From positions 4,335,501 to 4,399,500 of the forward strand of contig NZ_JAPEPX010000001.1 of the NCBI RefSeq assembly GCF_026339935.1: 64,000 bases of DNA. Direction: 5' to 3'. This stretch comes from Streptomyces sp. NBC_01551 (GTDB taxonomy: Bacteria > Actinomycetota > Actinomycetes > Streptomycetales > Streptomycetaceae). The position numbers and the translations under genes were made by a program. A model generated the notes under the pieces. That model saw nothing but the letters and a program-made list of their open reading frames with translations. It had not been told where the DNA came from and ran no database searches. Each line of letters opens with the position of its first letter. Within the stretch, counting starts at the first letter, position 1. Positions 1 through 64,000 of this stretch are shown here, in pieces.

Positions 1-1373
1 CCGCGCCCCGGCGCGCCCGGCGCCGGCTACGCGCAGGCCCCGACCGCCCCCGCCCCGGAGCCGGCTACCCGTCCGCGCCCGGCGGCCCGGGCGTCGGCAC
101 CGGCGGCCCCGGCGGCCCCGGCGTCGGCCAGGACTTCGCGGCGTACGACGGCGGGCCCACCACCGAGGCGTTCCCCGCCTACACCGAGGCCTACGAGCCC
201 GCCGGTCCGACCGGCGGTCCCGCCCTCGGCACCGCGCCCGTGCGCGCCGACGAGCCGCGCTGGCCCGGCCCGGAGATGGACGCCCCGGCGCCCACGCCCG
301 TCCCGGCCCCGCTGCCCGTCCCGCCGCGCGGCCCGGAGCCGCACGCCGGCGGCGGCGCGCCGCAGGGCGCCAAGGCGGCCAAGGGCACGAAGGGCGCCGC
401 CAAGGCCGCCCCGGCCGCCAAGCCCGCCAAGAAGGGCCGCTCCAAGGTCGTCCTGCTCGGCGGCGCCGTCATCGGCCTGGTCGCCGTGGCCTACGGCGCC
501 GGCCTGCTCCTGAACCACTCCGACGTCCCCAAGGGCACCACCGTCCTCGGCGTCGACATCAGCGGCAGCCGCGACGAGGCCGTAGCCAAGCTCCAGAGGG
601 CCTTCGGCAACCGGGCCGCGGCGCCGCTCCAGCTCGACGTCGCCGGCAAGCAGGTCGAGCTGAAGCCCGAGAAGGCCGGGCTGACCCTGGACGCCCAGAC
701 CACGGTCCGCAACGCGGCGGGCAGCGACTACAACCCCGTCACGGTCATCGGCTCGCTCCTCGGCAACGAGCGCGTCGCCGACCCCGTGATGCCCAAGGAC
801 GACGAGAAGCTCCAGGTCGCCCTCCAGGAACTCGGCGCCTCCGTCGGCACCGCGACCGAGGGCACCATCAAGTTCGAGCCGAACAAGGCCGTCGCCGTCC
901 CCGGCAAGGCCGGCACCACCCTCGACGTGGACGCCTCCGCCGATCTGGTCTACAAGGCCTTCCGGGACATGGTGGCCACCGGCAAGGCCCCCGTGGCCGA
1001 GCTCCCGGTCACCACCAAGGAGCCCGTCATCGGCCAGGAGGAACTCGACCGGGCCATGAAGGACTTCGCCACCCCGGCGATGTCGTCGAACGCGATCGTC
1101 AAGGCCGGCGGCAAGTCCGTCCCGTTCGGGCCGAAGCTGTCCCTCCCGAAGATCCTGAGCATGACGGCCGTCGACGGCCACCTCGTCGAGAAGTACGACC
1201 TCGAAGCGCTCAAGGAGCTCTACGGGAACACCTTCGACGGCGTCCTGATCACGCGGGGCACCGGCGAGAAGACCGCCGTCACCCCGCAGGACGTCGCGGG
1301 AGCCCTCGGCAAGGCACTGCGCGGCAAGACCGTCGCCGAGCGGACCGTCGTCATCGACACCAACCCGAGCTGA
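1..1373 (+). CDS. membrane-anchored PG-binding-domain protein (5' partial)
   Basis: The start lies upstream of the window. The visible product has a Pro/Gly/Ala-rich cytoplasmic stretch, a Lys/Arg-rich stop (KPAKKGRSK), one transmembrane helix at about nt 447-512, and an extracytoplasmic region that resembles the PG_binding_4 repeats found before VanW domains (VPKGTTVLGVDISG... opening). No VanW domain follows. Such proteins are thought to act at the cell wall, but the substrate is unknown. The frame is open from nt 3, but nt 1-56 read more plausibly in the next frame (GAPGAGYAQAP), which suggests one C missing near nt 55. A 17-bp hairpin terminator follows the stop. The family call is by resemblance only. 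Confidence 0.6.
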   Translation, partial: APRRARRRLRAGPDRPRPGAGYPSAPGGPGVGTGGPGGPGVGQDFAAYDGGPTTEAFPAYTEAYEPAGPTGGPALGTAPVRADEPRWPGPEMDAPAPTPVPAPLPVPPRGPEPHAGGGAPQGAKAAKGTKGAAKAAPAAKPAKKGRSKVVLLGGAVIGLVAVAYGAGLLLNHSDVPKGTTVLGVDISGSRDEAVAKLQRAFGNRAAAPLQLDVAGKQVELKPEKAGLTLDAQTTVRNAAGSDYNPVTVIGSLLGNERVADPVMPKDDEKLQVALQELGASVGTATEGTIKFEPNKAVAVPGKAGTTLDVDASADLVYKAFRDMVATGKAPVAELPVTTKEPVIGQEELDRAMKDFATPAMSSNAIVKAGGKSVPFGPKLSLPKILSMTAVDGHLVEKYDLEALKELYGNTFDGVLITRGTGEKTAVTPQDVAGALGKALRGKTVAERTVVIDTNPS

Positions 1374-1401
1374 GCCGGCCGGCCCCCGCCGGAACCACTG
1401 C

Positions 1402-1439
1402 GCGGAGCCCCCGCCCGGACCCCCGGGCGGGGGCTCCGC
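1402..1439 (+). terminator. hairpin terminator
   Basis: A perfect 17-bp stem (1402-1418 with 1423-1439) with a 4-nt loop lies 29 nt after the stop of the first gene. There is no U-tract, as is common for Streptomyces terminators. Confidence 0.7.
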
Positions 1440-1476
1440 CGTGTCGTGCCGTGTCCTGCCGTGTCACCTCGTGGAC

Positions 1477-1490
1477 ATGACATCTGTCAT
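1477..1490. promoter_or_regulatory. palindromic operator candidate, ATGACATCTGTCAT
   Basis: A perfect 6-2-6 inverted repeat lies 59 nt upstream of the ABC/two-component operon. Its position and symmetry suit a dimeric NarL-type response regulator, and the most likely protein is the regulator encoded at 4382-4999 (autoregulation). Just before it, 1441-1470 holds three imperfect copies of a 10-bp unit (gtgtcNtgcc). No binding evidence exists in the sequence itself. Confidence 0.5.
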
Positions 1491-1549
1491 CCGCAGCTCA
1501 CGACCCGCGACACTGCCGCGCGCACCCCCGTACGGGCGATTCTCGACGC

Positions 1550-2515
1550 ATGACGACGACCGCGACGCAGAGCGCCGCCGCCCCGGACACCGGCCCAGAC
1601 GCCGCCGTGGTGGCCTTCGAGAACGTGACCAAGAGCTACGGCGCCGTCCGGGCGGTCGACGGGCTCTCCCTCACCCTCCACCCGGGCGAGACCGTCGCCC
1701 TCCTCGGCCCCAACGGAGCCGGCAAGTCCTCCACCCTCGACCTGCTGCTCGGCCTGCGCCCCGCCGACACCGGCACCGTCCGCCTCTTCGGCACCACCCC
1801 CCGCGAGGCCATCGCCGCCGGCCGGGTCGGCGCGATGCTCCAGACCGGCGGCCTGATGGAGGAGGTGACCGTACGCGAACTGGTCACCCTCGCCTGCGCC
1901 CTGCACCCGCGCCCGTACCCGGTGGACGAGGTGCTCGGCCGCGCCGGAGTCGCGGAGATCGCGGGCCGGATGGTCAACAAGCTCTCCGGCGGCCAGGAGC
2001 AGCGCGTGCGCTTCGCGCTCGCCACGGCCGGGCGGGGCGACCTGATCGTCCTCGACGAGCCCACCACCGGCATGGACGTCACCTCCCGCCAGGCCTTCTG
2101 GGCCACCATGCGGGAGCAGGCCGCCTCGGGCCGCACGGTCCTGTTCGCCACCCACTACCTGGAGGAGGCGGACGCGATCGCCGACCGGGTGATCGTCCTC
2201 AACAAGGGCCGGCTCCTAGCCGACGGCACCGCCGCCGAGATCAAGGCCAAGGCCGGCGCCCGCCGGATCGCCTTCGACCTCGACCTCGCCGGGGGCGCCC
2301 CGGTGGACGAGAGCGCGCTGCGCGCCCTCCCGCACCTCACCGTCTACGAGCGCCACGGCGACACCGTCAGGCTCCAGTCGAGCGACGCGGACGCGACCGT
2401 GCACGCCGTCTACGCCCTGGGGCTCTACCCCCGCAACCTGGAGGTCGCGGGCCTGGGCCTGGAGCAGGCCTTCATCGCCCTCACCGAGGCCGAGGAGGCC
2501 GACGCGTCATGCTGA
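1550..2515 (+). CDS. ABC transporter ATP-binding protein
   Basis: This 321-aa ATPase powers the permease encoded next. It shows a Walker A (GPNGAGKSS), an ABC signature (LSGGQEQR), a Walker B with D-loop (LIVLDEPTTGMD) and an H-loop (FATHY). The C-terminal extension of about 100 residues is typical of the CcmA/DrrA type that drives drug, antibiotic or lipid exporters. It is the first gene of a four-gene operon: its stop overlaps the permease start by 7 nt. The ATG has no clear Shine-Dalgarno, so it may be translated from a leaderless or short-leader mRNA. By analogy with LnrJK-LMN and DesKR-linked exporters it may respond to membrane-active compounds; the substrate is inferred, not visible. 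Confidence 0.93.
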   Translation: MTTTATQSAAAPDTGPDAAVVAFENVTKSYGAVRAVDGLSLTLHPGETVALLGPNGAGKSSTLDLLLGLRPADTGTVRLFGTTPREAIAAGRVGAMLQTGGLMEEVTVRELVTLACALHPRPYPVDEVLGRAGVAEIAGRMVNKLSGGQEQRVRFALATAGRGDLIVLDEPTTGMDVTSRQAFWATMREQAASGRTVLFATHYLEEADAIADRVIVLNKGRLLADGTAAEIKAKAGARRIAFDLDLAGGAPVDESALRALPHLTVYERHGDTVRLQSSDADATVHAVYALGLYPRNLEVAGLGLEQAFIALTEAEEADASC

Positions 2516-3264
2516 ACACCGGAACGACGAAGCTCGTCAAGCTCGAAATCACCCGCGCCCTGCGGAACAAGAAGTACCTGTTCTTCACCGTCCTCTATCC
2601 GGCGGCCCTCTTCCTGATGCTCGGCGGCACCCTGAGCGGCTCCACGAAGGTCATGGGCACCGAACTGACCATGCCCGCCTTCTACATGGTCGCGATGGCC
2701 TCCTTCGGCGCCCTGACCGCCGTCCTGATGGGCAACAGCGAGCGGATCGCCAAGGAGCGCGAGGCGGGCTGGGTGCGCCAGCTGCGGCTGACCGCCCTGC
2801 CCGGGCGCGGCTACGTCCTCGCCAAGACCGCCAGCGCCGGCGTGCTCTCGCTGCCCTCGATCGTGGTGGTGTTCGCGGTCGCCGCCGTCGTGAAGGACGT
2901 ACGGTTCGAGGCCTGGCAGTGGTTCGCCCTCACCGGCGCCATCTGGGCCGGCAGCCTGGTCTTCGCCGCCCTCGGCGTCGCCATCGGCTACCTGGCCAGC
3001 GGCGACAACGTCCGCCCCATCACGATGCTGTTCTACTTCGGCCTGTCGATCCTCGGCGGCCTGTGGATGCCCACCGCCGCGTTCCCGCAGTGGCTGCGGT
3101 CCATCTGCGAGTGGCTGCCGACCCACGCGTACGCCGGTCTCGGCCAGGCCATCGAGCTGGGCGGTGCGCCGCACGCCAAGGACGTGGCGATCCTGGCCGT
3201 GTACTTCGTACTCTTCACTGGTGCCGCCGCCTGGCTGTACCGCAAGGACTCCCTGAAGGCATGA
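2509..3264 (+). CDS. ABC-2 type transporter permease
   Basis: This 251-aa protein has about six hydrophobic helices and the ABC-2 family layout: a short basic N-terminus (KLVKLEITRALRNKKYLFF), helix pairs, and a conserved C-terminal segment (LGGLWMPTAAFPQWLR) before the last two helices. It forms the membrane channel for the ATPase encoded upstream, whose stop codon it overlaps. Its own stop overlaps the histidine kinase start (ATGA). The transported substrate cannot be deduced from the sequence. Confidence 0.92.
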   Translation: MLNTGTTKLVKLEITRALRNKKYLFFTVLYPAALFLMLGGTLSGSTKVMGTELTMPAFYMVAMASFGALTAVLMGNSERIAKEREAGWVRQLRLTALPGRGYVLAKTASAGVLSLPSIVVVFAVAAVVKDVRFEAWQWFALTGAIWAGSLVFAALGVAIGYLASGDNVRPITMLFYFGLSILGGLWMPTAAFPQWLRSICEWLPTHAYAGLGQAIELGGAPHAKDVAILAVYFVLFTGAAAWLYRKDSLKA

Positions 3265-4385
3265 CGACGAGACCCGAGAACCGCCGCCAGGCGATCGTGA
3301 AGTCGCTGTGGATCGGCGTGTGGCTGTTCTACCTCAGCGCCCCCGTCACCGACCTGGTCCGCGGCGGACACAGCCTCGGGGCCGTGCTGCTCGGCGCCCT
3401 GGGCCTGGCGGCCTTCGTCGCCTGGTACCTGATCCTGGTCTTCCGCACCGCGCGGCAGAGCCACGTCCGGCGGGTGCTGCTGTCGGTGGCGGTCCTCGCC
3501 GCGCAGGCCACGATCCTGTCGCTGGCCCTGGGCCGCGAATGGCTCGTCCTCTTCGTGTACGTGTCCATCGCGTCCGGCGCCGCGCTGCCGGGGGAGATCT
3601 CCCGCTTCACGGTGCCCGGCGCCACCGCCTTGCTGGCGCTGACAGCCTTCGCCGTGCCCGGCGGCGACGCCTACCTGGCCGGGCTGCTGATCCCGGCCCT
3701 GATGGGCGGGTTCGCGATGGTCGGGATCCGGGCGATGATCCGGACGACGAGAGAGCTCCGCGAGGCGCGGGCCACGGTGGCGCAGCTCGCGGCGAACGAG
3801 GAGCGCCTGCGGATGGCGCGGGACCTGCACGACCTGCTCGGCCACTCGCTGTCGCTGATCACGCTGAAGAGCGAGCTGGCGGGCCGCATGCTGCCCGGGC
3901 AGCCGGAGGCGGCGGCCCGGCAGGTCGCGGACATCGAGCGGGTCAGCCGGCAGGCGATGGTCGACGTACGGGAGGCCGTGAGCGGCTACCGGCGGCCGAC
4001 CCTGCCCGGCGAACTGGCGGGCGCGCGGACCGCGCTGACGGCGGCCGGCGTGCGCGCGGACCTCCCGGCGGAGCCGGTGACGGGCCTCCCGAAGGAGGTG
4101 GAGTCGGCGCTCGCCTGGTCGCTGCGGGAGGCGGTGACCAACGTGGTCCGGCACAGCGGGGCACAGCGGTGCGGGGTCCGGCTGGAGGTCCTCCAGACCC
4201 TGGCGGGGCCGGTGGCGGAGCTGGCGGTGGAGGACGACGGCGAGGGAGGGGCGGTAGTGCCGGGGAACGGCCTGACGGGCCTGACGGAGCGCCTGGAGGC
4301 GGTCGGCGGCGCGCTGACGGCCGGTCCGGCCGGGAAGAAGGGCTTCCGGCTGCTGGCCCGGGTCCCCCTAGGATCGGGATCATGA
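3261..4385 (+). CDS. DesK-like sensor histidine kinase
   Basis: This 374-aa kinase has an N-terminal half with five or six membrane helices and no large extracellular loop, as in DesK/LiaS-type intramembrane sensors. A coiled-coil linker (about residues 158-180) leads to the HisKA_3 phosphoacceptor motif RDLHDLLGHS with His190, then a HATPase domain with an N-box (LREAVTNVVRHS) and a short glycine box (DDGEGG, NGLTGLTER). It should phosphorylate the response regulator encoded next. ATGA overlaps on both sides imply translational coupling in one operon with the exporter, which it probably controls. Confidence 0.93.
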   Translation: MTTRPENRRQAIVKSLWIGVWLFYLSAPVTDLVRGGHSLGAVLLGALGLAAFVAWYLILVFRTARQSHVRRVLLSVAVLAAQATILSLALGREWLVLFVYVSIASGAALPGEISRFTVPGATALLALTAFAVPGGDAYLAGLLIPALMGGFAMVGIRAMIRTTRELREARATVAQLAANEERLRMARDLHDLLGHSLSLITLKSELAGRMLPGQPEAAARQVADIERVSRQAMVDVREAVSGYRRPTLPGELAGARTALTAAGVRADLPAEPVTGLPKEVESALAWSLREAVTNVVRHSGAQRCGVRLEVLQTLAGPVAELAVEDDGEGGAVVPGNGLTGLTERLEAVGGALTAGPAGKKGFRLLARVPLGSGS

Positions 4386-4999
4386 CGCCGCGACCCATCC
4401 GGATCCTCCTCGCCGAGGACCAGTCCATGGTCCGCGAAGCCCTTGCCGCGCTGCTGGGGCTGGAGCCGGACATCGAGGTGGTGGCGCAGGTCGCGCGGGG
4501 CGACGAGGTGCTGGCGGCGGCGCGGGCGCACGACGTGAACGTGGCGCTGCTGGACATCGAGATGCCGGGCATGACGGGCATCGAGGCGGCGGCGGCGCTG
4601 CGGGGCGCGCTGCCGGGGCTGGGGATCGTGATCCTGACGACCTTCGGCCGGCCCGGGTACCTGCGGGGCGCGATGGAGGCGGGAGCCTCGGCGTTCCTGG
4701 TCAAGGACGCGCCGGCCGCGCAGCTGGCGGACGCGGTGCGCAAGGTCATGGCGGGGGAGCGGGTCATCGACCCCACGCTGGCGGCGGCGGCCCTGGCGGA
4801 GGGAGCGAACCCGCTGACCGACCGGGAACGGGAGGTCCTGCGGGCGGCGGAGTCCGGTGCGACCAACGCCGAACTGGCGCAGCGGCTGCACCTGTCCCCG
4901 GGGACGGTCCGGAACTACCTCTCGACGGCGATCCAGAAGCTGGCCGCCCGCAACCGCGCCGAAGCGATCCGCGTGGCCCGCGACAAGGGCTGGCTCTAG
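4382..4999 (+). CDS. NarL/LuxR-family response regulator (DesR-like)
   Basis: This 205-aa protein is a receiver domain plus a LuxR helix-turn-helix. The acidic pocket (AEDQ), phosphoacceptor Asp58 (LLDIEMPG), switch Thr (ILTTF) and Lys (VKDAP) are all present. The C-terminal HTH (LTDREREVLRAAESGATNAELA...GTVRNYLS) is typical of GerE-type DNA binding. Its start overlaps the kinase stop (ATGA), so the two form one two-component system. The 14-bp palindrome at 1477-1490 upstream of the operon is its most likely target. It is the last gene of the operon. Confidence 0.94.
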   Translation: MTPRPIRILLAEDQSMVREALAALLGLEPDIEVVAQVARGDEVLAAARAHDVNVALLDIEMPGMTGIEAAAALRGALPGLGIVILTTFGRPGYLRGAMEAGASAFLVKDAPAAQLADAVRKVMAGERVIDPTLAAAALAEGANPLTDREREVLRAAESGATNAELAQRLHLSPGTVRNYLSTAIQKLAARNRAEAIRVARDKGWL

Positions 5000-5033
5000 C
5001 CCCTGCCGTAGCGCCGCCCGCCCCGCCGTTGCC

Positions 5034-5122
5034 GGGGGCTCCGCCCCGGACCCCAGCGCCTCAAAAGCCGGCGAGGCCGGAGTCGCCGGCGTGTGAGGCG
5101 CACGGCCTGGGGCGGAGCCCCA
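5034..5122. repeat. palindromic intergenic element with terminator-like hairpins
   Basis: The outer arms ggggctccgcccc (5035-5047) and ggggcggagcccc (5109-5121) are exact inverted copies. Inside are a second pair (gcctca 5059-5064 with tgaggc 5094-5099) and a perfect 8-bp stem (5067-5074 with 5083-5090). The element separates two convergent genes and probably terminates both. It looks like the abundant dispersed intergenic repeat of Streptomyces chromosomes (recalled, not searched). A 20-bp exact reverse-complement match to 5035-5054 lies inside adnB at 63336-63355. Confidence 0.65.
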
Positions 5123-5129
5123 GGGGGCT

Positions 5130-5918
5130 TCAGTTCAGCAGCGCGCGAGCCGAAGTGGCCTCCGCGCGGATGCGGGACGCGGCGCCGGGGTCGATGGCGT
5201 CGACGACCTCCGCGTACGCCTCCAGCTCGGCCGCGCCCGCCGTGAACTCGGCCCGTTCCACCAGCAGCCGCGCCCGCTCGTACCGCAGCGACGCCGGGTG
5301 CGAGGGCAGGAGCAGCGAGAGGTCGAGGGCCCAGAGGGCCACCGCCGACTGCTCGGGGCGGGCCGAGGCCCACGCCCTGATGTTGTTCAGGACGCGCAGG
5401 ACGATGTCCAGGGTGCGGGCCGGCTCGCGCGGCGACCGCGCCTGCTCCGCCGGCCCCGCGCCCAGCGAGGCGCCGCCCGCGAAGGGGTCGACGGTCACGC
5501 CCTCCTCCGGATCCCCGAAGCCCACCACGAAGTGCCCCGGCAGCCCCAGCCCGTAAACCGGCGCACCCGCCCGCCGCGCGACCTCCATCCAGACGACCGA
5601 CAGGAGGATCGGCAGGCCCCGGCGCCGCCGCAGCACCTCGTGCAGCAGCGAGGACGACAGCCGGTCGTAGTCCGCCGGCGTGCCGTGGAAGCCCAGCCGC
5701 CCGCCGAGGAGTTCCGTCATCGCCGACGCCCACGCCCTGGCCCCGCGCAGCCCGTACGGGACCATCCCCGCCAGCCGGTCCAGCTCGATCTGCGCCCAGT
5801 CCATCGCCCGTTCGTCCAGGTCCGGGTCGGCCTCGGCCGCCAGCAGCAGGCACAGCACCGACAGGTCGGGCCGCTCCGCCCGGGCCTCCGCCGCGAACCG
5901 CTCCCGCGCGGAACTCAC
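5130..5918 (-). CDS. SirB1-family transglutaminase-like / TPR protein
   Basis: This 262-aa cytosolic protein matches the SirB1/YchA family: an N-terminal transglutaminase-like core with RRGLPILLSVVWMEVARRAG and YGLGLPGHFVVG, followed by a helical TPR-like C-terminus (LLPSHPASLRYERARLLVERAEF). The canonical catalytic Cys is replaced, and the family's biochemical role is unknown. The GTG start at 5918 is chosen because it overlaps the stop of the GNAT gene upstream (GTGA), which implies a two-gene operon. The open frame continues to 6578 but its extension is only a shadow of the GNAT gene. Confidence 0.85.
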   Translation of the reverse strand: MSSARERFAAEARAERPDLSVLCLLLAAEADPDLDERAMDWAQIELDRLAGMVPYGLRGARAWASAMTELLGGRLGFHGTPADYDRLSSSLLHEVLRRRRGLPILLSVVWMEVARRAGAPVYGLGLPGHFVVGFGDPEEGVTVDPFAGGASLGAGPAEQARSPREPARTLDIVLRVLNNIRAWASARPEQSAVALWALDLSLLLPSHPASLRYERARLLVERAEFTAGAAELEAYAEVVDAIDPGAASRIRAEATSARALLN

Positions 5919-6907
5919 GCCGCCGCCCGGAAGTGGTGGTACATGTGGTGCGTCCCGAAGCCCATCCCGTCGTAGAGGCCCCGCGCCCCCGCGTTGTCCG
6001 TCTCCACCTGGAGCCACGCCGCCGACGCGCCCTCCTGAAGCGCCCGCCGCGCCAGCGCCGTCATCACCGCCGTCGCCAGGCCCCCGCGCCGGTGCTCCGG
6101 GTCCACCTCGACCGCCCCGAAGCCGGCCCAGCGCCCGTCCACCACCATCCGCCCGATCGCCCGCCCGGGCAGCGTCGCGAACCACACCGACGGGCCCTCC
6201 ACCAGCATTCGCCGCGCCAGTTCGGGGTTCTCGACCTTCCCGTACCGGGCCAGCCACTCCTCGCCCGGGACCCGGGTCAGCCGTACCTCGTCCGCCACCG
6301 CGTCGACGGCGTCCGGGACGTCCGCCAGCGGCGCCAGCGCCCCGACGCGGACCTCCGCGGAGACCTCGTTCACCCAGCCCCGCTCCTCCAGCTCCGCGCA
6401 CAGCGCCTCCTGGGTGCCCACGGCGCCCGTCGCGGCCTGCACGTACACCGGAAGCCCACGCTCCGCGTACCAGGCGGTCACTCGCGCGAGTGCTTCGTCC
6501 AGCGGTATCCCGGGGTCGCCGAGCGGCAGTACGGAGTTGGCGCGGCGGGTGAACCCCTCGGCCGCGCGCAGGGTCCACTCGCCCAGCGGCTCGCTCTCCA
6601 GCGGCTGCCAGGCCCGTGCCGTGACCCGCGCCAGCTCCTCGAAGGAGGCCGCCGGACCCCGCCGCCGGGCCGGTGCCGGGGGCACGACCTTGCCCGCCAC
6701 CAGTGACGATTCCGCGATCCGGACCGTCTTCGCGTTCTTTTGTGTGATCACGAGCACACCCTCGTTCCAGGATGTGAGAACCCCTACCGCGTCACTGAAC
6801 GCCGGGGGGCCGTCCCCCTTGAGATCCACCCGTCGTACAGAGACTCGTTTACCCACGTCAGCGGGGGTAATCCGGATCTCCAGCAGTCCACCCGCGGTGA
6901 TTTCCAC
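5915..6907 (-). CDS. GNAT-family N-acetyltransferase with N-terminal SH3-like domain
   Basis: This 330-aa protein has an N-terminal small beta domain (about residues 1-75, LEIRITPADVGKRVSVRRV) like that of mycobacterial Rv0428c-type acetyltransferases, then a GNAT fold whose acetyl-CoA loop is visible as VDPEHRRGGLATAVMTALA, with a final strand-helix (LQVETDNAGARGLYDGMGF). The acceptor is unknown. It is divergent from fdxA and forms an operon with the SirB1-like gene, overlapping it by 4 nt. Confidence 0.87.
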   Translation of the reverse strand: MEITAGGLLEIRITPADVGKRVSVRRVDLKGDGPPAFSDAVGVLTSWNEGVLVITQKNAKTVRIAESSLVAGKVVPPAPARRRGPAASFEELARVTARAWQPLESEPLGEWTLRAAEGFTRRANSVLPLGDPGIPLDEALARVTAWYAERGLPVYVQAATGAVGTQEALCAELEERGWVNEVSAEVRVGALAPLADVPDAVDAVADEVRLTRVPGEEWLARYGKVENPELARRMLVEGPSVWFATLPGRAIGRMVVDGRWAGFGAVEVDPEHRRGGLATAVMTALARRALQEGASAAWLQVETDNAGARGLYDGMGFGTHHMYHHFRAAA

Positions 6908-7024
6908 AGCTCTGTCCGCCCCTCCTGTTCGGATCGTGCCCGGGAACGGAGATACTAGGTGCGGGCATCGACGACGCCGCGCTCCCGCGCGATATGGAAA
7001 GCCCTACCGAGGAGGAACGAGAGC

Positions 7025-7351
7025 GTGACCTACGTCATCGCGGAGCCTTGTGTCGACGTCAAGGACAAGGCATGCATCGAAGAGTGCCCCGTCGACTGCA
7101 TCTACGAGGGCCAGCGGTCCTTGTACATCCACCCGGACGAGTGCGTCGACTGTGGTGCTTGTGAGCCGGTCTGCCCGGTCGAGGCCATCTTCTACGAGGA
7201 CGACACCCCGGAGGAGTGGAAGGACTACTACAAGGCGAACGTCGAGTTCTTCGACGAGCTCGGTTCGCCCGGTGGTGCCTCCAAGCTGGGCCTGATCGAG
7301 CGCGACCACCCCTTCATCGCCGCGCTGCCGCCGATGGGCGAGGGCCACTGA
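7025..7351 (+). CDS. fdxA: 7Fe ferredoxin (3Fe-4S/4Fe-4S)
   Basis: This 108-aa low-potential electron carrier has the cysteine pattern of FdxA ferredoxins: CVDVKDKACIEECPVDCIY gives the 3Fe-4S set, and CVDCGACEPVCPVEAIF gives the 4Fe-4S set. The acidic C-terminus and length match the family. GTG at 7025 is chosen because a strong Shine-Dalgarno (gaggagga, 7008-7015) precedes it; the longer open frame from 6959 has no support. A 10-bp hairpin at 7380-7417 closes the gene before dapC. Its redox partner (a P450, oxidoreductase or other enzyme) is not encoded nearby. Confidence 0.95.
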   Translation: MTYVIAEPCVDVKDKACIEECPVDCIYEGQRSLYIHPDECVDCGACEPVCPVEAIFYEDDTPEEWKDYYKANVEFFDELGSPGGASKLGLIERDHPFIAALPPMGEGH

Positions 7352-7379
7352 CGGCCTCCGCCCCTGGCGGTTCGCGTGC

Positions 7380-7417
7380 CTCGGTCCCGTACGGCCCCTC
7401 GGCCGCGCGGGACCGAG
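7380..7417 (+). terminator. hairpin between fdxA and dapC
   Basis: The perfect 10-bp arms ctcggtcccg (7380-7389) and cgggaccgag (7408-7417) lie 28 nt after the fdxA stop, so dapC probably has its own promoter or is expressed by read-through. Confidence 0.6.
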
Positions 7418-7469
7418 CCGTTTCCGGCTCCCGTACGTACATCCCACAGCCCAGAGAGAGCAGAGCACC

Positions 7470-8564
7470 GTGGCCGCACTTTCCGCACGTCTTCCCGCCT
7501 TTCCCTGGGACAAGCTGGAGCCGTACAAGGCGACGGCGGCGGCCCACGCGGACGGCATCGTCGACCTGTCGGTCGGCACCCCCGTCGACCCGGTGCCGCA
7601 GCTGATCCAGCGCGCCCTCGTCGAGGCCGCGGACTCCCCGGGCTACCCGACGGTGTGGGGCACGGCCGCCCTGCGCGACGCGATCACCGGCTGGCTGCGC
7701 GGCCGCCTCGGCGCGAGCGCCGCCGGGCACCGCAACGTGCTGCCGGTGGTCGGCTCCAAGGAACTGGTGGCCTGGCTGCCGACCCAGCTGGGTCTGGGCG
7801 CCGGCGACAAGGTCGCGTACCCGCGGCTCGCCTACCCGACGTACGAGGTCGGCGCGCGCCTGTGCGGCGCCGAGGCGGTCGTGTACGACGACCCGACCGA
7901 GCTCGACCCGGCCGGCGTCAAGCTGCTCTGGCTCAACTCCCCGTCCAACCCGACCGGGAAGGTCATCCCCAAGGACGACCTGATCCGGATCGTGGCCTGG
8001 GCGCGCGAGCACGGGATCCTCGTCTTCAGCGACGAGTGCTACCTGGAGCTGGGCTGGGAGGCCGAGCCCGTCTCCGTCCTCCACGACGAGGTCTGCGGCG
8101 GGTCCTACGAGGGCCTGGTCGCCGTCCACTCGCTCTCCAAGCGGTCGAACCTGGCGGGCTACCGGGCGGCCTTCGTCGCCGGTGACGCCGACGTGCTCCG
8201 CGAGCTGCTGGAGATCCGCAAGCACGGCGGCATGATGACCCCCGCCCCGGTGCAGGCGGCCACCGTCGCCGCGCTCGGCGACGACGAGCACGTCGAGGAG
8301 CAGCGCGGCCGCTACGCCGCCCGCCGCGCGGCGCTGCGCGGGGCCCTGGAGGCGCACGGCTTCCGCATCGAGCACAGCGAGGCCAGCCTCTACCTGTGGG
8401 CGACCCGGGACGAGCCCTGCTGGGAGACGGTGGCGTACCTCGCCGGGCTCGGCATCCTCGTCGCGCCGGGCGACTTCTACGGGGAGGCGGGCGAGCGGTT
8501 CGTACGGGTCGCCTTCACGGCCACGGACGAGCGGGTCGCGGCGGCCGTCAAGCGGCTCGGCTGA
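7470..8564 (+). CDS. dapC: N-succinyldiaminopimelate aminotransferase
   Basis: This 364-aa fold-type I PLP enzyme converts N-succinyl-2-amino-6-ketopimelate to N-succinyl-LL-diaminopimelate in lysine and peptidoglycan precursor synthesis. Visible are the substrate-loop motif LSVGTPVDPVPQ, the LNSPSNPTGKV motif, FSDECY with the Asp that holds the pyridine nitrogen, and the PLP lysine in HSLSKRSNLAGYR. It starts at GTG 7470 after agagagcag. dapE lies about 1.8 kb downstream, so two steps of the succinylase branch are close together. A strong bidirectional hairpin follows. Confidence 0.93.
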   Translation: MAALSARLPAFPWDKLEPYKATAAAHADGIVDLSVGTPVDPVPQLIQRALVEAADSPGYPTVWGTAALRDAITGWLRGRLGASAAGHRNVLPVVGSKELVAWLPTQLGLGAGDKVAYPRLAYPTYEVGARLCGAEAVVYDDPTELDPAGVKLLWLNSPSNPTGKVIPKDDLIRIVAWAREHGILVFSDECYLELGWEAEPVSVLHDEVCGGSYEGLVAVHSLSKRSNLAGYRAAFVAGDADVLRELLEIRKHGGMMTPAPVQAATVAALGDDEHVEEQRGRYAARRAALRGALEAHGFRIEHSEASLYLWATRDEPCWETVAYLAGLGILVAPGDFYGEAGERFVRVAFTATDERVAAAVKRLG

Positions 8565-8606
8565 CCGGCGCTCGCGCCACGCACGACAGCCCGAGGGGCC
8601 GACAGC

Positions 8607-8642
8607 CCGAGGGGCCGGGAGTTCGTACTCCCGGCCCCTCGG
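8607..8642. terminator. bidirectional hairpin terminator
   Basis: A perfect 16-bp stem (8607-8622 with 8627-8642) with a TCGT loop sits between convergent dapC and the secreted-protein gene. Its left arm overlaps a 16-bp tandem duplication (gacagcccgaggggcc at 8585-8600 and 8601-8616). Confidence 0.75.
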
Positions 8643-8663
8643 TACGTGCGCGCGTGGCGGTGG

Positions 8664-9038
8664 TCAGCCGCCCAGGCCGCCCAGGGGCAGCCCGCCCAGC
8701 GGCAGCTCCGGCGCGGCGGGCAGCCCGGAGGTGGCCTGACCGGCGGCCGGCAGACCGCCGAGCAGCGAACCGGCGGTGCCGGTGAGCTCGCCCGGGGCGA
8801 CCGGGGCCACCTGCGTGGCGGTGTCGGTGGCCGCGGCGGCGGTGGCCTCGCCGGTGCCGAGGGCCTCGCCCGCCGGAGAGTCGGCGGCGGGGGCGGTGAG
8901 CGCGCCCAGCTGCGGCAGCTGCGGCACGGCGTCCAGGCCCGCGGCGCTGGCCGCGCCGGCCGCACCGACCACGGGTGCTGCGCCGGCGGCGAGCAGCAGC
9001 GCGGTGCGGGCGATCCGGCGGGTCAGGGGGAGGGTCAT
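8664..9038 (-). CDS. small secreted Ala/Gly/Pro-rich protein
   Basis: This 124-aa protein has a Sec signal peptide (basic MTLPLTRRIAR, hydrophobic core, AGAASAA cleavage region near residue 32) and a mature part of low complexity rich in Ala, Gly, Leu and Pro, ending in PLGGLPLGGLGG. I recognise no domain; such proteins are common in streptomycetes and are often annotated as hypothetical. Aggagc lies 7 nt upstream of the ATG. It converges on dapC across a shared terminator. The 266 nt upstream (9039-9304) contains no further gene that I can support. Confidence 0.7.
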   Translation of the reverse strand: MTLPLTRRIARTALLLAAGAAPVVGAAGAASAAGLDAVPQLPQLGALTAPAADSPAGEALGTGEATAAAATDTATQVAPVAPGELTGTAGSLLGGLPAAGQATSGLPAAPELPLGGLPLGGLGG

Positions 9039-9304
9039 GATGCTCCTAAGCGGTAGCGGCTGAGTACGCCGTGTACAACCGCTGTCGGGGCGGGCGAAGT
9101 TGCGGACCCCCCGGGTAAAGGATCAGTAACGCATCGTTTAATCGGCTTCCGCGACAACCGCATTGGATGCGCGCCGACCAGGCGTTTCCGCCGCTCGCGG
9201 GCACTGTGGGGCCGGTGCGCCAGTCACCCCCGTGTGGGGGACGTCCCGCACACGTGAACGCGGCCCGCGGCGGCGCGTGGTGGCGCGCGGCGGCGCGCCC
9301 CGGC

Positions 9305-10282
9305 TCACTGGGCCACGAAGATCCGCACCTCGTTCGCGTCCGCGCCGTACGGGTCGCCGCCGGACGCGCCGGCGCCGCCCTTGTCCTGCCAGGCGCCCTT
9401 GGCCTCACCGGCGACCCAGCCCTGCGCGCTGTAGGAGACCCGGGCGATGCCAAGGTTGCGCGAGTTGGCGACCGCCCAGTGCGCCAGCGCCTTGCCCCGG
9501 CGGTGCTCGGCCTCGTCGCCCTCCGGCTTCAGCGGCAGGTTGATCTCCGCCTCCTTGACGCCCCGGCCCGCGTCCGCGGTGGTGGCGGGCGCACCGCCAC
9601 CGCCGGTCGCCAGGACCTTCTTCCCGAAGATCCGCACCAGTTGCTCCCGCACCTTCTCCGGGTCGCCCGGCTCGGTGGGCGCGGGGCCGCCGCAGGTCAG
9701 GGAGCCCCGGCCGCCGAAGGCCGCCGTCAGCACCATGGCGTCCGGCTCGTGCTTCGCGTACGCCTGCGGGTAGCCGCTGCGCTGCACCTTCTGCGCGGCC
9801 ACGGTCAGCGGGAGCCGCGAGTAGCCCGGGACCTTGACCAGGTGGTCGTAGAAGATGCCCGACGAGTAGACGGGGTCCCTGATCTCGTCCGGGGTGCCCC
9901 AGCCCATGGAGGGCCGCTGCTGGAACAGGCCGAGCGAATCCCGGTCGCCGTGGTCGAGGTTGCGCAGGGCCGACTCCTGCATCGCGGTCGCCAGGGCGAT
10001 GGTCACCGCCCGGTCCGGCAGGCCCTTGGAGACGCCGACCGCGGCTATCGTCGCCGCGTTCGCCGCCTGCTCCGGGGACATGTCGAACGACTCGCGGGTG
10101 CCGCCCTGCCCGGCCTCGTCGGCTCCGGTGACCACGCTGGCAGTGCAGTGCGGGGCACCGCCGCCCTCGTTCGACGCGTACTGCACCGAGAGGTAACCGA
10201 CGAGCGCGAGCAGTACGAGCAGGCCGGCGGCCTTGCGGGCCGGCCGGCGACGTCGCTGACGGGAGTGATCGCTCTGAGACAC
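9305..10282 (-). CDS. exported protein with lysozyme-like fold
   Basis: This 325-aa protein starts at GTG 10282 (VSQSDHSRQRRRRPARK), followed by one membrane anchor or uncleaved signal (AAGLLVLLALVGYLSV). The region ATIAAVGVSKGLPDRAVTIA, AMQESAL, DSLGLFQQRPSMGWG and DPVYSSGIFYDHL resembles the lysozyme/transglycosylase fold, with Glu in AMQESAL as the candidate catalytic acid. The C-terminal about 100 residues are less conserved in appearance. Database entries for this family in Streptomyces are sometimes labelled heavy metal transporter, which the sequence does not support. It is divergent from dapE, with 87 nt between them. Confidence 0.7.
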   Translation of the reverse strand: MSQSDHSRQRRRRPARKAAGLLVLLALVGYLSVQYASNEGGGAPHCTASVVTGADEAGQGGTRESFDMSPEQAANAATIAAVGVSKGLPDRAVTIALATAMQESALRNLDHGDRDSLGLFQQRPSMGWGTPDEIRDPVYSSGIFYDHLVKVPGYSRLPLTVAAQKVQRSGYPQAYAKHEPDAMVLTAAFGGRGSLTCGGPAPTEPGDPEKVREQLVRIFGKKVLATGGGGAPATTADAGRGVKEAEINLPLKPEGDEAEHRRGKALAHWAVANSRNLGIARVSYSAQGWVAGEAKGAWQDKGGAGASGGDPYGADANEVRIFVAQ

Positions 10283-10356
10283 GCGGCCCACCGTACTTGA
10301 GCCATCCGGCGCGTCCACCGGCCGGACGTACAGGGCTTCGTCACACCCCGGGGCGT

Positions 10357-10362
10357 TAGGGT
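10357..10362 (+). promoter_or_regulatory. -10 hexamer for leaderless dapE
   Basis: TAGGGT ends 7 nt before the dapE ATG (10370), and there is no Shine-Dalgarno in between, so the transcript probably begins at or next to the start codon. No clear -35 is visible. Confidence 0.4.
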
Positions 10363-10369
10363 CAGAGCC

Positions 10370-11449
10370 ATGTCCGAATCCGAGCTGGACCTCACCCTGG
10401 ACGCCGCCGAGCTGACTGCCCGGCTCGTCGACATCCCCTCCGTGAGCGGGGACGAAAAGGTACTCGCCGACCTCGTGGAAAGCGCGCTGCGCGACCTGCC
10501 GCACCTCACGGTGGACCGCCACGGCAACAACGTCGTGGCCCGCACGCACCTCGGCCGCGCCGAGCGCGTCGTCCTCGCCGGCCACCTCGACACCGTGCCG
10601 ATCGCCGACAACCTCCCCTCCCGCCTCGACGAGAACGACGTCCTGTGGGGCTGCGGCACGACCGACATGAAGTCCGGCGTCGCCGTACAGCTGCGCATCG
10701 CCGCGACCGTGCCCGAGCCGAACCGGGACCTGACCTTCGTCTTCTACGACCAGGAGGAGGTCGCCGCCGACCTCAACGGCCTGGGCAAGGTCGCCGAGGC
10801 CCACCCCGACTGGCTGACCGGCGACTTCGCGGTCCTGCTGGAGCCCTCCGACGGAGAGGTCGAGGGCGGCTGCCAGGGCACCCTGCGCGTGCTGCTGCGC
10901 ACCGCCGGCGAGCGCGCGCACTCCGCCCGCAGCTGGATGGGCTCCAACGCCATCCACTCGGCGAGCGCGATTCTCGCCAAACTCGCCGCCTACGAGCCCC
11001 GCAAGCCGGTGATCGACGGCCTGGAGTACCACGAGGGCCTGAACGCGGTCCGCATCGAGGGCGGCGTCGCGAACAACGTGATCCCCGACGCCTGCACCGT
11101 GACGGTGAACTTCCGCTACGCCCCCGACCGCAGCGTGGAGGAGGCCCTGGCCCACGTCCGGGAGGTCTTCGCGGACTGCGACATCGCGGAGTTCGTGGTC
11201 GACGACTCCTCCGGCGGCGCCCTCCCCGGCCTTGCCCACCCGGCGGCCGCGGCCTTCATGGAGGCGGTCGGCGGCCGCGCCATGCCGAAGTTCGGCTGGA
11301 CCGACGTGGCCCGCTTCAGCGCCCTCGGCATCCCGGCGGTCAACTACGGCCCGGGCGACGCCCTGCTGGCCCACAAGGTCGACGAACGCGTCGAGACGAA
11401 GGCCATCCTCCACTGCGAGGAACGACTCCGCGCCTGGCTGACCTCCTGA
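10370..11449 (+). CDS. dapE: succinyl-diaminopimelate desuccinylase
   Basis: This 359-aa M20-family zinc hydrolase releases succinate from N-succinyl-LL-diaminopimelate, giving LL-DAP for lysine and cell wall. The metal ligands are visible in order: GHLDTVP, WGCGTTDMKSG, YDQEEVAAD and LEPSDGEVEGG, with a dimerisation domain between about residues 170 and 285 and a final KVDERV...LH. The start has a -10-like TAGGGT 7 nt upstream and no Shine-Dalgarno, so it is probably leaderless. A LOG-family gene follows on the same strand after 64 nt. Confidence 0.95.
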   Translation: MSESELDLTLDAAELTARLVDIPSVSGDEKVLADLVESALRDLPHLTVDRHGNNVVARTHLGRAERVVLAGHLDTVPIADNLPSRLDENDVLWGCGTTDMKSGVAVQLRIAATVPEPNRDLTFVFYDQEEVAADLNGLGKVAEAHPDWLTGDFAVLLEPSDGEVEGGCQGTLRVLLRTAGERAHSARSWMGSNAIHSASAILAKLAAYEPRKPVIDGLEYHEGLNAVRIEGGVANNVIPDACTVTVNFRYAPDRSVEEALAHVREVFADCDIAEFVVDDSSGGALPGLAHPAAAAFMEAVGGRAMPKFGWTDVARFSALGIPAVNYGPGDALLAHKVDERVETKAILHCEERLRAWLTS

Positions 11450-11513
11450 ATTCCGCTTGTCGTCACCTTTGTGCGCCTACCCTGATCCAACGATCAGCAG
11501 GAGGGAGCACATC

Positions 11514-12272
11514 ATGGGCAACCCCGAAGGCAACGCTCGTCGTCGGCCCCAGGAGCAGCAGCTCGGGCCGGTGCTGAGGAGGCGGAGCCAGGTGCAGGCG
11601 GGCAGTACGACGGACCAGCGGCTGCTGGATTCGGCCGGGCCCTCCGAGTGGGTGCACACCGATCCCTGGCGGGTCCTGCGCATCCAGTCGGAGTTCATCG
11701 AGGGCTTCGGCACGCTGGCGGAGCTGCCGCCGGCGATCAGCGTGTTCGGATCGGCCCGTACTCCGGTGGACTCGCCGGAGTACGAGGCGGGCGTACGGAT
11801 CGGGCACGCGCTCGTCGACGCCGGTTTCGCCGTCATCACGGGCGGCGGCCCGGGCGCCATGGAGGCGGCCAACAAGGGCGCCCGCGAGGCCAATGGCATC
11901 TCGGTCGGTCTCGGCATCGAGCTGCCCTTCGAGCAGGGGCTCAACCAGCACGTCGACCTGGGGCTGAACTTCCGGTACTTCTTCGTCCGCAAGACGATGT
12001 TCGTGAAGTACAGCCAGGGCTTCGTCGTCCTGCCGGGCGGCCTCGGCACGCTGGACGAGATGTTCGAGGCGCTGACCCTGGTGCAGACCCAGAAGATCAC
12101 CCGGTTCCCGATCGTGCTGTTCGGCACGGAGTACTGGGGCGGCCTGATCGACTGGCTGAAGAACACGGTCATCGCCCAGGGCAAGGCCTCGGAGCGCGAC
12201 CTCTACCTCTTCCACGTCACGGACGACGTGGACGAGGCGATCGCGCTCGTCACGAAGGAAGTCGGGAAGTAG
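11514..12272 (+). CDS. LOG-family (TIGR00730) Rossmann-fold protein
   Basis: This 252-aa protein carries the lysine decarboxylase-like (LOG) signature GGGPGAMEAANKGA and PGGLGTLDEMFEALTLVQ, which is the nucleotide-binding PGGxGTxxE motif. Family members cleave cytokinin riboside monophosphates to free base and ribose 5-phosphate; a general nucleotide monophosphate role is likely in a soil actinomycete. An extra N-terminal segment of about 55 residues precedes the fold. ATG 11514 is chosen over an upstream start because caggaggg lies 7 nt before it. It is convergent with folP2. Confidence 0.88.
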   Translation: MGNPEGNARRRPQEQQLGPVLRRRSQVQAGSTTDQRLLDSAGPSEWVHTDPWRVLRIQSEFIEGFGTLAELPPAISVFGSARTPVDSPEYEAGVRIGHALVDAGFAVITGGGPGAMEAANKGAREANGISVGLGIELPFEQGLNQHVDLGLNFRYFFVRKTMFVKYSQGFVVLPGGLGTLDEMFEALTLVQTQKITRFPIVLFGTEYWGGLIDWLKNTVIAQGKASERDLYLFHVTDDVDEAIALVTKEVGK

Positions 12273-12285
12273 GACCCGCCAGGGC

Positions 12286-13146
12286 TCAGGCGAGCCCCCG
12301 GCGGGCGACCGCCGGGGGCCGGTGGCCCTGGATCGATCGGACCATGTCGAGGATCTGCCGCGTCTCCGCGACCTCGTGGACGCGGTAGACCTGGGCGCCG
12401 AGCCAGGCCGAGACGGCCGTCGTGGCCAGGGTGCCCAGCAGGCGCTCCTTGACCGGCATGTCGAGGGTCTCGCCGACGAAGTCCTTGTTCGACAGCGAGA
12501 CCAGCACCGGCCAGCCCGTGTCCGTCATCTCCGACAGGCGGCGGGTGGCCTCCAGCGAGTGCCGGGTGTTCTTCCCGAAGTCGTGCCCCGGGTCGATCAT
12601 GATCCCGTCGCGGCGGACGCCGAGCAGGGCCGCCCGCTCCGCGAGGCCCACCGTGACCCGCAGGATGTCCGCCATCACGTCGTCGTACGCCATCCGGTGC
12701 GGCCGCGTGCGCGGCTCGACCTCGCCCGCGTGCGTGCAGACCAGGCCCGCCCCGTACCGCGCGGCGACCTCCGCCAGCTTGGGGTCAACCCCGCCCCACG
12801 CGTCGTTGAGCAGGTCCGCCCCGGCCTCGCAGACGGCCTCGCCGACCTCGTGCCGCCAGGTGTCCACGCTGATCACCACGTCCGGGTGGCGGCGCCGTAC
12901 CTCGGCGACGAAGCCGACCGTGCGCCGCGCCTCCTCGGCCGCGTCCACGTGCTCGCCCGGGCCCGCCTTGACCCCGCCGATGTCGATGATCGCGGCGCCC
13001 TCGGCGACCGCCTGCTCGACCCGGTCCAGCGCGGGCTCGTCGCGGAAGGTCGCGCCCTGGTCGTAGAAGGAGTCCGGAGTCCGGTTCACGATGGCCATGA
13101 TCACCGGCTCGTGCGTGTCGAACTCGCGCCTGCCCAGTCGCAGCAT
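12286..13146 (-). CDS. folP: dihydropteroate synthase (FolP2-like)
   Basis: This 286-aa TIM-barrel protein has the pterin-binding motifs MAIVNRTPDSFYDQG, GAAIIDIGGVKAGPG and SVDTWRHEVGEAVCEAGADLLND, plus IMIDPGHDFGKNTRHSLE. It would join p-aminobenzoate to hydroxymethyl-dihydropterin pyrophosphate in folate synthesis. The sequence fits the second actinobacterial paralogue (FolP2, Rv1207-like), for which DHPS activity has been questioned, rather than the one in the folE-folB-folK cluster. tgaggaggaaagaa-type Shine-Dalgarno precedes the ATG. Its 3' end forms a hairpin at 12294-12319 shared with the convergent LOG gene. Confidence 0.87.
   Translation of the reverse strand: MLRLGRREFDTHEPVIMAIVNRTPDSFYDQGATFRDEPALDRVEQAVAEGAAIIDIGGVKAGPGEHVDAAEEARRTVGFVAEVRRRHPDVVISVDTWRHEVGEAVCEAGADLLNDAWGGVDPKLAEVAARYGAGLVCTHAGEVEPRTRPHRMAYDDVMADILRVTVGLAERAALLGVRRDGIMIDPGHDFGKNTRHSLEATRRLSEMTDTGWPVLVSLSNKDFVGETLDMPVKERLLGTLATTAVSAWLGAQVYRVHEVAETRQILDMVRSIQGHRPPAVARRGLA
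12294..12319. terminator. hairpin at convergent LOG/folP2 ends
   Basis: An 11-bp perfect stem (12294-12304 with 12309-12319) sits 22 nt after the LOG stop and inside the last codons of folP2, so it can terminate the plus-strand transcript. Confidence 0.5.
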
Positions 13147-13237
13147 CCCGTTCTTTCCTCCTCCGGCGGCCCTCGCGCCTCGCTTGCGACCTTAACCTGA
13201 TGGCTGAAGCCGCCCTCAGTCTGTCAGGGAGTTGATC

Positions 13238-13579
13238 GTGTTCTGGTTCTTGCTGATCGCGCTGGTCGTGGTCGTCGCAGCGGTCACCCTCGCGGTGGTC
13301 GGCGGCGGTTCCGAGGCCGTGCTGCCCGAGGCCGAGCCGGACCGGGTGGCCGACGGGCTGCCGGAGACCCGCCCCGTCGCGCGGGCCGACATCGACGCGC
13401 TGCGGCTGCCGGTCGCGCCGCGCGGCTACCGGATGGCCGAGGTGGACGACGTACTGGACCGGCTGGCGGCGGAGCTGGCCGAGCGGGACGCGCGGATCGC
13501 GCAGCTGGAGGCCTCCGCGGAGGCTCTCCGCGCCGGGTCCGCGGCGGGGCCCGACCTGACGAAGCGGGCCGGGCAGTGA
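13238..13579 (+). CDS. membrane-anchored DivIVA-like domain protein
   Basis: This 113-aa protein has an N-terminal transmembrane helix (FWFLLIALVVVVAAVTLAVV), a short linker, then the DivIVA-type N-terminal motif LRLPVAPRGYRMAEVDDVLDRLAAELAERD leading into a coiled coil. It probably associates with the membrane at curved or growing sites, but no partner is evident. GTG 13238 is chosen because agggag lies 6 nt upstream; a TTG two codons earlier is also in frame. It overlaps the following glycosylase gene by GTGA, so the two are co-translated. The counterpart in mycobacteria (Rv1209) also precedes tagA. Confidence 0.85.
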   Translation: MFWFLLIALVVVVAAVTLAVVGGGSEAVLPEAEPDRVADGLPETRPVARADIDALRLPVAPRGYRMAEVDDVLDRLAAELAERDARIAQLEASAEALRAGSAAGPDLTKRAGQ

Positions 13580-14163
13580 CGGCCGTCGCCGGCCCCGACG
13601 GCGGGCTGCGGTGCCCGTGGGCGCTGTCCACGCCGGAGTACATCGCCTACCACGACACGGAGTGGGGTCGTCCGCTCCACGGGGACGACGCCCTGTACGA
13701 GCGGCTGTGCCTGGAGGCGTTCCAGTCGGGGCTGTCCTGGCTGACGATCCTGCGCCGCAGGGAGGGCTTCCGTACGGCCTTCTCCTCCTTCGAGATCGCG
13801 AAGGTCGCGGAGTTCGACGACAGCGACGCCGAGCGGCTGCTCGCGGACGAGGGGATCATCCGCAACCGGGCGAAGATCGAGGCGACCCTCGCCAACGCCA
13901 AGGTGCTGGCCGGGTGGGAGCCGGGCGAGCTGGACACCCTGATCTGGTCCCACGCCCCGGAACCAGGCCGGGCCCCGCGCACGATCGCCGACGTGCCGGC
14001 GGTCACCGCGGAGTCCACGGCCCTGTCCAAGGCCCTCAAGAAGGCCGGCATCCGCTTCGTCGGCCCCACCACGGCCTACGCCCTGATGCAGGCCTGCGGC
14101 CTGGTCAACGACCACCTCGCGGCCTGCGTCTCGCGCGAGGCGGCCGTGCTGCCGAAGGCCTGA
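13576..14163 (+). CDS. tag: DNA-3-methyladenine glycosylase I
   Basis: This 195-aa base-excision repair enzyme of the TagA family removes 3-methyladenine from alkylated DNA. Motifs: CPWALSTPEYIAYHDTEWGRPLHGDDALYE with the zinc Cys and the catalytic-pocket Glu, ...EAFQSGLSWLTILRRREGFRTAF, and the C-terminal zinc ligands in GLVNDHLAAC (His and Cys). Length is normal. It starts with GTG overlapping the stop of the DivIVA-like gene. No damage-responsive promoter can be seen ahead of it. Confidence 0.95.
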   Translation: MTAVAGPDGGLRCPWALSTPEYIAYHDTEWGRPLHGDDALYERLCLEAFQSGLSWLTILRRREGFRTAFSSFEIAKVAEFDDSDAERLLADEGIIRNRAKIEATLANAKVLAGWEPGELDTLIWSHAPEPGRAPRTIADVPAVTAESTALSKALKKAGIRFVGPTTAYALMQACGLVNDHLAACVSREAAVLPKA

Positions 14164-14205
14164 GCGGGGGCGCGGGTCCGAGCGGGGCCGCGGTTGCGGG
14201 TGGGA

Positions 14206-15009
14206 TCAGCGGCCCAGGTACCGCGGCGGCTGCTTCGCGAGGAAGGCCTGCACGGCGATGGCGTGGTCCTCGGAGGCGCCGGCCCGGGTCTGGACGACGT
14301 CCTCGTGGGCCAGCGAGTCCCGCAGGGAGTGCGTGGCCCCGTAGGCGAGGGACTCCTTGATCGCGGCGTAGGCGACCGTCGGGCCGGCGGCCAGGGTACG
14401 GGCGACCGACTCGGCCTCCGCGGCCAGCGACTCCGCCGGGACCAGGCGGTTCGCGATGCCCAGGTCGTACGCCTCCTGCGCCTTGACGGAGCGCGGGAAG
14501 AGCAGCAGGTCCGAGGCGCGGGAGGCGCCGATCAGGCGCGGCAGGGTCCAGGAGACCCCCGAGTCGGCGGTCAGCGCGACCCCGGCGAAGGAGGTGTTGA
14601 AGGACGCCGTGTCGGCGACGACGCGGTAGTCCGCGGCCAGCGCGAAGCCGAAGCCGGCCCCGGCGGCGACGCCGTTCACGCCCGCGACCACCGGCTTCGG
14701 CATCTCGGTGAGCGCCCGCACGATGGGGTTGTAGTGCTCGGAGACGGTGCTCATCGTCAGCGACGAGCCGGTCTCGCGGTCGGACGTCAGGTTGCCGATG
14801 TGCTCCTTGAGGTCCTGGCCGACGCAGAAGGCGCGGCCGCCGGCGGCCGTGAGCAGCACGGCCCGTACGGCGGTGTCCTCGGCTGCCGCCCGGACCGCGT
14901 CGCGCAGGGCGACCTTGGCCTCCGTGTTCATCGCGTTCATCGCGTCGGGACGGTTGATCGTGATGGTCGCGAGTCCGTCCGTCACTTCGTAGAGCACGCT
15001 GTCGGCCAT
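14206..15009 (-). CDS. enoyl-CoA hydratase/isomerase family protein
   Basis: This 267-aa crotonase-fold protein has the CoA-binding and oxyanion elements AFCVGQDLKEH and VNGVAAGAGFGFALAADYRV. The Asp in ADSGVSWTLPRLIGASRA replaces the second Glu of classical hydratases, a pattern seen in PaaG-type isomerases. It may act in fatty-acid or phenylacetyl-CoA breakdown; the substrate is not certain. ATG 15009 (MADSVLYEV) is preferred over the longer frame to 15066 because a G-rich Shine-Dalgarno precedes it and it matches the family start. A tandem palindrome lies 33 nt upstream. Confidence 0.9.
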   Translation of the reverse strand: MADSVLYEVTDGLATITINRPDAMNAMNTEAKVALRDAVRAAAEDTAVRAVLLTAAGGRAFCVGQDLKEHIGNLTSDRETGSSLTMSTVSEHYNPIVRALTEMPKPVVAGVNGVAAGAGFGFALAADYRVVADTASFNTSFAGVALTADSGVSWTLPRLIGASRASDLLLFPRSVKAQEAYDLGIANRLVPAESLAAEAESVARTLAAGPTVAYAAIKESLAYGATHSLRDSLAHEDVVQTRAGASEDHAIAVQAFLAKQPPRYLGR

Positions 15010-15042
15010 GGCAGGGGGTCCCCCTTCGTCGCGGGCTTGGCT

Positions 15043-15062
15043 ACCGGCCGGTACCGGCCGGT
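15043..15062. promoter_or_regulatory. tandem palindromic operator candidate upstream of enoyl-CoA hydratase
   Basis: Two abutting copies of the palindrome accggccggt form a perfect 20-bp inverted repeat 33 nt before the hydratase start. Operators of this composition are typical for TetR-type regulators of acyl-CoA metabolism in actinobacteria. No such regulator gene is adjacent. Confidence 0.45.
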
Positions 15063-15220
15063 GCAAGGGTCAGCATGGCGGACCGGACCGCCACCGGACA
15101 TGTGATGTGCGTCAAAGAAAGCGAACGGCAGTCCTGGGGCGGAGCGGCGAAGTATGGCAGGCGGGTCCCCGAAATGAGTGGTTTTGGCCAAGCGCGTTGC
15201 ACAAGCGTTCCCGGCCGATG

Positions 15221-15251
15221 TTGGTCATCGGGTCCTGACATGCGGGATAAT
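15221..15251 (+). promoter_or_regulatory. possible promoter for the DUF3117 gene
   Basis: TTGGTC (15221-15226) and GATAAT (15246-15251) are separated by 19 nt, slightly longer than ideal, and would give a leader of about 85 nt. The rest of the 333-nt gap 15010-15342 shows the palindrome at 15043-15062 and nothing else I can name. Confidence 0.35.
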
Positions 15252-15342
15252 GGCCGGGAAGCATTGTGTTCGATGCCGGGCATTAGGCGCCTGAATGGGG
15301 CCGTCGGCTGACGATGAGCTGGTTTCAGGAAGGGGAACGAGC

Positions 15343-15510
15343 ATGGCGGCCATGAAGCCGCGGACGGGCGACGGCCCGCTCGAGGTCACCAAGGAGGGGC
15401 GGGGCATCGTCATGCGCGTACCGCTCGAGGGCGGCGGTCGGCTTGTCGTCGAGCTGACTCCGGACGAGGCGGACGCCCTGGGTGACGCCCTGAAGAAGGT
15501 CGTCGGCTAA
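15343..15510 (+). CDS. DUF3117 family small protein
   Basis: This 55-aa protein starts MAAMKPRTGDGPLEVTKEGR and ends DEADALGDALKKVVG, which I recognise as DUF3117, nearly invariant in actinobacteria (Rv1211 in M. tuberculosis). Its function is not known; the short beta-rich sequence followed by one helix suggests a small ligand- or nucleic-acid-binding module. ATG 15343 is preceded by aggaagggg. The longer open frame from 15295 lacks a ribosome site. A 12-bp terminator with a short T-run follows 35 nt downstream, so it is monocistronic. Confidence 0.92.
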   Translation: MAAMKPRTGDGPLEVTKEGRGIVMRVPLEGGGRLVVELTPDEADALGDALKKVVG

Positions 15511-15545
15511 CCCGCTGACCGCACTTTCACCAAGATCTGAACTCT

Positions 15546-15590
15546 GCGCTGCCCCGATCGCCACCCGCGGTCGGGGCAGCGCTGCGTTTT
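15546..15590 (+). terminator. rho-independent terminator after the DUF3117 gene
   Basis: A perfect 12-bp stem (15546-15557 with 15571-15582) is followed by TGCGTTTT. It is one of the few in the window with a T-tract. Confidence 0.8.
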
Positions 15591-15604
15591 CCCCCGGGGC
15601 GTTC

Positions 15605-15699
15605 GGACGCGGGGCCGTACGGGCGCGGGCTGACGGACGCGGGGCCGTACGGGCGCGGGCTGACGGACGCGGGCCGCACGGACGTGGGGCCGTACGGGG
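15605..15699. repeat. 30-bp tandem repeat
   Basis: Two exact copies of a 30-bp unit (15605-15634 and 15635-15664, starting ggacgcggggccgtacgggc) are followed by a shortened, diverged third copy to about 15699. The array lies in the 3' non-coding space of the methyltransferase gene and stops just before its stop codon at 15701. Confidence 0.75.
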
Positions 15700-15700
15700 A

Positions 15701-16363
15701 TCAGCGCCGTACCGCGCACAGCAGGCCGTCGCCCACCGGGAGCAGGGCCGCCTCCAGGGCCGGGCTCTCGCGGACGCTGCGCAGCAGCTCGCGCACGCGG
15801 AGGACCTCGACCGGCTGGGCGGCGGAGTCGACCGTACGGCCGTCGGAGAAGACCCCCTCGAAGCAGACCAGCCCGCCGGGACGCAGCAGGCGCAACGATT
15901 CGGCGAGGTAGTCGAGGGACTCGGTGGGGTCCCCGTCGCAGAAGACGAGGTCGTACCCGCCGTCCGCGAGCCGGGGCAGGACGTCGAGCGCGCGGCCGGG
16001 GATGAACCGGGCGCGGTTGCCGGCGAAGCCGGCGGCGCGGAACGCCTGACGGGCGAAGGCCTGCCGGTCGGGTTCGGGATCCACGGTGGTGAGCACCCCG
16101 TCGGGGCGCATCCCGTGGAGGAGGTGGATGCCGGAGACGCCGGTTCCGGTGCCGATCTCCGCGACCGCCTTGGCGTCCGCGGTGGCGGCGAGCAGGCGCA
16201 GCGCGGCGCCGGTGCCGGGGGAGACGGAGCGCAGGCCCGCTTCCCTGGACCGGTCGCGGGCCCATCGCAGAGCGTCGTCCTCGGCGACAAACGCGTCGGC
16301 GAACGCCCAGCTCGTCTGCCGGTTGCCGGTAATGACCCTCTCCTGTCCCCATAGTTGGCGCAA
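15701..16363 (-). CDS. SAM-dependent O-methyltransferase
   Basis: This protein of up to 220 aa belongs to the catechol-O-methyltransferase-like family 3 group. SAM motif I is AVAEIGTGTGVSGIHLL, followed by GVLTTVDPEPDRQAFARQAF, a DVLPRLADGGYDLVFCDGDP metal/SAM loop and an LRLLRPGGLVCFEGVF strand. The substrate is unknown. The start is uncertain: the only standard codon in frame is TTG at 16363, but aggag at 16344-16340 sits 6 nt before an ATT at 16333. It is divergent from sigE, as the Rv1220c-sigE pair is in mycobacteria, which suggests a role linked to that stress locus. Confidence 0.88.
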   Translation of the reverse strand: MRQLWGQERVITGNRQTSWAFADAFVAEDDALRWARDRSREAGLRSVSPGTGAALRLLAATADAKAVAEIGTGTGVSGIHLLHGMRPDGVLTTVDPEPDRQAFARQAFRAAGFAGNRARFIPGRALDVLPRLADGGYDLVFCDGDPTESLDYLAESLRLLRPGGLVCFEGVFSDGRTVDSAAQPVEVLRVRELLRSVRESPALEAALLPVGDGLLCAVRR

Positions 16364-16387
16364 CGGTGACTGTATCCGTTGACGTCG

Positions 16388-16413
16388 GGAACCCGCAGAT
16401 GGGACCGGGCGTT
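16388..16413 (+). promoter_or_regulatory. ECF-type promoter GGAAC-N18-GTT upstream of sigE
   Basis: GGAAC (16388-16392) and GTT (16411-16413) are separated by exactly 18 nt, the consensus layout used by sigma-R/sigma-H and mycobacterial sigma-E. Transcription would start near 16422 and leave a leader of about 130 nt before the ATG at 16554. Confidence 0.55.
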
Positions 16414-16553
16414 GTGAGGGATAGACGCCGGACGGATGAGGGATAGACAGGGACGGTGCCGGGCAGATCGCCGGTCCGGTGCCGTCGGGGGACTGAATAC
16501 CCGTGCAAAGTTACTGCAAAAAAGCTTATCCAAAGCTGACGGAGGGGGTGGCT

Positions 16554-17330
16554 ATGGTAGGGACTCCACTGGACACCACCAGAGCCGACAGGGGAGGTGC
16601 GGCTGCGCCTGTGGATCGTTGGGGCGTGATGAAGCGCCTCTTCCGGTCACCGGGTGAGCCGAAATCCGTGACCTACATTGCTGACCGTTTCCACACCGCC
16701 ACCGCAACCACCGCGACCTTTGCCGCCGATGCGGGATCGCAGGCGTGGACCCCTCCTTCATGGGAGGAGATCGTCAGCACGCACAGCGCGCGGGTCTACC
16801 GCCTTGCCTACCGTCTGACGGGTAACCAGCACGACGCCGAGGACCTGACGCAGGAAGTCTTCGTCCGCGTCTTCCGCTCGCTGTCCACGTACACGCCCGG
16901 CACCTTCGAGGGCTGGCTGCACCGGATCACCACCAACCTGTTCCTGGACATGGTCCGCCGCAAGCAGCGGATCCGCTTCGACGCCCTCGGCGACGACGCC
17001 GCCGAGCGGCTGCCGAGCCGTGAGCCGTCCCCGCAGCAGGTGCTGCACGACACCCACTTCGACGCGGACGTACAGCAGGCGCTGGACACCCTCGCGCCCG
17101 AGTTCCGCGCGGCCGTGGTGCTGTGCGACATCGAGGGCCTGTCGTACGAGGAGATCGCCGCCACCCTGGGCGTGAAGCTCGGCACCGTGCGCAGCCGTAT
17201 CCACCGGGGCCGTTCGCACCTGCGCAAGGCGCTCAAGCACCGCTCTCCCGAGGCCCGTGCGGAGCAGCGCGCGCTGGCGGGCGTGGCCGTGGGCGCTCCG
17301 GGTGCCGGGGGAGAGGGCGGAACCGAGTGA
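16554..17330 (+). CDS. sigE: ECF RNA polymerase sigma factor, SigE-like
   Basis: This 258-aa sigma factor has an ECF region 2 ([29 protein letters not shown]...[22 protein letters not shown]) and region 4 ([52 protein letters not shown]). A non-conserved N-terminal stretch of about 80 residues precedes region 2. ATG 16554 is chosen for the ggaggggg at 16541-16548; MKRLFRSP at about residue 26 is an alternative. The neighbours anti-sigma factor, htrA and tatB match the M. tuberculosis sigE locus, so it probably controls envelope stress. It is not the S. coelicolor protein also called SigE. Confidence 0.93.
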
Positions 17331-18016
17331 GCGGAGTCAGTCCGTCCCCTGCCGAACAGCACCTGGGTGACCGGCTCGCCGCCCTGGTGGACGGGGAGCT
17401 CGGCCATGACGCGCGCGAGCGGGTCCTGGCCCACCTGGCGACCTGTGCCAAGTGCAAGGCCGAGGCCGATGCGCAACGCCGTCTGAAGACCCTGTTCGTG
17501 GAGAGCGCGCCGCCGCCACTGTCCGCCGGGCTGCTGGCCCGGTTGCAGGGCCTGCCGGGCGGGGACCTCGACGGTTCCTCCGGGCTGCCGGGTCCTGTCG
17601 GGCCGGCGGGGGCGTCCGGTGGCGCCGCCGGTTCGTCCGGTCCTGCCCGTTCCTCCGGCGGGGGCGATCCGTTCGCCTCCTTCGGATACGCCGCGGCGGC
17701 GATGCCGCGCGAGGGTTTCCGCATCCACGAGGTGGGCCGCCCCCGGCGCCGCTTCGCGTTCGTCGCGGCCGGGGCCGTGTCGCTGGCCGCGCTCGCGCTG
17801 GGCGGCACCCTGCCGATCGAGACCGCGGAGCCGAACGCGCGGGGGGACGCACCCGCCTCGCGGCCCGGTCCCGCCGTGTCGGTGACCGATGCCGTGATCC
17901 TCGACCGGCTCCCCTCCCCGGGCAGTGTTCCGCCGAGTCTGCGCTCCGGCGGGCCGCAGCCTCCGGTGCGGCCCTCGGAGACCCCGTCGGCCCGGCCGGT
18001 GTCGTTGTCCCGCTGA
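17327..18016 (+). CDS. zinc-binding (ZAS) anti-sigma factor
   Basis: This 229-aa protein has the ZAS signature with His36, Cys40 and Cys43 (HLATCAKC) in an N-terminal zf-HC2 domain, a Gly/Ser/Pro-rich linker (about residues 85-130), one transmembrane helix ([18 protein letters not shown]) and a short exported tail. It should hold the sigma factor encoded just upstream at the membrane and release it on stress, like RseA of M. tuberculosis. The GTG start overlaps the sigE stop (GTGA), so the two proteins are made in step. htrA follows after 79 nt. Confidence 0.9.
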
Positions 18017-18095
18017 CCCCGGCGTGGTGGGGACCTGGTTGAATCTGCGGCAGATGCGCCGCCCGGGCGGTGCGCCAGGTACGCGGGGAGCGCCC

Positions 18096-19460
18096 ATGTC
18101 CGACAGCCAGCAGACCGATCCGGCTCCGCGGTGGTGGAGCCGGCCCGACGGCCTGCCCGACGCCGCACCCGACGGCGTCCCGGCCCCCCGCCCCTCGTCC
18201 GACGCCGAGCCCGTGGCTGAGCCCGTGGCCGGGCCCGCGACCGGGGACCAGCCCGAGGGCGACCCCGGAACCGGCGATTCCGACGGGCAGGCACCGGGTG
18301 CGGACGGGCCGCGGTACGACCCGTGGGCCGTGCGGCCGCTGCACGTCGTGGACGCCGGGAAGGCGCCCCGGGGGATCCGGATCTGGCAGATGGTCGCCCT
18401 CGGCGTCGGCACCGCCCTGCTCGCCGGCGGCATCGGCGGCTACCTCGGCGTCCTCGCCGAGCGCCAGAGCGGCACCCGTCTGGAGCTCCCCCAGGCCGCC
18501 CCGGTGAGCAAGGACCGCGCGCCCGAGAGCGTGGCCGGGATCGCCGCCACCGCCCTGCCCGGCGTGGTCACCCTGCACGTCAGCGGCGGCGGGGGCAGCG
18601 GCACCGGAACCGGCTTCGTCCTCGACGCGCAGGGCCACATCCTGACCAACAACCACGTGGTCGCCGACGCCAAGGCGATAACGGTCACCTTCAGCACCGG
18701 CGAGAGCGTGGCCGCCGAACTCGTCGGCCGCGACGGCGGCTACGACCTGGCCGTGGTCAAGGTGACCGGCGTCCGCGGCCTGCGGCCACTGGCCCTCGGC
18801 AACTCCGAGAACGTGAAGGTCGGCGACCCGGTGGTGGCCATCGGAGCGCCCTTCGACCTCTCCAACACCGTCACCGCCGGCATCATCAGCGCCACCGGAC
18901 GCCCCATCACCGCGGGCGGCGACAAGGGCGACGGCGGCGACGTCAGCTACGTCGACGCCCTCCAGACCGACGCCCCCATCAACCCCGGCAACTCCGGTGG
19001 CCCGCTCCTCGACGCCAAGGCGCACGTGATCGGCATCAACAGCGCGATCCGGGGTGCCGACAAGGACGATTCCGACCAGCAGAGCGGCAGCATCGGCCTC
19101 GGCTTCGCCATCCCCGTCAACCAGGGCAAGCGCGTCGCCGAGGAGCTGATCCGCACCGGCCACGCCACCCACCCCGTCATCGGGGTCACCCTCGACATGC
19201 AGTACACCGGCGACGGGGCCCGCGTCGCGGCCAAGGGCGAGGACGGCAAGTCCGCCGTCCCTCCCGGCCCCGGGGCGCGCGCCGGGATGAAGCCGGGCGA
19301 CGTGATCACCAAGGTGGACGGACAGCGCGTCCACGGCGGCGACGAGCTGATCATCAAGATCCGGGCGCACCGCCCGGGCGACGCGCTGACCCTGACGGTC
19401 CTGCGCGAGGGCCGGGAGCGCACGCTGGAAGTGGTGCTGGGCTCGTCGAACGGGTCATGA
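18096..19460 (+). CDS. htrA: membrane-anchored HtrA/DegP-like serine protease
   Basis: This 454-aa protease has an acidic, Pro-rich cytoplasmic N-terminus, one transmembrane helix (about residues 98-120), a trypsin-like domain and a C-terminal PDZ domain (PGARAGMKPGDVITKVDGQRV). The catalytic triad is visible: His187 (TNNHVV), Asp217 (YDLAVVK) and Ser300 (NPGNSGGPLL). It should degrade misfolded exported proteins and may cut the anti-sigma factor encoded upstream. ATG 18096 follows ggggag; the frame open to 17925 overlaps the anti-sigma gene and is not used. Confidence 0.95.
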   Translation: MSDSQQTDPAPRWWSRPDGLPDAAPDGVPAPRPSSDAEPVAEPVAGPATGDQPEGDPGTGDSDGQAPGADGPRYDPWAVRPLHVVDAGKAPRGIRIWQMVALGVGTALLAGGIGGYLGVLAERQSGTRLELPQAAPVSKDRAPESVAGIAATALPGVVTLHVSGGGGSGTGTGFVLDAQGHILTNNHVVADAKAITVTFSTGESVAAELVGRDGGYDLAVVKVTGVRGLRPLALGNSENVKVGDPVVAIGAPFDLSNTVTAGIISATGRPITAGGDKGDGGDVSYVDALQTDAPINPGNSGGPLLDAKAHVIGINSAIRGADKDDSDQQSGSIGLGFAIPVNQGKRVAEELIRTGHATHPVIGVTLDMQYTGDGARVAAKGEDGKSAVPPGPGARAGMKPGDVITKVDGQRVHGGDELIIKIRAHRPGDALTLTVLREGRERTLEVVLGSSNGS

Positions 19461-19594
19461 CGGGACCGAACGACGTCTTCCGGCCGAACTCACGCCGGGA
19501 AACGACTTTCGGGACCATTCGCGTGTAGAGGCCCGGCGAGTACGACGGGTACCGTGGTCCGGGCCGGACGTGGAGAGATTCGAGGAGCGGCAAG

Positions 19595-20044
19595 GTGTTC
19601 AACGACATAGGCGGCCTTGAGCTGGTCACGATCGTGGTGCTGGCCATCCTCGTCTTCGGACCGGACAAGCTCCCCAAGGTCATTCAGGACGTGACCGGGT
19701 TCATCCGGAAGGTCCGCGCGTTCTCCGACAGTGCCAAGCAGGACATCCGCTCGGAGCTCGGACCGGAGTTCAAGGACTTCGAGTTCGAGGACCTGAACCC
19801 GAAGACCTTCATCCGCAAGCAGCTGGGCGAGAACGAGGACCTCAACGAGCTGCGCAGCAGCTTCGACCTCCGCAAGGAGCTCAACGAGGTCACCGACGCG
19901 GTCAACGGCAAGGAGCCGGAGGTCGCGCCGACCGCCGCCGCCACGCCGGGCGCCGCCGCCGCTTCCGCGGGCCCGGACCTGCTCAAGAAGCCCGCCGTAC
20001 CCGCCCCGGAAGCCCGTACGCCCTTCGACGCCGACGCCACCTGA
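19595..20044 (+). CDS. tatB: Sec-independent translocase protein TatB
   Basis: This 149-aa protein starts with GTG and has the TatA/B topology: a short N-terminal transmembrane helix (LELVTIVVLAILVFGPDKLP, with the FGP hinge), an amphipathic helix (KVIQDVTGFIRKVRAF) and an acidic cytoplasmic tail. Glu10 in the first helix region (GGLELV) identifies TatB, which hands twin-arginine substrates from TatC to TatA. tatA and tatC are not in the window. Position right after htrA matches Rv1223-Rv1224. Confidence 0.95.
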   Translation: MFNDIGGLELVTIVVLAILVFGPDKLPKVIQDVTGFIRKVRAFSDSAKQDIRSELGPEFKDFEFEDLNPKTFIRKQLGENEDLNELRSSFDLRKELNEVTDAVNGKEPEVAPTAAATPGAAAASAGPDLLKKPAVPAPEARTPFDADAT

Positions 20045-20156
20045 GCCACCGGCCTGCCCGGCGATCCGCGGTCGGATGGCTATCCTCCATCTGTCCGGAC
20101 GCAGGAAAGCGTGGGGGAGCCCCGTTCCGGACCCCACGGAACGAGAGGCCGCTCAG

Positions 20157-20882
20157 ATGGAGACGACGAGCAGTAGCCGGGTAGGCGCACAGCCCGCCGA
20201 AGCACCCGCGTCCGCCGCCGCACCCCCGCAGACCGCCGCGCAGTCCGCGCCGCCCACGCCCCAGGAGCCCGCCGTGCCCGTTCCGGCGGCCCGCCGGACG
20301 GCCGAGGGGTACCTGCGGGCCGACTTCCCCTGGTACGGGCTGGACGGGGCCTTCACCGGCCCCCGCTGGCTCATGCAGGTGGGCACCGCCGCCGACGGCA
20401 CCGTGGAGCACGGCTCCACCGGCCACGGCGACGAGCCCTCCGCGCGCGGCGAGCTCGCCACCGGCGAGAAGGAGCGCTTCGCGGTGGTCGTCACCGTCGC
20501 CAGCAACCCGCTGCGCCGCAGCAGCGACGGCACCGGCGTCCTGGAGGCCACCTCGGTGTCCTCGGCCGCCTGGCTGGCCGGCTCGGGCCTGCTGGCGTAC
20601 AGCTGGCCCGGCCAGATGGACCACACCCTGCGCAACGAATGGCTGGACCAGCAGACCGAGGCCGCGTGGGAGCTCGCGGACGACCTCGGCGGGGACGACT
20701 GGTCGACGCTGTCGCTGCCGGTCGACGGGGAGCCGACGCCGTTCCACTACCGCGAGTCGGAGTTCGGCTGGGTCCTCGCCGGCTCCACGCCGGGCGGGGT
20801 GCACCTGGGCGCGTACGGGCGGGGCATGAGCGCGTACGGGCTCGGCTTCTCGGTCATCGGGGACCTGAGCGCGTACGAGTAG
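20157..20882 (+). CDS. conserved actinobacterial hypothetical protein
   Basis: This 241-aa protein has a Pro/Ala-rich disordered N-terminus of about 50 residues, then a folded region rich in aromatic and acidic residues (AEGYLRADFPWYGLDGAFTGPRWLMQV, LLAYSWPGQMDHTLRNEWLDQQ). There is no signal peptide or transmembrane segment and I recognise no named domain. ATG 20157 (METTSSSRV) is chosen over the open frame from 20076 because acgagagg lies upstream of it. A perfect 17-bp hairpin follows, shared with convergent mrp. Confidence 0.75.
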   Translation: METTSSSRVGAQPAEAPASAAAPPQTAAQSAPPTPQEPAVPVPAARRTAEGYLRADFPWYGLDGAFTGPRWLMQVGTAADGTVEHGSTGHGDEPSARGELATGEKERFAVVVTVASNPLRRSSDGTGVLEATSVSSAAWLAGSGLLAYSWPGQMDHTLRNEWLDQQTEAAWELADDLGGDDWSTLSLPVDGEPTPFHYRESEFGWVLAGSTPGGVHLGAYGRGMSAYGLGFSVIGDLSAYE

Positions 20883-20906
20883 GACGTACGGGCGCGGCAC
20901 CGGAGA

Positions 20907-20943
20907 CGAAAGGCGCCGCCGACGCTGTCGGCGGCGCCTTTCG
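20907..20943. terminator. bidirectional hairpin terminator
   Basis: A perfect 17-bp stem (20907-20923 with 20927-20943) with a 3-nt loop lies between the hypothetical gene and convergent mrp. A-rich and T-rich ends (gaaa/tttc) make it effective on both strands. Confidence 0.8.
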
Positions 20944-20974
20944 CACCTCGGGTACGGGCACCGGCCCGCCCGTG

Positions 20975-22135
20975 TCAGAACTTGTTGCGCGGCGTGATGC
21001 CCAGCGAGAGGCCGGCCAGGCCGCGGGCGCGGCCGCCCAGCTTGCCCGCGATCGCGCGCAGCGCTGCGCCGGCCGGGGAGTCCGGGTCGGACAGGACGAC
21101 GGGCTTGCCCTCGTCGCCGCCCTCGCGCAGCCGCACGTCGATCGGGATCGAGCCGAGCACCGGCACCGTCGCGCCGACCGTCTTGGTCAGCCCGTCGGCG
21201 ACCTTCTGGCCGCCGCCGGTGCCGAACACGTCGACCATCTCGTCGCAGTGCGGGCACGGCAGGCCGGACATGTTCTCGACCACGCCGACGATCTTCTGGT
21301 GGGTCTGCACGGCGATCGAGCCGGCCCGCTCCGCGACCTCGGCCGCGGCCTGCTGCGGGGTGGTCACGACGAGGATCTCCGCGTTCGGCACCAGCTGGGC
21401 GACGGAGATCGCGATGTCACCCGTACCCGGGGGCAGGTCCAGCAGCAGCACGTCCAGGTCGCCCCAGAACACGTCGGCCAGGAACTGCTGGAGGGCCCGG
21501 TGGAGCATCGGGCCGCGCCACACCACCGGCGCGTTGCCCGGGGTGAACATGCCGATGGAGATGACCTTCACGCCGTGCGCCGACGGCGGCATGATCATGT
21601 TCTCGACCTGGGTGGGACGGCCGTCCACGCCCAGCATGCGCGGCACGCTGTGGCCGTAGATGTCCGCGTCCACGACGCCGACCTTGAGGCCGTCCGCCGC
21701 CATCGCCGCGGCGAGGTTCACCGTCACCGACGACTTGCCGACGCCGCCCTTGCCGGACGCGACCGCGTACACACGGGTCAGCGAGCCCGGCTTGGCGAAG
21801 GGCACCTCGCGCTCGGCGGTGCCGCCGCGCAGCGTGGCCGCCAGGTCCTTGCGCTGCTCGTCGCTCATCACGTCGAGGGAGACGGCGACGGAGGTGACGC
21901 CCGCGACCTTCTCGACGGCCTCGGTGACGTTCTTGGTGATGGTCTCGCGCATGGGGCAGCCCGACACCGTGAGGTAGACCGTGACGGCGACGGCTCCGCC
22001 CTCGCCGATCTCCACCGATTTGACCATGCCGAGCTCGGTGATCGGCCGGTGGATCTCGGGGTCGTTCACCGTCGACAGCGCGTCCAGGATCGCATCCTGC
22101 TCGGGCACGGCGGCGGAGCTTGTGTCGGTAGCCAT
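20975..22135 (-). CDS. mrp: Mrp/NBP35 P-loop ATPase (Fe-S cluster carrier)
   Basis: This 386-aa protein combines an N-terminal MIP18/DUF59 domain (STVNDPEIHRPITELGMVKSV, with YLTVSGCPMRETI) and a deviant Walker A ATPase (VASGKGGVGKSSVTVNLAAA). The CxxC scaffold pair is in SGLPCPHCDEMVDVFG. It should bind and transfer a 4Fe-4S cluster to client enzymes. It converges on the preceding gene and is transcribed away from the DUF1003 gene by only 42 nt, so it may belong to the same minus-strand operon as DUF1003 and the MgtE_N protein. Confidence 0.94.
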   Translation of the reverse strand: MATDTSSAAVPEQDAILDALSTVNDPEIHRPITELGMVKSVEIGEGGAVAVTVYLTVSGCPMRETITKNVTEAVEKVAGVTSVAVSLDVMSDEQRKDLAATLRGGTAEREVPFAKPGSLTRVYAVASGKGGVGKSSVTVNLAAAMAADGLKVGVVDADIYGHSVPRMLGVDGRPTQVENMIMPPSAHGVKVISIGMFTPGNAPVVWRGPMLHRALQQFLADVFWGDLDVLLLDLPPGTGDIAISVAQLVPNAEILVVTTPQQAAAEVAERAGSIAVQTHQKIVGVVENMSGLPCPHCDEMVDVFGTGGGQKVADGLTKTVGATVPVLGSIPIDVRLREGGDEGKPVVLSDPDSPAGAALRAIAGKLGGRARGLAGLSLGITPRNKF

Positions 22136-22177
22136 GTCCCGATGGTACGGCTCGGTAGCAGGCGTCAGGAAAGCCTG

Positions 22178-22873
22178 TCAGCGGTCGCCTTCATCACGTT
22201 CCCTCGGGAATAGCCGGCGCTCGTCCATCTCCTTGATCAGGTCCTGGAACTCGGACCTGATCCAGTCGCGGGTGGCGACCTCGCCCAGGCCCATGCGCAG
22301 CGAGGCGATCTCCCGGGTCAGGTACTCGGTGTCGGCGATGGAGCGCTCGTTCTGCTTGCGGTCCTGCTCCAGGTTGACGCGGTCCCGGTCGTCCTGCCGG
22401 TTCTGCGCGAGCAGGATCAGCGGGGCCGCGTAGGACGCCTGGAGGGACAGCATCAGCGTCAGGAAGATGAACGGGTACTCGTCGAACCGCAGGTCGTCCG
22501 GCGCGAAGATGTTCCAGAGCACCCAGACGATGATGACCAGGGTCATCCAGACGATGAACCGGCCCGTGCCCAGGAACCGCGCCACCCGCTCCGACAGCCG
22601 CCCGAAGGCCTCCGGGTCGTACACCGGCAGCAGCCGCCGCCGGTCGGCCCGCGGCTGGTCCAGGCGCACCCGTGTCGACCGGGTCAGCGCGCTGGATCCG
22701 GACGCGGAAGCGGCCGGCTTGGCCCGCAGCCGCTCGGCGACCTCCTCCTCGCGCCCCGAGAGCCCCTGCTCGCGCGAGGTCTCGCGGGCGTGCTCGCGGG
22801 CCAGCTCACGCCGCACGCGGGCCTGCTCACGGCGCCGGTCGCGCGCCGGGTCACGCCGCCGTTCACCGCCCAT
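22178..22873 (-). CDS. DUF1003 membrane protein
   Basis: This 231-aa protein has a highly charged Arg/Glu-rich N-terminus (about 90 residues), two transmembrane helices (FIVWMTLVIIVWVLWNIF and YPFIFLTLMLSLQASYAAPLILLAQ) and a C-terminal coiled coil, the standard DUF1003 architecture (with the conserved QxxYAAPLILLAQNRQ). Function is unknown; in several actinobacteria it sits beside Mg2+/Co2+ transport genes, as here. It overlaps the MgtE_N/CBS gene by 11 nt. Confidence 0.9.
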   Translation of the reverse strand: MGGERRRDPARDRRREQARVRRELAREHARETSREQGLSGREEEVAERLRAKPAASASGSSALTRSTRVRLDQPRADRRRLLPVYDPEAFGRLSERVARFLGTGRFIVWMTLVIIVWVLWNIFAPDDLRFDEYPFIFLTLMLSLQASYAAPLILLAQNRQDDRDRVNLEQDRKQNERSIADTEYLTREIASLRMGLGEVATRDWIRSEFQDLIKEMDERRLFPRERDEGDR

Positions 22874-24134
22874 CGGAGAGCTCCTCGGAGTGGAAGTCCG
22901 TCTCCCGCCAGTCGTCCGGCAGCAGGTGGTCCAGTACGTCGTCCACGGTCACCGCGCCCAGCAGCGAGCCGCTCTCGTCGACGACGGGCACCGCCACCAT
23001 GTTGTACGCGGCCAGGTAGCTGGTCACCACCGGAAGCGAGGCATCCGGGCGCAGCGGCGGCAGGTCCGTGTCCACGATCGAGCTGACCAGTGTGAACGGC
23101 GGGTCGCGCAGCAGCCGCTGGAAGTGCACCGTGCCCAGGTACTTGCCGGTCGGCGTCTCGTCCGGCGGCCGGCACACGTACACCTGCGCGGCGAGGGCCG
23201 GCGACAGGTCCGACTGCCGTACGCGCGCCAGGGCGTCCGCGACGGTGGCGTCCGGCCGCAGCACGATCGGCTCGGTGGTCATCAGACCGCCCGCGGTGTT
23301 CTCCTCGTACGACAGCAGGCGGCGCACGTCGGCCGCGTCGTCCGGCCGCATCAGGGTCAGCAGCCGCTCCTGGTCGTCCTCGGGCAGCTCGGAGAGCAGG
23401 TCGGCCGCGTCGTCGGGGTCCATCGCCTCCAGGACGTCGGCGGCGCGCTCCTCCTTCAGCTTGCCGAGGATCTCCACCTGCTCGTCCTCGGGCAGCTCCT
23501 CCAGGACGTCCGCGAGCCGGTCGTCGTCGAGGGCGTTGGCCACCTCGGCGCGCCGCTTCGGCGTCAGGTGGTGCAGGACGTTCGCCACGTCGGCCGGGCG
23601 CATCTGCTCGAAGGTGGCGACCAGGCTCTCGGCGCCCTGCCCGTGCTCCTCCAGCGAGAAGCCCGTCACCGCCGACCACTCGACCGTCAGGGTCTCGCCG
23701 CGCCGGCGCAGCGCGCCGCCCTTGCCCTTGCGCACGAAGATCCGGTCGATCTCCCAGTCGCGGCGGGCCGGCAGCTGCTGGATGGCCACGTCGAGGACGG
23801 TGACCTCCTCGCCGGTGGCGCCCAGCGTCACCCGGCGGTCCAGCAGCTCGCCGAGGATCAGCCGCTCGGTGGGGCGCTGCTCGAAGCGCCGCATGTTCAC
23901 CACGCCGGTGGTGATGACCTGCCCGGATTCCACGCCCGTCACGCGGGTCATGGGGACGAAGATCCGGCGCCGGCTGACGACCTCGACCACCAGGCCCAGC
24001 AGCCGTGGCGGGCGGCCGCCGACGCGCAGCATCGCGACGAGGTCGCGGACGCGGCCGACCTGATCGCCGTTGGGATCGAAGACGGGCACTCCCGACAGAT
24101 GCGAGACGAAGATCCGGGGGGCGCCTGCAGCCAT
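22863..24134 (-). CDS. MgtE N-terminal and CBS-domain protein without transport domain
   Basis: This 423-aa soluble protein has a PRC-barrel-like N-terminus (SGVPVFDPNGDQVGRVRDLV), an MgtE intracellular N domain built of superhelical repeats (LPEDEQVEILGKL, AMDPDDAADLLSELP) and two CBS motifs (LMTTEPIVLRPDATVADALARVR and VPVVDESGSLLGAVTVDDVLDHLL). It lacks the MgtE transmembrane domain, so it is a sensor or regulator rather than a channel. ATG 24134 is chosen for gaggagg upstream; an in-frame start at 24161 is possible. DUF1003 follows in operon, and corA lies 1.6 kb away, which suggests shared Mg2+ homeostasis. Confidence 0.9.
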   Translation of the reverse strand: MAAGAPRIFVSHLSGVPVFDPNGDQVGRVRDLVAMLRVGGRPPRLLGLVVEVVSRRRIFVPMTRVTGVESGQVITTGVVNMRRFEQRPTERLILGELLDRRVTLGATGEEVTVLDVAIQQLPARRDWEIDRIFVRKGKGGALRRRGETLTVEWSAVTGFSLEEHGQGAESLVATFEQMRPADVANVLHHLTPKRRAEVANALDDDRLADVLEELPEDEQVEILGKLKEERAADVLEAMDPDDAADLLSELPEDDQERLLTLMRPDDAADVRRLLSYEENTAGGLMTTEPIVLRPDATVADALARVRQSDLSPALAAQVYVCRPPDETPTGKYLGTVHFQRLLRDPPFTLVSSIVDTDLPPLRPDASLPVVTSYLAAYNMVAVPVVDESGSLLGAVTVDDVLDHLLPDDWRETDFHSEELSDGR

Positions 24135-24321
24135 CCGAGCGCCTCCTCGTGCCTCGATCAACGGTCCTGCCGTGCCTCAGGCTAGCCCGTGCCCGGCGCA
24201 ACCGTCCTGGTGGGGCGGCCGCTCAGGTGCCCCGCAGGGCCTGCCCGGCCGGGAGCGGGCCGCGCCGCGCGGCCGGGTACGCTGCCTGCTGCCCACAGAC
24301 GCCGACGAGAGGCACCAGCCC

Positions 24322-25122
24322 GTGACCGCCTACTTCCCTGCCGCTCGGCTGCGCCGGGCCGCGTTCGTCGGCGCGCTGTGCGCGGGTCTCGCCGTCGCCG
24401 GCACGGGCTGCGGGGCGGATCCCGACGAGGGCACCAACGGGGTCGGCAAGCTCTCCGCCGACCAGATCGCGGGGAAGGCGAAGGAGGCGGCCACGGCGGC
24501 CGAGTCCGTGCACCTGTCCGGCACGCTGGTCAGCGGCGGCAAGACCTTCACCCTCGACATGCGGCTGGGCTCCGGCGGCGGCTCCGGCGAGGTGAAGTCG
24601 GACGAGAACACCTTCCGGCTGCTGCGCGTGGGCGAGCAGCTCTTCCTGAAGGCCGACGCCGCGTTCTGGGGGCAGTCCGACTCCGCCGGGAAGCTCGGCG
24701 ACAAGTTCGTGAAGGTGCCCGAGGGCGACCCCTCGTACAAGCAGTTCCGCGGGTTCACGGACATGGACACGCTGCTCGGGGTGCTCCTCGGGCTGGACGG
24801 CAAGGTCGCCAAGAACGAGGAGTACACCAAGGTCGGGCACACCCGCGCGGTCCAGCTCACCGGGGACCAGGGAAAGGGCGGCAAGCTGTCGGTCTCGCTG
24901 GAGGGCACCCCGTACCCGCTGATGATGGAGCGGGCCGGCGGCGCCGGGCGGGTGGAGCTCGGCGAGTGGGGCAAGACCGTCCCGCTGGAGGCGCCGTCGC
25001 AGGACGAGACCGTCGACTACGGGTCGCAGCTGCCGACGACCAAGGGGCAGGCCACCGGTGGCGGCGGGGCCTCGCCCGCGCCGAAGGGCTCAGGGCAGGG
25101 GAACAACCCGAGCAAGCCCTGA
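24322..25122 (+). CDS. lipoprotein of the LppX/LprG-LolA-like type
   Basis: This 266-aa protein has a lipoprotein signal with the lipobox LAVAGTGC, then an antiparallel beta-rich domain (KEAATAAESVHLSGTLVSGGKTFTLDMRLGSGG..., LRVGEQLFLKADAAFW) that resembles the LppX_LprAFG/LolA half-barrel. Family members bind and carry lipids at the outer face of the membrane. A Gly/Ser/Pro-rich tail follows. GTG 24322 fits the signal peptide and has agagg upstream; the ORF can be extended to 24070 but without a ribosome site. It is divergent from the MgtE_N gene. Confidence 0.8.
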   Translation: MTAYFPAARLRRAAFVGALCAGLAVAGTGCGADPDEGTNGVGKLSADQIAGKAKEAATAAESVHLSGTLVSGGKTFTLDMRLGSGGGSGEVKSDENTFRLLRVGEQLFLKADAAFWGQSDSAGKLGDKFVKVPEGDPSYKQFRGFTDMDTLLGVLLGLDGKVAKNEEYTKVGHTRAVQLTGDQGKGGKLSVSLEGTPYPLMMERAGGAGRVELGEWGKTVPLEAPSQDETVDYGSQLPTTKGQATGGGGASPAPKGSGQGNNPSKP

Positions 25123-25148
25123 GCGGGGCCCGGCGGGGCGCCGGGGTT

Positions 25149-25661
25149 TTAGCGGGCCGTCTTCTTCCGCTTCAGCAGCAGCTTCGGCAGTCCCGCCGGG
25201 ACGGGCCTGCGGGTGATCGCGGGGGAGTCCAGCGGGGCCGCGGCCAGCGAGCCGCCCGGCAGGTCGGTGCTCGCGGAGACCGGCTCCAGGCGCAGCAGCC
25301 GGCACTCGCGCGCCCAGCGGTCGGTCATCGACTCCGAGTCGGGCGCGTTCAGCCGCTTGCCCTTGAGCTCGGCGACCGCGGCCTCCCACTGCTCACCGCG
25401 GGGCGCCAGCTCGCGTACGGTCGCCGTCCAGGCGACCAGCCGGCCGCCCTTGTCCTTGCTGCGCACGGTGACCTCGGCGCTCGCGCCGTCCACGAGCCCA
25501 GGGAACGGCTGCTCCCCGGGACCGTCGCCCAGCACGTGCGCGGCGCCGTCCACCCAGGCGTGCCACAGGGCCCGGTCGACCCCGGTGCCCCGGACCCAGA
25601 TGAGGCCGGACTTCTTGGTGGCCTCCTCGACGAGGGCCAGATCGAGCGTGCTGAGAGTCAT
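25149..25661 (-). CDS. conserved hypothetical protein
   Basis: This 170-aa protein (starting MTLSTLDLALVEEATKKSGLIWV) has no signal or membrane segment. The N-terminal about 100 residues alternate hydrophobic strands (GLIWVRG, ALWHAWVDGAAHVLG, ASAEVTVRSKDKGGRLVAWTATV), which could be a split beta-barrel of the flavin/PNPOx type, but no diagnostic residue is clear. The C-terminus is basic (LPKLLLKRKKTAR). A GTG two codons upstream is an alternative start. It converges on the lipoprotein gene with 26 nt between stops. Confidence 0.65.
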   Translation of the reverse strand: MTLSTLDLALVEEATKKSGLIWVRGTGVDRALWHAWVDGAAHVLGDGPGEQPFPGLVDGASAEVTVRSKDKGGRLVAWTATVRELAPRGEQWEAAVAELKGKRLNAPDSESMTDRWARECRLLRLEPVSASTDLPGGSLAAAPLDSPAITRRPVPAGLPKLLLKRKKTAR

Positions 25662-25692
25662 GCGCACAGCGTAGGGGGTGCCCGTCGGCCGG

Positions 25693-26808
25693 TCAGAGCC
25701 AGCCGTGACGGCGCAGCGCGCGGTGGATGGTGAAGCAGGCGCCGGCGATCGCGCCCATCACCATCGGGTAGCCGTAGCGCCAGTGGAGCTCCGGCATGTG
25801 CTCGAAGTTCATCCCGTACACCCCGCAGATCATCGTGGGCACGGCGATGATCGCCGCCCAGGAGGTGATCTTGCGCATGTCCTCGTTCTGCGCGACCGTC
25901 GCCTGCGCGAGATTGGCCTGGAGGATCGAGTTCAGCAGCTCGTCGAAGCCGACGACCTGCTCGTGCACCCGCGCCAGGTGGTCGGCCACGTCGCGGAAGT
26001 ACTTCTGGATGTCGGGGTCCACCAGCCGCATCGGGCGCTCGCTCAGCAGTTCCATGGGCCGCAGCAGCGGGGAGACGGCCCGCTTGAACTCCAGCACCTC
26101 GCGCTTGAGCTGGTAGATGCGGCCCGCGTCGCCGCCGCGCGCACTGCCCTTGGCGGGGGCGGCGAACACCGCGCTCTCCACCTCGTCGATGTCGTCCTGT
26201 ACGGCCGCGGCGACCGCGATGTAGCCGTCGACGACGTGGTCGGCGATGGAGTGCAGGACCGAGGAGGGGCCCTTGGACAGGAGGGCCGGGTCGTCCTGGA
26301 GCCGGTGCCGCAGCCCCTTGAGGGAGCCCTGGCCGCCGTGCCGGACGGTGATGACGAAGTCGGGACCCGTGAAGCACATCACCTCGCCGGTCTCCACCAC
26401 CTCGCTGGTGGCGGTGAGTTCGGCGTGCTCCACGTAGTGGATGGTCTTGAAGACGGTGAAGAGGGTGTCGTCGTAGCGCTCCAGCTTCGGCCGCTGGTGC
26501 GCGTGCACCGCGTCCTCCACGGCCAGCGGGTGCAGGCCGAAGATGGCGGCGATCCCGGCGAACTCGGCCTCGGTCGGCTCGTGCAGGCCGATCCACGCGA
26601 AACCGCCGTCCTCGCGGACCCGGCGGATCGCCTCACGGGGCGTCAGGCGGTCGGGCCCCAGCACGCGCCGGCCGTCGCGGTACACGGCGCAGTCGACGAC
26701 CGCGCTGCTCGCGGACGGGTCGCGGGTGGTGTCGTAGCCGGGCTGTACGGGAGTCGACCGGCGCAGCGCGGGGCGGACGGCGGCACGGAGGTAGGGCAGC
26801 ATCGACAT
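25693..26808 (-). CDS. corA: CorA family magnesium/cobalt transporter
   Basis: This 371-aa protein has the CorA architecture: a large acidic cytoplasmic funnel domain, a long stalk helix, and two C-terminal transmembrane helices with the selectivity motif YGMNF at the end of the first (IIAVPTMICGVYGMNFEHMPEL). It forms a pentameric Mg2+ (or Co2+/Ni2+) channel. ATG 26808 has aaggag 6 nt upstream and is preferred over the start 7 codons earlier. The 385-nt gap on its 5' side (26809-27193) has no convincing gene or recognised Mg2+ riboswitch. Confidence 0.93.
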   Translation of the reverse strand: MSMLPYLRAAVRPALRRSTPVQPGYDTTRDPSASSAVVDCAVYRDGRRVLGPDRLTPREAIRRVREDGGFAWIGLHEPTEAEFAGIAAIFGLHPLAVEDAVHAHQRPKLERYDDTLFTVFKTIHYVEHAELTATSEVVETGEVMCFTGPDFVITVRHGGQGSLKGLRHRLQDDPALLSKGPSSVLHSIADHVVDGYIAVAAAVQDDIDEVESAVFAAPAKGSARGGDAGRIYQLKREVLEFKRAVSPLLRPMELLSERPMRLVDPDIQKYFRDVADHLARVHEQVVGFDELLNSILQANLAQATVAQNEDMRKITSWAAIIAVPTMICGVYGMNFEHMPELHWRYGYPMVMGAIAGACFTIHRALRRHGWL

Positions 26809-27181
26809 GGCAGGCTCCTTCGCACGCACGGCTGCGGACCGTACGGGTGGGAGGTCCTTCCGGGGCGCGGACGCCGCGGGCGGGCAGGCCCGGGCAGGCG
26901 GAAGGAACAGGACGGGAGGACAAAGTTCTGCCGTCGCTCTTCTACTGATCGCAGGATCAAAGGGGGCGCGGTACGCCCGTCAGAGAAGTGGAAGAGCGAT
27001 TGGTACTGCACGATCGACTTCGATCCATCGCAGCCCCACCTCCTCCGGCCGGTCCCCCGTGAGGGACGTCCTGTCGTTCACCGCCTTGACGACATGCTTC
27101 TGCATGCGGGGTGAACCAGCTGTCAACACTATCAGCCGACGGATGGTCAAGACCCGCCCTTTACCCGGGGGATACGAGTTC

Positions 27182-27187
27182 TATGCT
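27182..27187 (+). promoter_or_regulatory. -10 hexamer for leaderless SUFU-domain gene
   Basis: TATGCT ends 6 nt before the ATG at 27194, with a weak TTTACC 16 nt upstream (27160-27165). No Shine-Dalgarno is present, so translation is probably leaderless. Confidence 0.4.
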
Positions 27188-27193
27188 CGCTCC

Positions 27194-27778
27194 ATGGCAG
27201 AAATTCTGGCCCTTGTGGAGGCCCGGCTGCGCAGCGCGTTCGGCGAACCCGACGCCCGCGCCGCCGTCACCTTCCTCGGCACCGACCGCATCGAGGTACT
27301 CCGCTTCGCCGAGGGCGACCTCGTGCGGTACGCGACCCTCGGGATGTCCGCACACCCCATGACCGACCCGACCGCCGTCGTCGCCGACCCGGTGCGCGGC
27401 CCGCGCGCCGAGCTGGTGCTGACCGTACGGGGCGGGCTGGCCCCCACCGACCGGGTGCTGCGCCCGCTCGCCGTACTGGGCGCCTCCCCGCAGGTGGAGG
27501 GCCTCGTCGTGGCCCCCGGCGCCTCCCTCGACGTGGGCGAACCGCTGTGGGAGGGGGCCCCGTTCACCTCGGTGCTCGTCGCCGAGCCCGGCGGTCTGGT
27601 CGAGGACCTGGAGCTCGACGAGCCGATGGACCCGGTGCTCTTCTTCCCCCTCCTGCCGATGACGGCGAACGAGGCGGCGTGGAAGCGGGTGCACGGCGCG
27701 GCCGCCCTCCAGGAACGCTGGCTCGCGCGCGGCACGGATCTGCGGGACCCTCTCCGTACGGCCGTCGCGCTGGACTGA
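27194..27778 (+). CDS. suppressor-of-fused (SUFU) domain protein
   Basis: This 194-aa cytosolic protein matches the bacterial SUFU-like family: TLGMSAHPMTD, RAELVLTVRGG, LRPLAVLGASPQVEGLVVAPGASLDVGEPLWEGAPFTSVLV, PVLFFPLLPMTANEAAWKRVHGAAALQERW. Family members bind protein partners and often occur as immunity proteins in polymorphic toxin loci, but no toxin gene is adjacent here. The start ATG 27194 lies 6 nt after a -10-like hexamer and has no ribosome site. Its role in this context is unknown. Confidence 0.85.
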   Translation: MAEILALVEARLRSAFGEPDARAAVTFLGTDRIEVLRFAEGDLVRYATLGMSAHPMTDPTAVVADPVRGPRAELVLTVRGGLAPTDRVLRPLAVLGASPQVEGLVVAPGASLDVGEPLWEGAPFTSVLVAEPGGLVEDLELDEPMDPVLFFPLLPMTANEAAWKRVHGAAALQERWLARGTDLRDPLRTAVALD

Positions 27779-27838
27779 CCGCCCGGACGGGTGATCGCGT
27801 CTTGACGGGGCGCGCGGCGGGGAGGAGCGTGGCTTCTT

Positions 27839-28483
27839 ATGAGGGGCGAACCAAGTTGCCCGAAGTGCGGTGGCCGGGTCAGGGCGCCCGGTCTTTTCGC
27901 CGACTCCTGGCAGTGCGCGGTGCACGGCACGGTCCACCCCTTGCAACCCGTGATCCCGCCGAGCGTCGAGGGCCTCAGCGTGGTGGTGCACCGGGCGCAG
28001 GTGCCGGTGTGGATGCCGTGGCCGCTGCCGGTGGGGTGGCTGTTCACCGGGGTCGCCTCGGCCGGTGACGACCGCAGCGGGGGCCGGGCCACGGCCGTGG
28101 CCTGCTCGGGCCCCGGGCCGCTGGGCGGCATGGGGGAACTGCTGCTGGTCGCCGAGGAACTCGGCGTCGGCCTGGGCGCGCGGTACGCGGGGATCGACGG
28201 CCCGGACCCGGGCCCCTTCATCAACGTCTCGGCCCCGCCGCACGCCAAGGTGGTCGCGGCGGGCCGGCCCACCCCGCTGTGGCACGTCGCCGACACCCCG
28301 GACGACCGCGCCGTCTTCGCGGGCGAGGCGCGGGGCCTGTGGCTCTGGGCGATCGTCTGGCCGGAGCAGTCGGGCCTGCTGATGTACGACGAACTCGTCC
28401 TGACCGACCTGCGCGACGCGGGCGCCGAGGTCGAACTCCTGCCGTGCGGCGCCCTGAGCCCGCGCGTCCTCGGTCCCTCCTAG
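27839..28483 (+). CDS. zinc-ribbon protein (DUF6758-like)
   Basis: This 214-aa protein begins with a small zinc ribbon, CPKCGGRVRAPG...CAVHG (Cys-Cys and Cys-His), followed by a compact alpha/beta region with hydrophobic strands (PLPVGWLFTGVAS, ARGLWLWAIVWPEQSGLLMYDELVLTDL). I recognise it as a Streptomyces-conserved family of unknown function (DUF6758, from memory). aggag lies 12 nt before the ATG, a rather long spacing. It sits between the SUFU-domain and PHP genes on the same strand. Confidence 0.78.
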   Translation: MRGEPSCPKCGGRVRAPGLFADSWQCAVHGTVHPLQPVIPPSVEGLSVVVHRAQVPVWMPWPLPVGWLFTGVASAGDDRSGGRATAVACSGPGPLGGMGELLLVAEELGVGLGARYAGIDGPDPGPFINVSAPPHAKVVAAGRPTPLWHVADTPDDRAVFAGEARGLWLWAIVWPEQSGLLMYDELVLTDLRDAGAEVELLPCGALSPRVLGPS

Positions 28484-28603
28484 GTCCTGACGTCAAAGTG
28501 GCGCCGGTCGGGCCCGCTCCGGCGCAGGTGGCGGGGCGAGGGGGCCGGGGCGTGGGTATCCTGGGGTGTCCCCCCGTACGCGCGAAAACCATGGAGTTCG
28601 GCT

Positions 28604-29470
28604 GTGCGCATCGACCTGCACGCCCACTCCACGGCTTCCGACGGGACCGACAGCCCCGCCGAACTGGTGCGGAGCGCCGCCGGTGCCGGGCTGGACGTCG
28701 TCGCGCTGACCGACCACGACACCGTGCGCGGATACGGGGAAGCCATCGCGGCGCTCCCCGAGGGACTCACCCTGGTGACCGGCGCCGAGCTGTCCTGCCG
28801 GCTCGACGGCATCGGGCTGCACATGCTCGCGTACCTCTTCGACCCCGACGAGCCCGAGCTCGCCCGGGAGCGGGAGCTCGTCCGCGACGACCGCACCCCG
28901 CGCGCGCAGGCCATGGTCGGCAAGCTGCGGGACCTCGGCGTGGACATCACCTGGGAGCGCGTCGACGAGATCGCCGGCGCGGGCTCCGTCGGGCGGCCGC
29001 ACATCGCGACCGCGCTGGTGGAGCTGGGCGTCGTCCCCACCGTCTCCGACGCGTTCACGCCGGACTGGCTCGCCGACGGCGGGCGCGCGTACGCCGAGAA
29101 GCACGAGCTCGACCCGTTCGACGCCATCCGCCTGGTCAAGGCGGCCGGCGGCGTCACCGTCTTCGCGCACCCGGCCGCCGTCAAGCGCGGCCAGTGCGTC
29201 CCCGAGAGCGCGATAGCCGCCCTCGCCGCCGCGGGCCTGGACGGCATCGAGGTGGACCACATGGACCACGACGCCGACACGCGCGTCCGGCTCCGCGGCC
29301 TCGCCGCCGACCTGGGGCTGCTGACCACCGGATCCAGCGACTACCACGGCAGCCGCAAGACCTGTCGCCTCGGGGAGTACACCACCGACCCCGAGATCTA
29401 CGGCGAGATCACGCGCCGCGCCACCGGGGCCTTCCCCGTTCCCGGCGCGGGCGGACGCACCGTGCGGTAG
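28604..29470 (+). CDS. PHP-domain phosphoesterase
   Basis: This 288-aa metal-dependent hydrolase shows the PHP motifs DLHAHSTASDGTDSP, ALTDHDTVRGY, VTGAELSC, FAHPAAVKRG, GIEVDHMDHD and TTGSSDYHGSRK. The layout matches the RNase AM / 3',5'-nucleoside bisphosphate phosphatase group (YciV/TrpH), which removes 5' nucleotides from RNA and recycles pAp. It starts with GTG (ggag 9 nt upstream) and ends before a U-tract terminator. Confidence 0.9.
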   Translation: MRIDLHAHSTASDGTDSPAELVRSAAGAGLDVVALTDHDTVRGYGEAIAALPEGLTLVTGAELSCRLDGIGLHMLAYLFDPDEPELARERELVRDDRTPRAQAMVGKLRDLGVDITWERVDEIAGAGSVGRPHIATALVELGVVPTVSDAFTPDWLADGGRAYAEKHELDPFDAIRLVKAAGGVTVFAHPAAVKRGQCVPESAIAALAAAGLDGIEVDHMDHDADTRVRLRGLAADLGLLTTGSSDYHGSRKTCRLGEYTTDPEIYGEITRRATGAFPVPGAGGRTVR

Positions 29471-29489
29471 TTCCCGCTCCGGTCGCTTT

Positions 29490-29526
29490 CCCCGCTTCCC
29501 CCTTCCGCGGGGCTCGCCCTTTTTTT
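29490..29526 (+). terminator. rho-independent terminator with T7 tract
   Basis: The stem ccccgc (29490-29495) / gcgggg (29507-29512) is followed 7 nt later by seven T residues (29520-29526). Such a U-tract is rare in this genome. Confidence 0.6.
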
Positions 29527-29557
29527 GCTACACCCCTCTCTCCTGCAAGGCATCACT

Positions 29558-30163
29558 GTGTTTGATTTCGCCGTCTTCGGATCCCTTTTTCTCACGCTTT
29601 TTGTGATTATGGACCCGCCGGGCATCACGCCGATCTTTCTCGCGCTGACCTCCGGCCGGCCCGCCAAAGTCCAGCGCCGCATGGCCTGGCAGGCCGTCTG
29701 CGTGGCCTTCGGCGTCATCGCCGTCTTCGGTGTCTGCGGCCAGCAGATCCTGGACTACCTGCACGTCTCCGTCCCGGCGCTGATGATCGCCGGTGGTCTG
29801 CTGCTCCTGCTGATCGCGCTCGACCTGCTCACCGGCAAGACCGACGAGCCGAAGCAGACCAAGGACGTCAACGTCGCCCTCGTCCCGCTCGGCATGCCGC
29901 TGCTCGCCGGGCCCGGCGCCATCGTGTCCGTCATCCTGGCCGTCCAGAAGGCCGACGGGGTCTCCGGGCAGGTCTCGGTCTGGGCCGCGATCGTCGCCAT
30001 GCACGTCGTGCTGTGGGTGACCATGCGCTACTCGCTGGTGATCATCCGGGTCATCAAGGACGGCGGCGTCGTCCTCGTGACGCGCCTGGCCGGCATGATG
30101 CTCTCCGCGATCGCCGTCCAGCAGATCATCAACGGCGTGCTCCAGGTCGTCCACGGCGCCTGA
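29558..30163 (+). CDS. MarC family integral membrane protein
   Basis: This 201-aa protein has six predicted helices and the MarC motifs VIMDPPGITPIFLALTSG and VPLGMPLLAGPGAIVSVIL. The name derives from the E. coli marRAB region, but MarC is not shown to export antibiotics; function remains unclear. GTG 29558 is chosen because caagg lies 8 nt upstream; the frame opens at a TTG at 29525 that lies within the terminator T-run. A near-perfect 17-bp hairpin (30183-30220) follows. Confidence 0.9.
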   Translation: MFDFAVFGSLFLTLFVIMDPPGITPIFLALTSGRPAKVQRRMAWQAVCVAFGVIAVFGVCGQQILDYLHVSVPALMIAGGLLLLLIALDLLTGKTDEPKQTKDVNVALVPLGMPLLAGPGAIVSVILAVQKADGVSGQVSVWAAIVAMHVVLWVTMRYSLVIIRVIKDGGVVLVTRLAGMMLSAIAVQQIINGVLQVVHGA

Positions 30164-30182
30164 CCGGCCGCCGACCGGCACA

Positions 30183-30220
30183 CGAACGCCCCCGCGACCT
30201 TCGGGTCACGGGGGCGTTCG
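30183..30220. terminator. bidirectional terminator between marC and the 50-aa gene
   Basis: 17-bp arms (30183-30199 with 30204-30220), one mismatch, TTCG tetraloop. Confidence 0.75.
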
Positions 30221-30236
30221 ACGTCTTCACGAGGTG

Positions 30237-30389
30237 TCAGGAGGACGCACTCTCGGCCGGTCGGATCAGAATGCGCTGGCCGATGGCGGCCGCCTGCTGC
30301 ACGATCCGGTTGACGGAGGCCGCGTCCACGACGGTGCTGTCCACGGCGGATCCGTCGACATCGTCCAGGCGCAGAATCTCGAAGCGCAC
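30237..30389 (-). CDS. 50-aa conserved small protein
   Basis: This gene is too short for a simple ORF scan. GTG 30389 opens a 50-aa frame that starts VRFEILRLDDVDGSAVDSTV and ends in AIGQRILIRPAESASS, with a good Shine-Dalgarno (gggagaa) just upstream. It is an alpha/beta-looking sequence without Cys residues or a signal. I recall near-identical small proteins at this site in other streptomycetes, always hypothetical. A textbook sigma-R promoter lies 41 nt upstream (30430-30455), so it is probably induced by thiol-oxidative stress. Function unknown. Confidence 0.8.
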   Translation of the reverse strand: MRFEILRLDDVDGSAVDSTVVDAASVNRIVQQAAAIGQRILIRPAESASS

Positions 30390-30429
30390 GGGCTTCTCCC
30401 TTCGTCAGTGTTCTCCTTGCACAGGGTCC

Positions 30430-30455
30430 AACGAAGTGTAAGACGCAAACATTCC
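30430..30455 (-). promoter_or_regulatory. sigma-R-type promoter GGAAT-N18-GTT for the 50-aa gene
   Basis: On the minus strand GGAAT (30455-30451) and GTT (30432-30430) are exactly 18 nt apart, identical to the S. coelicolor sigma-R consensus. The expected start near 30420 leaves a leader of about 30 nt with the ribosome site in it. Confidence 0.65.
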
Positions 30456-30485
30456 CTACGCTAAGGAAATTTTTTCACTGGCTAA

Positions 30486-31373
30486 CTACTGGCCGCTCGC
30501 AGAGGTCTCCGTGCGGCCCCGCGCGGCGTCCCAGAACGCGGTCAGCGCCGCCGCCGTCGCGGCCGGGTCCCCGGCGTTCGGCGAGTGCTCCGTCCCCGGG
30601 ATCACCACCCGCCCCGCGCCGAGGCGCCGGGCCATGTCGTCCATCGAGGAGACGGGCCAGACCGGGTCGGTGACCCCGGACAGCACCAGCTTCGGCAGCG
30701 CGGGCGCCGCGCGCACCAGGTCGTCGATCCGGTCGGGCTCCGCGATCAACGCCCGGCCGGTGCCTATGAGCTGCTCCGGCACGGTCGCCAGCCACCGCTC
30801 GCGCAGGAACTCCGTCAGCTCCGGGGAGTCCGGGACGGCGTCGCGCGGGTCCTGGGCCCGCATCGCCGCCCAGATGCCCGGCATGTCGTCCCGCATCGCC
30901 TCCAAGGCGGCGACCAGCAGCTTCGTACGGGCACGCTGCTCCTCGCAGACGGCGCCCGGCCCGGTGCTCAGCAGCGCGAGGCTCGCGAACGGGCCCGGGT
31001 CGCGCACCACGGCCGCCCGCACGACCAGCCCGCCGAGCGAATGGCCCAGCAGGTGCAGCGGGCCCGCGCCGAGGGCCTCGGCCTGGGCGAGCACGTCGCG
31101 GGCCAGCTCCTCCAGCGCGTACGCCGACTCCTCGCGCGGGCCGGGGCTCTCGTACTGGCCGCGCCCGTCGACCGCGACCGCCCGGTAGCCGGCGCCGGCC
31201 AGCGGCTCCAGCATGCCGATGAAGTCCTCCTTGCTGCCGGTGTACCCGGGCACCAGCAGGGCGGTGCCGCGCACCGGCTCGCCGGCCTCGTGCACGGCGA
31301 ATTCCCCGCGCGCCGTCCGCAGGAGGCGGGCGCGGGCGACGGACGGCAGGGTGAGGCGCGGCGGCTTGCTCAT
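30486..31373 (-). CDS. alpha/beta hydrolase
   Basis: This 295-aa protein has the alpha/beta-hydrolase core: oxyanion region LLVPGYTGSKEDF, nucleophile elbow GHSLGG, acid in SGVTDPVWP and His in GTEHSPNAGD. No signal peptide is present. The substrate cannot be read from sequence; family members include esterases, lactonases and haloperoxidase-like enzymes. It is downstream of and on the same strand as the DEAD-box helicase gene, separated by a hairpin (31408-31445). Confidence 0.87.
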   Translation of the reverse strand: MSKPPRLTLPSVARARLLRTARGEFAVHEAGEPVRGTALLVPGYTGSKEDFIGMLEPLAGAGYRAVAVDGRGQYESPGPREESAYALEELARDVLAQAEALGAGPLHLLGHSLGGLVVRAAVVRDPGPFASLALLSTGPGAVCEEQRARTKLLVAALEAMRDDMPGIWAAMRAQDPRDAVPDSPELTEFLRERWLATVPEQLIGTGRALIAEPDRIDDLVRAAPALPKLVLSGVTDPVWPVSSMDDMARRLGAGRVVIPGTEHSPNAGDPAATAAALTAFWDAARGRTETSASGQ

Positions 31374-31407
31374 GCCCCGAGGTTACCGGTCCGTAGGGTC
31401 CTACGCA

Positions 31408-31445
31408 GAGGGCCCCGGCCCCCTCGAAAGGGGACCGGGGCCCTC
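31408..31445 (-). terminator. hairpin terminator after the DEAD-box helicase gene
   Basis: The outer 11-bp stem (31408-31418 with 31435-31445) continues into an inner stem (31420-31424 with 31429-31433) with a CGAA loop; it lies 14 nt after the helicase stop. Confidence 0.65.
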
Positions 31446-31459
31446 GGGCGGGCGGAGGG

Positions 31460-33433
31460 CTACGCCTCCGGGGCCGCCTCGGCGACCTTGCGGGTCCGGG
31501 TGCGCTTCGGCTTGACCGGAGCGTCCTCGGCGACGGCGGCCTCGACCGGAGCGGCAGCGGCGACCTTGCGGGTCCGGGTCCGCTTCGGCTTGACCGGAGC
31601 CTCCTCGGCGACGGCCTCGGCGACGGGCGCGGCCGGTGCGGCCTCGGCGACCGGAGCGGCGGCGGCGACCTTGCGGGTCCGCGTGCGCTTCGGCTTCACC
31701 GGAGCCTCCTCGGCGACCGCGACCGCGGCGGCGACCGGGGTCTCCACCACGGCGGCCTGCGCGACGATCTCGGCGGCCGGAGCCTTGCGGGGAGCGCGGG
31801 TACGACGCTGCTGCCGTACGGGCTCCACCATCGGCGCCATCTGGAAGTCGGGCTCCACGACCGGGGCGGCCGGAGCCTCCACGACCGGGGCGGCCTCGAC
31901 CAGCGCGACCGGAGCCGACGACCGGGTCCGGCGGCGGCGCGGCCTGCGCGGCTCGTCGGCGGCCGGAGCCTGCGGGGCCTCGGCGGCGACGACCGGCGCC
32001 ACCGCCTCGGCGACGACCGCCGCCTCGGCGCCCAGCTCCGCACCACCGCGGGTGCGGCGGCGCTGACGCGGCGTACGGGTGCGCGCGGGACGCTCCTCCG
32101 CCACCGGAGCGGCGGCGGCCGGGCCGCGACCGCCACGGCCACCGCGGCCGCCGGTCTCGCCCAGGTCCTCGAGGTTCTCGGCCTTCAGGCCGGCCCGCGT
32201 GCGCTCGGCGCGCGGCAGGATGCCCTTGGTGCCGGCCGGGATGTTCAGCTCCTCGAACAGGTGCGGCGACGTGGAGTACGTCTCGACCGGCTCGTGGAAG
32301 TCCAGCTCCAGCGCCTTGTTGATCAGCTGCCAGCGCGGGATGTCGTCCCAGTCGACCAGCGTGACGGCGATGCCCTTGTTGCCCGCGCGGCCGGTGCGGC
32401 CCACGCGGTGCAGGAAGGTCTTCTCGTCCTCGGGCGCCTGGTAGTTGATGACGTGGGTGACACCCTCGACGTCGATGCCGCGGGCGGCGACGTCGGTGCA
32501 GACCAGCACGTCGACCTTGCCGTTGCGGAACGCGCGCAGCGCCTGCTCGCGCGCGCCCTGGCCCAGGTCGCCGTGAACGGCGCCGGAGGCGAAGCCGCGC
32601 TTCTCCAGCTGCTCGGCGATGTCGGCCGCCGTGCGCTTGGTGCGGCAGAAGATCATGGCGAGGCCACGGCCCTCGGCCTGCAGGATGCGGGAGACGAGCT
32701 CCGGCTTGTCCATGTTGTGCGCACGGAAGACGTGCTGCTTGATGTTGGCGACGGTCACGCCCTCGCCCTCGGGGGAGGTGGCGCGGATGTGCGTCGGCTG
32801 CGTCATGTACCGGCGGGCCAGGCCGATGACCGCGCCCGGCATGGTCGCCGAGAACAGCATGGTCTGACGCTTCGGCGGCAGGTAGTTGATGATCTTCTCG
32901 ACGTCGGGCAGGAAGCCCAGGTCGAGCATCTCGTCGGCCTCGTCGAGGACGAGGGCCTTGACGCGGGACAGGTCGAGCTTCTTCTGCCCGGCCAGGTCCA
33001 GGAGGCGGCCCGGGGTGCCGACGATCACGTCGACGCCCTTCTTGAGGGCCTCGACCTGGGGCTCGTACGCGCGGCCGCCGTATATGGCGAGGACGCGGAC
33101 GTTGCGGACCTTGCCCGCGGTCAGGAGGTCGTTGGTGACCTGGGTGCACAGCTCGCGGGTCGGAACCACCACGAGGGCCTGCGGGGAGTCGGTCAGCTGC
33201 TCGGGCGTCGCCCGGCCCGCCTCGACGTCCGCGGGGACGATGACCCGCTCCAGCAGCGGAAGGCCGAAACCGAGCGTCTTGCCGGTTCCGGTCTTGGCCT
33301 GGCCGATGACGTCCGTGCCGGAAAGGGCGACGGGGAGGGTCATCTCCTGGATCGGGAAGGGGGACACGATGCCGACGGCCTCAAGGGCCTCGGCCGTCTC
33401 GGGAAAGATCCCAAGGTCTCGGAACGTAGTCAG
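31460..33433 (-). CDS. DEAD-box RNA helicase, RhlE-like, with Lys/Arg-rich tail
   Basis: This helicase of about 657 aa has the Q-motif region (FRDLGIFPETAEALEAVGIVSPFPIQ), Walker A AKTGTGKT, PTRELCTQ, DEAD box VLDEADEM, SAT, and motif VI HRVGRTGR, followed by a disordered tail of about 250 residues containing three near-identical APVKPKRTRTRKVA repeats. It should unwind structured RNA in decay, ribosome assembly or cold adaptation. The start is uncertain: the family start matches a CTG at 33433 (agagg 8 nt upstream); the only standard in-frame start is GTG 33529. The 399 nt upstream (33434-33832) then hold a long leader and the divergent promoters. Confidence 0.9.
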   Translation of the reverse strand: MTTFRDLGIFPETAEALEAVGIVSPFPIQEMTLPVALSGTDVIGQAKTGTGKTLGFGLPLLERVIVPADVEAGRATPEQLTDSPQALVVVPTRELCTQVTNDLLTAGKVRNVRVLAIYGGRAYEPQVEALKKGVDVIVGTPGRLLDLAGQKKLDLSRVKALVLDEADEMLDLGFLPDVEKIINYLPPKRQTMLFSATMPGAVIGLARRYMTQPTHIRATSPEGEGVTVANIKQHVFRAHNMDKPELVSRILQAEGRGLAMIFCRTKRTAADIAEQLEKRGFASGAVHGDLGQGAREQALRAFRNGKVDVLVCTDVAARGIDVEGVTHVINYQAPEDEKTFLHRVGRTGRAGNKGIAVTLVDWDDIPRWQLINKALELDFHEPVETYSTSPHLFEELNIPAGTKGILPRAERTRAGLKAENLEDLGETGGRGGRGGRGPAAAAPVAEERPARTRTPRQRRRTRGGAELGAEAAVVAEAVAPVVAAEAPQAPAADEPRRPRRRRTRSSAPVALVEAAPVVEAPAAPVVEPDFQMAPMVEPVRQQRRTRAPRKAPAAEIVAQAAVVETPVAAAVAVAEEAPVKPKRTRTRKVAAAAPVAEAAPAAPVAEAVAEEAPVKPKRTRTRKVAAAAPVEAAVAEDAPVKPKRTRTRKVAEAAPEA

Positions 33434-33741
33434 GGTGCTGCCTCTTCTGTGAGACGCGGCGCGAGGCGGCGAGGGGGGTCGTACCGTGCCGGGCTTGCAG
33501 TACTGCGCCCCCACGTTCGGGGGAGCCACACAAAGCTGCGCGGGACCACTAGCCTTCGCTCAAGCGCTTCTGCCGCTGAGGGGGCCCCTCGTGGGACGCG
33601 GTACGCATGAACGTACGCATCACGCCGAGGGCGGTCGGGTGGAGCCGATCGGGCCACCGACCGGGCATCCTCATTCTGATGGCCCGCCGAGTATTCGGCA
33701 GGCGCATTACCACTGTACCCCGGATTCGCGCAGCTGTGTTG

Positions 33742-33753
33742 GGTGAATTCACC
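33742..33753. promoter_or_regulatory. 12-bp palindrome upstream of the ferritin-like gene
   Basis: ggtgaattcacc is a perfect palindrome, 79 nt before the start of the ferritin-like gene, in an intergenic region that is relatively AT-rich. It could be an operator; its regulator is unknown. Confidence 0.3.
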
Positions 33754-33832
33754 TGGTAGTCGCGTTTACATGGGCTGACTGCGACAAGAGGCGGTGCCTT
33801 GCGAGCCCTTTCGGCGGGCTATTGTGCGGAGC

Positions 33833-34591
33833 ATGTCGACCGTTGAAAACGCATCGCCCGCCGACGACGGCACCCCCGCCGAGGCGGTCGGAATCGCAGC
33901 CCAGGACTGGGCCACCGCCTCCGCCTCGCCGCAGTACCGGGCCGCCGTCGTGGACCTGCTCGGCGCGCTCGCGTACGGAGAGCTCGCTGCCTTCGAGCGC
34001 CTCGCGGAGGACGCGAAGCTCGCGCCCACCCTTGACGACAAGGCCGAGCTCGCGAAGATGGCCTCCGCCGAGTTCCACCACTTCGAGCGGCTGCGCGACC
34101 GGCTGTCGGCGATCGACGCCGAGCCGACCGCCGCGATGGAGCCCTTCGCCAAGGGCGTCGACGACTTCCACCGCCAGACCGCGCCCTCGGACTGGCTGGA
34201 GGGCCTGGTCAAGGCCTACGTCGGCGACTCGATCGCCAGTGACTTCTACCGCGAGGTCGCCAGCCACCTCGACACCGACACCCGCGCCCTCGTCCTCGGT
34301 GTGCTCGACGACACCGGCCACGGCAACTTCGCCGTCGAGAAGGTGCGCGCCGCGATCGAGGCCGACCCGCGCTGCGGCGGCCGGCTCGCGCTGTGGGCCC
34401 GCCGGCTGATGGGCGAGGCGCTCTCGCAGGCCCAGCGCGTGGTCGCGGAGCGTGACGCGCTCTCCACCATGCTGGTCGGCGGCGTGGACGGCATGGCGGC
34501 CGGTTTCGACCTCGCGGCCGTCGGCGAGATGTTCACCCGGATCACCAAGGCCCACACCAAGCGGATGGCCGCCCTGGGCCTCGCGGCCTGA
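33833..34591 (+). CDS. ferritin-like fold protein
   Basis: This 252-aa helical protein belongs to the actinobacterial ferritin-like family located beside rhlE (Rv3210c in M. tuberculosis), related to MiaE-type diiron enzymes. Candidate metal-binding Glu/His residues are in AYGELAAFERLAED and SAEFHHFERL, and in the second helix pair VGDSIASDFYREVASHL and DTGHGNF. Its substrate is not known. ATG 33833 is preceded by a -10-like TATTGT (33820-33825) 7 nt upstream; leaderless translation is possible. A 22-bp hairpin follows. Confidence 0.85.
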   Translation: MSTVENASPADDGTPAEAVGIAAQDWATASASPQYRAAVVDLLGALAYGELAAFERLAEDAKLAPTLDDKAELAKMASAEFHHFERLRDRLSAIDAEPTAAMEPFAKGVDDFHRQTAPSDWLEGLVKAYVGDSIASDFYREVASHLDTDTRALVLGVLDDTGHGNFAVEKVRAAIEADPRCGGRLALWARRLMGEALSQAQRVVAERDALSTMLVGGVDGMAAGFDLAAVGEMFTRITKAHTKRMAALGLAA

Positions 34592-34611
34592 GGCCGCCAC
34601 CGACCACCCAC

Positions 34612-34662
34612 ACGTACGCCGGCCCCGGCGCGGAAACATCCCGCGCCGGGGCCGGCGTACGT
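34612..34662. terminator. 22-bp hairpin terminator
   Basis: A perfect 22-bp stem (34612-34633 with 34641-34662) with a 7-nt loop, the longest in the window, lies between the ferritin-like gene and the convergent small membrane protein gene. Confidence 0.8.
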
Positions 34663-34713
34663 CGTCGTCAGGGCCCACCCGCGAGGGCTCACCCGCGCCG
34701 CCCGCGGTGGCGC

Positions 34714-35016
34714 TCACCCCCGCGACGGAAGTGAAAACGGAGCCCGCTGGGGCGACCTCCCGGCCCCCGCCGCGGGACGCAGCAGGAGCGACAGGACGAC
34801 CGCCGACACCAGCACCCCGCCGCCGAAGACCGCGGGCAGGTTGCTGTGCCCCGGGCCGAGCGCGGTGTGGGTGAGATAGGCCCCGAACAGTGCCCCGAGC
34901 ACCCCGCTGACCAGCACGATCCCGGGAGCGGGCAGCCGCGTCGCGAGCGTGCGCACGGCGCCCGCGGACAGGGCCAGGCCCAGCAGAGCGGAGCCGAGCG
35001 CCTCGATCAGCAGCAT
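34714..35016 (-). CDS. small three-helix membrane protein
   Basis: This 100-aa protein has three hydrophobic segments (LLIEALGSALLGLALSAGAV, GIVLVSGVLGALFGAYL, LPAVFGGGVLVSAVVLSLLL) and a basic Pro/Ser-rich C-terminus. The Gly-rich helices resemble small membrane proteins of the GlsB/YeaQ type, but the match is loose and no function can be stated. ggaagg lies 6 nt upstream of the ATG. Confidence 0.75.
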   Translation of the reverse strand: MLLIEALGSALLGLALSAGAVRTLATRLPAPGIVLVSGVLGALFGAYLTHTALGPGHSNLPAVFGGGVLVSAVVLSLLLRPAAGAGRSPQRAPFSLPSRG

Positions 35017-35081
35017 GGGGGTCCTTCCCGGGGGGTCAGGGCAACCGGTTCACTGCCGTCCTACCCGAAGCGGAAGGAAGA

Positions 35082-35117
35082 GAAACGGCCTGGTGGAATC
35101 ATCCACCAGGCCGTTTC
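35082..35117 (-). terminator. hairpin terminator after the DUF3107 gene
   Basis: A perfect 16-bp stem (35082-35097 with 35102-35117) with an ATCA loop, ending in GTTTC on one side and GAAAC on the other; it closes the DUF3107 gene. Confidence 0.75.
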
Positions 35118-35158
35118 CCGCGTTCTCGGTGCTGCGGTTGCCGACGCCCCGCAGGGCC

Positions 35159-35386
35159 TCAGAGCGCCCCGAAGCCGACCTTGCGCGCGCTGGGCTCGCC
35201 CAGATCCACGTACGAGAGGCGGTCGGACGGCACCAGGACCTTGCGGCCCTTGCTGTCGGTCAGGCTCAGCAGCGGCGCAGAGCCGGACAGCGCCGCGGTG
35301 ACGATGCGCTCCAGCTCCTCGGCGCTCAGGTCGCTCTCCAGCACGATCTCCCGGGGTGCGTGCTGCACGCCGATCTTGACCTCCAC
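35159..35386 (-). CDS. DUF3107 family protein
   Basis: This 75-aa protein starts MEVKIGVQHAPREIVLESDL and ends DLGEPSARKVGFGAL, which I recognise as DUF3107 (TB9.4/Rv3208A in M. tuberculosis, where the protein is a known T-cell antigen). The fold is probably ATP-binding-like alpha/beta and its function is unknown. The neighbouring TetR gene is also conserved in mycobacteria. The ATG follows ggaggg. Confidence 0.92.
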   Translation of the reverse strand: MEVKIGVQHAPREIVLESDLSAEELERIVTAALSGSAPLLSLTDSKGRKVLVPSDRLSYVDLGEPSARKVGFGAL

Positions 35387-35514
35387 GGCTTTGTCCCTCC
35401 GACGGTCCGGTTCGCGCGATCAGCCGCGCCGTACCCGGTCCACATTAGCCCGGAGAGGGGACCCGCACGCCGCGCGCGGACACGCTCGCAGCGAACAACG
35501 CCATGTCAGGCCGG

Positions 35515-36153
35515 TCAGCCCTCGGTGCCGTGCAGCGGGAAGCCGGCGATGCCGCGCCAGGCGAGCGAGGTCAGCAGGCCGACCGCCGTGTCGCGCGCGA
35601 CCGGGCTCTCGCTGGAGAGCCAGTACCGCGCCACGACCTGCGACACCCCGCCCAGGCCCACGGCGAGCAGCATCGACTCGTCCTTCGACAGGCCGGTGTC
35701 CTCGGCGATGACGTCCGAGATCGCCTCCGCGCACTGGAGCGAGACCCGGTCGACGCGCTCGCGCACCGCCGGCTCGTTCGTCAGGTCGGACTCGAAGACC
35801 AGCCGGAAGGCGCCGCCCTCGTCCTCGACGTACGCGAAGTAGGCGTCCATCGTCGCGGCCACGCGCAGCTTGTTGTCGGTCGTCGAGGCCAGCGCCGTGC
35901 GCACCGCAAGCAGCAGCGCCTCGCAGTGCTGGTCCAGCAGCGCCAGGTAGAGGTCGAGCTTGCCGGGGAAGTGCTGGTACAGCACCGGCTTGCTGACACC
36001 GGCACGCTCGGCGATGTCGTCCATGGCCGCCGCGTGGTAACCCTGGGCGACGAAAACCTCCTGGGCCGCGCCCAGCAGCTGGTTGCGCCGGGCTCGGCGC
36101 GGCAGTCGCGTGCCCCGGGGACGCGCTGCCTCCGTCTGCTCGATGGCTGTCAC
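35515..36153 (-). CDS. TetR family transcriptional regulator
   Basis: This 212-aa repressor has an N-terminal TetR helix-turn-helix (RRNQLLGAAQEVFVAQGYHAAAMDDIAERAGVSKPVLYQHFPGKLDLYLALLDQH) and a C-terminal ligand domain. GTG 36153 is chosen because gggagg lies 4-5 nt upstream; the open frame begins at 36180. A palindrome TTCGGTAACCGAA at 36213-36225, 60 nt upstream, is a strong candidate for autoregulation. It corresponds to Rv3208 by position. Confidence 0.92.
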   Translation of the reverse strand: MTAIEQTEAARPRGTRLPRRARRNQLLGAAQEVFVAQGYHAAAMDDIAERAGVSKPVLYQHFPGKLDLYLALLDQHCEALLLAVRTALASTTDNKLRVAATMDAYFAYVEDEGGAFRLVFESDLTNEPAVRERVDRVSLQCAEAISDVIAEDTGLSKDESMLLAVGLGGVSQVVARYWLSSESPVARDTAVGLLTSLAWRGIAGFPLHGTEG

Positions 36154-36212
36154 GCCGCCTCCCACTTTCTCTAAGAACACAGTGCGCTCTGCGCCGCGCC
36201 GCCATCGTACTT

Positions 36213-36225
36213 TTCGGTAACCGAA
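36213..36225. promoter_or_regulatory. operator candidate TTCGGTAACCGAA for the TetR gene
   Basis: A perfect 6-1-6 inverted repeat lies 60 nt upstream of the tetR start, where a repressor would block its own promoter. Confidence 0.5.
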
Positions 36226-36279
36226 TCTGGAGGGTTCAAGCCGAGTTTTCTCGCGGTACGGACCGGTCTGACGCGCTGG

Positions 36280-36495
36280 TCAGCGGTAGTCGTCCTCGTC
36301 CAGGGGCACCACTCTGGCCTGCTCGAAGGCGTCCCCATCGGTCGCCTCGCTCCCGTCCAGGGAGGTGAGCGGGTCGTCCTCGCGAGGTTGCAGTTCGGCG
36401 TCCTGCTCCACGGCGTCCGCCTCGGGCGTCTCCGCGTCGAGGGTGTCCCGGAGCTGCTCCTGGAAAGTGTCCGGTTCCGCAGGGTCGACAGTCAT
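36280..36495 (-). CDS. small acidic hypothetical protein
   Basis: This 71-aa protein (MTVDPAEPDTFQEQLRDTLD... to EQARVVPLDEDDYR) is strongly acidic and probably disordered, without a signal or membrane segment. gaggggag sits just before the ATG, and the coding frame shows normal high-GC third positions. It is transcribed toward tetR. I do not recognise a family. Confidence 0.7.
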   Translation of the reverse strand: MTVDPAEPDTFQEQLRDTLDAETPEADAVEQDAELQPREDDPLTSLDGSEATDGDAFEQARVVPLDEDDYR

Positions 36496-36626
36496 GCCGC
36501 TCCCCTCGCCTTCTACGCCGCCTGATCGAGCACGGCCGTACTCACCTATGAGCCTAGGAGGATCGAGGGGGCGACGCCAGGCAGGCCTGTGACGGCGAAC
36601 ACAAGAGGGTCGGCGTGATCGTCTCG

Positions 36627-36632
36627 TAACAT
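36627..36632 (+). promoter_or_regulatory. -10 hexamer for leaderless hydrolase gene
   Basis: TAACAT ends 6 nt before the ATG at 36639, and no Shine-Dalgarno lies between, so the mRNA is probably leaderless. Confidence 0.4.
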
Positions 36633-36638
36633 TGGCCC

Positions 36639-37646
36639 ATGTCTTCGACCGAGCTGCCGGGCGTACGGTCCACCCCCGAGCTGTCTTCCCAGGTGGGAGC
36701 GGTGCGGGTGGCCGACGGTGAGCAGCTGCGCACCGCCCGGCTGCCGGGGCTGGAACTGAACGTCCGGGTCCGCCCGCCGGTACGGACGGGGCTTCCGCCC
36801 GCTTTGTTCGTGCACGGACTCGGCGGTTCCTCACAGAACTGGACCGACCTGATGGCGGCGCTGGCCGACAGCGTCGACGGCGAGGCCCTGGACCTGCCGG
36901 GCTTCGGCTGGTCCCCGCCGCCCGCCGACCGGGACTACTCCGTGACCGCGCTCGCCCGCGTCGTCATCCGCTACCTCGACGCCGCCGGGCGCGGGCCGGT
37001 GCACCTGATCGGGAACTCCCTCGGCGGCGCCGTCTCCACCCGGGTCGCGGCCGTCCGGCCGGACCTGGTGAGCACGCTGACGCTGGTCTCGCCCGCGCTG
37101 CCGGAGCTGCGCGTGCAGAAGTCGGCGGTCCCGACGGCGCTGCTGGCGGTGCCCGGGATGGCCGGGCTGTTCGGCCGGCTGACCCGGGACCTGAGTGCCG
37201 AGCAGCGCACCCGCGGGGTGATGGGCCTCTGTTACGGGGACCCCTCCCGGGTGACACCGGACGGCTTCCGCAACGCCGTCGAGGAGATGGAACGGCGGAT
37301 GGCCCTGCCGTACTTCTGGGAGGCGATGACGCGCTCCTCGCGCGGCATCGTCGACGCGTACACCCTGGGCGGGCAGCACGGGCTGTGGCGGCAGGCCCAG
37401 CGGGTCCTGGCACCCACCCTGCTGGTCTACGGTGGCCGGGACCAGTTGGTCTCGTACCGTATGGCGCGCAAGGCCGCGGCGGCCTTCCGGGGCTCACGGC
37501 TGCTGTGCCTGCCCGAGGCCGGGCACGTGGCGATGATGGAGTACCCCGAGGTGGTGGCCGCCGCCTTCCGGGAGCTGCTGGGCGACACCGGCGCGCAGGC
37601 GGGCGCCACCGACCGGGACACCGACGACGAAGACGGCAGAGGCTGA
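36639..37646 (+). CDS. alpha/beta fold hydrolase (LipV-like)
   Basis: This 335-aa protein has an oxyanion segment FVHGLGGSSQNWTDL, nucleophile elbow GNSLGG, Asp in VYGGRDQLVS and His in EAGHVAMMEYP, all in the normal order. A proline-rich N-terminus of about 40 residues precedes the fold, and no signal peptide is seen. The substrate is unknown; lipase/esterase activity is plausible. The DUF3152 gene follows after 5 nt, so the two form an operon. Confidence 0.88.
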   Translation: MSSTELPGVRSTPELSSQVGAVRVADGEQLRTARLPGLELNVRVRPPVRTGLPPALFVHGLGGSSQNWTDLMAALADSVDGEALDLPGFGWSPPPADRDYSVTALARVVIRYLDAAGRGPVHLIGNSLGGAVSTRVAAVRPDLVSTLTLVSPALPELRVQKSAVPTALLAVPGMAGLFGRLTRDLSAEQRTRGVMGLCYGDPSRVTPDGFRNAVEEMERRMALPYFWEAMTRSSRGIVDAYTLGGQHGLWRQAQRVLAPTLLVYGGRDQLVSYRMARKAAAAFRGSRLLCLPEAGHVAMMEYPEVVAAAFRELLGDTGAQAGATDRDTDDEDGRG

Positions 37647-37651
37647 GGACC

Positions 37652-39133
37652 GTGGGACGACATAGTCGCAAGGAGCCTGCCCCTGGGGGCGGGTCCGCCC
37701 CCGCCCGACCGGCGCCGGTGGAGCCCGCGCCCTACGAGTCTTATGGGGCGTATGAGCCTCATGAGGCGTACGAGTCCTACGACTCCGGGGCGTACGAGGC
37801 GTACGCGCCGCCGCCCCAGGACTCGCACGCGTCCTTCGACGCCTTCGGGGCGTCGTACGAGCCGTTCGACCCGTACGGGCGCACCGCCGAGCCCACCGTC
37901 ATCCACCAGGGGTACGTGCCTCCCGCCAGGCCCGGGCAGGACGCGCGGGACGGCGGGCACCCGCAGCTGCGCGAGCCCGGCGGTGCCTGGGGGGCCGTTC
38001 CCGCGCCTTCGCCCGCCTCCGCTTCCGGCGCCGTCTACGGGGACTGGCGCGGGGTGCCGCGCGCCCGGAGCGCCGGCTCGGCCGCCGGGTTCCCGCAGGC
38101 CACGCTAGCGCCGCCGGAGTTCCCCGACCTGGAACCCGCCGCCGTCCCCGCCGCCGCCCCCGGCCGTGCCCTCGACCCCGATCCCGGCCCGGTCACCTCC
38201 ACCGGGTCGCACCGGCGGGTGCCCGGCCCCCGCAAACCGGCCGATCCGGTCGCTCCGTCCGCCCCCGTCGAGGAGCAGCGGCCGCCCGGCACCTCCCGGG
38301 GCACGAAGGTCCGTACGTACACGGGGATGGCCGCCGCGGCCGTCACCACCGTCCTCGCCGTCGTCGTCGCCGGGCAGGTGGTCACCGGCGGCAAGGACAA
38401 GGCCACCGCCATCAGCGCCGGGGACGACGGCCGCGACCGCGCGGCCCCCGGCCAGTCCGCCGCCTCCCGGGGCGACGGCCGTTCCACGCCCGACGCGGCG
38501 GCCCCGGCCCCGGTGCCGGCCGCGCCGGAGCTGACGTTCGAGCAGAAGATGGCCCAGCAGCTCCCGATCGACGCGAAGCTGAAGGGCCCCGGGACCTTCG
38601 ACACCGTGCCCGGCCTGGCCAAGGCGCCCGGCAAGGGCCGGCTGGTGCGCTACCGGGTGGACGTCGAGCAGGGCCTGGGGCTGGACCCGCAGCTGTTCGC
38701 CGAGGCCGTGCAGCGCACGCTCAACGACGACCGCAGCTGGGCGCACAAGGGCGCGATGACCTTCGAGCGGGTGTCGTCCGGCAAGGCAGACTTCGTGATC
38801 ACGCTGGCCAGCCCGGGGACCACCGGCGTCTGGTGCGCCAAGTCCGACCTGGACACCGTCGCCGAAAACGTCTCCTGTGACTCCGCGTCCACCGAGCGCG
38901 TCATGATCAACGCGTTCCGCTGGGCGCAGGGCTCCACGACGTACGGCGCGGGCGAGATGTTCGCGTACCGGCAGATGCTCATCAACCACGAGGTCGGCCA
39001 CCGGCTCGGACACGGGCACGTGAACTGCCAGACGCCGGGCGCGCTCGCCCCGATCATGCAGCAGCAGACGAAGTCGCTGGACATCGGCGGAATTCGCTGC
39101 AAGGCCAACCCGTGGGTGTTTCCGGGGAGTTGA
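37652..39133 (+). CDS. DUF3152 exported protein with metzincin-type zinc motif
   Basis: This 493-aa protein has a Tyr/Glu/Pro-rich cytoplasmic N-terminus, one transmembrane helix (about residues 228-248, MAAAAVTTVLAVVVAGQVV) and a C-terminal DUF3152 domain. The domain contains HEVGHRLGHGH at residues 446-456, which fits the metzincin consensus HExxHxxGxxH, and a Met (APIMQQQ) about 13 residues later could be the Met-turn. A membrane-tethered metalloprotease is therefore likely, although the family is named as unknown. GTG 37652 follows a gagg. Cys residues flank the site (WCAKSDLD, VNCQ, IRCK). Confidence 0.87.
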   Translation: MGRHSRKEPAPGGGSAPARPAPVEPAPYESYGAYEPHEAYESYDSGAYEAYAPPPQDSHASFDAFGASYEPFDPYGRTAEPTVIHQGYVPPARPGQDARDGGHPQLREPGGAWGAVPAPSPASASGAVYGDWRGVPRARSAGSAAGFPQATLAPPEFPDLEPAAVPAAAPGRALDPDPGPVTSTGSHRRVPGPRKPADPVAPSAPVEEQRPPGTSRGTKVRTYTGMAAAAVTTVLAVVVAGQVVTGGKDKATAISAGDDGRDRAAPGQSAASRGDGRSTPDAAAPAPVPAAPELTFEQKMAQQLPIDAKLKGPGTFDTVPGLAKAPGKGRLVRYRVDVEQGLGLDPQLFAEAVQRTLNDDRSWAHKGAMTFERVSSGKADFVITLASPGTTGVWCAKSDLDTVAENVSCDSASTERVMINAFRWAQGSTTYGAGEMFAYRQMLINHEVGHRLGHGHVNCQTPGALAPIMQQQTKSLDIGGIRCKANPWVFPGS

Positions 39134-39166
39134 CGGGTAATGGTGGTGTGCGGGCGGGATCCTTCA

Positions 39167-39195
39167 TTGACAACCCGTCCGATGATCGGTAATTG
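39167..39195 (+). promoter_or_regulatory. HrdB-like promoter TTGACA-N17-TAATTG
   Basis: A consensus -35 TTGACA (39167-39172), a 17-nt spacer and TAATTG (39190-39195) precede the ATG at 39204 by 8 nt, so transcription starts at or within 2 nt of the start codon. It is the best vegetative promoter I can find in the window. Confidence 0.8.
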
Positions 39196-39203
39196 TTCTC
39201 CGC

Positions 39204-39299
39204 ATGTCGCACCACCACGCCACTTTCGCGAGCGCCGCCATTGAGCGGGCGCTGCTTGGTGTGACCGCGCACAGCGTGTCCGACGTTCTCTGTCGCTGA
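39204..39299 (+). CDS. leaderless 31-aa leader peptide upstream of the opp operon
   Basis: This 32-codon ORF begins MSHHHATF, has a middle with Ala and Leu, and ends SVSDVLCR followed by TGA. Its ATG is 8 nt downstream of a perfect HrdB-like -10 and there is no Shine-Dalgarno, as expected for leaderless translation. A 5+3-bp hairpin (39301-39329) and an outer pairing (cgctc/gagcg) follow the stop, and the substrate-binding protein of the ABC operon starts 226 nt downstream. The arrangement suggests a translated regulatory leader. No other ORF in this gap is convincing. Confidence 0.55.
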   Translation: MSHHHATFASAAIERALLGVTAHSVSDVLCR

Positions 39300-39525
39300 C
39301 GCTCCCCCGGGGCTCAAAGGCCCGGGAGGTAACCCCGGCCTGAGCGCGCGACGCATTTCCCTTTATCCGTTTCGCCGCGCCCGGGTTCTCTCATGCCCGC
39401 AGGCGCGGCTTCTCATTAACGGCTGTCATTGATCCCGGCATTTCCGCCGGTCTCCGACCGCCGACCGCCGCCCCTCGCGTGGCCTGCTTCCGCATTCCCC
39501 TTCACGCCGAGAGGTCCCTTTTCCC

Positions 39526-41259
39526 ATGCTCTGTCAGTCCCACACATCGCGCCGCGTGGCCGCGGTCGCCGTCAGCCTCGTCCTGGCCGGGGGCGCCGCG
39601 GCGTGCGGGCCCAAGGGCGGTGCGGACGACGCCGGTTCGGGTTCCGGCGCCGTCGGCGGCGCCCCGAAGAAGGGCGGCACGCTGACCGTCCTGAACGCCG
39701 AGCCGCAGAGCGACTTCGACCCGGCCCGCCTCTACACCTCCGGCGGCGGAAACGTTCCCTCGCTGGTGTTCCGCACCCTGACCACCCGCAACCGCGAGGC
39801 CAGCGCGGCCGGCACCAAGGTCGTGCCCGACCTGGCCACCGACACCGGCAAGCCCAACGCCGACGCCACCGAGTGGACGTACACCCTCAAGGACGGGCTG
39901 AAGTACGAGGACGGCACCCCGATCACCACCGCCGACATCAAGTACGGCATCGAGCGGTCCTTCGCCGCCGAGCTGTCGGGCGGCGCCCCGTACCTGCGGG
40001 ACTGGCTCGTCGGCGGGGAGTCGTACGAGGGTCCGTACAAGAACGGCGGCAAGGGCCTCGACTCGATCGTCGTGCCCGACGAGAAGACGATCACCTTCAA
40101 GCTGCGCAAGCCCGAGGGCGAGTTCCCCTTCCTCGCCACCCAGACCCAGTTCGCGCCCGTGCCCAAGGCCAAGGACACCGGGGTCAAGTACGAGGAGCAC
40201 CCGGTCTCCTCCGGCCCGTACAAGGTCGTCAAGAACGACGGCGACGGCGAGCACCTCACCCTGGAGCGCAACGAGCACTGGGACGAGAAGACCGACGAGG
40301 AGCGCAAGGCCTACCCGGACAAGATCGACGTCCGCTCCGGGCTCGACGCGGCGGTCATCAACCAGCGGCTCTCCACCAGCTCCGGCGCCGACGCCGCCGC
40401 CGTCACCACCGACACCAACCTCGGCCCGGCCGAGCTGGCCCAGATCGGCGGCGACAAGGAGCTCGCGGCGCGGGTCGGCACCGGCCACTTCGGCTACACC
40501 AACTACCTGGCCTTCAACCCGAAGGTGGCCCCCTTCGACAACCCGAAGGTGCGCCAGGCCATCTCGTACGCCGTCAACCGCACCAGCGTCGTCAACGCGG
40601 CGGGCGGCTCGGCGCTGGCCGAGCCCGCCACCACCTTCCTGCCCGAGCAGGAGGCCTTCGGCTTCACCAAGTACGACCACTTCCCGGCCGGCGCCACCGG
40701 CGACGCCGCGAAGGCCAGGGAACTGCTGAAGGAGGCCGGCTTCCCCGACGGCATCAGCATCACCCTGACCCACTCCACCGCGCAGAACCGGCAGACCGGC
40801 CCCGAGATCGCCACCGCCGTCCAGCAGGCCCTCGGCGCCGCCGGGATCACGGTCAAGCTGGAGGGCCTGGAGGCCAACGCGTTCAACGAGCGGCGCTGGG
40901 ACGCCAAGAACACCCCCGGCTTCTTCCTCTCCCGCTGGGGCGCCGACTGGCCGTCCGGCGGGCCGTTCCTCGCGCCGATCTTCGACGGCCGGCAGATCGT
41001 CACCAACGGCTCGAACTACAACCACGCGCAGCTGAACGATGCGTCCGTGAACACCGAGATCGACGAGATCGCCAAGCTGACCGACCTCGCGGCCGCCGGC
41101 AAGCGCTGGGGCGCCCTCGACAAGAAGATCGGCGAGCAGGCGCTCGACGTGCCGCTGTTCCACCCGGTCTACAAGCGGATCGTCGGCAAGGAGGTCAAGA
41201 ACGTCGTGATCAGCGACTGGACCGGCGTCCTCGACATCTCGCAGGTCTCCGTCAAGTGA
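39526..41259 (+). CDS. oligopeptide ABC transporter substrate-binding lipoprotein
   Basis: This 577-aa protein is a family 5 extracellular solute-binding protein (DppA/OppA type). It has a signal peptide ending in a lipobox-like AGGAAAC with lipidated Cys, then PKKGGTLTVLNAEPQSDFDP, DTGKPNADATEWTYTLKDGLKYEDGTPITTADIKYGIERSF and NPKVRQAISYAVNR. It binds peptides or nickel-type ligands outside the membrane and delivers them to the permeases encoded downstream. Its start ATG 39526 has gagagg about 12 nt upstream. GTGA overlap with the next gene indicates coupling. Confidence 0.94.
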   Translation: MLCQSHTSRRVAAVAVSLVLAGGAAACGPKGGADDAGSGSGAVGGAPKKGGTLTVLNAEPQSDFDPARLYTSGGGNVPSLVFRTLTTRNREASAAGTKVVPDLATDTGKPNADATEWTYTLKDGLKYEDGTPITTADIKYGIERSFAAELSGGAPYLRDWLVGGESYEGPYKNGGKGLDSIVVPDEKTITFKLRKPEGEFPFLATQTQFAPVPKAKDTGVKYEEHPVSSGPYKVVKNDGDGEHLTLERNEHWDEKTDEERKAYPDKIDVRSGLDAAVINQRLSTSSGADAAAVTTDTNLGPAELAQIGGDKELAARVGTGHFGYTNYLAFNPKVAPFDNPKVRQAISYAVNRTSVVNAAGGSALAEPATTFLPEQEAFGFTKYDHFPAGATGDAAKARELLKEAGFPDGISITLTHSTAQNRQTGPEIATAVQQALGAAGITVKLEGLEANAFNERRWDAKNTPGFFLSRWGADWPSGGPFLAPIFDGRQIVTNGSNYNHAQLNDASVNTEIDEIAKLTDLAAAGKRWGALDKKIGEQALDVPLFHPVYKRIVGKEVKNVVISDWTGVLDISQVSVK

Positions 41260-42239
41260 CCGTCCTCCTCGAACCGGCCGCGCCCGCGCCCGGGGCCCTC
41301 GCCCCGGGCGCGGGCGCCGCGCGCCAGGTCTGGCGGCGGCTGCGCCGACGGCCCTCCGCCGTCCTCGCGGCCGGCGCCCTGGCGCTGCTCGTCCTCCTCG
41401 CCCTCGCGGCTCCGCTGCTCGCCCACCTCACCGGCCAGGACCCGAACGCCTACCACGACGACCTCGTCGACTCCGCGCGCGGCGGCGTGCCGCTGGGCTC
41501 CTTCGGCGGGGTGTCCGGCGACCACTGGCTCGGCGTCGAACCCGGCACCGGCCGCGACCTGTTCACCCGGCTGCTGTACGGGGCGCGGATCTCGCTGCTC
41601 GTCGCGCTCGGGGCGACCGCCCTCCAGATCCTCCTCGGCGTCGTCGCCGGACTGGCCGCCGCGCTCGGCAACCGGTTCCTCGGCCGGTTCATCGCCCGCA
41701 TCACCGACGTGATGATCGCCCTGCCCCTGCTGGTGCTCGCCATCGCGCTGACCGCCGTCGTCCCGCCGGACTTCCCGCGGCCGCTGCTGCTGATCCTGGC
41801 CATCGGCGTCCTCGACTGGGGCGGCACCGCCCGGATGGTGCGGGCCCAGACCCTGTCGCTGCGCGGCCTCGACTTCGTCGAAGCGGCCCGGCTCTCGGGC
41901 AACGGCACGCTGCGGATCGCCCGCCGCGAGCTGCTGCCCTCGCTGGCCGCGCCCGTCATCACCCTGGCCGCGCTCAAGGTCCCCACCAACATGGTGATCG
42001 AGGCCTCGCTCTCCTTCCTCGGAGTCGGCGTCAAACCGCCCACCCCGTCCTGGGGACAGATGCTGTCCGGCGCCCAGACCTGGTTCCGGGCCGATCCCGC
42101 CTACGTGCTGCTCCCCGCCGGGCTGCTCTTCGTCACCGTGCTGGCCTTCACCGTCCTCGGCGACGCCGTCCGCACCGCCCTCGACCCTCGCGCGGGCTCG
42201 CGCCTGCGGGTCGGCACCGCAAAGGAGCGCACGGCGTGA
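41256..42239 (+). CDS. oligopeptide ABC transporter permease (DppC/OppC type)
   Basis: This 327-aa permease has an N-terminal OppC-type extension, a first membrane helix (AAGALALLVLLALAAPLLAHL), the long periplasmic loop with DHWLGVEPGTGRDLFTRLLYGARISL, and an EAA loop (EAARLSGNGTLRIARRELLPSL) that contacts the ATPase. It ends with SFLGVGVKPPTPSWGQML, the typical C-terminal signature. It starts at GTG 41256, overlapping the stop of the binding protein, and its own stop overlaps the next permease start. Confidence 0.92.
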   Translation: MTVLLEPAAPAPGALAPGAGAARQVWRRLRRRPSAVLAAGALALLVLLALAAPLLAHLTGQDPNAYHDDLVDSARGGVPLGSFGGVSGDHWLGVEPGTGRDLFTRLLYGARISLLVALGATALQILLGVVAGLAAALGNRFLGRFIARITDVMIALPLLVLAIALTAVVPPDFPRPLLLILAIGVLDWGGTARMVRAQTLSLRGLDFVEAARLSGNGTLRIARRELLPSLAAPVITLAALKVPTNMVIEASLSFLGVGVKPPTPSWGQMLSGAQTWFRADPAYVLLPAGLLFVTVLAFTVLGDAVRTALDPRAGSRLRVGTAKERTA

Positions 42240-43228
42240 CCCGTTTCGTGCTCGGACGGCTCGGCGGGGCCCTGCTGGTCCTGCTCGCGCTATCCCTCGC
42301 CGTCTACGCCCTCTTCTACGTCGCCCCCGGCGACCCCGCCCGCCTCGCCTGCGGGGAACGCTGCAACCCGGCGCAGATCGCCCAGGTGCGCGAGCAGCTC
42401 GGACTGAACGACTCCGTCGTCGTGCAGTACCTGCGCTTCCTCCAGGGGCTGCTGACCGGCCGCGACTACTCCGGCGGCGCCGGACTGGTGCTGCACTGCG
42501 ACGCGCCCTGCCTCGGCTTCTCGTACCAGAACGACCGGCAGGTCACCGAGCTGATCCTGGAGCGGCTGCCCGCCACCCTGTCGCTGGCGCTGGGCGCGCT
42601 GGTCATCTGGCTCGTCGTCGGGGTCGGCACCGGGCTGCTGTCCGCGCTGCGCCGCGGCGGGATCACCGAGCGGGTCCTGACCGTGCTCACCCTCGCCGCG
42701 ACCGGCACCCCCGTCTTCATCCTCGGCCTGCTGCTCCTCATGGTCGTCTGCGCCTACCTCCAGTGGCTGCCGTTCCCGACGTACGTGCCGTTCGGCGAGG
42801 ACCCCGAGCAGTGGGCCTGGAACCTGCTGCTGCCCTGGGTCACGCTCGGCTTCTTCGAGAGCGCCAAGTACGCCCGGATCACGCGTGGTTCCACCCTGGA
42901 GACGCTCGCCGAGGACCACATCCGCACCTTCCGCGCCTACGGGGTGGGGGAGCGGGCCCTGGTCACCAGGCACGCGGTGCGCGGCGCCGTCGCGCCCGTG
43001 ATCGCGCTGAGCGCCGTGGACTTCGGGACGATGATCGGCGGCGCCGTGCTGACCGAGTCCCTGTTCGGCATCCCCGGGCTCGGCAAGACCCTCATCGACG
43101 GCGTCCGGGTCGTGGACCTGCCCGTCGTCGTGGGCGTTGTCCTGGCCATCGGCGCGGCCGTCGTGATCGCCGGAGCCGTCGCCGACCTGCTGTACGCCGT
43201 CGCCGACCGAAGGGTGACCCTGTCATGA
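42236..43228 (+). CDS. oligopeptide ABC transporter permease (DppB/OppB type)
   Basis: This 330-aa six-helix permease begins MTRFVLGRLGGALLVLLALSLAVYALFYVAPGDPAR, the standard DppB start, and has the family motifs IWLVVGVGTGLLSAL, GTPVFILGLLLLM, and an EAA-type loop (HIRTFRAYGVGERALVTRHAVRGAVAPVI) with LTESLFGIPGLG following. GTG start overlaps the preceding stop, and its stop overlaps the ATPase ATG (ATGA). The order binding protein, DppC-type, DppB-type, fused ATPase is slightly unusual because DppB normally comes first. Confidence 0.92.
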   Translation: MTRFVLGRLGGALLVLLALSLAVYALFYVAPGDPARLACGERCNPAQIAQVREQLGLNDSVVVQYLRFLQGLLTGRDYSGGAGLVLHCDAPCLGFSYQNDRQVTELILERLPATLSLALGALVIWLVVGVGTGLLSALRRGGITERVLTVLTLAATGTPVFILGLLLLMVVCAYLQWLPFPTYVPFGEDPEQWAWNLLLPWVTLGFFESAKYARITRGSTLETLAEDHIRTFRAYGVGERALVTRHAVRGAVAPVIALSAVDFGTMIGGAVLTESLFGIPGLGKTLIDGVRVVDLPVVVGVVLAIGAAVVIAGAVADLLYAVADRRVTLS

Positions 43229-44851
43229 CCGAGCTGACGACGGGCGACGCGCTCGTCGAGGTGCGCGACCTCGCCGTCGACTTCCCGGTCGGGGGGCCGG
43301 GGGCGTACGTACGGGCCGTGGACGGCCTCTCGTTCACGATGCGGCCGGGGCACGCCCTGGGCATCGTCGGCGAGTCCGGCAGCGGCAAGTCCACCGTGGC
43401 CGCCGCCCTGCTGGGACTGCACCGGGGCACCGGCGCCCGGCTCGGCGGCGTCGTGCTCGTGGACGGCACCGACGTGGGTTCCGCCTCCGCCGCCGAGCTG
43501 CGCAGGCTGCGCGGCGGGGCCGCCGCGATGGTCTTCCAGGACCCCCTCAGCTCCCTCGACCCGTACTACGCCATCGGCGACCAGATCGCCGAGGTGTACC
43601 GGGTCCACGCGGCCGTCTCCCGGCGGGCCGCGCGCGCCCGCGCCGTGGAGGTGCTCGACCGGGTCGGCATCCCCGACGCGGTGCGCCGCTCCCGGGCGCG
43701 GCCGCACGAGTTCAGCGGCGGCATGCGGCAACGGGCCCTGATCGCCATGGCCCTGGCCTGCGAGCCGCGGCTGCTGATCGCCGACGAGCCGACGACCGCG
43801 CTGGACGTCACCGTGCAGGCGCAGATCCTGGAGCTCCTGCACGGGCTGCGCGAGGAGCGCGGACTCGGACTGCTGCTCGTCACGCACGACGTGGGCGTGG
43901 CGGCCGAGAGCGTGGACGAGCTGCTCGTGATGCGGGACGGCCGCGCCGTCGAGCGGGGGCCGGTGCAGGAGGTGCTGGCCCGGCCGGCGGACCCGTACAC
44001 CCGGGACCTGCTGGCGGCCGTGCCCCGGCTGGACGGGCCGCGCGGCGCCCGGGGCCCGGTCGCCTCCGCCGAGGACGTGCCCGTCGTCGAGGCCTTCTCG
44101 CTGCGCCGGGAGTTCGGGCGCGGCAAGCGCCGGGTCACCGCCGTCGGCGGCGTCTCCCTCGCCGTCCGCGCGGGCGAGACCCTGGGCATCGTCGGAGAGA
44201 GCGGCAGCGGCAAGAGCACGCTCGGCCGGATGCTCGTCGGCCTGCTGGAACCCGGTTCCGGGCAGGTCCGCCACGCGGGCGCCGAAGCCGACGGCATCCC
44301 CACCGGGGTCCAGATGGTGTTCCAGGACCCGGCGTCCTCGCTCAACCCGCGCCGCTCGGTCGGCGAGTCCGTCGCCGACCCGCTGCGCGCCGCCGGTGAG
44401 CGGGACGAGGCCGTGATCCGGGCCCGGGTCGGGGAACTCCTCGCACGCGTCGGGCTGGAGCCCGGGCACTACGACCGCTACCCGCACGAGTTCAGCGGCG
44501 GCCAGCGCCAGCGGATCGGGATCGCCCGGGCGCTGGCGCCGCGGCCCCGCCTGATCGTCTGCGACGAGCCCGTCTCCGCCCTCGACGTCACCACGCAGGC
44601 GCAGGTCACCGCCCCTGCTGGCGGAGCTCCAGCGGGAGCTGGGCATCGCGCTCGTCTTCATCGCGCACGACCTCGCCGTGGTCCGGCAGGTCAGCGACCG
44701 GGTCGCAGTCATGCGGGGCGGCGAGATCGTCGAGGAGGGCCCGGTGGACGAGGTGTACGACCGGCCCGCGCACCCCTACACCCGGCAACTGCTGGACGCG
44801 GTCCCCGCGCTCGGCCCGAAGCCGGCCGCCGGGCGGGAGGTGTTCGCGTAG
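43225..44851 (+). pseudogene. fused double-ATPase of the oligopeptide ABC transporter, frameshifted
   Basis: Two ATPase domains are fused as in Streptomyces DppD-DppF fusions. Domain 1 has GESGSGKST, FSGGMRQR, and DEPTTALD; domain 2 has GESGSGKST, FSGGQRQR and VCDEPVSALD. At CCCC 44612-44615 the frame breaks: with three C the product reads ALLAELQRELGIALVFIAHDLAVV, RVAVMRGGEIVEEGP, HPYTRQLLDAVPAL and ends at TAG 44851 (541 aa). As given, translation continues out of frame to 44871 and loses the H-loop of domain 2. Either a one-base sequencing error or a true mutation; the first is more likely because everything after the site is conserved. Confidence 0.85.
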
Positions 44852-44910
44852 GGCCGCGGGTGTCCGCGTAGCGCCGCGGGTGTCCGCGCAGGGCCGCCGG
44901 TGTTCGCGTG
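44831..44910. repeat. 20-bp tandem repeat, four copies
   Basis: Four abutting copies of a 20-bp unit (44831-44850, 44851-44870, 44871-44890, 44891-44910; consensus gggccgcgggtgtccgcgta) begin in the last codons of the double ATPase gene and run into the intergenic space. The first copy encodes its C-terminal GREVFA and most of the stop codon. The rest of the 250-nt gap to the glycosyltransferase holds a terminator (45000-45027). Confidence 0.8.
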
Positions 44911-44999
44911 GGCGGGGCCCCGGCCAGGGCCGTAGGCCCTTCCTAGCGCGCTCGAACGCGAACCGTACGGGAAAGTTACGACTCTTCACCCCTTCCGGT

Positions 45000-45027
45000 G
45001 GCGCGACGGACAACCGTCCGTCGCGCC
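45000..45027 (+). terminator. hairpin terminator of the opp operon
   Basis: A perfect 12-bp stem (45000-45011 with 45016-45027) with an AACC loop lies 149 nt after the stop of the ATPase gene. Confidence 0.65.
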
Positions 45028-45101
45028 TTCGGCATATCCGCTTGAGTTCTTCCGCGGCGGGTCGCCGGACCCACGACGACCGCCTGAACGGGAGATCGGG
45101 G

Positions 45102-47084
45102 GTGCCACTCGTGCGGATCGGACTGCTCACCGAAGGTGGTTATCCGTATGCGACGGGAGAGGCGAGGCTCTGGTGTGACCGGCTGGTGCGCGGGCTCCCG
45201 CAGCACGAGTTCGAGCTCTACGCGCTGAGCCGCAGCGCCGAGCAGGAGGAGCGCGGCCGGGTCGTGCTGCCGGAGCACGTCACGCGGGTCTGGACCGCCC
45301 CGCTGTGGGCCCCGGCCGACGACGGCCGCACCTACAACTGGCGCGAGCGCCGCCGCTTCGCCGAGCGCTTCAAGGAGCTGGTCCGCGGCATCTGCGCGGG
45401 CGAGAGCGAACCCTTCGCCGCCGGGCTGTACGGACTGGCCGAACTCGCCCGGGAACAGGGCGGGCTGTACGCGGCGCTGCGCTCCGAGACCGCCGTGCGG
45501 GCCGTGGAGTCGGCCTGCCGGGCCCCGGGCGCGAGCCGCACCGTACAGACCGCGCAGGTCCCGGACCTGCTGGAGTTCGTGGACGAGCTGGAGCGCGCGC
45601 TGCGGCCGTTGTCCCTCGACTGGTACGAGGAGCTCGGCGCGGTCGACGTCTGCCACGCGGCCGCCGGCGGGATCGCGGCCCTCCCCGGACTGCTGGCCAA
45701 ACGCTTCTTCGGGGTGCCGCTGCTCGTCACCGAGTACGGGGTCCGGCTGCGCGCCCACTACCTGGAGCACTCCGCCGGGACCCGGCCCGCCGTGCACGCG
45801 CTGCTCGCGGCCTTCCACATCCGCCTCGCCGGCGAGATCTACGCCGAGGCGGACTTCCTGACCCCCGGCAACGCGCACGCGCGGCGCTGGCAGGAGCGGT
45901 GCGGGGCGCGCCGGGACCGGCTGCGGACCGTGTACCCGGGGATGGAGGCGGACCGATTCGCCACCGTCGGGGAGGCCACCGACTTCGGGGACCCGGACAC
46001 GCTGGTGTGGGTCGGCCGGGTGGAGCCGGCCAAGGACCTGATCGCCCTGTTGCACGCGTTCGCCGAGGTGCGGCGGGCCGAACCGAACACCCGGCTGCGG
46101 ATCTTCGCGACCGGGGTGGCGCCCGGCTACCTCGCCGACTGCCGGTCGCTGGCCGCGCAGCTCTTCCCGGACGAGGCCGCCGACGCGGTCACGGTGGGGG
46201 AGAACCCCGTCACCTTCGAGGAGATCGGCGGCCCCGAGGCGCCCTCGCCGGCCGACGCGTACGGGGCGGGGCGGGTGGTCGTGCTGTCCTCCGTCATCGA
46301 GGGCTTCCCGATCACGCTGGCCGAGGCCATGTTCTGCGGCCGGGCCACCGTGTCCACCGACGTGGGAGCGGTGTGCGAGGTGATCGGCGGCACCGGGCTC
46401 GTGGTGCCGCCGCGCAACCCCCGGGCACTGGCCGACGCCTGCCTGTCGCTGCTGCGGGACCCGGCCCGGGCGCAGCGGCTGGGCGCGGCCGCGCGGGCGC
46501 GGGCCCTGGAGCTGTTCACCGTCGAGCAGAACGTGGCCGCGTTCCGGGAGATCTACCTCCAGCTGCTGGCCCGGGGGCCGGCCCGGCCGGACGGGGAGGT
46601 CCCGTTCGCGCAGCCGCCGGAGGCGCGCGTCCCGGGGCACTGGACGACACCGACGTGGGCCGCGATCCCGGCGCCGACGCCGGGCGGCTCGACCCCGGAC
46701 GGCCCGGGGACGCCGCGGCCTTCGCGCGCGGAGCAGCTCGCGCGCACACCGCAGGGCCCGGGGCCGCGCACACCGCAGGGCCCGGCGCCGCAGGCCCCGG
46801 AGAGCGCTCGGACGCCGGGGGCCCCGGCCGCGCAGGCCGCGGGACCGCAGGCTTCGGGGGCGCCGGGAGCCTCGGCTCCGCCGGCCGTGCGGGGGCCACG
46901 GGCGTCCGCGTCGGGGACCTCGTGGCCGGCGCAGGGTCCGGCCTCGCGGGGAGCGGAGGCCGCTTCCACGCCTGAGGCCCCGGCTCCGCACGTCTCGGGG
47001 GCGCCCGGGGGCTCGGGTTCGTACGGGTCGGGATCGTGGGCGCCGCAGGCTTCCGCTCCGCAGGGGTCGGGGGCTGCCGTATGA
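45102..47084 (+). CDS. GT4 glycosyltransferase, PelF-like (DUF3492) with Pro/Ala-rich tail
   Basis: This 660-aa protein has a DUF3492-type N-terminal domain (RIGLLTEGGYPYATGEARLWCDRLVRGL, WYEELGAVDVCHAAAGGIAALPGLLAKRFF, LVTEYGVRLR) and a GT4 C-terminal domain with LVWVGRVEPAKDLIALLHAF and the E-x7-E motif EGFPITLAEAMFCG, where the Glu pair holds the donor sugar nucleotide. The same pair of domains makes up PelF, the Pel polysaccharide polymerase. The last about 140 residues are Pro/Ala/Gly-rich and disordered. GTG 45102 (ggag 7 nt upstream) is chosen, GTG 45111 is an alternative. The next gene overlaps by ATGA. Confidence 0.88.
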   Translation: MPLVRIGLLTEGGYPYATGEARLWCDRLVRGLPQHEFELYALSRSAEQEERGRVVLPEHVTRVWTAPLWAPADDGRTYNWRERRRFAERFKELVRGICAGESEPFAAGLYGLAELAREQGGLYAALRSETAVRAVESACRAPGASRTVQTAQVPDLLEFVDELERALRPLSLDWYEELGAVDVCHAAAGGIAALPGLLAKRFFGVPLLVTEYGVRLRAHYLEHSAGTRPAVHALLAAFHIRLAGEIYAEADFLTPGNAHARRWQERCGARRDRLRTVYPGMEADRFATVGEATDFGDPDTLVWVGRVEPAKDLIALLHAFAEVRRAEPNTRLRIFATGVAPGYLADCRSLAAQLFPDEAADAVTVGENPVTFEEIGGPEAPSPADAYGAGRVVVLSSVIEGFPITLAEAMFCGRATVSTDVGAVCEVIGGTGLVVPPRNPRALADACLSLLRDPARAQRLGAAARARALELFTVEQNVAAFREIYLQLLARGPARPDGEVPFAQPPEARVPGHWTTPTWAAIPAPTPGGSTPDGPGTPRPSRAEQLARTPQGPGPRTPQGPAPQAPESARTPGAPAAQAAGPQASGAPGASAPPAVRGPRASASGTSWPAQGPASRGAEAASTPEAPAPHVSGAPGGSGSYGSGSWAPQASAPQGSGAAV

Positions 47085-47983
47085 GCGTGGACGAAGCGGT
47101 GCCCGTGGCACCCCGGCGGCGGCCCGGCGGGGATCCCGTCAAGGCGTTGCTGCACCGGCACCGGGCGCTGTGCGAGCGGGCCGTGGACCCGTTGGAGATC
47201 GCCGCCGGGCTGGAGGCGCACGGGCTCACCGACCGCACCGCCGCGCGGTTTCGGCACCGGGACGTCTTCTCCCTCGCCGAGGAGCTGTACGCGCGGACCC
47301 CGCGCGGCGAGGCGCCGCCGGCCCCCGCCGGTGCGCCCGGCACCGGGACCCCGCGCGCGCTGCGCCGCCTCGGGTACGCCCTGCTGCCCGGGGCCCTCGC
47401 CCTGGGGGTGAGCGCCGCCGGGGTGCCCTGGGCCGGGCCCGTCGCGGTGGCCGCGGTGGTCGCCGCGCTGGTGTGGCCCGGCCGGACCGCCGGGGGGAGG
47501 TTCCCCGGGCTCGCGCACCTGCTCGCGGCGGTCACCGTCGGCTGGGCGGCGTACCTGCACGGCGCCGCCCTCGCCGTCTGTCTCGCGCTGGCCGTCGCGC
47601 CCGGATACCTGGCCGCCGCCGGGTACGCGGCCCGGGCCCGGCGCAGGCTCGCCGGGAGCCGGGCGCTGGAGGAGTTCGCCGCCGGGGCGAGGCCGCTGCT
47701 CTTCGGGGCCGTCGCCGTGTTCACCGCGGCCGCCGCGGGGGCGGCCGCGCTCGCCGGGGCTCCGCTCGCCGAGGCCGTGCCGCTCGCGGTGCTGCTGTTC
47801 CTGACCCGGCTGCTGCTCAGCCACGGAGCCCGCGGCGCCCACCGCAGGCCCGTCGCCGCCGCGCTGGCCCTCGCCCTGATCCCGGCGGCGGTGCCCGCGG
47901 CCGCGGCGGGGCTCCTCGTACTCGCCGTCCTCGCGCTGTCCCGCGCGTCGGCGCACGCACCCGACCGGGACGACCGGCCCTGA
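47081..47983 (+). CDS. polytopic membrane protein of the polysaccharide locus
   Basis: This 300-aa protein has a soluble N-terminal segment of about 80 residues (VKALLHRHRALCERAVDPLEIAAGLEAHGLTDRTAARF, with FRHRDVFSLAEELYAR) and then about eight hydrophobic helices to residue 285. The start overlaps the GT stop (ATGA), so it is co-translated. I recognise no family; the position fits a role in export of the polysaccharide, comparable to PelE/PelG, but the sequence shows no resemblance that proves it. Confidence 0.75.
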   Translation: MSVDEAVPVAPRRRPGGDPVKALLHRHRALCERAVDPLEIAAGLEAHGLTDRTAARFRHRDVFSLAEELYARTPRGEAPPAPAGAPGTGTPRALRRLGYALLPGALALGVSAAGVPWAGPVAVAAVVAALVWPGRTAGGRFPGLAHLLAAVTVGWAAYLHGAALAVCLALAVAPGYLAAAGYAARARRRLAGSRALEEFAAGARPLLFGAVAVFTAAAAGAAALAGAPLAEAVPLAVLLFLTRLLLSHGARGAHRRPVAAALALALIPAAVPAAAAGLLVLAVLALSRASAHAPDRDDRP

Positions 47984-48110
47984 CGACGCCGATGTCGCCC
48001 CCGTCCCCGTACCTGTCCCCGTACCCGTCCCCGTCCGCAAGCCGCCGCCCGACCTTCGGAGCCGACGCCGAAGCCCCGTACCCCCTACCCACCAACCAAG
48101 GAGAAACAGG

Positions 48111-48149
48111 ATGACCGGCCAGCCAACCAACCAAGGGGCCGCGCGATGA
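48111..48149 (+). CDS. 12-aa minicistron coupled to the epimerase gene
   Basis: ATG 48111 with a perfect Shine-Dalgarno (aaggag, 48099-48104) opens a 13-codon frame, MTGQPTNQGAAR, whose TGA overlaps the ATG of the epimerase (ATGA at 48146-48149). The epimerase has only a weak site of its own, so this mini-ORF probably serves to bring ribosomes to it. Upstream, 48001-48040 contains tandem gtccccgtacc-type 12-bp repeats. Confidence 0.5.
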   Translation: MTGQPTNQGAAR

Positions 48150-49186
48150 GGGTGCTGCTGATCGGAGCCAACGGATACCTCGGCCGCTACGTCGCGGACC
48201 GGCTGCTCGCCGACCCCGCCGTCCAGCTCACCGCGCTCGGCCGCGGTGACGACGCCGACGTCCGCTTCGACCTCGCCACCGGGAGCCCCGGCGCGCTCAC
48301 CCGGTTCCTCGACGCCGTCCACCCGGGCGTCGTCGTCAACTGCGCCGGCGCCACCCGCGGCGGCGCCCGGGAGCTGACCCGGCACAACACCGTCGCCGTC
48401 GCCACCATCTGCGAGTCGCTGCGCCGCAGCGGCTGCGGGGCCCGGCTCGTCCAGCTCGGCTGCGCCGCCGAGTACGGGCCCAGCCAGCCCGGGTCGTCCA
48501 CGGCCGAGGACGCCGTGCCCAGACCCGGCGGACCGTACGGCGTCAGCAAACTCGCCGCCACCGAGCTGGTGCTCGGCTCGGGGCTCGACGCCGTCGTCCT
48601 GCGGGTGTTCTCGCCCGTCGGGCCCGGCACCCCGGCCGGGTCCCCGCTCGGCCGCCTCGCCGAGGCCATGCGGCGGGCGATGCAGTCCGGGGACGGCGAG
48701 CTCAAGCTGAGCGGGCTCGGCGTGCAGCGCGACTTCGTGGACGTACGGGACGTGGCGCGGGCCGTGCACGCCGCCTCGCTCTCCGCCGCCCAGGGCGTCG
48801 TCAACATCGGCACCGGCCGCGCGGTCCGGCTCCGCGACGCGGCGGCCGTGCTCGCCCGGGTCGCCGGGTACGGAGGCTCCCTGCACGAGCTCGACGTACC
48901 GCCCGGCGGGGACCGGCAGCAGGGCGGCCACGGCCACGGCCACGGCCCCGGTCACGGCTACCCGGGGCGGGCGGCCGGCCTGGCCGCGATCGGCTCCCCG
49001 CGCTCGGAGGCGACGCCCGAGCAGCTCGCGGCCGCGCTGCCGCCCCCGTACCCCTACCCGGACGGCTGCGGCGCCTGGCAGCAGGCCGACGTGCGCACGG
49101 CCCGCGACCGCCTCGGCTGGCGGCCCCGGATCAACCTGGAGGAGTCCCTCGCGGACATCTGGATGGAGGCGGCGTGCCGCATCTGA
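48146..49186 (+). CDS. NAD-dependent epimerase/dehydratase
   Basis: This 346-aa extended short-chain dehydrogenase has the NAD-binding GANGYLG motif and the catalytic YGVSK (Tyr-x3-Lys) with the Ser in LGCAAEYGPSQ. It is likely to interconvert nucleotide sugars (UDP-Glc/UDP-Gal or the N-acetyl forms) to feed the GT4. A His/Gly-rich insertion (HGHGHGPGHGY) lies at about residues 272-282, which could bind metal. The spherulin gene overlaps its stop by 13 nt. Confidence 0.88.
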   Translation: MRVLLIGANGYLGRYVADRLLADPAVQLTALGRGDDADVRFDLATGSPGALTRFLDAVHPGVVVNCAGATRGGARELTRHNTVAVATICESLRRSGCGARLVQLGCAAEYGPSQPGSSTAEDAVPRPGGPYGVSKLAATELVLGSGLDAVVLRVFSPVGPGTPAGSPLGRLAEAMRRAMQSGDGELKLSGLGVQRDFVDVRDVARAVHAASLSAAQGVVNIGTGRAVRLRDAAAVLARVAGYGGSLHELDVPPGGDRQQGGHGHGHGPGHGYPGRAAGLAAIGSPRSEATPEQLAAALPPPYPYPDGCGAWQQADVRTARDRLGWRPRINLEESLADIWMEAACRI

Positions 49187-49926
49187 CCACCCCGCCGGGT
49201 GCCCGGCTGCCGGCCGTGGAGGCCGGCGGCCTGGGCTTCGGGATCCCCGGCTACGCGCACCCGCTGCTCGCCCCGGTGGAGTGGGCCGAACTGACCCGGC
49301 CCGGAACCCCGCTGCACTGGGCCGTGCTCAACGTCACGGACGGCCCGGGCGGGCGGCCCGACCCGCACTGCACGGAGGCGGCGGCGAAGCTCCGGGAAGC
49401 CGGCGGGACGCTGCTGGGCCATCTCGCGATGCGGGACGGGAAGCGGTCGTTCGGGGAGCTGGTCTCCGACGCCCACCGCTTCCTGGACTGGTACCGGGTC
49501 GGCGGGTTCTACCTCGCCGGCGCCCCGGCGGACCGGGAGGAACTGGACGCGGTGCGCCGGGTCGTGGACACCCTGCGGGGCCTCGGCGACGGGCTCCGGA
49601 TCGTGCTCGGGCACGGCACCCACCCGTACGCGGGGTACGCGGAGGCCGCCGACCAGCTGGTGACCTTCTCCGGGGCCTGGGCCGACTACCGGTGGTCGCA
49701 GGTGGCGGAGTGGACCGCCGAGTACCCGCCGGAGCGGTTCTGCCACCTCGTCCACGGAGTGCCGCGCACGCATCTGGAGGAGGCCGTGCGGATCGCCCGC
49801 TGGCAGGGCGCCGGGACCATCTGGTTCACCGACCGCAGGGGCGCGGGGGACCGGGATCCCTGGGCCTCGATGCCCGCGTACTGGGACGAAATCGTCTCAC
49901 GCATCGGACCGGGTGTCTCGGAATGA
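49174..49926 (+). CDS. spherulin-4 (GH135-like) family protein
   Basis: This 250-aa protein matches the spherulation-specific family 4 TIM barrel: GFGIPGYAHPLLAPVEWAELT, AVLNVTDGPGGRPDP, RVGGFYLAGAPAD, LGHGTHPYAGYAEAADQLVTFSG, HLVHGVPRTHLEEAVRIA, TIWFTDRRG. In the fungal Sph3 enzyme this family cleaves galactosaminogalactan. Here the segment that in active members carries acidic residues (recalled as FxDE) reads FYLAG, so catalysis is doubtful. There is no signal peptide, so it would act in the cytosol unless exported otherwise. GTG 49174 overlaps the epimerase stop. Confidence 0.83.
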   Translation: MPHLTTPPGARLPAVEAGGLGFGIPGYAHPLLAPVEWAELTRPGTPLHWAVLNVTDGPGGRPDPHCTEAAAKLREAGGTLLGHLAMRDGKRSFGELVSDAHRFLDWYRVGGFYLAGAPADREELDAVRRVVDTLRGLGDGLRIVLGHGTHPYAGYAEAADQLVTFSGAWADYRWSQVAEWTAEYPPERFCHLVHGVPRTHLEEAVRIARWQGAGTIWFTDRRGAGDRDPWASMPAYWDEIVSRIGPGVSE

Positions 49927-49945
49927 AGAAGGGCGTGGCAGTGTT
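49920..49945 (+). promoter_or_regulatory. sigma-R-type promoter GGAAT-N18-GTT for moeZ
   Basis: GGAAT (49920-49924) and GTT (49943-49945) are exactly 18 nt apart; the -35 overlaps the stop codon of the spherulin gene. Transcription would begin near 49955, leaving about 35 nt to the moeZ GTG. From memory, S. coelicolor moeB/moeZ is listed in the sigma-R regulon. Confidence 0.7.
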
Positions 49946-49989
49946 ACGGGAAGAACCACCGTTCAGACATAGCAATCTACGGAGTCCCC

Positions 49990-51168
49990 GTGTCGCTGCC
50001 ACCCCTGGTCGAGCCGGCTGCTGAGCTCACCGTTGACGAGGTCCGTCGGTACTCCCGCCACCTGATCATCCCGGATGTCGGGATGGACGGCCAGAAGCGC
50101 CTGAAGAACGCCAAGGTGCTGGCCGTGGGCGCGGGCGGCCTCGGCTCGCCCGCCCTCATGTACCTGGCCGCGGCCGGCGTAGGCACGCTGGGCATCGTGG
50201 AGTTCGACGAGGTCGACGAGTCGAACCTGCAGCGCCAGATCATCCACAGCCAGGCGGACATCGGCCGTTCCAAGGCCGAGTCTGCCCGTGACAGCGTGCT
50301 GGGCATCAACCCGTACGTCAACGTGGTCCTTCACGAAGAGCGGCTCGAAGCCGAGAACGTGATGGAGATCTTCAGCCAGTACGACCTCATCGTCGACGGC
50401 ACGGACAACTTCGCCACGCGCTACCTCGTCAACGACGCCTGCGTGCTGCTGAACAAGCCGTACGTGTGGGGCTCCATCTACCGCTTCGACGGCCAGGCCT
50501 CGGTCTTCTGGTCCGAGCACGGGCCGTGCTACCGCTGCCTGTACCCGGAGCCGCCGCCGCCGGGCATGGTCCCGAGCTGCGCCGAGGGCGGCGTGCTGGG
50601 CGTGCTCTGCGCGTCCATCGGGTCCATCCAGGTCACCGAGGCCATCAAGGTCCTCACGGGCGTGGGCGAGCCGCTGGTCGGCCGCCTGATGATCTACGAC
50701 GCCCTGGAGATGCAGTACCGCCAGGTCAAGGTCCGCAAGGACCCCGACTGCGCCGTCTGCGGTCCGAACGCGACCGTCAAGGAGCTCATCGACTACGAGG
50801 CCTTCTGCGGCGTCGTGTCGGAGGAGGCCCAGGAGGCGGCCGCCGGCTCCACGATCACTCCGAAGCAGCTCAAGGAGTGGATCGACAACGAAGAGCCGAT
50901 CGAGATCATCGACGTCCGCGAGATCAACGAGTACGAGATCGTCTCGATCCCCGGCGCGAAGCTGATCCCCAAGGGCGAGTTCCTGATGGGCACCGCCCTC
51001 CAGGACCTGCCGCAGGACAAGCGCATCGTCTTGCACTGCAAGACGGGTGTCCGCAGTGCGGAAGTCCTCGCGGTCCTGAAGTCCGCGGGCTTCGCGGACG
51101 CGGTCCACGTCGGCGGCGGCGTCATCGGCTGGGTCCACCAGATCGAGCCCGAGAAGCCGGTCTACTAA
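49990..51168 (+). CDS. moeZ: MoeZ adenylyltransferase/sulfurtransferase
   Basis: This 392-aa protein fuses a ThiF/MoeB E1-like adenylation domain (VGAGGLGSPALMYLAAAGVGTLGIVEFD, with RQIIHS), zinc-binding CYRCLYPE and CAVCGPN, and a C-terminal rhodanese domain with active-site Cys in LHCKTGVRSAE. It activates small sulfur carrier proteins (MoaD, ThiS, CysO) and transfers sulfur in molybdopterin, thiamine and thiosugar or cysteine synthesis. The GTG has ggag 5 nt upstream. A sigma-R-type promoter lies upstream. A 10-bp terminator follows (51179-51220). Confidence 0.95.
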   Translation: MSLPPLVEPAAELTVDEVRRYSRHLIIPDVGMDGQKRLKNAKVLAVGAGGLGSPALMYLAAAGVGTLGIVEFDEVDESNLQRQIIHSQADIGRSKAESARDSVLGINPYVNVVLHEERLEAENVMEIFSQYDLIVDGTDNFATRYLVNDACVLLNKPYVWGSIYRFDGQASVFWSEHGPCYRCLYPEPPPPGMVPSCAEGGVLGVLCASIGSIQVTEAIKVLTGVGEPLVGRLMIYDALEMQYRQVKVRKDPDCAVCGPNATVKELIDYEAFCGVVSEEAQEAAAGSTITPKQLKEWIDNEEPIEIIDVREINEYEIVSIPGAKLIPKGEFLMGTALQDLPQDKRIVLHCKTGVRSAEVLAVLKSAGFADAVHVGGGVIGWVHQIEPEKPVY

Positions 51169-51178
51169 GCCGTTCCGG

Positions 51179-51220
51179 GAAGGGGCCGTGGCCGCGCGTC
51201 CGCGCGGGTGCGGCCCCTTC
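51179..51220. terminator. terminator between moeZ and the convergent hydrolase gene
   Basis: 10-bp outer arms (51179-51188 with 51211-51220) and an inner cgcgcg/cgcgcg stem; it abuts the stop of the minus-strand hydrolase. Confidence 0.65.
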
Positions 51221-52813
51221 TCACGCTCCGAGGGGTTCGGCCGGCACGGACGGGGTCGGCTGTGCGGGGCTCTGCGTCGCCGTGCAGACAGCGCCGGCGG
51301 CGGGCACCTTCCCGTCCAGCAGGTAGGAGTTCACGGCCGCCTGCACACAGGGGTCGCCGCTGTTGTACGCGCCGTGCCCCTCGCCCTTGTACGTGAGCTC
51401 CACCCCGACGCCGGGACCTAGCCGCTCCACCATGTTGCGGGCGCCCTCGTACGGGGTCGCCGGGTCCCCGGTGTTGCCGATCACCAGGATCGGCGCGGAA
51501 CCCGGGGCGGACACGTCCGGGGTCTCCCACGCGCCCGGGACCGGCCAGTCGGTGCAGCTCAGCATCGCCCAGCCGAGGAACTCCCCGAAGACGGGCGAGG
51601 CGGCGCGGAACGCCGACAGCTTGGCCTTCGTCTCCTCCAGCGTGTAGCGGTCCTTGGAGTCCGCACAGTTGATCGCCGTGTTGGCCGCGCCGATGTTGCT
51701 GTAATTGCCGTTCTGGTCCCGGCCGTTGAGTGCGTCGGACAGCGCCATCAGCAGCTGCCCCTGACCGCCCTCGGCCTCGTCCAGCCCCTGCTCCAGCAGC
51801 GGCCAGAGCTCCTGGGAGTACAGCGCCTGGGCGATGCCGTTGGTCGCGGCGGACTCGGTCAGCATCCGGTCGCCGATGCCCGGGATGGGCTTGGCGGCCA
51901 GCTCCTTCTGGAGCTTGATGATGTTGTCCTCGATCTCCTTGGCGGTGCTGCCCTGGAGCCGGCACTCCTCGCCCCGGTTCACGCAGTCCTGCGCCCAGTT
52001 GCCGAGCGCCAGCTGGAAGCCCTTGGCCTGGCCGAGCGCCCCCTCCTCGGAGGTCTTCGTCGGGTCCACGACGGCGTCGAAGACGGCCCGGCCGACGTTC
52101 TTGGGGAACAGGTGGGCGTAGACCCCGCCGAGTTCGGTGCCGTAGGAGATCCCGAAGTAGTTGAGCTTCTCGTCGCCGAGGGCCTGGCGGATCCGGTCCA
52201 GGTCGCGGGCGGCGTTCTCGGTGCCGACGTACGGCAGGAGCGCGCCGGAGTTCGTCCGGCAGGCCTGCTGGTACCGCTTGATGCCGTCGACGTAGGCCTT
52301 CTCCTGCTGCGGGGTCGCGGGGGTGTTGTCCTGCGCGTAGTACGCGTCGAGCTGCTTGTTGTCCTCGCACTTGACGGGCGCGCTGGCGCCGACGCCCCGG
52401 GGGTCGAAGCTGACCAGGTCGTAGCGCTCGCGCAGCGCGTCGTACTCCTTGGCGGCGCCGGGGAGCGTACTGATCCCGGATCCGCCGGGCCCGCCGAAGT
52501 TGAAGACGAGCGACCCGAGCCGCTTGTCCTTGTCCCGCGCCTTGGCCCGGATCAGCGCGAGAGGAATCGTTTCTCCTTCGGGGTCGGCGTAGTCGAGCGG
52601 GACGTGCAGCGTGGCGCACTGCCAGTCCTTCGGCGGCGCCTCCCCGCCTCCCTCGGCGGGGGTCGGCGCCTCGCACTCCCCCCACTTCAGCGGCTCGGCC
52701 CCCTCGGTGCCGCCGGCCTTGGGTTTCTTCTCCCCGCCACTGTCGGAACACCCGCCGACCAGCCCCACGGCGACGACGACAGCAACGGCGGCCCGCAGCA
52801 GATTTCTCGACAT
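51221..52813 (-). CDS. secreted alpha/beta hydrolase lipoprotein (S33/TAP-like)
   Basis: This 530-aa protein has a lipoprotein signal (LLRAAVAVVVAVGLVGGC, with lipidated Cys) and the tripeptidyl aminopeptidase-like alpha/beta-hydrolase layout: FNFGGPGGSG (oxyanion), SFDPRGVGASAPVKC, nucleophile elbow YFGISYGTELGG, a lid, Asp in VIGNTGDPATPYEGA and His in GEGHGAYNSGDPC. It probably trims peptides outside the cell. ATG 52813 (MSRNLLRAA). The 480 nt on its 5' side are low-complexity (see the repeat at 53015). Confidence 0.92.
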   Translation of the reverse strand: MSRNLLRAAVAVVVAVGLVGGCSDSGGEKKPKAGGTEGAEPLKWGECEAPTPAEGGGEAPPKDWQCATLHVPLDYADPEGETIPLALIRAKARDKDKRLGSLVFNFGGPGGSGISTLPGAAKEYDALRERYDLVSFDPRGVGASAPVKCEDNKQLDAYYAQDNTPATPQQEKAYVDGIKRYQQACRTNSGALLPYVGTENAARDLDRIRQALGDEKLNYFGISYGTELGGVYAHLFPKNVGRAVFDAVVDPTKTSEEGALGQAKGFQLALGNWAQDCVNRGEECRLQGSTAKEIEDNIIKLQKELAAKPIPGIGDRMLTESAATNGIAQALYSQELWPLLEQGLDEAEGGQGQLLMALSDALNGRDQNGNYSNIGAANTAINCADSKDRYTLEETKAKLSAFRAASPVFGEFLGWAMLSCTDWPVPGAWETPDVSAPGSAPILVIGNTGDPATPYEGARNMVERLGPGVGVELTYKGEGHGAYNSGDPCVQAAVNSYLLDGKVPAAGAVCTATQSPAQPTPSVPAEPLGA

Positions 52814-53293
52814 GGCTCCATCCTGCGTTCCCCGGCTGCGCCCCGCCCGCGCGCTGACCCATTCGGGGCCGCCCGGACGCGCCGGCCAACGGCTGGGCGG
52901 CGGCGATTCCGGCGCCCGTGCCCGCCCCCCCCGCGACCGGCCCCACCGACGCCCGAGACGTGGGTGCACCCCGCACTCCACCCGGGCGAGGCCCCGAACC
53001 GCCCCACGAACCCCGCCGCAGCCGCAGCCGCAGCCGCAGCGGCGCCGGACCCGAACCCGGACCGGACCCGGACCCGGACCCGGAGCGAGAGCGGGACCCG
53101 GACCCGGAGCGGGAGTCGCAGTCGCAGAGGGAGTTGCGCCGCAGCCGCAGCTCGCCGGAGCGGGAGCCGGTGCTGCAGCCGCAGCCGCGTCGCAGCCGGC
53201 GGGAGCCGCAGCCCGACCGGGAGCCCCGCCGCAGTCGCAGTCGGAGCGGGAGCCGGCGCCGGAGCCGGGAGCTCCCCCCACAACCCCGCGGAG
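52814..53293. repeat. period-6 low-complexity region
   Basis: This 480-nt gap between two minus-strand genes has no convincing gene. From 53015 to about 53270 it consists of six-base-period tracts: (gccgca)n at 53015-53039, (ggaccc)n at about 53047-53097, and gagcgg/gagtcgcagtcg-type mixtures beyond. Every frame on both strands is nearly stop-free, so long ORFs (for example 52918-53325 plus) are by-products of the repeat. It must carry the promoter of the hydrolase gene. Confidence 0.7.
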
Positions 53294-56208
53294 CTAAATG
53301 GCTTCCTTGCGGGTCAGGAAGTTGAACGACACCCACCCCGGCAACACCGGCAGCCAGAACGTCATCAGCCGGAACAACAGCACCGCCGAAATAGCGACCT
53401 CCTTGTCCAGCCCGGCCGCGATCAGCCCGAGCGTCAGGGTGGTCTCCACCGCGCCCATGCCGCCCGGCGTCGGCGCCGCCGACCCCAGCGCGTTGCCGGC
53501 CAGGAACACCACCGCGATGCTCGCGTAGCTGATGGCCTGCCCGCCGCCGAACGCCCGGATCGACGCGTCCAGGCACATCACGAAGCAGCCCGTCAGCAGC
53601 AGCATCCCGCCGATGCCCGCCGCCAGCTTCTGCGGCCGCTGGAGCACGTCCAGCATGCGCGGCACGACACCGGCGAACAGCGCCCGGACCCGGGTCGCGA
53701 CGAACTTCCGCAGGAACGGCACCGCCGTCACCACGAGGACCAGCACCGCCACCGTCAGCAGACCCGCGATGACCGTCCTCGACGGGGTCATCTCCGGGGT
53801 CTTCTCCGTACCCGTCAGGTACCCGAACGCCAGCAGCAGCAGGATGTGGCTCGCCAGCCCGAACAGCTGCGAGGCGCCGACACTGGCGACCGCCAGCCCC
53901 GGCCGGACCCCGGAGCGCTGCAGGAACCGGGTGTTCAGCGCCACGCCGCCGACCGCGGCCGGCGCCACCAGCTTCACGAACGACCCCGCCACCTGCGCGA
54001 GTACCGTCCGCAGGAACGGCACCCGCTCCGGCACGAAGCCCAGCAGGCTCGCCGCCGCCGCGAAGTAGGTCAGGACCGAGAAGGCCAGCGCCGCCCCGAC
54101 CCAGCCCCACCGCGCCTCGCTGATGATCGTCGCGAAGTCCACGTGGGCCAGCTGCGTCAGCAGGAAGTACGCGCCGAACGCGCCCGCGATGAACGAGACC
54201 AGCGTGCGCGGCCGGATCCGCTCCAGCCGGGCCGGCTCCACCGGCGCCTGCGGGCGGATCAGCAGCACCTGCTGGCGGATCTGGCTCAGCAGATCCTCCT
54301 CGCGGGCCCCGTCGAGCGCGTCGTCCAGCGCCCTCTTCTCGGCCTTGCGGTCGACGGCCGGGCTCGTGTCGGAGCCCGCCGCCTCCCGCGCGGCCTTCGC
54401 CGCCCGCGAGGACTCCAATACGGCTTCGCGCTGCCGGTCGGCCCGCTCCCGGGCCAGCCTGCGCAGCGTCGCCCGCGTGGAGCGGCTCAGCGCGATCGGC
54501 TGGAGCAGCGGCAGGCAGTCCGCGACCGCGTCCGGGCCGAGCACCGACACCGCCGAGGCGACCGCCCTCTCCGCCCCGACCCGCAGGCCCAGCGTGGTCA
54601 GCAGCTGCGCGATGTCCATCCGGAGCACCAGGTCCCCGGCCGCGATCTCGCCGCCGCGCAGGTCGGTGAGGATGACGTTGCCGGAACGATCCACCACCAG
54701 GGCGTCACCGGTCAGCCTGCGGTGCGCGATGCGCCGCGACTGCAGCGCCCGTACCTGCTCCCAGGCGTTGCGGGCCAGCCCGTCGGTGATCTCCTCGTCG
54801 GGCAGGGAGTCCAGGGAGCGGCCGCCCAGGTGCTCGTACACCAGCATCACGGCGTCCGGGCCGAGCTCGGAGGTCGCGATCAGCTTCGGCGCGTTCGCCC
54901 CGGCCGCGATGGCCGCGTACGCGAGCAGCGCCTCCTGCTCCAGCGCCTGGCGCAGCGAGGAGTTCAGGCTGCGCCGGGTGGTGATGCCGCGCAGGGTGAG
55001 GCGGCGCCAGACGCGGTAGAAGAACCCGTGCGCCTGCTGCTCGCGGTCCACGACCGTGACGTCGAGCGGTGGCCCGTCCTCCAGGGTGACGTGGTAGCTG
55101 CGCCCCCGGTCGGTCTGCTCGGAATCGGATCCGTCGGGTGATTCGGCGCGCATCGCGCTGACCGGCTGGAAGCCGACCCGGCGCAGGCCGGCCAGGAGGT
55201 TCTGTCCGGTGGGCCGGACGTTCGGCGAGCCGACGGCGTACAGGGTCCCGTACGCGACGCTCCAGCCGATCAGCACGGTCAGGATGATCGAGAAGGGTGT
55301 GGTGTACCCACTGACCAGCATCGCGAAGGCGTCGAGCAGCAGCACCAGCCACAGCGCCACGCGCCAGCGCGGTCTGCGGGTCATCCCGACGGCCGTCATG
55401 TACGCGATGACGGGCGCGAGGTATCCGTGCACCGGGTCGGTGAGCGCTCCGCCGGCGCCGGCGGAGCGGGTGAGGGCGTCCTGGATGCTCTGGGGGGCGG
55501 CCTCGGAGACCCACAGGTCGGTCGCGAGGGTCACCCCGTGGGCGAGGACGGCGGCGAGCACGCCGTCGGCGATGCGCAGTCCGTCGCGTTTGATCAGCCG
55601 CTCGATGGCGAAGGCGACGGGGACGAGGAGCACGGCGATGCTGGAGACCAGCCCGGCAACCTTGATCAGCAGGTCCGGCGCCTGGCCGGTGCCCTTGCTG
55701 ATGTCCTCCTCCAGGCCGACGGTGGTGCCGTGGGCGAAGGCGGCGATGGCGAGGACGACGGCGATGCCGAGGACGCCGACGAGCAGCCGGACCAGGTCGG
55801 AGGGGCGGTGGACGCGGGCGGCGAGCAGCGGTTCGTCGACCTCGACCTGATCGGCGGCCGTCGGGGCGTGACCGTGGGGCCGCTCCGGGCCCTCGCCGTG
55901 GTCGTGGTCGTGGCCCTGATCGCGGGCGTCGTCGACGCGGGCGTCGTCGCCGTCGCCGTTGTCGCCGCCGGCGCGCGCGGCGGCGCCGTGGTCGGGCTGC
56001 GCGGGCGGACCGCCCGGCAGCCGCTCCCGGCCGCCGCGCCGGGGGCCGGGCCGCCGGGCCGTGCGGAGGCGTCACCGCCCCCCGGGGCCGGGCCGCCGGC
56101 CTGCGGCGGCGGGGTGTCGGAGGGCGCGGCGGAGCCGTCGTCTGGGCGCGCGCCGTCGTTCCTCGCCGCGCCGTCCGGAGGGCTCACACCCTGCTCCTTC
56201 GCCTTCAC
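53294..56208 (-). pseudogene. kinase-flippase membrane fusion, N-terminus out of frame
   Basis: The C-terminal half is an MprF/LPG-synthase-like flippase domain of about eight helices (LVSFIAGAFGAYFLL, APAAVGGVALNTRFLQRSGV, NALGSAAPTPGGMGAVETTLTLG). The middle is a kinase-like domain (VYEHLGGRSL, IAHRRLTGDALVVDRSGNVILTDLRGG) and the N-terminal half has further helices. The frame is open only from 56071, with no usable start before GTG 55633, which would cut off a conserved helix (LVRLLVGVLGIAVVLAIAAFAHG at about 55730-55800). The natural N-terminus (GTG 56208, VKAKEQGVSPPDGAARND) lies in another frame; one missing base near GGGGG 56041-56045 would join them into about 972 aa. Sequencing error is likely. 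Confidence 0.8.
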
Positions 56209-56302
56209 ATCCGTCTCTTCTTGATCACGTATCACGCGTCACCGCCCGGAAGATGGTGGCACGGACGGACAGGCGGGGGAGGCATCAGGGTGCGCGCCAT
56301 TA

Positions 56303-56319
56303 CGGAAGGAAACCTTCCG
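56303..56319. promoter_or_regulatory. 7-bp inverted repeat in the divergent flippase/ATL promoter region
   Basis: cggaagg-aaa-ccttccg is perfect and lies 27 nt before the alkyltransferase-like gene and about 95 nt before the kinase-flippase gene. It may be an operator; no regulator is nearby. Confidence 0.35.
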
Positions 56320-56345
56320 AGGCTTTGTCGGTGAGGTGCGGCACC

Positions 56346-56711
56346 ATGTGCCGAATGAGCGAAGAGCTGCCCGAGTACGCGGAGCGGGTACTGGACGCGG
56401 CCGAGCGGATTCCGCCCGGCCGGGTGATGACGTACGGGGACGTCGCAGAGTGGCTCGGCGAGGGCGGACCGCGCCAAGTCGGGCGCGTGATGGCCCTGTA
56501 CGGGGGAGCCGTGCCCTGGTGGCGGGTGGTCAGGGCGGACGGCCGGCCCCTGCCCGGCAGCGAGCGGCGCGCCCTGGAGCACTACCGGACGGAGTCCACC
56601 CCGCTGCGCGAGACCGCCTCCGGAGAGCAGCGGCTCGACATGCGCAGGGCGCGCTGGGACGGACACGACGGGGAATCCGGGCCCGGCGGAAGGGACGAGG
56701 CTCACATCTGA
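56346..56711 (+). CDS. alkyltransferase-like protein (MGMT family, Trp instead of Cys)
   Basis: This 121-aa protein has the MGMT C-terminal DNA-binding fold: ERIPPGRVMTYGDVAEWLGEGGPRQVGRVMALYGG, then PWWRVVRADGRPLPG where the alkyl-acceptor PCHR is replaced by PWWR. Like E. coli and fission yeast Atl proteins it should bind O6-alkylguanine and flag it for nucleotide-excision repair instead of removing the group. ATG 56346 (gagg 9 nt upstream) is chosen; ATG 56355 is an alternative. It matches Rv3204 by position, beside adnAB. Confidence 0.88.
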   Translation: MCRMSEELPEYAERVLDAAERIPPGRVMTYGDVAEWLGEGGPRQVGRVMALYGGAVPWWRVVRADGRPLPGSERRALEHYRTESTPLRETASGEQRLDMRRARWDGHDGESGPGGRDEAHI

Positions 56712-56939
56712 CAGCTTCCGCCATGGGGCGCCCGGGCGGGCGGTCGAAGACGCGTACGGGGGAGTGCGCGACGGACCGTGCGAGGCGCCCGGGGTCCCTG
56801 CGCGGGACGTGGTGGTTGGCGTAGCGTTGCCTCTTCGGCCATCGCCCCCCGGGCCGTCGCCGCGACAGCAGACCTCGCAGACCTCCCAGACCCCGCAGCC
56901 CCAGAAGACCCCGCAGACGCACCAGGACCGGCAGCTCAC

Positions 56940-59900
56940 GTGATCACCTCTCCCTCCGACCGCTCCGAGCGGCGTACGCGGACCCCCGACGCGTACCGCT
57001 TGGTGCGCACCGGACCGGAACGGTTGGATCCTCCTGTTCTGGACGCAGCGCAGCGCGCGGTGGTTGAACACCCGGGCGGACCGCTGCTCGTGCTGGCCGG
57101 CCCGGGTACGGGCAAGACGACCACGCTGGTCGAGGCGGCCGCCGCCCGCGTCGAGGCCGGCACCGACCCCTCCCGGATCCTGATCCTCACCTTCAGCCGC
57201 AAGGCGGCGGTCGAACTCCGCGACCGGGCCGCGCTGCGGCTGGGCGGGGCGCGGGCGCCGCAGGCCACCACGTTCCACTCCTTCTGCTACGGGCTGGTCC
57301 GCGCCCACCAGGACACCGACCTGTTCGCGGATCCGCTGCGGCTGCTGTCCGGTCCGGAGCAGGACGTGATGGTCCGCACCCTGCTGGAGGGCCAGCGCCG
57401 GCTCCGCTCCATCCGCTGGCCCGACGACCTGCGGGCCGCGCTGACCACGCGGGGCTTCGCCGACGAGGTGCGCGCGGTGCTGGCCCGCGCCCGTGAGCTG
57501 GGCCTGGGCCCGCGCGCCCTGTCCGACTTCGCGTCCCGCCAGGGCCGTCCCGACTGGCAGGCGGCGGCGGCCTTCCTCTCGGAGTACCTGGACGTCCTGG
57601 ACCTCCAGGGCACCCTGGACTACGCGGAGCTGCTGCACCGCGCCGTGCTGCTGGCGGAGCGCACGCCGGCGCTGGCGGCGGCGTACGACGCGATCTACGT
57701 CGACGAGTTCCAGGACACCGACGCCTCGCAGCTGCGGCTGCTGCGCGCGCTGACGGGGCCGGGCGGGACGCTGGTCGCCTTCGGCGACCCGGACCAGTCG
57801 ATCTACGCGTTCCGCGGCGCCGACATCAACAACGTCCTGGACTTCGAAGGCGCCTTCCCGGGCGCCCGGGTACGGGCCCTGACCGTCGGCCGCCGCTCGT
57901 CCGTGACCCTCCTGACCGCGAGCCGCCTCCTGACCACCCGCATGCCGGTTCCCCGCCTGCCGGCTCACGCCGTCCGCGCACACCGCGCCCTGCAGCCGAC
58001 CCGTGAGGGGGGCCGGGTCGACGTCTTCACGTACCCGACGGCGGGCGCGGAGCTGGACAACATCGCCGACATCCTTCGCCGGGCGCACCTGGAGGACGGC
58101 GTGCCGTGGCAGGACATGGCCGTCCTGGTCCGCTCCGGCGGCCGCACCCTCCCGGCGATGCGCCGCGCCCTGATCTCCGCCGGCGTCCCCGCCGAGACGG
58201 ACGGCACGGACACCCCCCTCCGCCACGAACCCGCCATAACCCCCCTCCTGACCGCCCTCCGCGTCGCCGCCACGGCCGCGGACGCCCCCCTCGACCTCCC
58301 GACCCAGCCGCCCGCCCCGTCGGCCCCCGCCGAGAACGCGGACGCCGCGATCGACATCCCGGCGCAGCCGTCCGGCCCCTCGGACACCGCAGGCGCGCTG
58401 CCGGCCGACGCGGCGCAGCCGGCGGAGGTCCTGGGCGGCGAGCTCGATCGCGATCCCGGGGCGGGCGGGCGGGGAGCCTCCCGCGACCCCGCCCCCGGGC
58501 GGATTGCCGATCCGGCGGCTCAGGCCGGCGACGCCCCGGCGCAGCCGGGCGGGGTCTCGGGCGCCGAAGGCGCCGGGGTGGGCGAGGGCGGTGCCGATGC
58601 GGTCGGGGCCGGGACCGTCGAGGTGGGTGGGGTCGGTGTCGAGGGGGCCATCGCGTTGCTCGCGTCGCCGCTCGGGGGGATGGACGCCGCCGATCTGCGG
58701 CGGCTCGGGCGGGCGTTGCGGGACGAGGAGCGGGCCGCCGGGGTCAAGGTGCCCGCGCCCTCCGACGTCCTGCTGGCCCGGGCCCTCGCCGAGCCCGAGC
58801 GGCTCACCGCCCACGACCCCGCCTACGCCCGCGGAGCGCAGCGCCTCGGCCTGCTCCTGCGCAAGGCCCGCGAGCTCCTCCAGGGCGGCGGCACCGCCGA
58901 AGAGGCCCTCTGGGTCCTCTGGGACGGCACCCCCTGGCCCCAGCGCCTCGAACGCAGCGCCCGCCGCGGCGGCGCGGCCGGCCGCAACGCCGACCGCGAC
59001 CTCGACGCTGTCTGCGCCCTCTTCGACACCGCCGCCCGCGCGGAAGAACGTACCGGCGGCCGCGGCGCACTCAACTTCCTCGAACAGCTGGAAGCCGAGG
59101 ACATCGCCGCCGACACCCTCACCGGCAAGACCGCCCGCACCGACGCCGTACGGCTGATGACCGCCCACCGCTCCAAGGGCCTGGAGTGGTCCCTCGTCGT
59201 CGTCGCCGGCGTCCAGGAAGGGCTCTGGCCCGACCTCCGCCGCCGCGGCTCCCTCCTGGAGGCCGACCGCATCGGCCGCGACGGCCTCGCCGAACCCCTC
59301 ACCCCCGGCGCGCTCCTCGCCGAGGAGCGCCGGCTGTTCTACGTCGCCGCCACCCGCGCCCGCGACCGCCTCGTCGTCACCGCAGTCAAGGCCCCCGCCG
59401 ACGACGGCGACCAGCCCTCCCGCTTCCTCACCGAGCTCGGAGTCACCCCCAAGGACGTAACCGGCCGCCCGCGCCGCCCCCTCGCCGTGCCCGCGCTCGT
59501 CGCGGAACTCCGCGCCACCACCGTCGACCCCGACGCCTCGCCCGCCCTCCGCGACGCCGCCGCCCGCCGCCTCGCCCGCCTCGCCGCGCTCACCGACGGG
59601 GACGACCGCCCGCTCGTCCCCGCCGCGCACCCGCAGCGCTGGTGGGGCCTGTACGAGCCCACCCGCAGCAGCGTCCCGCTCCGCGACCGGGACCGGCCCG
59701 TGGCCCTGTCCGGCAGCGCCCTGGACCAGCTCGCCAACACCTGCTCGCTCCAGTGGTTCCTCGGCCGCGAGGTCAAGGCCGACGCCCCCTCCACCGCCGC
59801 CCAGGGCTTCGGCAACGTCGTCCACGTCCTCGCCGACGAGGTCGCCTCCGGCCGCACCCCCGCCGACCTCGCCGTCCTCATGGAACGCCTCGACACCGTC

Positions 59901-60500
59901 TGGGACGCCCTCGCCTTCGACGCCCCCTGGAAGTCCCGCCAGGAGAAGGAGAACGCCCGCGCCGCCCTGGAACGCTTCCTGCGCTGGCACACCACCGACC
60001 GCGGCGGCCGCGAGGCCGTGGCCACCGAGCACGACTTCGACGTCACCCTCGAAGCCGGCGAGTACGCCGTCCGCATCCGCGGCTCCATGGACCGCGTCGA
60101 GGCCGACCCGCAGGGCCGCGCCTACGTCGTCGACTTCAAGACCGGCAAGGGCGCCCCGACGAAGGACGAGGTCGCCCGCCACCCCCAGCTCGCCGTCTAC
60201 CAGCTCGCCGTCCGCGAGGGCGCCGTCGACGAGGTCTTCGACGGGCTGCGCCCCGAGGCGGGCGGCGCCGAACTCGTCCAGCTGCGCCAGGGCGCGGCCC
60301 AGCGCGACGGCGGCGACGCCGTGCCCAAGATCCAGGCCCAGCAGCCGCTCGACGGCGAATGGGTCGGCGACCTGCTCGCCAGCGCCGCGGGCCGGGTCCT
60401 CGACGAGCGCTTCGCGCCCGCCACCGGCAAGCACTGCGACCACTGCTCCTTCCGCAGCGCCTGCACGGCCCGCCCCGAGGGCCGCCAGACCGTGGAGTGA
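56940..60500 (+). CDS. adnA: ATP-dependent DNA helicase-nuclease subunit AdnA
   Basis: This about 1186-aa protein combines a UvrD-type motor (Walker A LAGPGTGKTTTL, FSRKAAVELRDRA, VDEFQDT, GDPDQSIYAFRGAD, LMTAHRSKGLEWSLVVV, AATRARDRL) with a C-terminal PD-(D/E)xK nuclease (GSMDRVEADPQGRAYVVDFKTGKG) and Fe-S cysteines (NTCSLQW and HCDHCSFRSAC). It forms the AdnAB heterodimer that resects double-strand breaks in actinobacteria. A low-complexity insert of about 120 residues lies at nt 58290-58660. GTG 56940 (VITSPSDRSERRTRTPDAYRLV) is chosen; the frame is open from 56778. Confidence 0.92.
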   Translation: MITSPSDRSERRTRTPDAYRLVRTGPERLDPPVLDAAQRAVVEHPGGPLLVLAGPGTGKTTTLVEAAAARVEAGTDPSRILILTFSRKAAVELRDRAALRLGGARAPQATTFHSFCYGLVRAHQDTDLFADPLRLLSGPEQDVMVRTLLEGQRRLRSIRWPDDLRAALTTRGFADEVRAVLARARELGLGPRALSDFASRQGRPDWQAAAAFLSEYLDVLDLQGTLDYAELLHRAVLLAERTPALAAAYDAIYVDEFQDTDASQLRLLRALTGPGGTLVAFGDPDQSIYAFRGADINNVLDFEGAFPGARVRALTVGRRSSVTLLTASRLLTTRMPVPRLPAHAVRAHRALQPTREGGRVDVFTYPTAGAELDNIADILRRAHLEDGVPWQDMAVLVRSGGRTLPAMRRALISAGVPAETDGTDTPLRHEPAITPLLTALRVAATAADAPLDLPTQPPAPSAPAENADAAIDIPAQPSGPSDTAGALPADAAQPAEVLGGELDRDPGAGGRGASRDPAPGRIADPAAQAGDAPAQPGGVSGAEGAGVGEGGADAVGAGTVEVGGVGVEGAIALLASPLGGMDAADLRRLGRALRDEERAAGVKVPAPSDVLLARALAEPERLTAHDPAYARGAQRLGLLLRKARELLQGGGTAEEALWVLWDGTPWPQRLERSARRGGAAGRNADRDLDAVCALFDTAARAEERTGGRGALNFLEQLEAEDIAADTLTGKTARTDAVRLMTAHRSKGLEWSLVVVAGVQEGLWPDLRRRGSLLEADRIGRDGLAEPLTPGALLAEERRLFYVAATRARDRLVVTAVKAPADDGDQPSRFLTELGVTPKDVTGRPRRPLAVPALVAELRATTVDPDASPALRDAAARRLARLAALTDGDDRPLVPAAHPQRWWGLYEPTRSSVPLRDRDRPVALSGSALDQLANTCSLQWFLGREVKADAPSTAAQGFGNVVHVLADEVASGRTPADLAVLMERLDTVWDALAFDAPWKSRQEKENARAALERFLRWHTTDRGGREAVATEHDFDVTLEAGEYAVRIRGSMDRVEADPQGRAYVVDFKTGKGAPTKDEVARHPQLAVYQLAVREGAVDEVFDGLRPEAGGAELVQLRQGAAQRDGGDAVPKIQAQQPLDGEWVGDLLASAAGRVLDERFAPATGKHCDHCSFRSACTARPEGRQTVE

Positions 60501-60554
60501 GCGCAGCGGGTCTTGTGGGGTGAGACGGCGGCGGGGAGTGTCAGTCGCTCGGGC

Positions 60555-60560
60555 TAGCCT
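60555..60560 (+). promoter_or_regulatory. -10 hexamer for leaderless adnB
   Basis: TAGCCT ends 6 nt before the GTG at 60567 and no Shine-Dalgarno lies between. If used, adnB has its own leaderless transcript in addition to read-through from adnA. Confidence 0.35.
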
Positions 60561-60566
60561 CTTCAC

Positions 60567-63500
60567 GTGTCCGCGCGTCCGTCCGTCCTCACCGACCCCG
60601 AGCAGCTCAAAGAGCTCCTCGGCATCCCTTTCACGCCCGAGCAGATGGCCTGTGTCACCGCCCCCGCCGCCCCGCAGGTGATCGTCGCGGGCGCCGGCTC
60701 CGGCAAGACCACCGTCATGGCCGCCCGCGTCGTCTGGCTGGTCGGCACCGGCGCCGTCGCCCCCGAGCAGGTCCTCGGCCTGACCTTCACCAACAAGGCC
60801 GCCGGTGAGCTCGCCGAGCGCGTCCGCAAGGCCCTCGCGCGGGCCGGCATCACCGACCCGGACCCTTCGCCGGCCGAGGCCGACGCGGCCGGCGGCGAGC
60901 CGCGCATCTCCACGTACCACGCCTTCGCCGGTCAGCTCCTCAAGGACCACGGCATGCGCATCGGCCTGGAGCCCAGCGCCCGGCTGCTCGCCGACGCCAC
61001 CCGCTTCCAGCTCGCCGCCCGTGTGCTGCGCGAGGCCCCCGGCCCGTACCCGTCGCTGACCAAGTCGATCCCCGACCTCGTCAGCGACCTGCTCGCGCTT
61101 GACGCGGAACTCTCCGAGCACCTGGTCACGACCGAGGACCTGCGCGCGTACGACACCGGCCTGCTGGACGTGCTGGCCGGCACCAAGCTCGGCAACGAGG
61201 ACCTGCGCAAGGTCCCCGAGGCGGTGCGCGGCCGCCTCGAACTGGTCGAGCTCGTCGCGCGCTACCGCGCCGCCAAGCGCTCCCGCGACCTGCTCGACTT
61301 CAGCGACCAGATAGCCCTCTCCGCGCGGCTGGCCACCACCCGGCCCGAGGTGGGGGCGCTGCTGCGCGAGGAGTTCCGGGTGGTCCTGCTCGACGAGTAC
61401 CAGGACACCTCCGTCGCGCAGCGGCTGCTGCTGTCCGGCCTCTTCGGTGCGGGCACCGGGCACGCGGTGACCGCCGTCGGCGACCCCTGCCAGGCGATCT
61501 ACGGCTGGCGGGGGGCCTCCGTGGCCAACCTGGACGACTTCCCCGAGCACTTCCCGCACGGTGACGGCAGCCCCGCCACCCGCTTCTCGCTGAGCGAGAA
61601 CCGGCGCAGCGGCGGCCGCCTGCTGGACCTGGCCAACGGCCTGGCCGCGCCGCTGCGGTCGATGCACGAGGGGGTCGAGGCGCTGCGCCCGGCGCCGGGG
61701 GAGGAGCTGGCCGGCTCGGTGCGGTGTGCGCTGCTGCCCACGCACGCGCAGGAGCTGGAGTGGCTCGCGGACTCGGTGGCGCACCTGGTCCGCACCGGGA
61801 CGGAGCCGAGCGAGATCGCGGTGCTGTGCCGGTCCGGCGGCGACTTCGCCCGGATCCAGGCCGTGCTGGTCGCCCGGGACGTGCCGGTCGAGGTGGTCGG
61901 TCTGTCCGGGCTGCTGCACCTGCCGGAGGTCGCCGACCTGGTCGCCGTCTGCGAGGTCCTCCAGGACCCGGGCGCCAACGCCTCGCTGGTCCGGCTGCTG
62001 ATCGGGCCGCGCTGGCGGATCGGCGCCAGGGACCTCGCGCTGCTGGGCCGCCGGGCGCGGCAGCTGGTCGCCCGGGCGCCGGGCGAGGTGGACCCGGACG
62101 AGCGCCTCGCGGCGGCGGTCGAGGGGGTGGACCCGGTCGAGGTCGTCTCGCTCGCGGACGCGCTGGAGACGTTCCTGGACGGCGCGGGGCACTCCTCCGC
62201 CGCGCCCGTGGACGACCTGCCGTTCTCGGCGGAGGCCCGGGTCCGGTTCGCGCACCTCGCCCAGGAGCTGCGCGACCTGCGGCGTTCGCTCGCCGACCCG
62301 CTGATGGACGTACTGCACCGGGTGCTGGGCACGACCGGGCTGGACGTGGAGCTGTCGGCGTCCCCGCACGCCCTGGCGGCCCGCCGCCGCGAGACGCTGT
62401 CCGGCTTCCTGGACGTGGCGGCCGGCTTCGCCTCCCTGGACGGCGAGGCCTCGCTCCTGGCGTTCCTGGCGTTCCTGCGTACGGCGGCCCAGTACGAGAA
62501 GGGCCTGGACCACGCGCTGCCGGGCGGGGAGAACACGGTCAAGGTCCTCACCGCGCACAAGTCCAAGGGCCTGGAATGGGACGTGGTGGTGGTCCCGGAC
62601 CTGTGCGCGGGCTCGTTCCCGAAGGAGAAGGCCCCGGAGGCCTGGACCTCGTACGCGAAGGTCCTGCCGTACGCGCTGCGCGGCGACGCGGAGACCCTGC
62701 CGGGGGATCCGGCGTGGACCTCGGCGGGCCTGAAGTCCTTCAAGGCGGCCCTGAAGTCCCACAAGGAGGTCGAGGAGCTCCGCCTCGGGTACGTGACGTT
62801 CACGCGCCCGCGCTCTCTCCTGCTGGCCTCGGGCCACTGGTGGGGCCCGACGCAGAAGAGGCGCCGGGGCCCGTCGGCGTTCCTGGACGCCCTGCGCCGC
62901 CACTGCGAGGCGGGCCACGGCGAGATCGAGGCCTGGGCGGACGAACCGGAGCCGGACGCGGTCAACCCGGCCCTGTCGACGCCCGAAACCCCGGACCACT
63001 CCTGGCCCCTCCCCCTGGACCCGACGTCCCTCGCCCTCCGCCGCCGGGCGGCCGCGCTGGTCGAATCCCACCTGGCCACCCCGCCTCCGGCGCAGCTCTC
63101 CTACCTCTGGCCCCCCGACTGCGAGGACCCGTCCTACGAGGACGCCCCCTGGCCGGAGGAGGACCCGTGGTCCCCACCCCCACCCGACGACCTCCCGTGG
63201 CCGGAGGCCCTCCCCGACCCACACGCCCAGCAGCCCCACCCCGCGGGCGGCGCAGCCGTGCCCGGGGCGCGTCCCGCCGACGGGCCCGTACCGCCCCCGG
63301 CCGGCGCCGACGCAGCCGTGCCCGGAGCCCCCGGCGGGGTCCGGGGCGGAGCCCCGGTTTCGGGAAGGGGCGGGCTGGGGGACCAGCCCTCCCCGCACGC
63401 GGACGCCCCCACACCGCGGGACGCCTCCTGGGCGGAGCCCGCCAGCGCCGCCTGGGCCGGCGACGAATCGTGGGCGGAGCCCACCGGCCCCGCCGCAGCG

Positions 63501-64000
63501 GGCGGTTTCGCCGGGGCGGAGCCCGTCGGCGCCGCCCGGGCAGGCGATGACCCCTGGGCGGAGCCCGCCGGGGGTGTGGACCCGGCGGAGTCGACCGGGC
63601 GGGTCACGTCCGAAGAGGCGCGGGCCATCGCCTCCTGGGACCGGGACCTCGACGCCCTGGAGGGCGAGCTCCGGCGAGCGAGGGCCGCCGTCCGCGACGT
63701 CCCGCTGCCCGCCGCCCTCTCCGCCAGCCAGCTCCTGCGCCTCGCCGCCGACGAACAGGCCTTCGCCCGCGACCTCGCCCGCCCCATGCCCCAGCCCCCC
63801 CAGCCCGCGGCGCGCCAAGGCACGCGCTTCCACGCCTGGGTGGAGTCCCGCTTCGACGAGCTCCCGCTCCCCCTCCTCGACGTCCTCGATCCCGAGACCG
63901 AGCTCCCCGGCTCCGACCAGGAGATCGCCGACGAGGCCGACCTCGCCTCCCTCAAGGCGGCCTTCGAGCGCAGCGCCTACGCCGAGCGGACCCCCCACCG
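60567..64000 (+). CDS. adnB: ATP-dependent DNA helicase-nuclease subunit AdnB (3' partial)
   Basis: GTG 60567 opens a frame that runs off the window after 1144 codons. The UvrD motor shows GITPFxPEQ-type Q motif (GIPFTPEQMACV), Walker A VAGAGSGKTTVMAARVVWLV, LTFTNKAAGELAERVRKAL, LDEYQDTSVAQRLLL, GDPCQAIYGWRGASV, SENRRS, LTAHKSKGLEWDVVVVPDL and TFTRPRSLLL. The nuclease domain would start beyond 64000 (AFERSAYAERTP is the family segment before it). A Pro/Ala/Trp-rich insert of about 150 residues (nt 63130-63600) interrupts the C-terminal helicase region and contains a copy of the dispersed palindromic repeat. Confidence 0.92.
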   Translation, partial: MSARPSVLTDPEQLKELLGIPFTPEQMACVTAPAAPQVIVAGAGSGKTTVMAARVVWLVGTGAVAPEQVLGLTFTNKAAGELAERVRKALARAGITDPDPSPAEADAAGGEPRISTYHAFAGQLLKDHGMRIGLEPSARLLADATRFQLAARVLREAPGPYPSLTKSIPDLVSDLLALDAELSEHLVTTEDLRAYDTGLLDVLAGTKLGNEDLRKVPEAVRGRLELVELVARYRAAKRSRDLLDFSDQIALSARLATTRPEVGALLREEFRVVLLDEYQDTSVAQRLLLSGLFGAGTGHAVTAVGDPCQAIYGWRGASVANLDDFPEHFPHGDGSPATRFSLSENRRSGGRLLDLANGLAAPLRSMHEGVEALRPAPGEELAGSVRCALLPTHAQELEWLADSVAHLVRTGTEPSEIAVLCRSGGDFARIQAVLVARDVPVEVVGLSGLLHLPEVADLVAVCEVLQDPGANASLVRLLIGPRWRIGARDLALLGRRARQLVARAPGEVDPDERLAAAVEGVDPVEVVSLADALETFLDGAGHSSAAPVDDLPFSAEARVRFAHLAQELRDLRRSLADPLMDVLHRVLGTTGLDVELSASPHALAARRRETLSGFLDVAAGFASLDGEASLLAFLAFLRTAAQYEKGLDHALPGGENTVKVLTAHKSKGLEWDVVVVPDLCAGSFPKEKAPEAWTSYAKVLPYALRGDAETLPGDPAWTSAGLKSFKAALKSHKEVEELRLGYVTFTRPRSLLLASGHWWGPTQKRRRGPSAFLDALRRHCEAGHGEIEAWADEPEPDAVNPALSTPETPDHSWPLPLDPTSLALRRRAAALVESHLATPPPAQLSYLWPPDCEDPSYEDAPWPEEDPWSPPPPDDLPWPEALPDPHAQQPHPAGGAAVPGARPADGPVPPPAGADAAVPGAPGGVRGGAPVSGRGGLGDQPSPHADAPTPRDASWAEPASAAWAGDESWAEPTGPAAAGGFAGAEPVGAARAGDDPWAEPAGGVDPAESTGRVTSEEARAIASWDRDLDALEGELRRARAAVRDVPLPAALSASQLLRLAADEQAFARDLARPMPQPPQPAARQGTRFHAWVESRFDELPLPLLDVLDPETELPGSDQEIADEADLASLKAAFERSAYAERTPH
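63336..63380 (+). repeat. copy of the dispersed palindromic repeat inside adnB
   Basis: 63336-63355 is the exact reverse complement of the 20-bp arm at 5035-5054, followed by tttcgggaaggggcgggctg, which matches my memory of the intergenic repeat of Streptomyces chromosomes. It is read in frame as VRGGAPVSGRGGLGD within the low-complexity insert of AdnB. Confidence 0.65.

Follow-up and report, generated by a model that had tools for sequence, protein, structure and literature searches.

A conserved four-gene locus of Streptomyces probably derives from a GAG/Pel-type operon and appears to be largely pseudoenzymatic

The four-gene locus analysed here, which lies in a 64 000-nucleotide stretch of DNA from Streptomyces sp. 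NBC_01551 (hereafter the window), is in our view best explained, with moderate confidence, as a one-time derivative of a bacterial galactosaminogalactan (GAG)/Pel-type exopolysaccharide operon that has been repurposed and kept under selection as a binding or sensing complex. Judged by sequence, the locus shares common descent with GAG-type clusters, with one origin of its GT4 clade (100/100); residues predicted to be key to catalysis have been lost from the glycosyltransferase and the spherulin, and the catalytic Ser of the SDR has become Cys. As catalytic residues are lost yet selection persists, the genes probably now serve another purpose, forming a repurposed, largely pseudoenzyme operon whose present role we infer. 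No description of the locus as a unit was found among the open-licence PMC papers searched.

All four predicted genes lie on the forward strand, at the place given in the initial annotation (window coordinates, Table 1), and the set of GT4, membrane protein, SDR and spherulin-4 is confirmed by coordinates and domain matches. The genes had been described as overlapping or coupled, which holds for GT4 and the membrane gene (4 bp overlap) and for the SDR and spherulin genes (13 bp overlap) but not for the set as a whole, because 162 bp divide the membrane gene from the SDR gene. GC3 is 0.92–0.97 across the four genes, and the GT4 gene starts at a GTG codon with gggag upstream at 45090. The moeZ-type gene was used as a synteny marker and is not counted within the system.

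Table 1. Features of the locus and its flanks, in window coordinates.
Feature	Position	Strand	Remarks
Conserved upstream box	44971..44994	+	GAAAGTTACG-N4-TTCACCCCTT
Conserved hairpin/dyad	44997..45030	+	AACC loop; 12-bp perfect stem 45000-45011 / 45016-45027 (window)
GT4, PelF-like DUF3492 glycosyltransferase homologue	45102..47084	+	low-complexity C-terminal tail
Membrane protein	47081..47983	+	conserved N-terminal motif and six hydrophobic segments
Extended SDR	48146..49186	+	GANGYLG and YxxxK kept, catalytic Ser to Cys
Spherulin-4 (GH135-fold) protein	49174..49926	+	
ThiF-rhodanese (MoeZ-type) gene	49990..51168	+	syntenic marker directly downstream

The linkage extends well beyond a single genome: of 37 genomes of the genus, 32 carry all four genes in the same order, and GT4, SDR and spherulin are found together with moeZ, in conserved order, in each of the 69 untruncated named Streptomyces loci; it is also seen at family level. 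Antibiotics are produced chiefly by Streptomyces. The spherulin of this locus was detected (at E 1e-60) in 93 of 101 sampled genomes of the genus and in 54 of 121 genomes drawn from the family, reaching other family genera. The locus is not universal in either genus or family. Partial loss was seen in G010, L149 and L153, the latter two being without an intact GT4, yet still carrying SDR and spherulin beside moeZ. The SDR is the most conserved of the four proteins (82–96% identical to the window SDR across the genus genomes having it).

The PelF-like identity given to the GT4 protein was upheld: checked for clustering with glycogen/trehalose or lipid glycosyltransferases, it groups instead with PelF/GAG-type enzymes. 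Pfam assigns DUF3492 (PF11997, 111 bits against a cut-off of 23.3) and GT4 domains, and the NCBIfam PelF profile (NF038011) is passed only marginally (102 against 100 bits). The donor site is kept in the window protein (R306, K311, E400 and E408, i.e. EX7E and R/K), and E400 and E408 are present in 68/70 Streptomyces and 16/17 family rows of the A type (window type). Lost from the window GT4 are the glycine-rich loop (G20E, V21A, S22R) and a histidine (H212Y); the corresponding GGVS loop and TEHG histidine occur in all eight outside comparison rows, and G20 and H212 in 20/20 GAG/PelF rows. Across A-type rows the histidine position is Tyr (69/70 and 17/17) and the loop Gly is mostly Glu or Asp, and some changed N-domain positions are fixed (Cys 139 and Pro 279, both in 70/70).

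The supposed nucleotide-sugar epimerase does belong to the Epimerase family of SDRs (Pfam, 127 bits), but it is not GalE-like; with the galE profile reaching 33 bits against a cut-off of 262, a GalE/Uge3-type 4-epimerase was rejected. Its best PDB match is the reductase Rmd (2pk3), and its catalytic Ser is Cys in 81/81 Streptomyces loci, the Gly motif and YxxxK being retained. Similarly, the GH135-like label of the spherulin is borne out by its domain (Pfam Spherulin4, 72.5 bits) and by the Sph3 fold but not by the catalytic D166 and E222. Sph3 residues D166/N202/E222 correspond to A115/G146/S166 in the window protein, none of the 81 Streptomyces loci has both D166 and E222 (AcSph3 numbering), and D166 alone is kept in 45 of them. 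Several invariant pocket residues are kept, the acid/base is missing, and residues such as W174 and S175 are newly invariant (98/98 A-type spherulins). No signal peptide was visible by eye in the window spherulin. Automatic names applied to these proteins (PelF, spherulation-specific protein, phage tail protein) imply functions for which the residues give no support. Residue loss is itself no proof of inactivity; Cys can sometimes replace Ser, and the GT4 may use other N-domain residues.

The membrane protein gave no Pfam match. A PelG-like exporter was considered and rejected, having no Pfam, NCBIfam or fold support, the fold search yielding no conclusion because of the weak model (pLDDT 70). 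The N-terminal motif of the membrane protein recurs in 10 of 11 GAG-type loci at 39–49%, L032 being the one where it was not detected. Counted from this motif, A-type proteins are mostly 281–381 amino acids long (three of 423–572) with 4–9 hydrophobic segments, and the GAG-type ones are 426–499 amino acids long (715 in L039) with 8–11 segments.

Upstream of GT4, and among loci that have a GT4 start, the full box pattern occurs in 65/70 from Streptomyces (window counted in), in 17/17 A-type ones from the family and in none of 13 of the GAG type; its 10-mer TTCACCCCTT is present in all 70 of the Streptomyces loci, and the box exists in one copy genome-wide at up to three mismatches. For the adjoining hairpin, 95.7% of cells in a 15-pair stem are paired (50 distinct rows), compared with 93.6% in column shuffles (0/500 as high) and 24.0–59.2% in slid controls; six pairs show changes on both sides, and the RNA fold of 44971-45104 has a z of -3.7. 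Upstream patterns for WhiG, BldN, BldD, WhiA and other developmental promoters were in no clear excess over shuffles, no sigma-70-like site was found there, and the Rfam matches all stayed below the gathering score.

Kinship with GAG/Pel systems, as initially proposed, holds. GAG-type bacterial operons with an Agd3-like deacetylase, GH114 and spherulin-4 have been described (PMC7229062), and our comparison set, which includes two fuller clusters of the same genome (loci B and C) and one on the S. californicus plasmid NZ_CP070247, contains homologues of GT4, SDR and spherulin. A membrane protein homologue accompanies them in 10 of 11 loci (its motif has no match in locus C), and wherever the set is complete its relative order is that of the window locus. 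In contrast to the window locus, these operons carry GH114 (L031, L032, L034, L126, L130 and L148) and a deacetylase-like protein, and several add a GDP_Man_Dehyd-type SDR as well as a nucleotidyltransferase. The catalytic residues are retained in the GT4, SDR and spherulin of these operons, which lack the upstream element. The Agd3 match of the locus B and C deacetylases is weak, staying under the Pfam cut-off, the locus B protein gave no match in the PDB, and the S. californicus candidate has no Pfam match; a Thermus relative passes the Agd3 cut-off and a Kocuria one fails it. The window spherulin differs from Aspergillus Sph3 of the uge3-gtb3-sph3-ega3-agd3 cluster, described as an active membrane-bound hydrolase acting outside the cell (PMC12054363) and the sole fungal sequence compared, in having no signal peptide by eye and none of D166/N202/E222. 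With Pel systems the locus shares a GT4 of the PelF/DUF3492 family, but it has lost the GGVS and TEHG motifs found in all four PelF proteins compared. The Gram-positive PelD SDR domain, as described in PMC7112168, offers a partial parallel, being a degenerate SDR of the nucleotide-sugar kind that is encoded in a polysaccharide operon and has changed residues at its active site; there the domain is fused, whereas the window SDR is a separate, highly conserved protein.

The initial annotation had read the locus as a minimal system of the GAG or Pel kind that actively makes a surface polymer with PelF, an exporter, an epimerase and GH135, a reading favoured by the homology, the shared gene order and the narrowly passed PelF profile. 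The claim that the same three activities are present is not supported, however, given the loss of the GH135 residues, the SDR Ser and the GT4 N-domain hallmarks and an epimerase unlike GalE. PelG (PF16933) had no match in the genome (the positive control, Thermotoga maritima, gave one), GH114 (PF03537) occurs only at 1.65 and 6.12 Mb, i.e. in loci B and C and not in the window locus, and no deacetylase (CE18/Agd3) domain was found in the four genes or scanned neighbours, where a distant one could escape the E <= 1e-5 neighbour listing. With these residues lost, an epimerase unlike GalE, and no PelG, local GH114 or, in the genes scanned around the locus, deacetylase domain detected, these four proteins are unlikely to make a hexosamine polymer by themselves, and we consider this explanation improbable. 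By its gene content and residues, the window locus cannot be called a minimal form of the GAG-type clusters, and the genome's likely polymer clusters are found at other sites.

Rather less doubtful, if still unlikely, is that the operon transfers sugar to another acceptor (lipid, protein or short oligosaccharide) through the changed N-domain, the Cys-SDR tailoring the nucleotide sugar and no long polymer being made. The retained donor site, the fixed Cys 139 and Pro 279 and the strong conservation of the SDR would fit this idea; against it stand the near-universal Tyr in place of a histidine termed essential in PimA (PMC9883506) and the loss of loop Gly, as well as L149 and L153, where SDR and spherulin outlast an intact GT4. 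Residue loss and the partial losses in G010, L149 and L153 might also suggest a functionless, decaying remnant, but in the eight pairs tested each of the four genes had a dN/dS under 0.5, indicating purifying selection, residues such as W174 and S175 became invariant, and gene order and the upstream element are conserved. We therefore rejected decay, which is highly improbable.

Under the repurposed-operon reading, the ancestral operon would have settled beside moeZ in some forebear inside the Streptomycetaceae and been retained under selection since. GT4, with its donor site intact but its N-domain disabled, and the spherulin, which keeps the fold and several invariant pocket residues, would act as binding rather than catalytic subunits. 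The membrane protein would anchor them at the cytoplasmic face, and the SDR could be the core that still catalyses or senses NAD(P)H. In the second mycelium, such a complex might sense an envelope glycan intermediate or a nucleotide sugar and feed into envelope maturation, antibiotic production being a downstream effect. Data published for S. coelicolor on the presumed orthologues SCO5174-5177, whose SCO numbers were assigned via gene order rather than alignment, implicate the second mycelium and actinorhodin. More tentatively, a whole exopolysaccharide operon may have been converted once into a membrane-anchored pseudoenzyme complex, in which a non-transferring glycosyltransferase and a non-cutting hydrolase report nucleotide-sugar or wall-glycan status via the SDR and control entry to the reproductive, antibiotic-producing mycelium.

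The locus offers a starting point on why S. coelicolor SCO5174 mutants yield less actinorhodin. Loci B and C encode intact-looking GT4, spherulin/GH135 and GH114 proteins. If the enzymes of the window locus are indeed retired but conserved, three enzymes of a single pathway would have lost catalytic residues, an unusual case in which one further locus, L143, would be an intermediate and the same-genome paralogues would serve as built-in controls.

The initial annotation correctly described a four-gene GT4/membrane protein/SDR/spherulin-4 locus, which is followed by a ThiF-rhodanese MoeZ-type gene (moeZ). Of the genes that it gives as overlapping or coupled, GT4 and membrane gene have 4 bp in common and SDR and spherulin 13 bp; membrane gene and SDR lie 162 bp apart. 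A domain scan of adjoining genes placed an oligopeptide-type ABC transporter as the upstream neighbour. The nearby TAP-like hydrolase carries a low-complexity N-terminal extension within its called frame.

Features of the window locus (genes of the locus on the + strand) and of the related loci in the same genome
Feature	Position	Content or remark
Conserved box and hairpin	44971-45030	upstream of GT4
GT4	45102-47084	DUF3492 and PelF profile matches
GT4 C-terminal tail	46570-47084	~170 aa, Pro/Ala/Ser/Gly-rich
Membrane protein	47081-47983	
SDR	48146-49186	
Spherulin-4 protein	49174-49926	
ThiF-rhodanese MoeZ-type gene		after spherulin-4
Divergent neighbours	51221-53281 and 53294-55633	TAP-like alpha/beta hydrolase, LPG-synthase-TM membrane protein
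Locus B (L031)	1.65 Mb	weak Agd3-like protein, GT4, membrane-protein homologue, spherulin, GH114
Locus C (L032)	6.12 Mb	weak Agd3-like protein, GT4, GDP_Man_Dehyd-type SDR, nucleotidyltransferase, second SDR, spherulin, GH114

The count of linkage across Streptomyces proposed in the initial annotation found the four genes arranged alike on a single strand and spanning about 6.5 kb at most in 32 of 37 genus genomes (our own plus 36); all 24 non-family genomes of this sample lack the locus. The exceptions were G001 (79% complete; none found), the fragmented assemblies G008, G017 and G028 (pieces only) and G010 (spherulin and GT4 fragments only). Among 80 named Streptomyces loci, a sample overlapping with these genomes (e.g. 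L123 and G031), 11 end upstream at contig ends; all 69 others hold GT4, SDR, spherulin and moeZ in order. The membrane gene was detected at first in 61 of these and, without composition adjustment, in seven more; L094 gave a partial match. The window spherulin is 93-95% identical to those of named Streptomyces, which makes Streptomyces the probable genus. In a wider draw, spherulin was matched at E 1e-60 in 93/101 genus genomes (below that level in G001, G010, G028, G180, G187, G199, G206 and G227) and in 54/121 family genomes from 8 of 17 genera, one of the 54 (L148) being GAG-type. Twenty of the 29 non-genus family matches were retrieved, and 17 display the order GT4-membrane-SDR-spherulin-moeZ; the L148 cluster, of GAG type, includes GH114 and lacks moeZ in the stretch examined, and L149 and L153 contain SDR, spherulin and moeZ with no intact GT4. 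In L153, ~19 N-terminal GT4 residues and the upstream box remain.

Kinship with the GAG/Pel machinery is well seen: the GT4 matches DUF3492 and barely passes the NCBIfam PelF profile (102 vs 100 bits), and in a maximum-likelihood tree (52 rows; long outgroup branches flagged by the program) the 32 window-type (A-type) GT4s form one clade (100/100; stem 0.6), sister to GAG-type L148 (100/98). GT4 homologues are about 525-657 aa long. A set of ten diverse PelF/GAG-type enzymes, including four PelF adjoining pelG, has 42 invariant columns, of which leave-one-out rows kept 89-100% and held-out GAG-type rows 39-42; the window GT4 keeps 29, which is also the mode over 86 A-type rows (range 19-32). 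Its glycine-rich loop is changed (G20E at the second Gly, V21A, S22R), and H212Y, E218A, R219H, N260A, N279P and others are also lost, with H185, R306, K311, E400 and E408 retained. Position 212 is Tyr in 69/70 Streptomyces and 17/17 family A-type rows and His in 20/20 GAG/PelF rows; G20 is retained in 1/70 and 1/17 respectively. The TEHG counterpart in the alignment is TVHH of GT4 7qsg; L152, a further locus, encodes a GT4 without the EX7E stretch. We take Gly16 of PimA to be the second Gly of its GG. In PimA, pyrophosphate is reported to be held by Gly16, Arg196 and Lys202, with His118 essential and Glu274 and Glu282 the conserved glutamates (PMC9883506, PMC4506291).

The SDR, the most conserved of the four proteins (82-96% in the genus), was not upheld as a GalE-like epimerase (33 bits vs a cut-off of 262); its closest solved structure is Rmd. 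GxxGxxG and YxxxK are retained in 109/109 A-type rows, all with Cys at the position of the catalytic Ser, which precedes the Tyr of EYG by four residues and is presumably S124 in GalE. A later count gave Cys in 81/81 Streptomyces and 17/18 family A-type loci, and Ser in 6/6 GAG-type rows with an SDR match (out of 14). Locus L143, the earliest branch in the A-type GT4 clade, is intermediate: the GT4 His and loop VS are lost and spherulin N202 (Sph3 numbering) is already G, and the SDR still has its Ser and the spherulin its D and E. Eight hand-picked close pairs (simple Nei-Gojobori, genes with high GC3) gave dN/dS of 0.18-0.37 for GT4, 0.22-0.46 for the membrane protein, 0.04-0.16 for SDR, 0.10-0.24 for spherulin and 0.03-0.11 for moeZ.

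With the GT4 loop and His lost and the SDR Ser replaced by Cys, the proposed minimal working GAG/Pel system is not borne out, and the locus looks like a retired, repurposed relative of that machinery. Our best guess for its present role is a putative membrane-anchored binding or sensing complex, which would have the SDR as its core.

The box upstream of GT4, GAAAGTTACG-N4-TTCACCCCTT, with a hairpin of AACC loop, is single copy in the genome and lies a median 131 bp (105-279) from the GT4 start. Its full pattern occurs in 65/70 Streptomyces loci (absent in L085, L090, L099, L104 and L117), in 17/17 family A-type and 0/13 GAG-type loci with a GT4 start. GTTAC and TTCAC have an 11-nt spacing that would fit a candidate OmpR-family regulator site. 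In 57 of the 83 element sequences found, 95.7% of stem cells are paired, vs 93.6% in column shuffles (0/500 as high) and 24-59% when slid; both sides changed in 6/15 stem pairs (27 cells vs 11.0 in shuffles). G-U cells exceed A-C cells (42 vs 19), which makes an RNA hairpin somewhat more likely than a DNA dyad; an Rfam search of the element gave no family at cut-off.

Because moeB is reported as SCO5178 in S. coelicolor (PMC4340878), gene order would make the window genes SCO5174-5177. SCO5174 (transferase), SCO5175 and SCO5177 are listed as >8-fold up in second vs first mycelium, SCO5176 being absent from that table (PMC3610822), and SCO5174 mutants are reported with reduced actinorhodin (PMC6585502).

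The genome encodes three DUF3492 genes, the other two in the fuller clusters B and C, which hold the only GH114 genes found genome-wide. The second SDR of locus C matches that of the window at 49%, and the open frame which this locus has at the place of the membrane gene was not matched by the membrane-protein motif. By eye, GH114 of both loci has a lipoprotein-like signal; their spherulins look intact. Among the best 25 candidates per genome, a GAG-type GT4 (E up to 1e-30) was present in 20/37 genus genomes and not found in 17, of which 15 hold the full window-type locus; a GAG-type cluster thus seems not to be required for the window-type locus. Among the 17 is G031, where an SDR/spherulin piece occurs at another site. 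A named, annotated GAG-type cluster lies on S. californicus plasmid NZ_CP070247 (L126), flanked on both sides by non-ribosomal peptide synthetase genes. On Kocuria rosea plasmid NZ_CP126484 (L130), a GAG-type cluster is bracketed by two transposase genes that share one protein accession, which suggests that the cluster is mobile.
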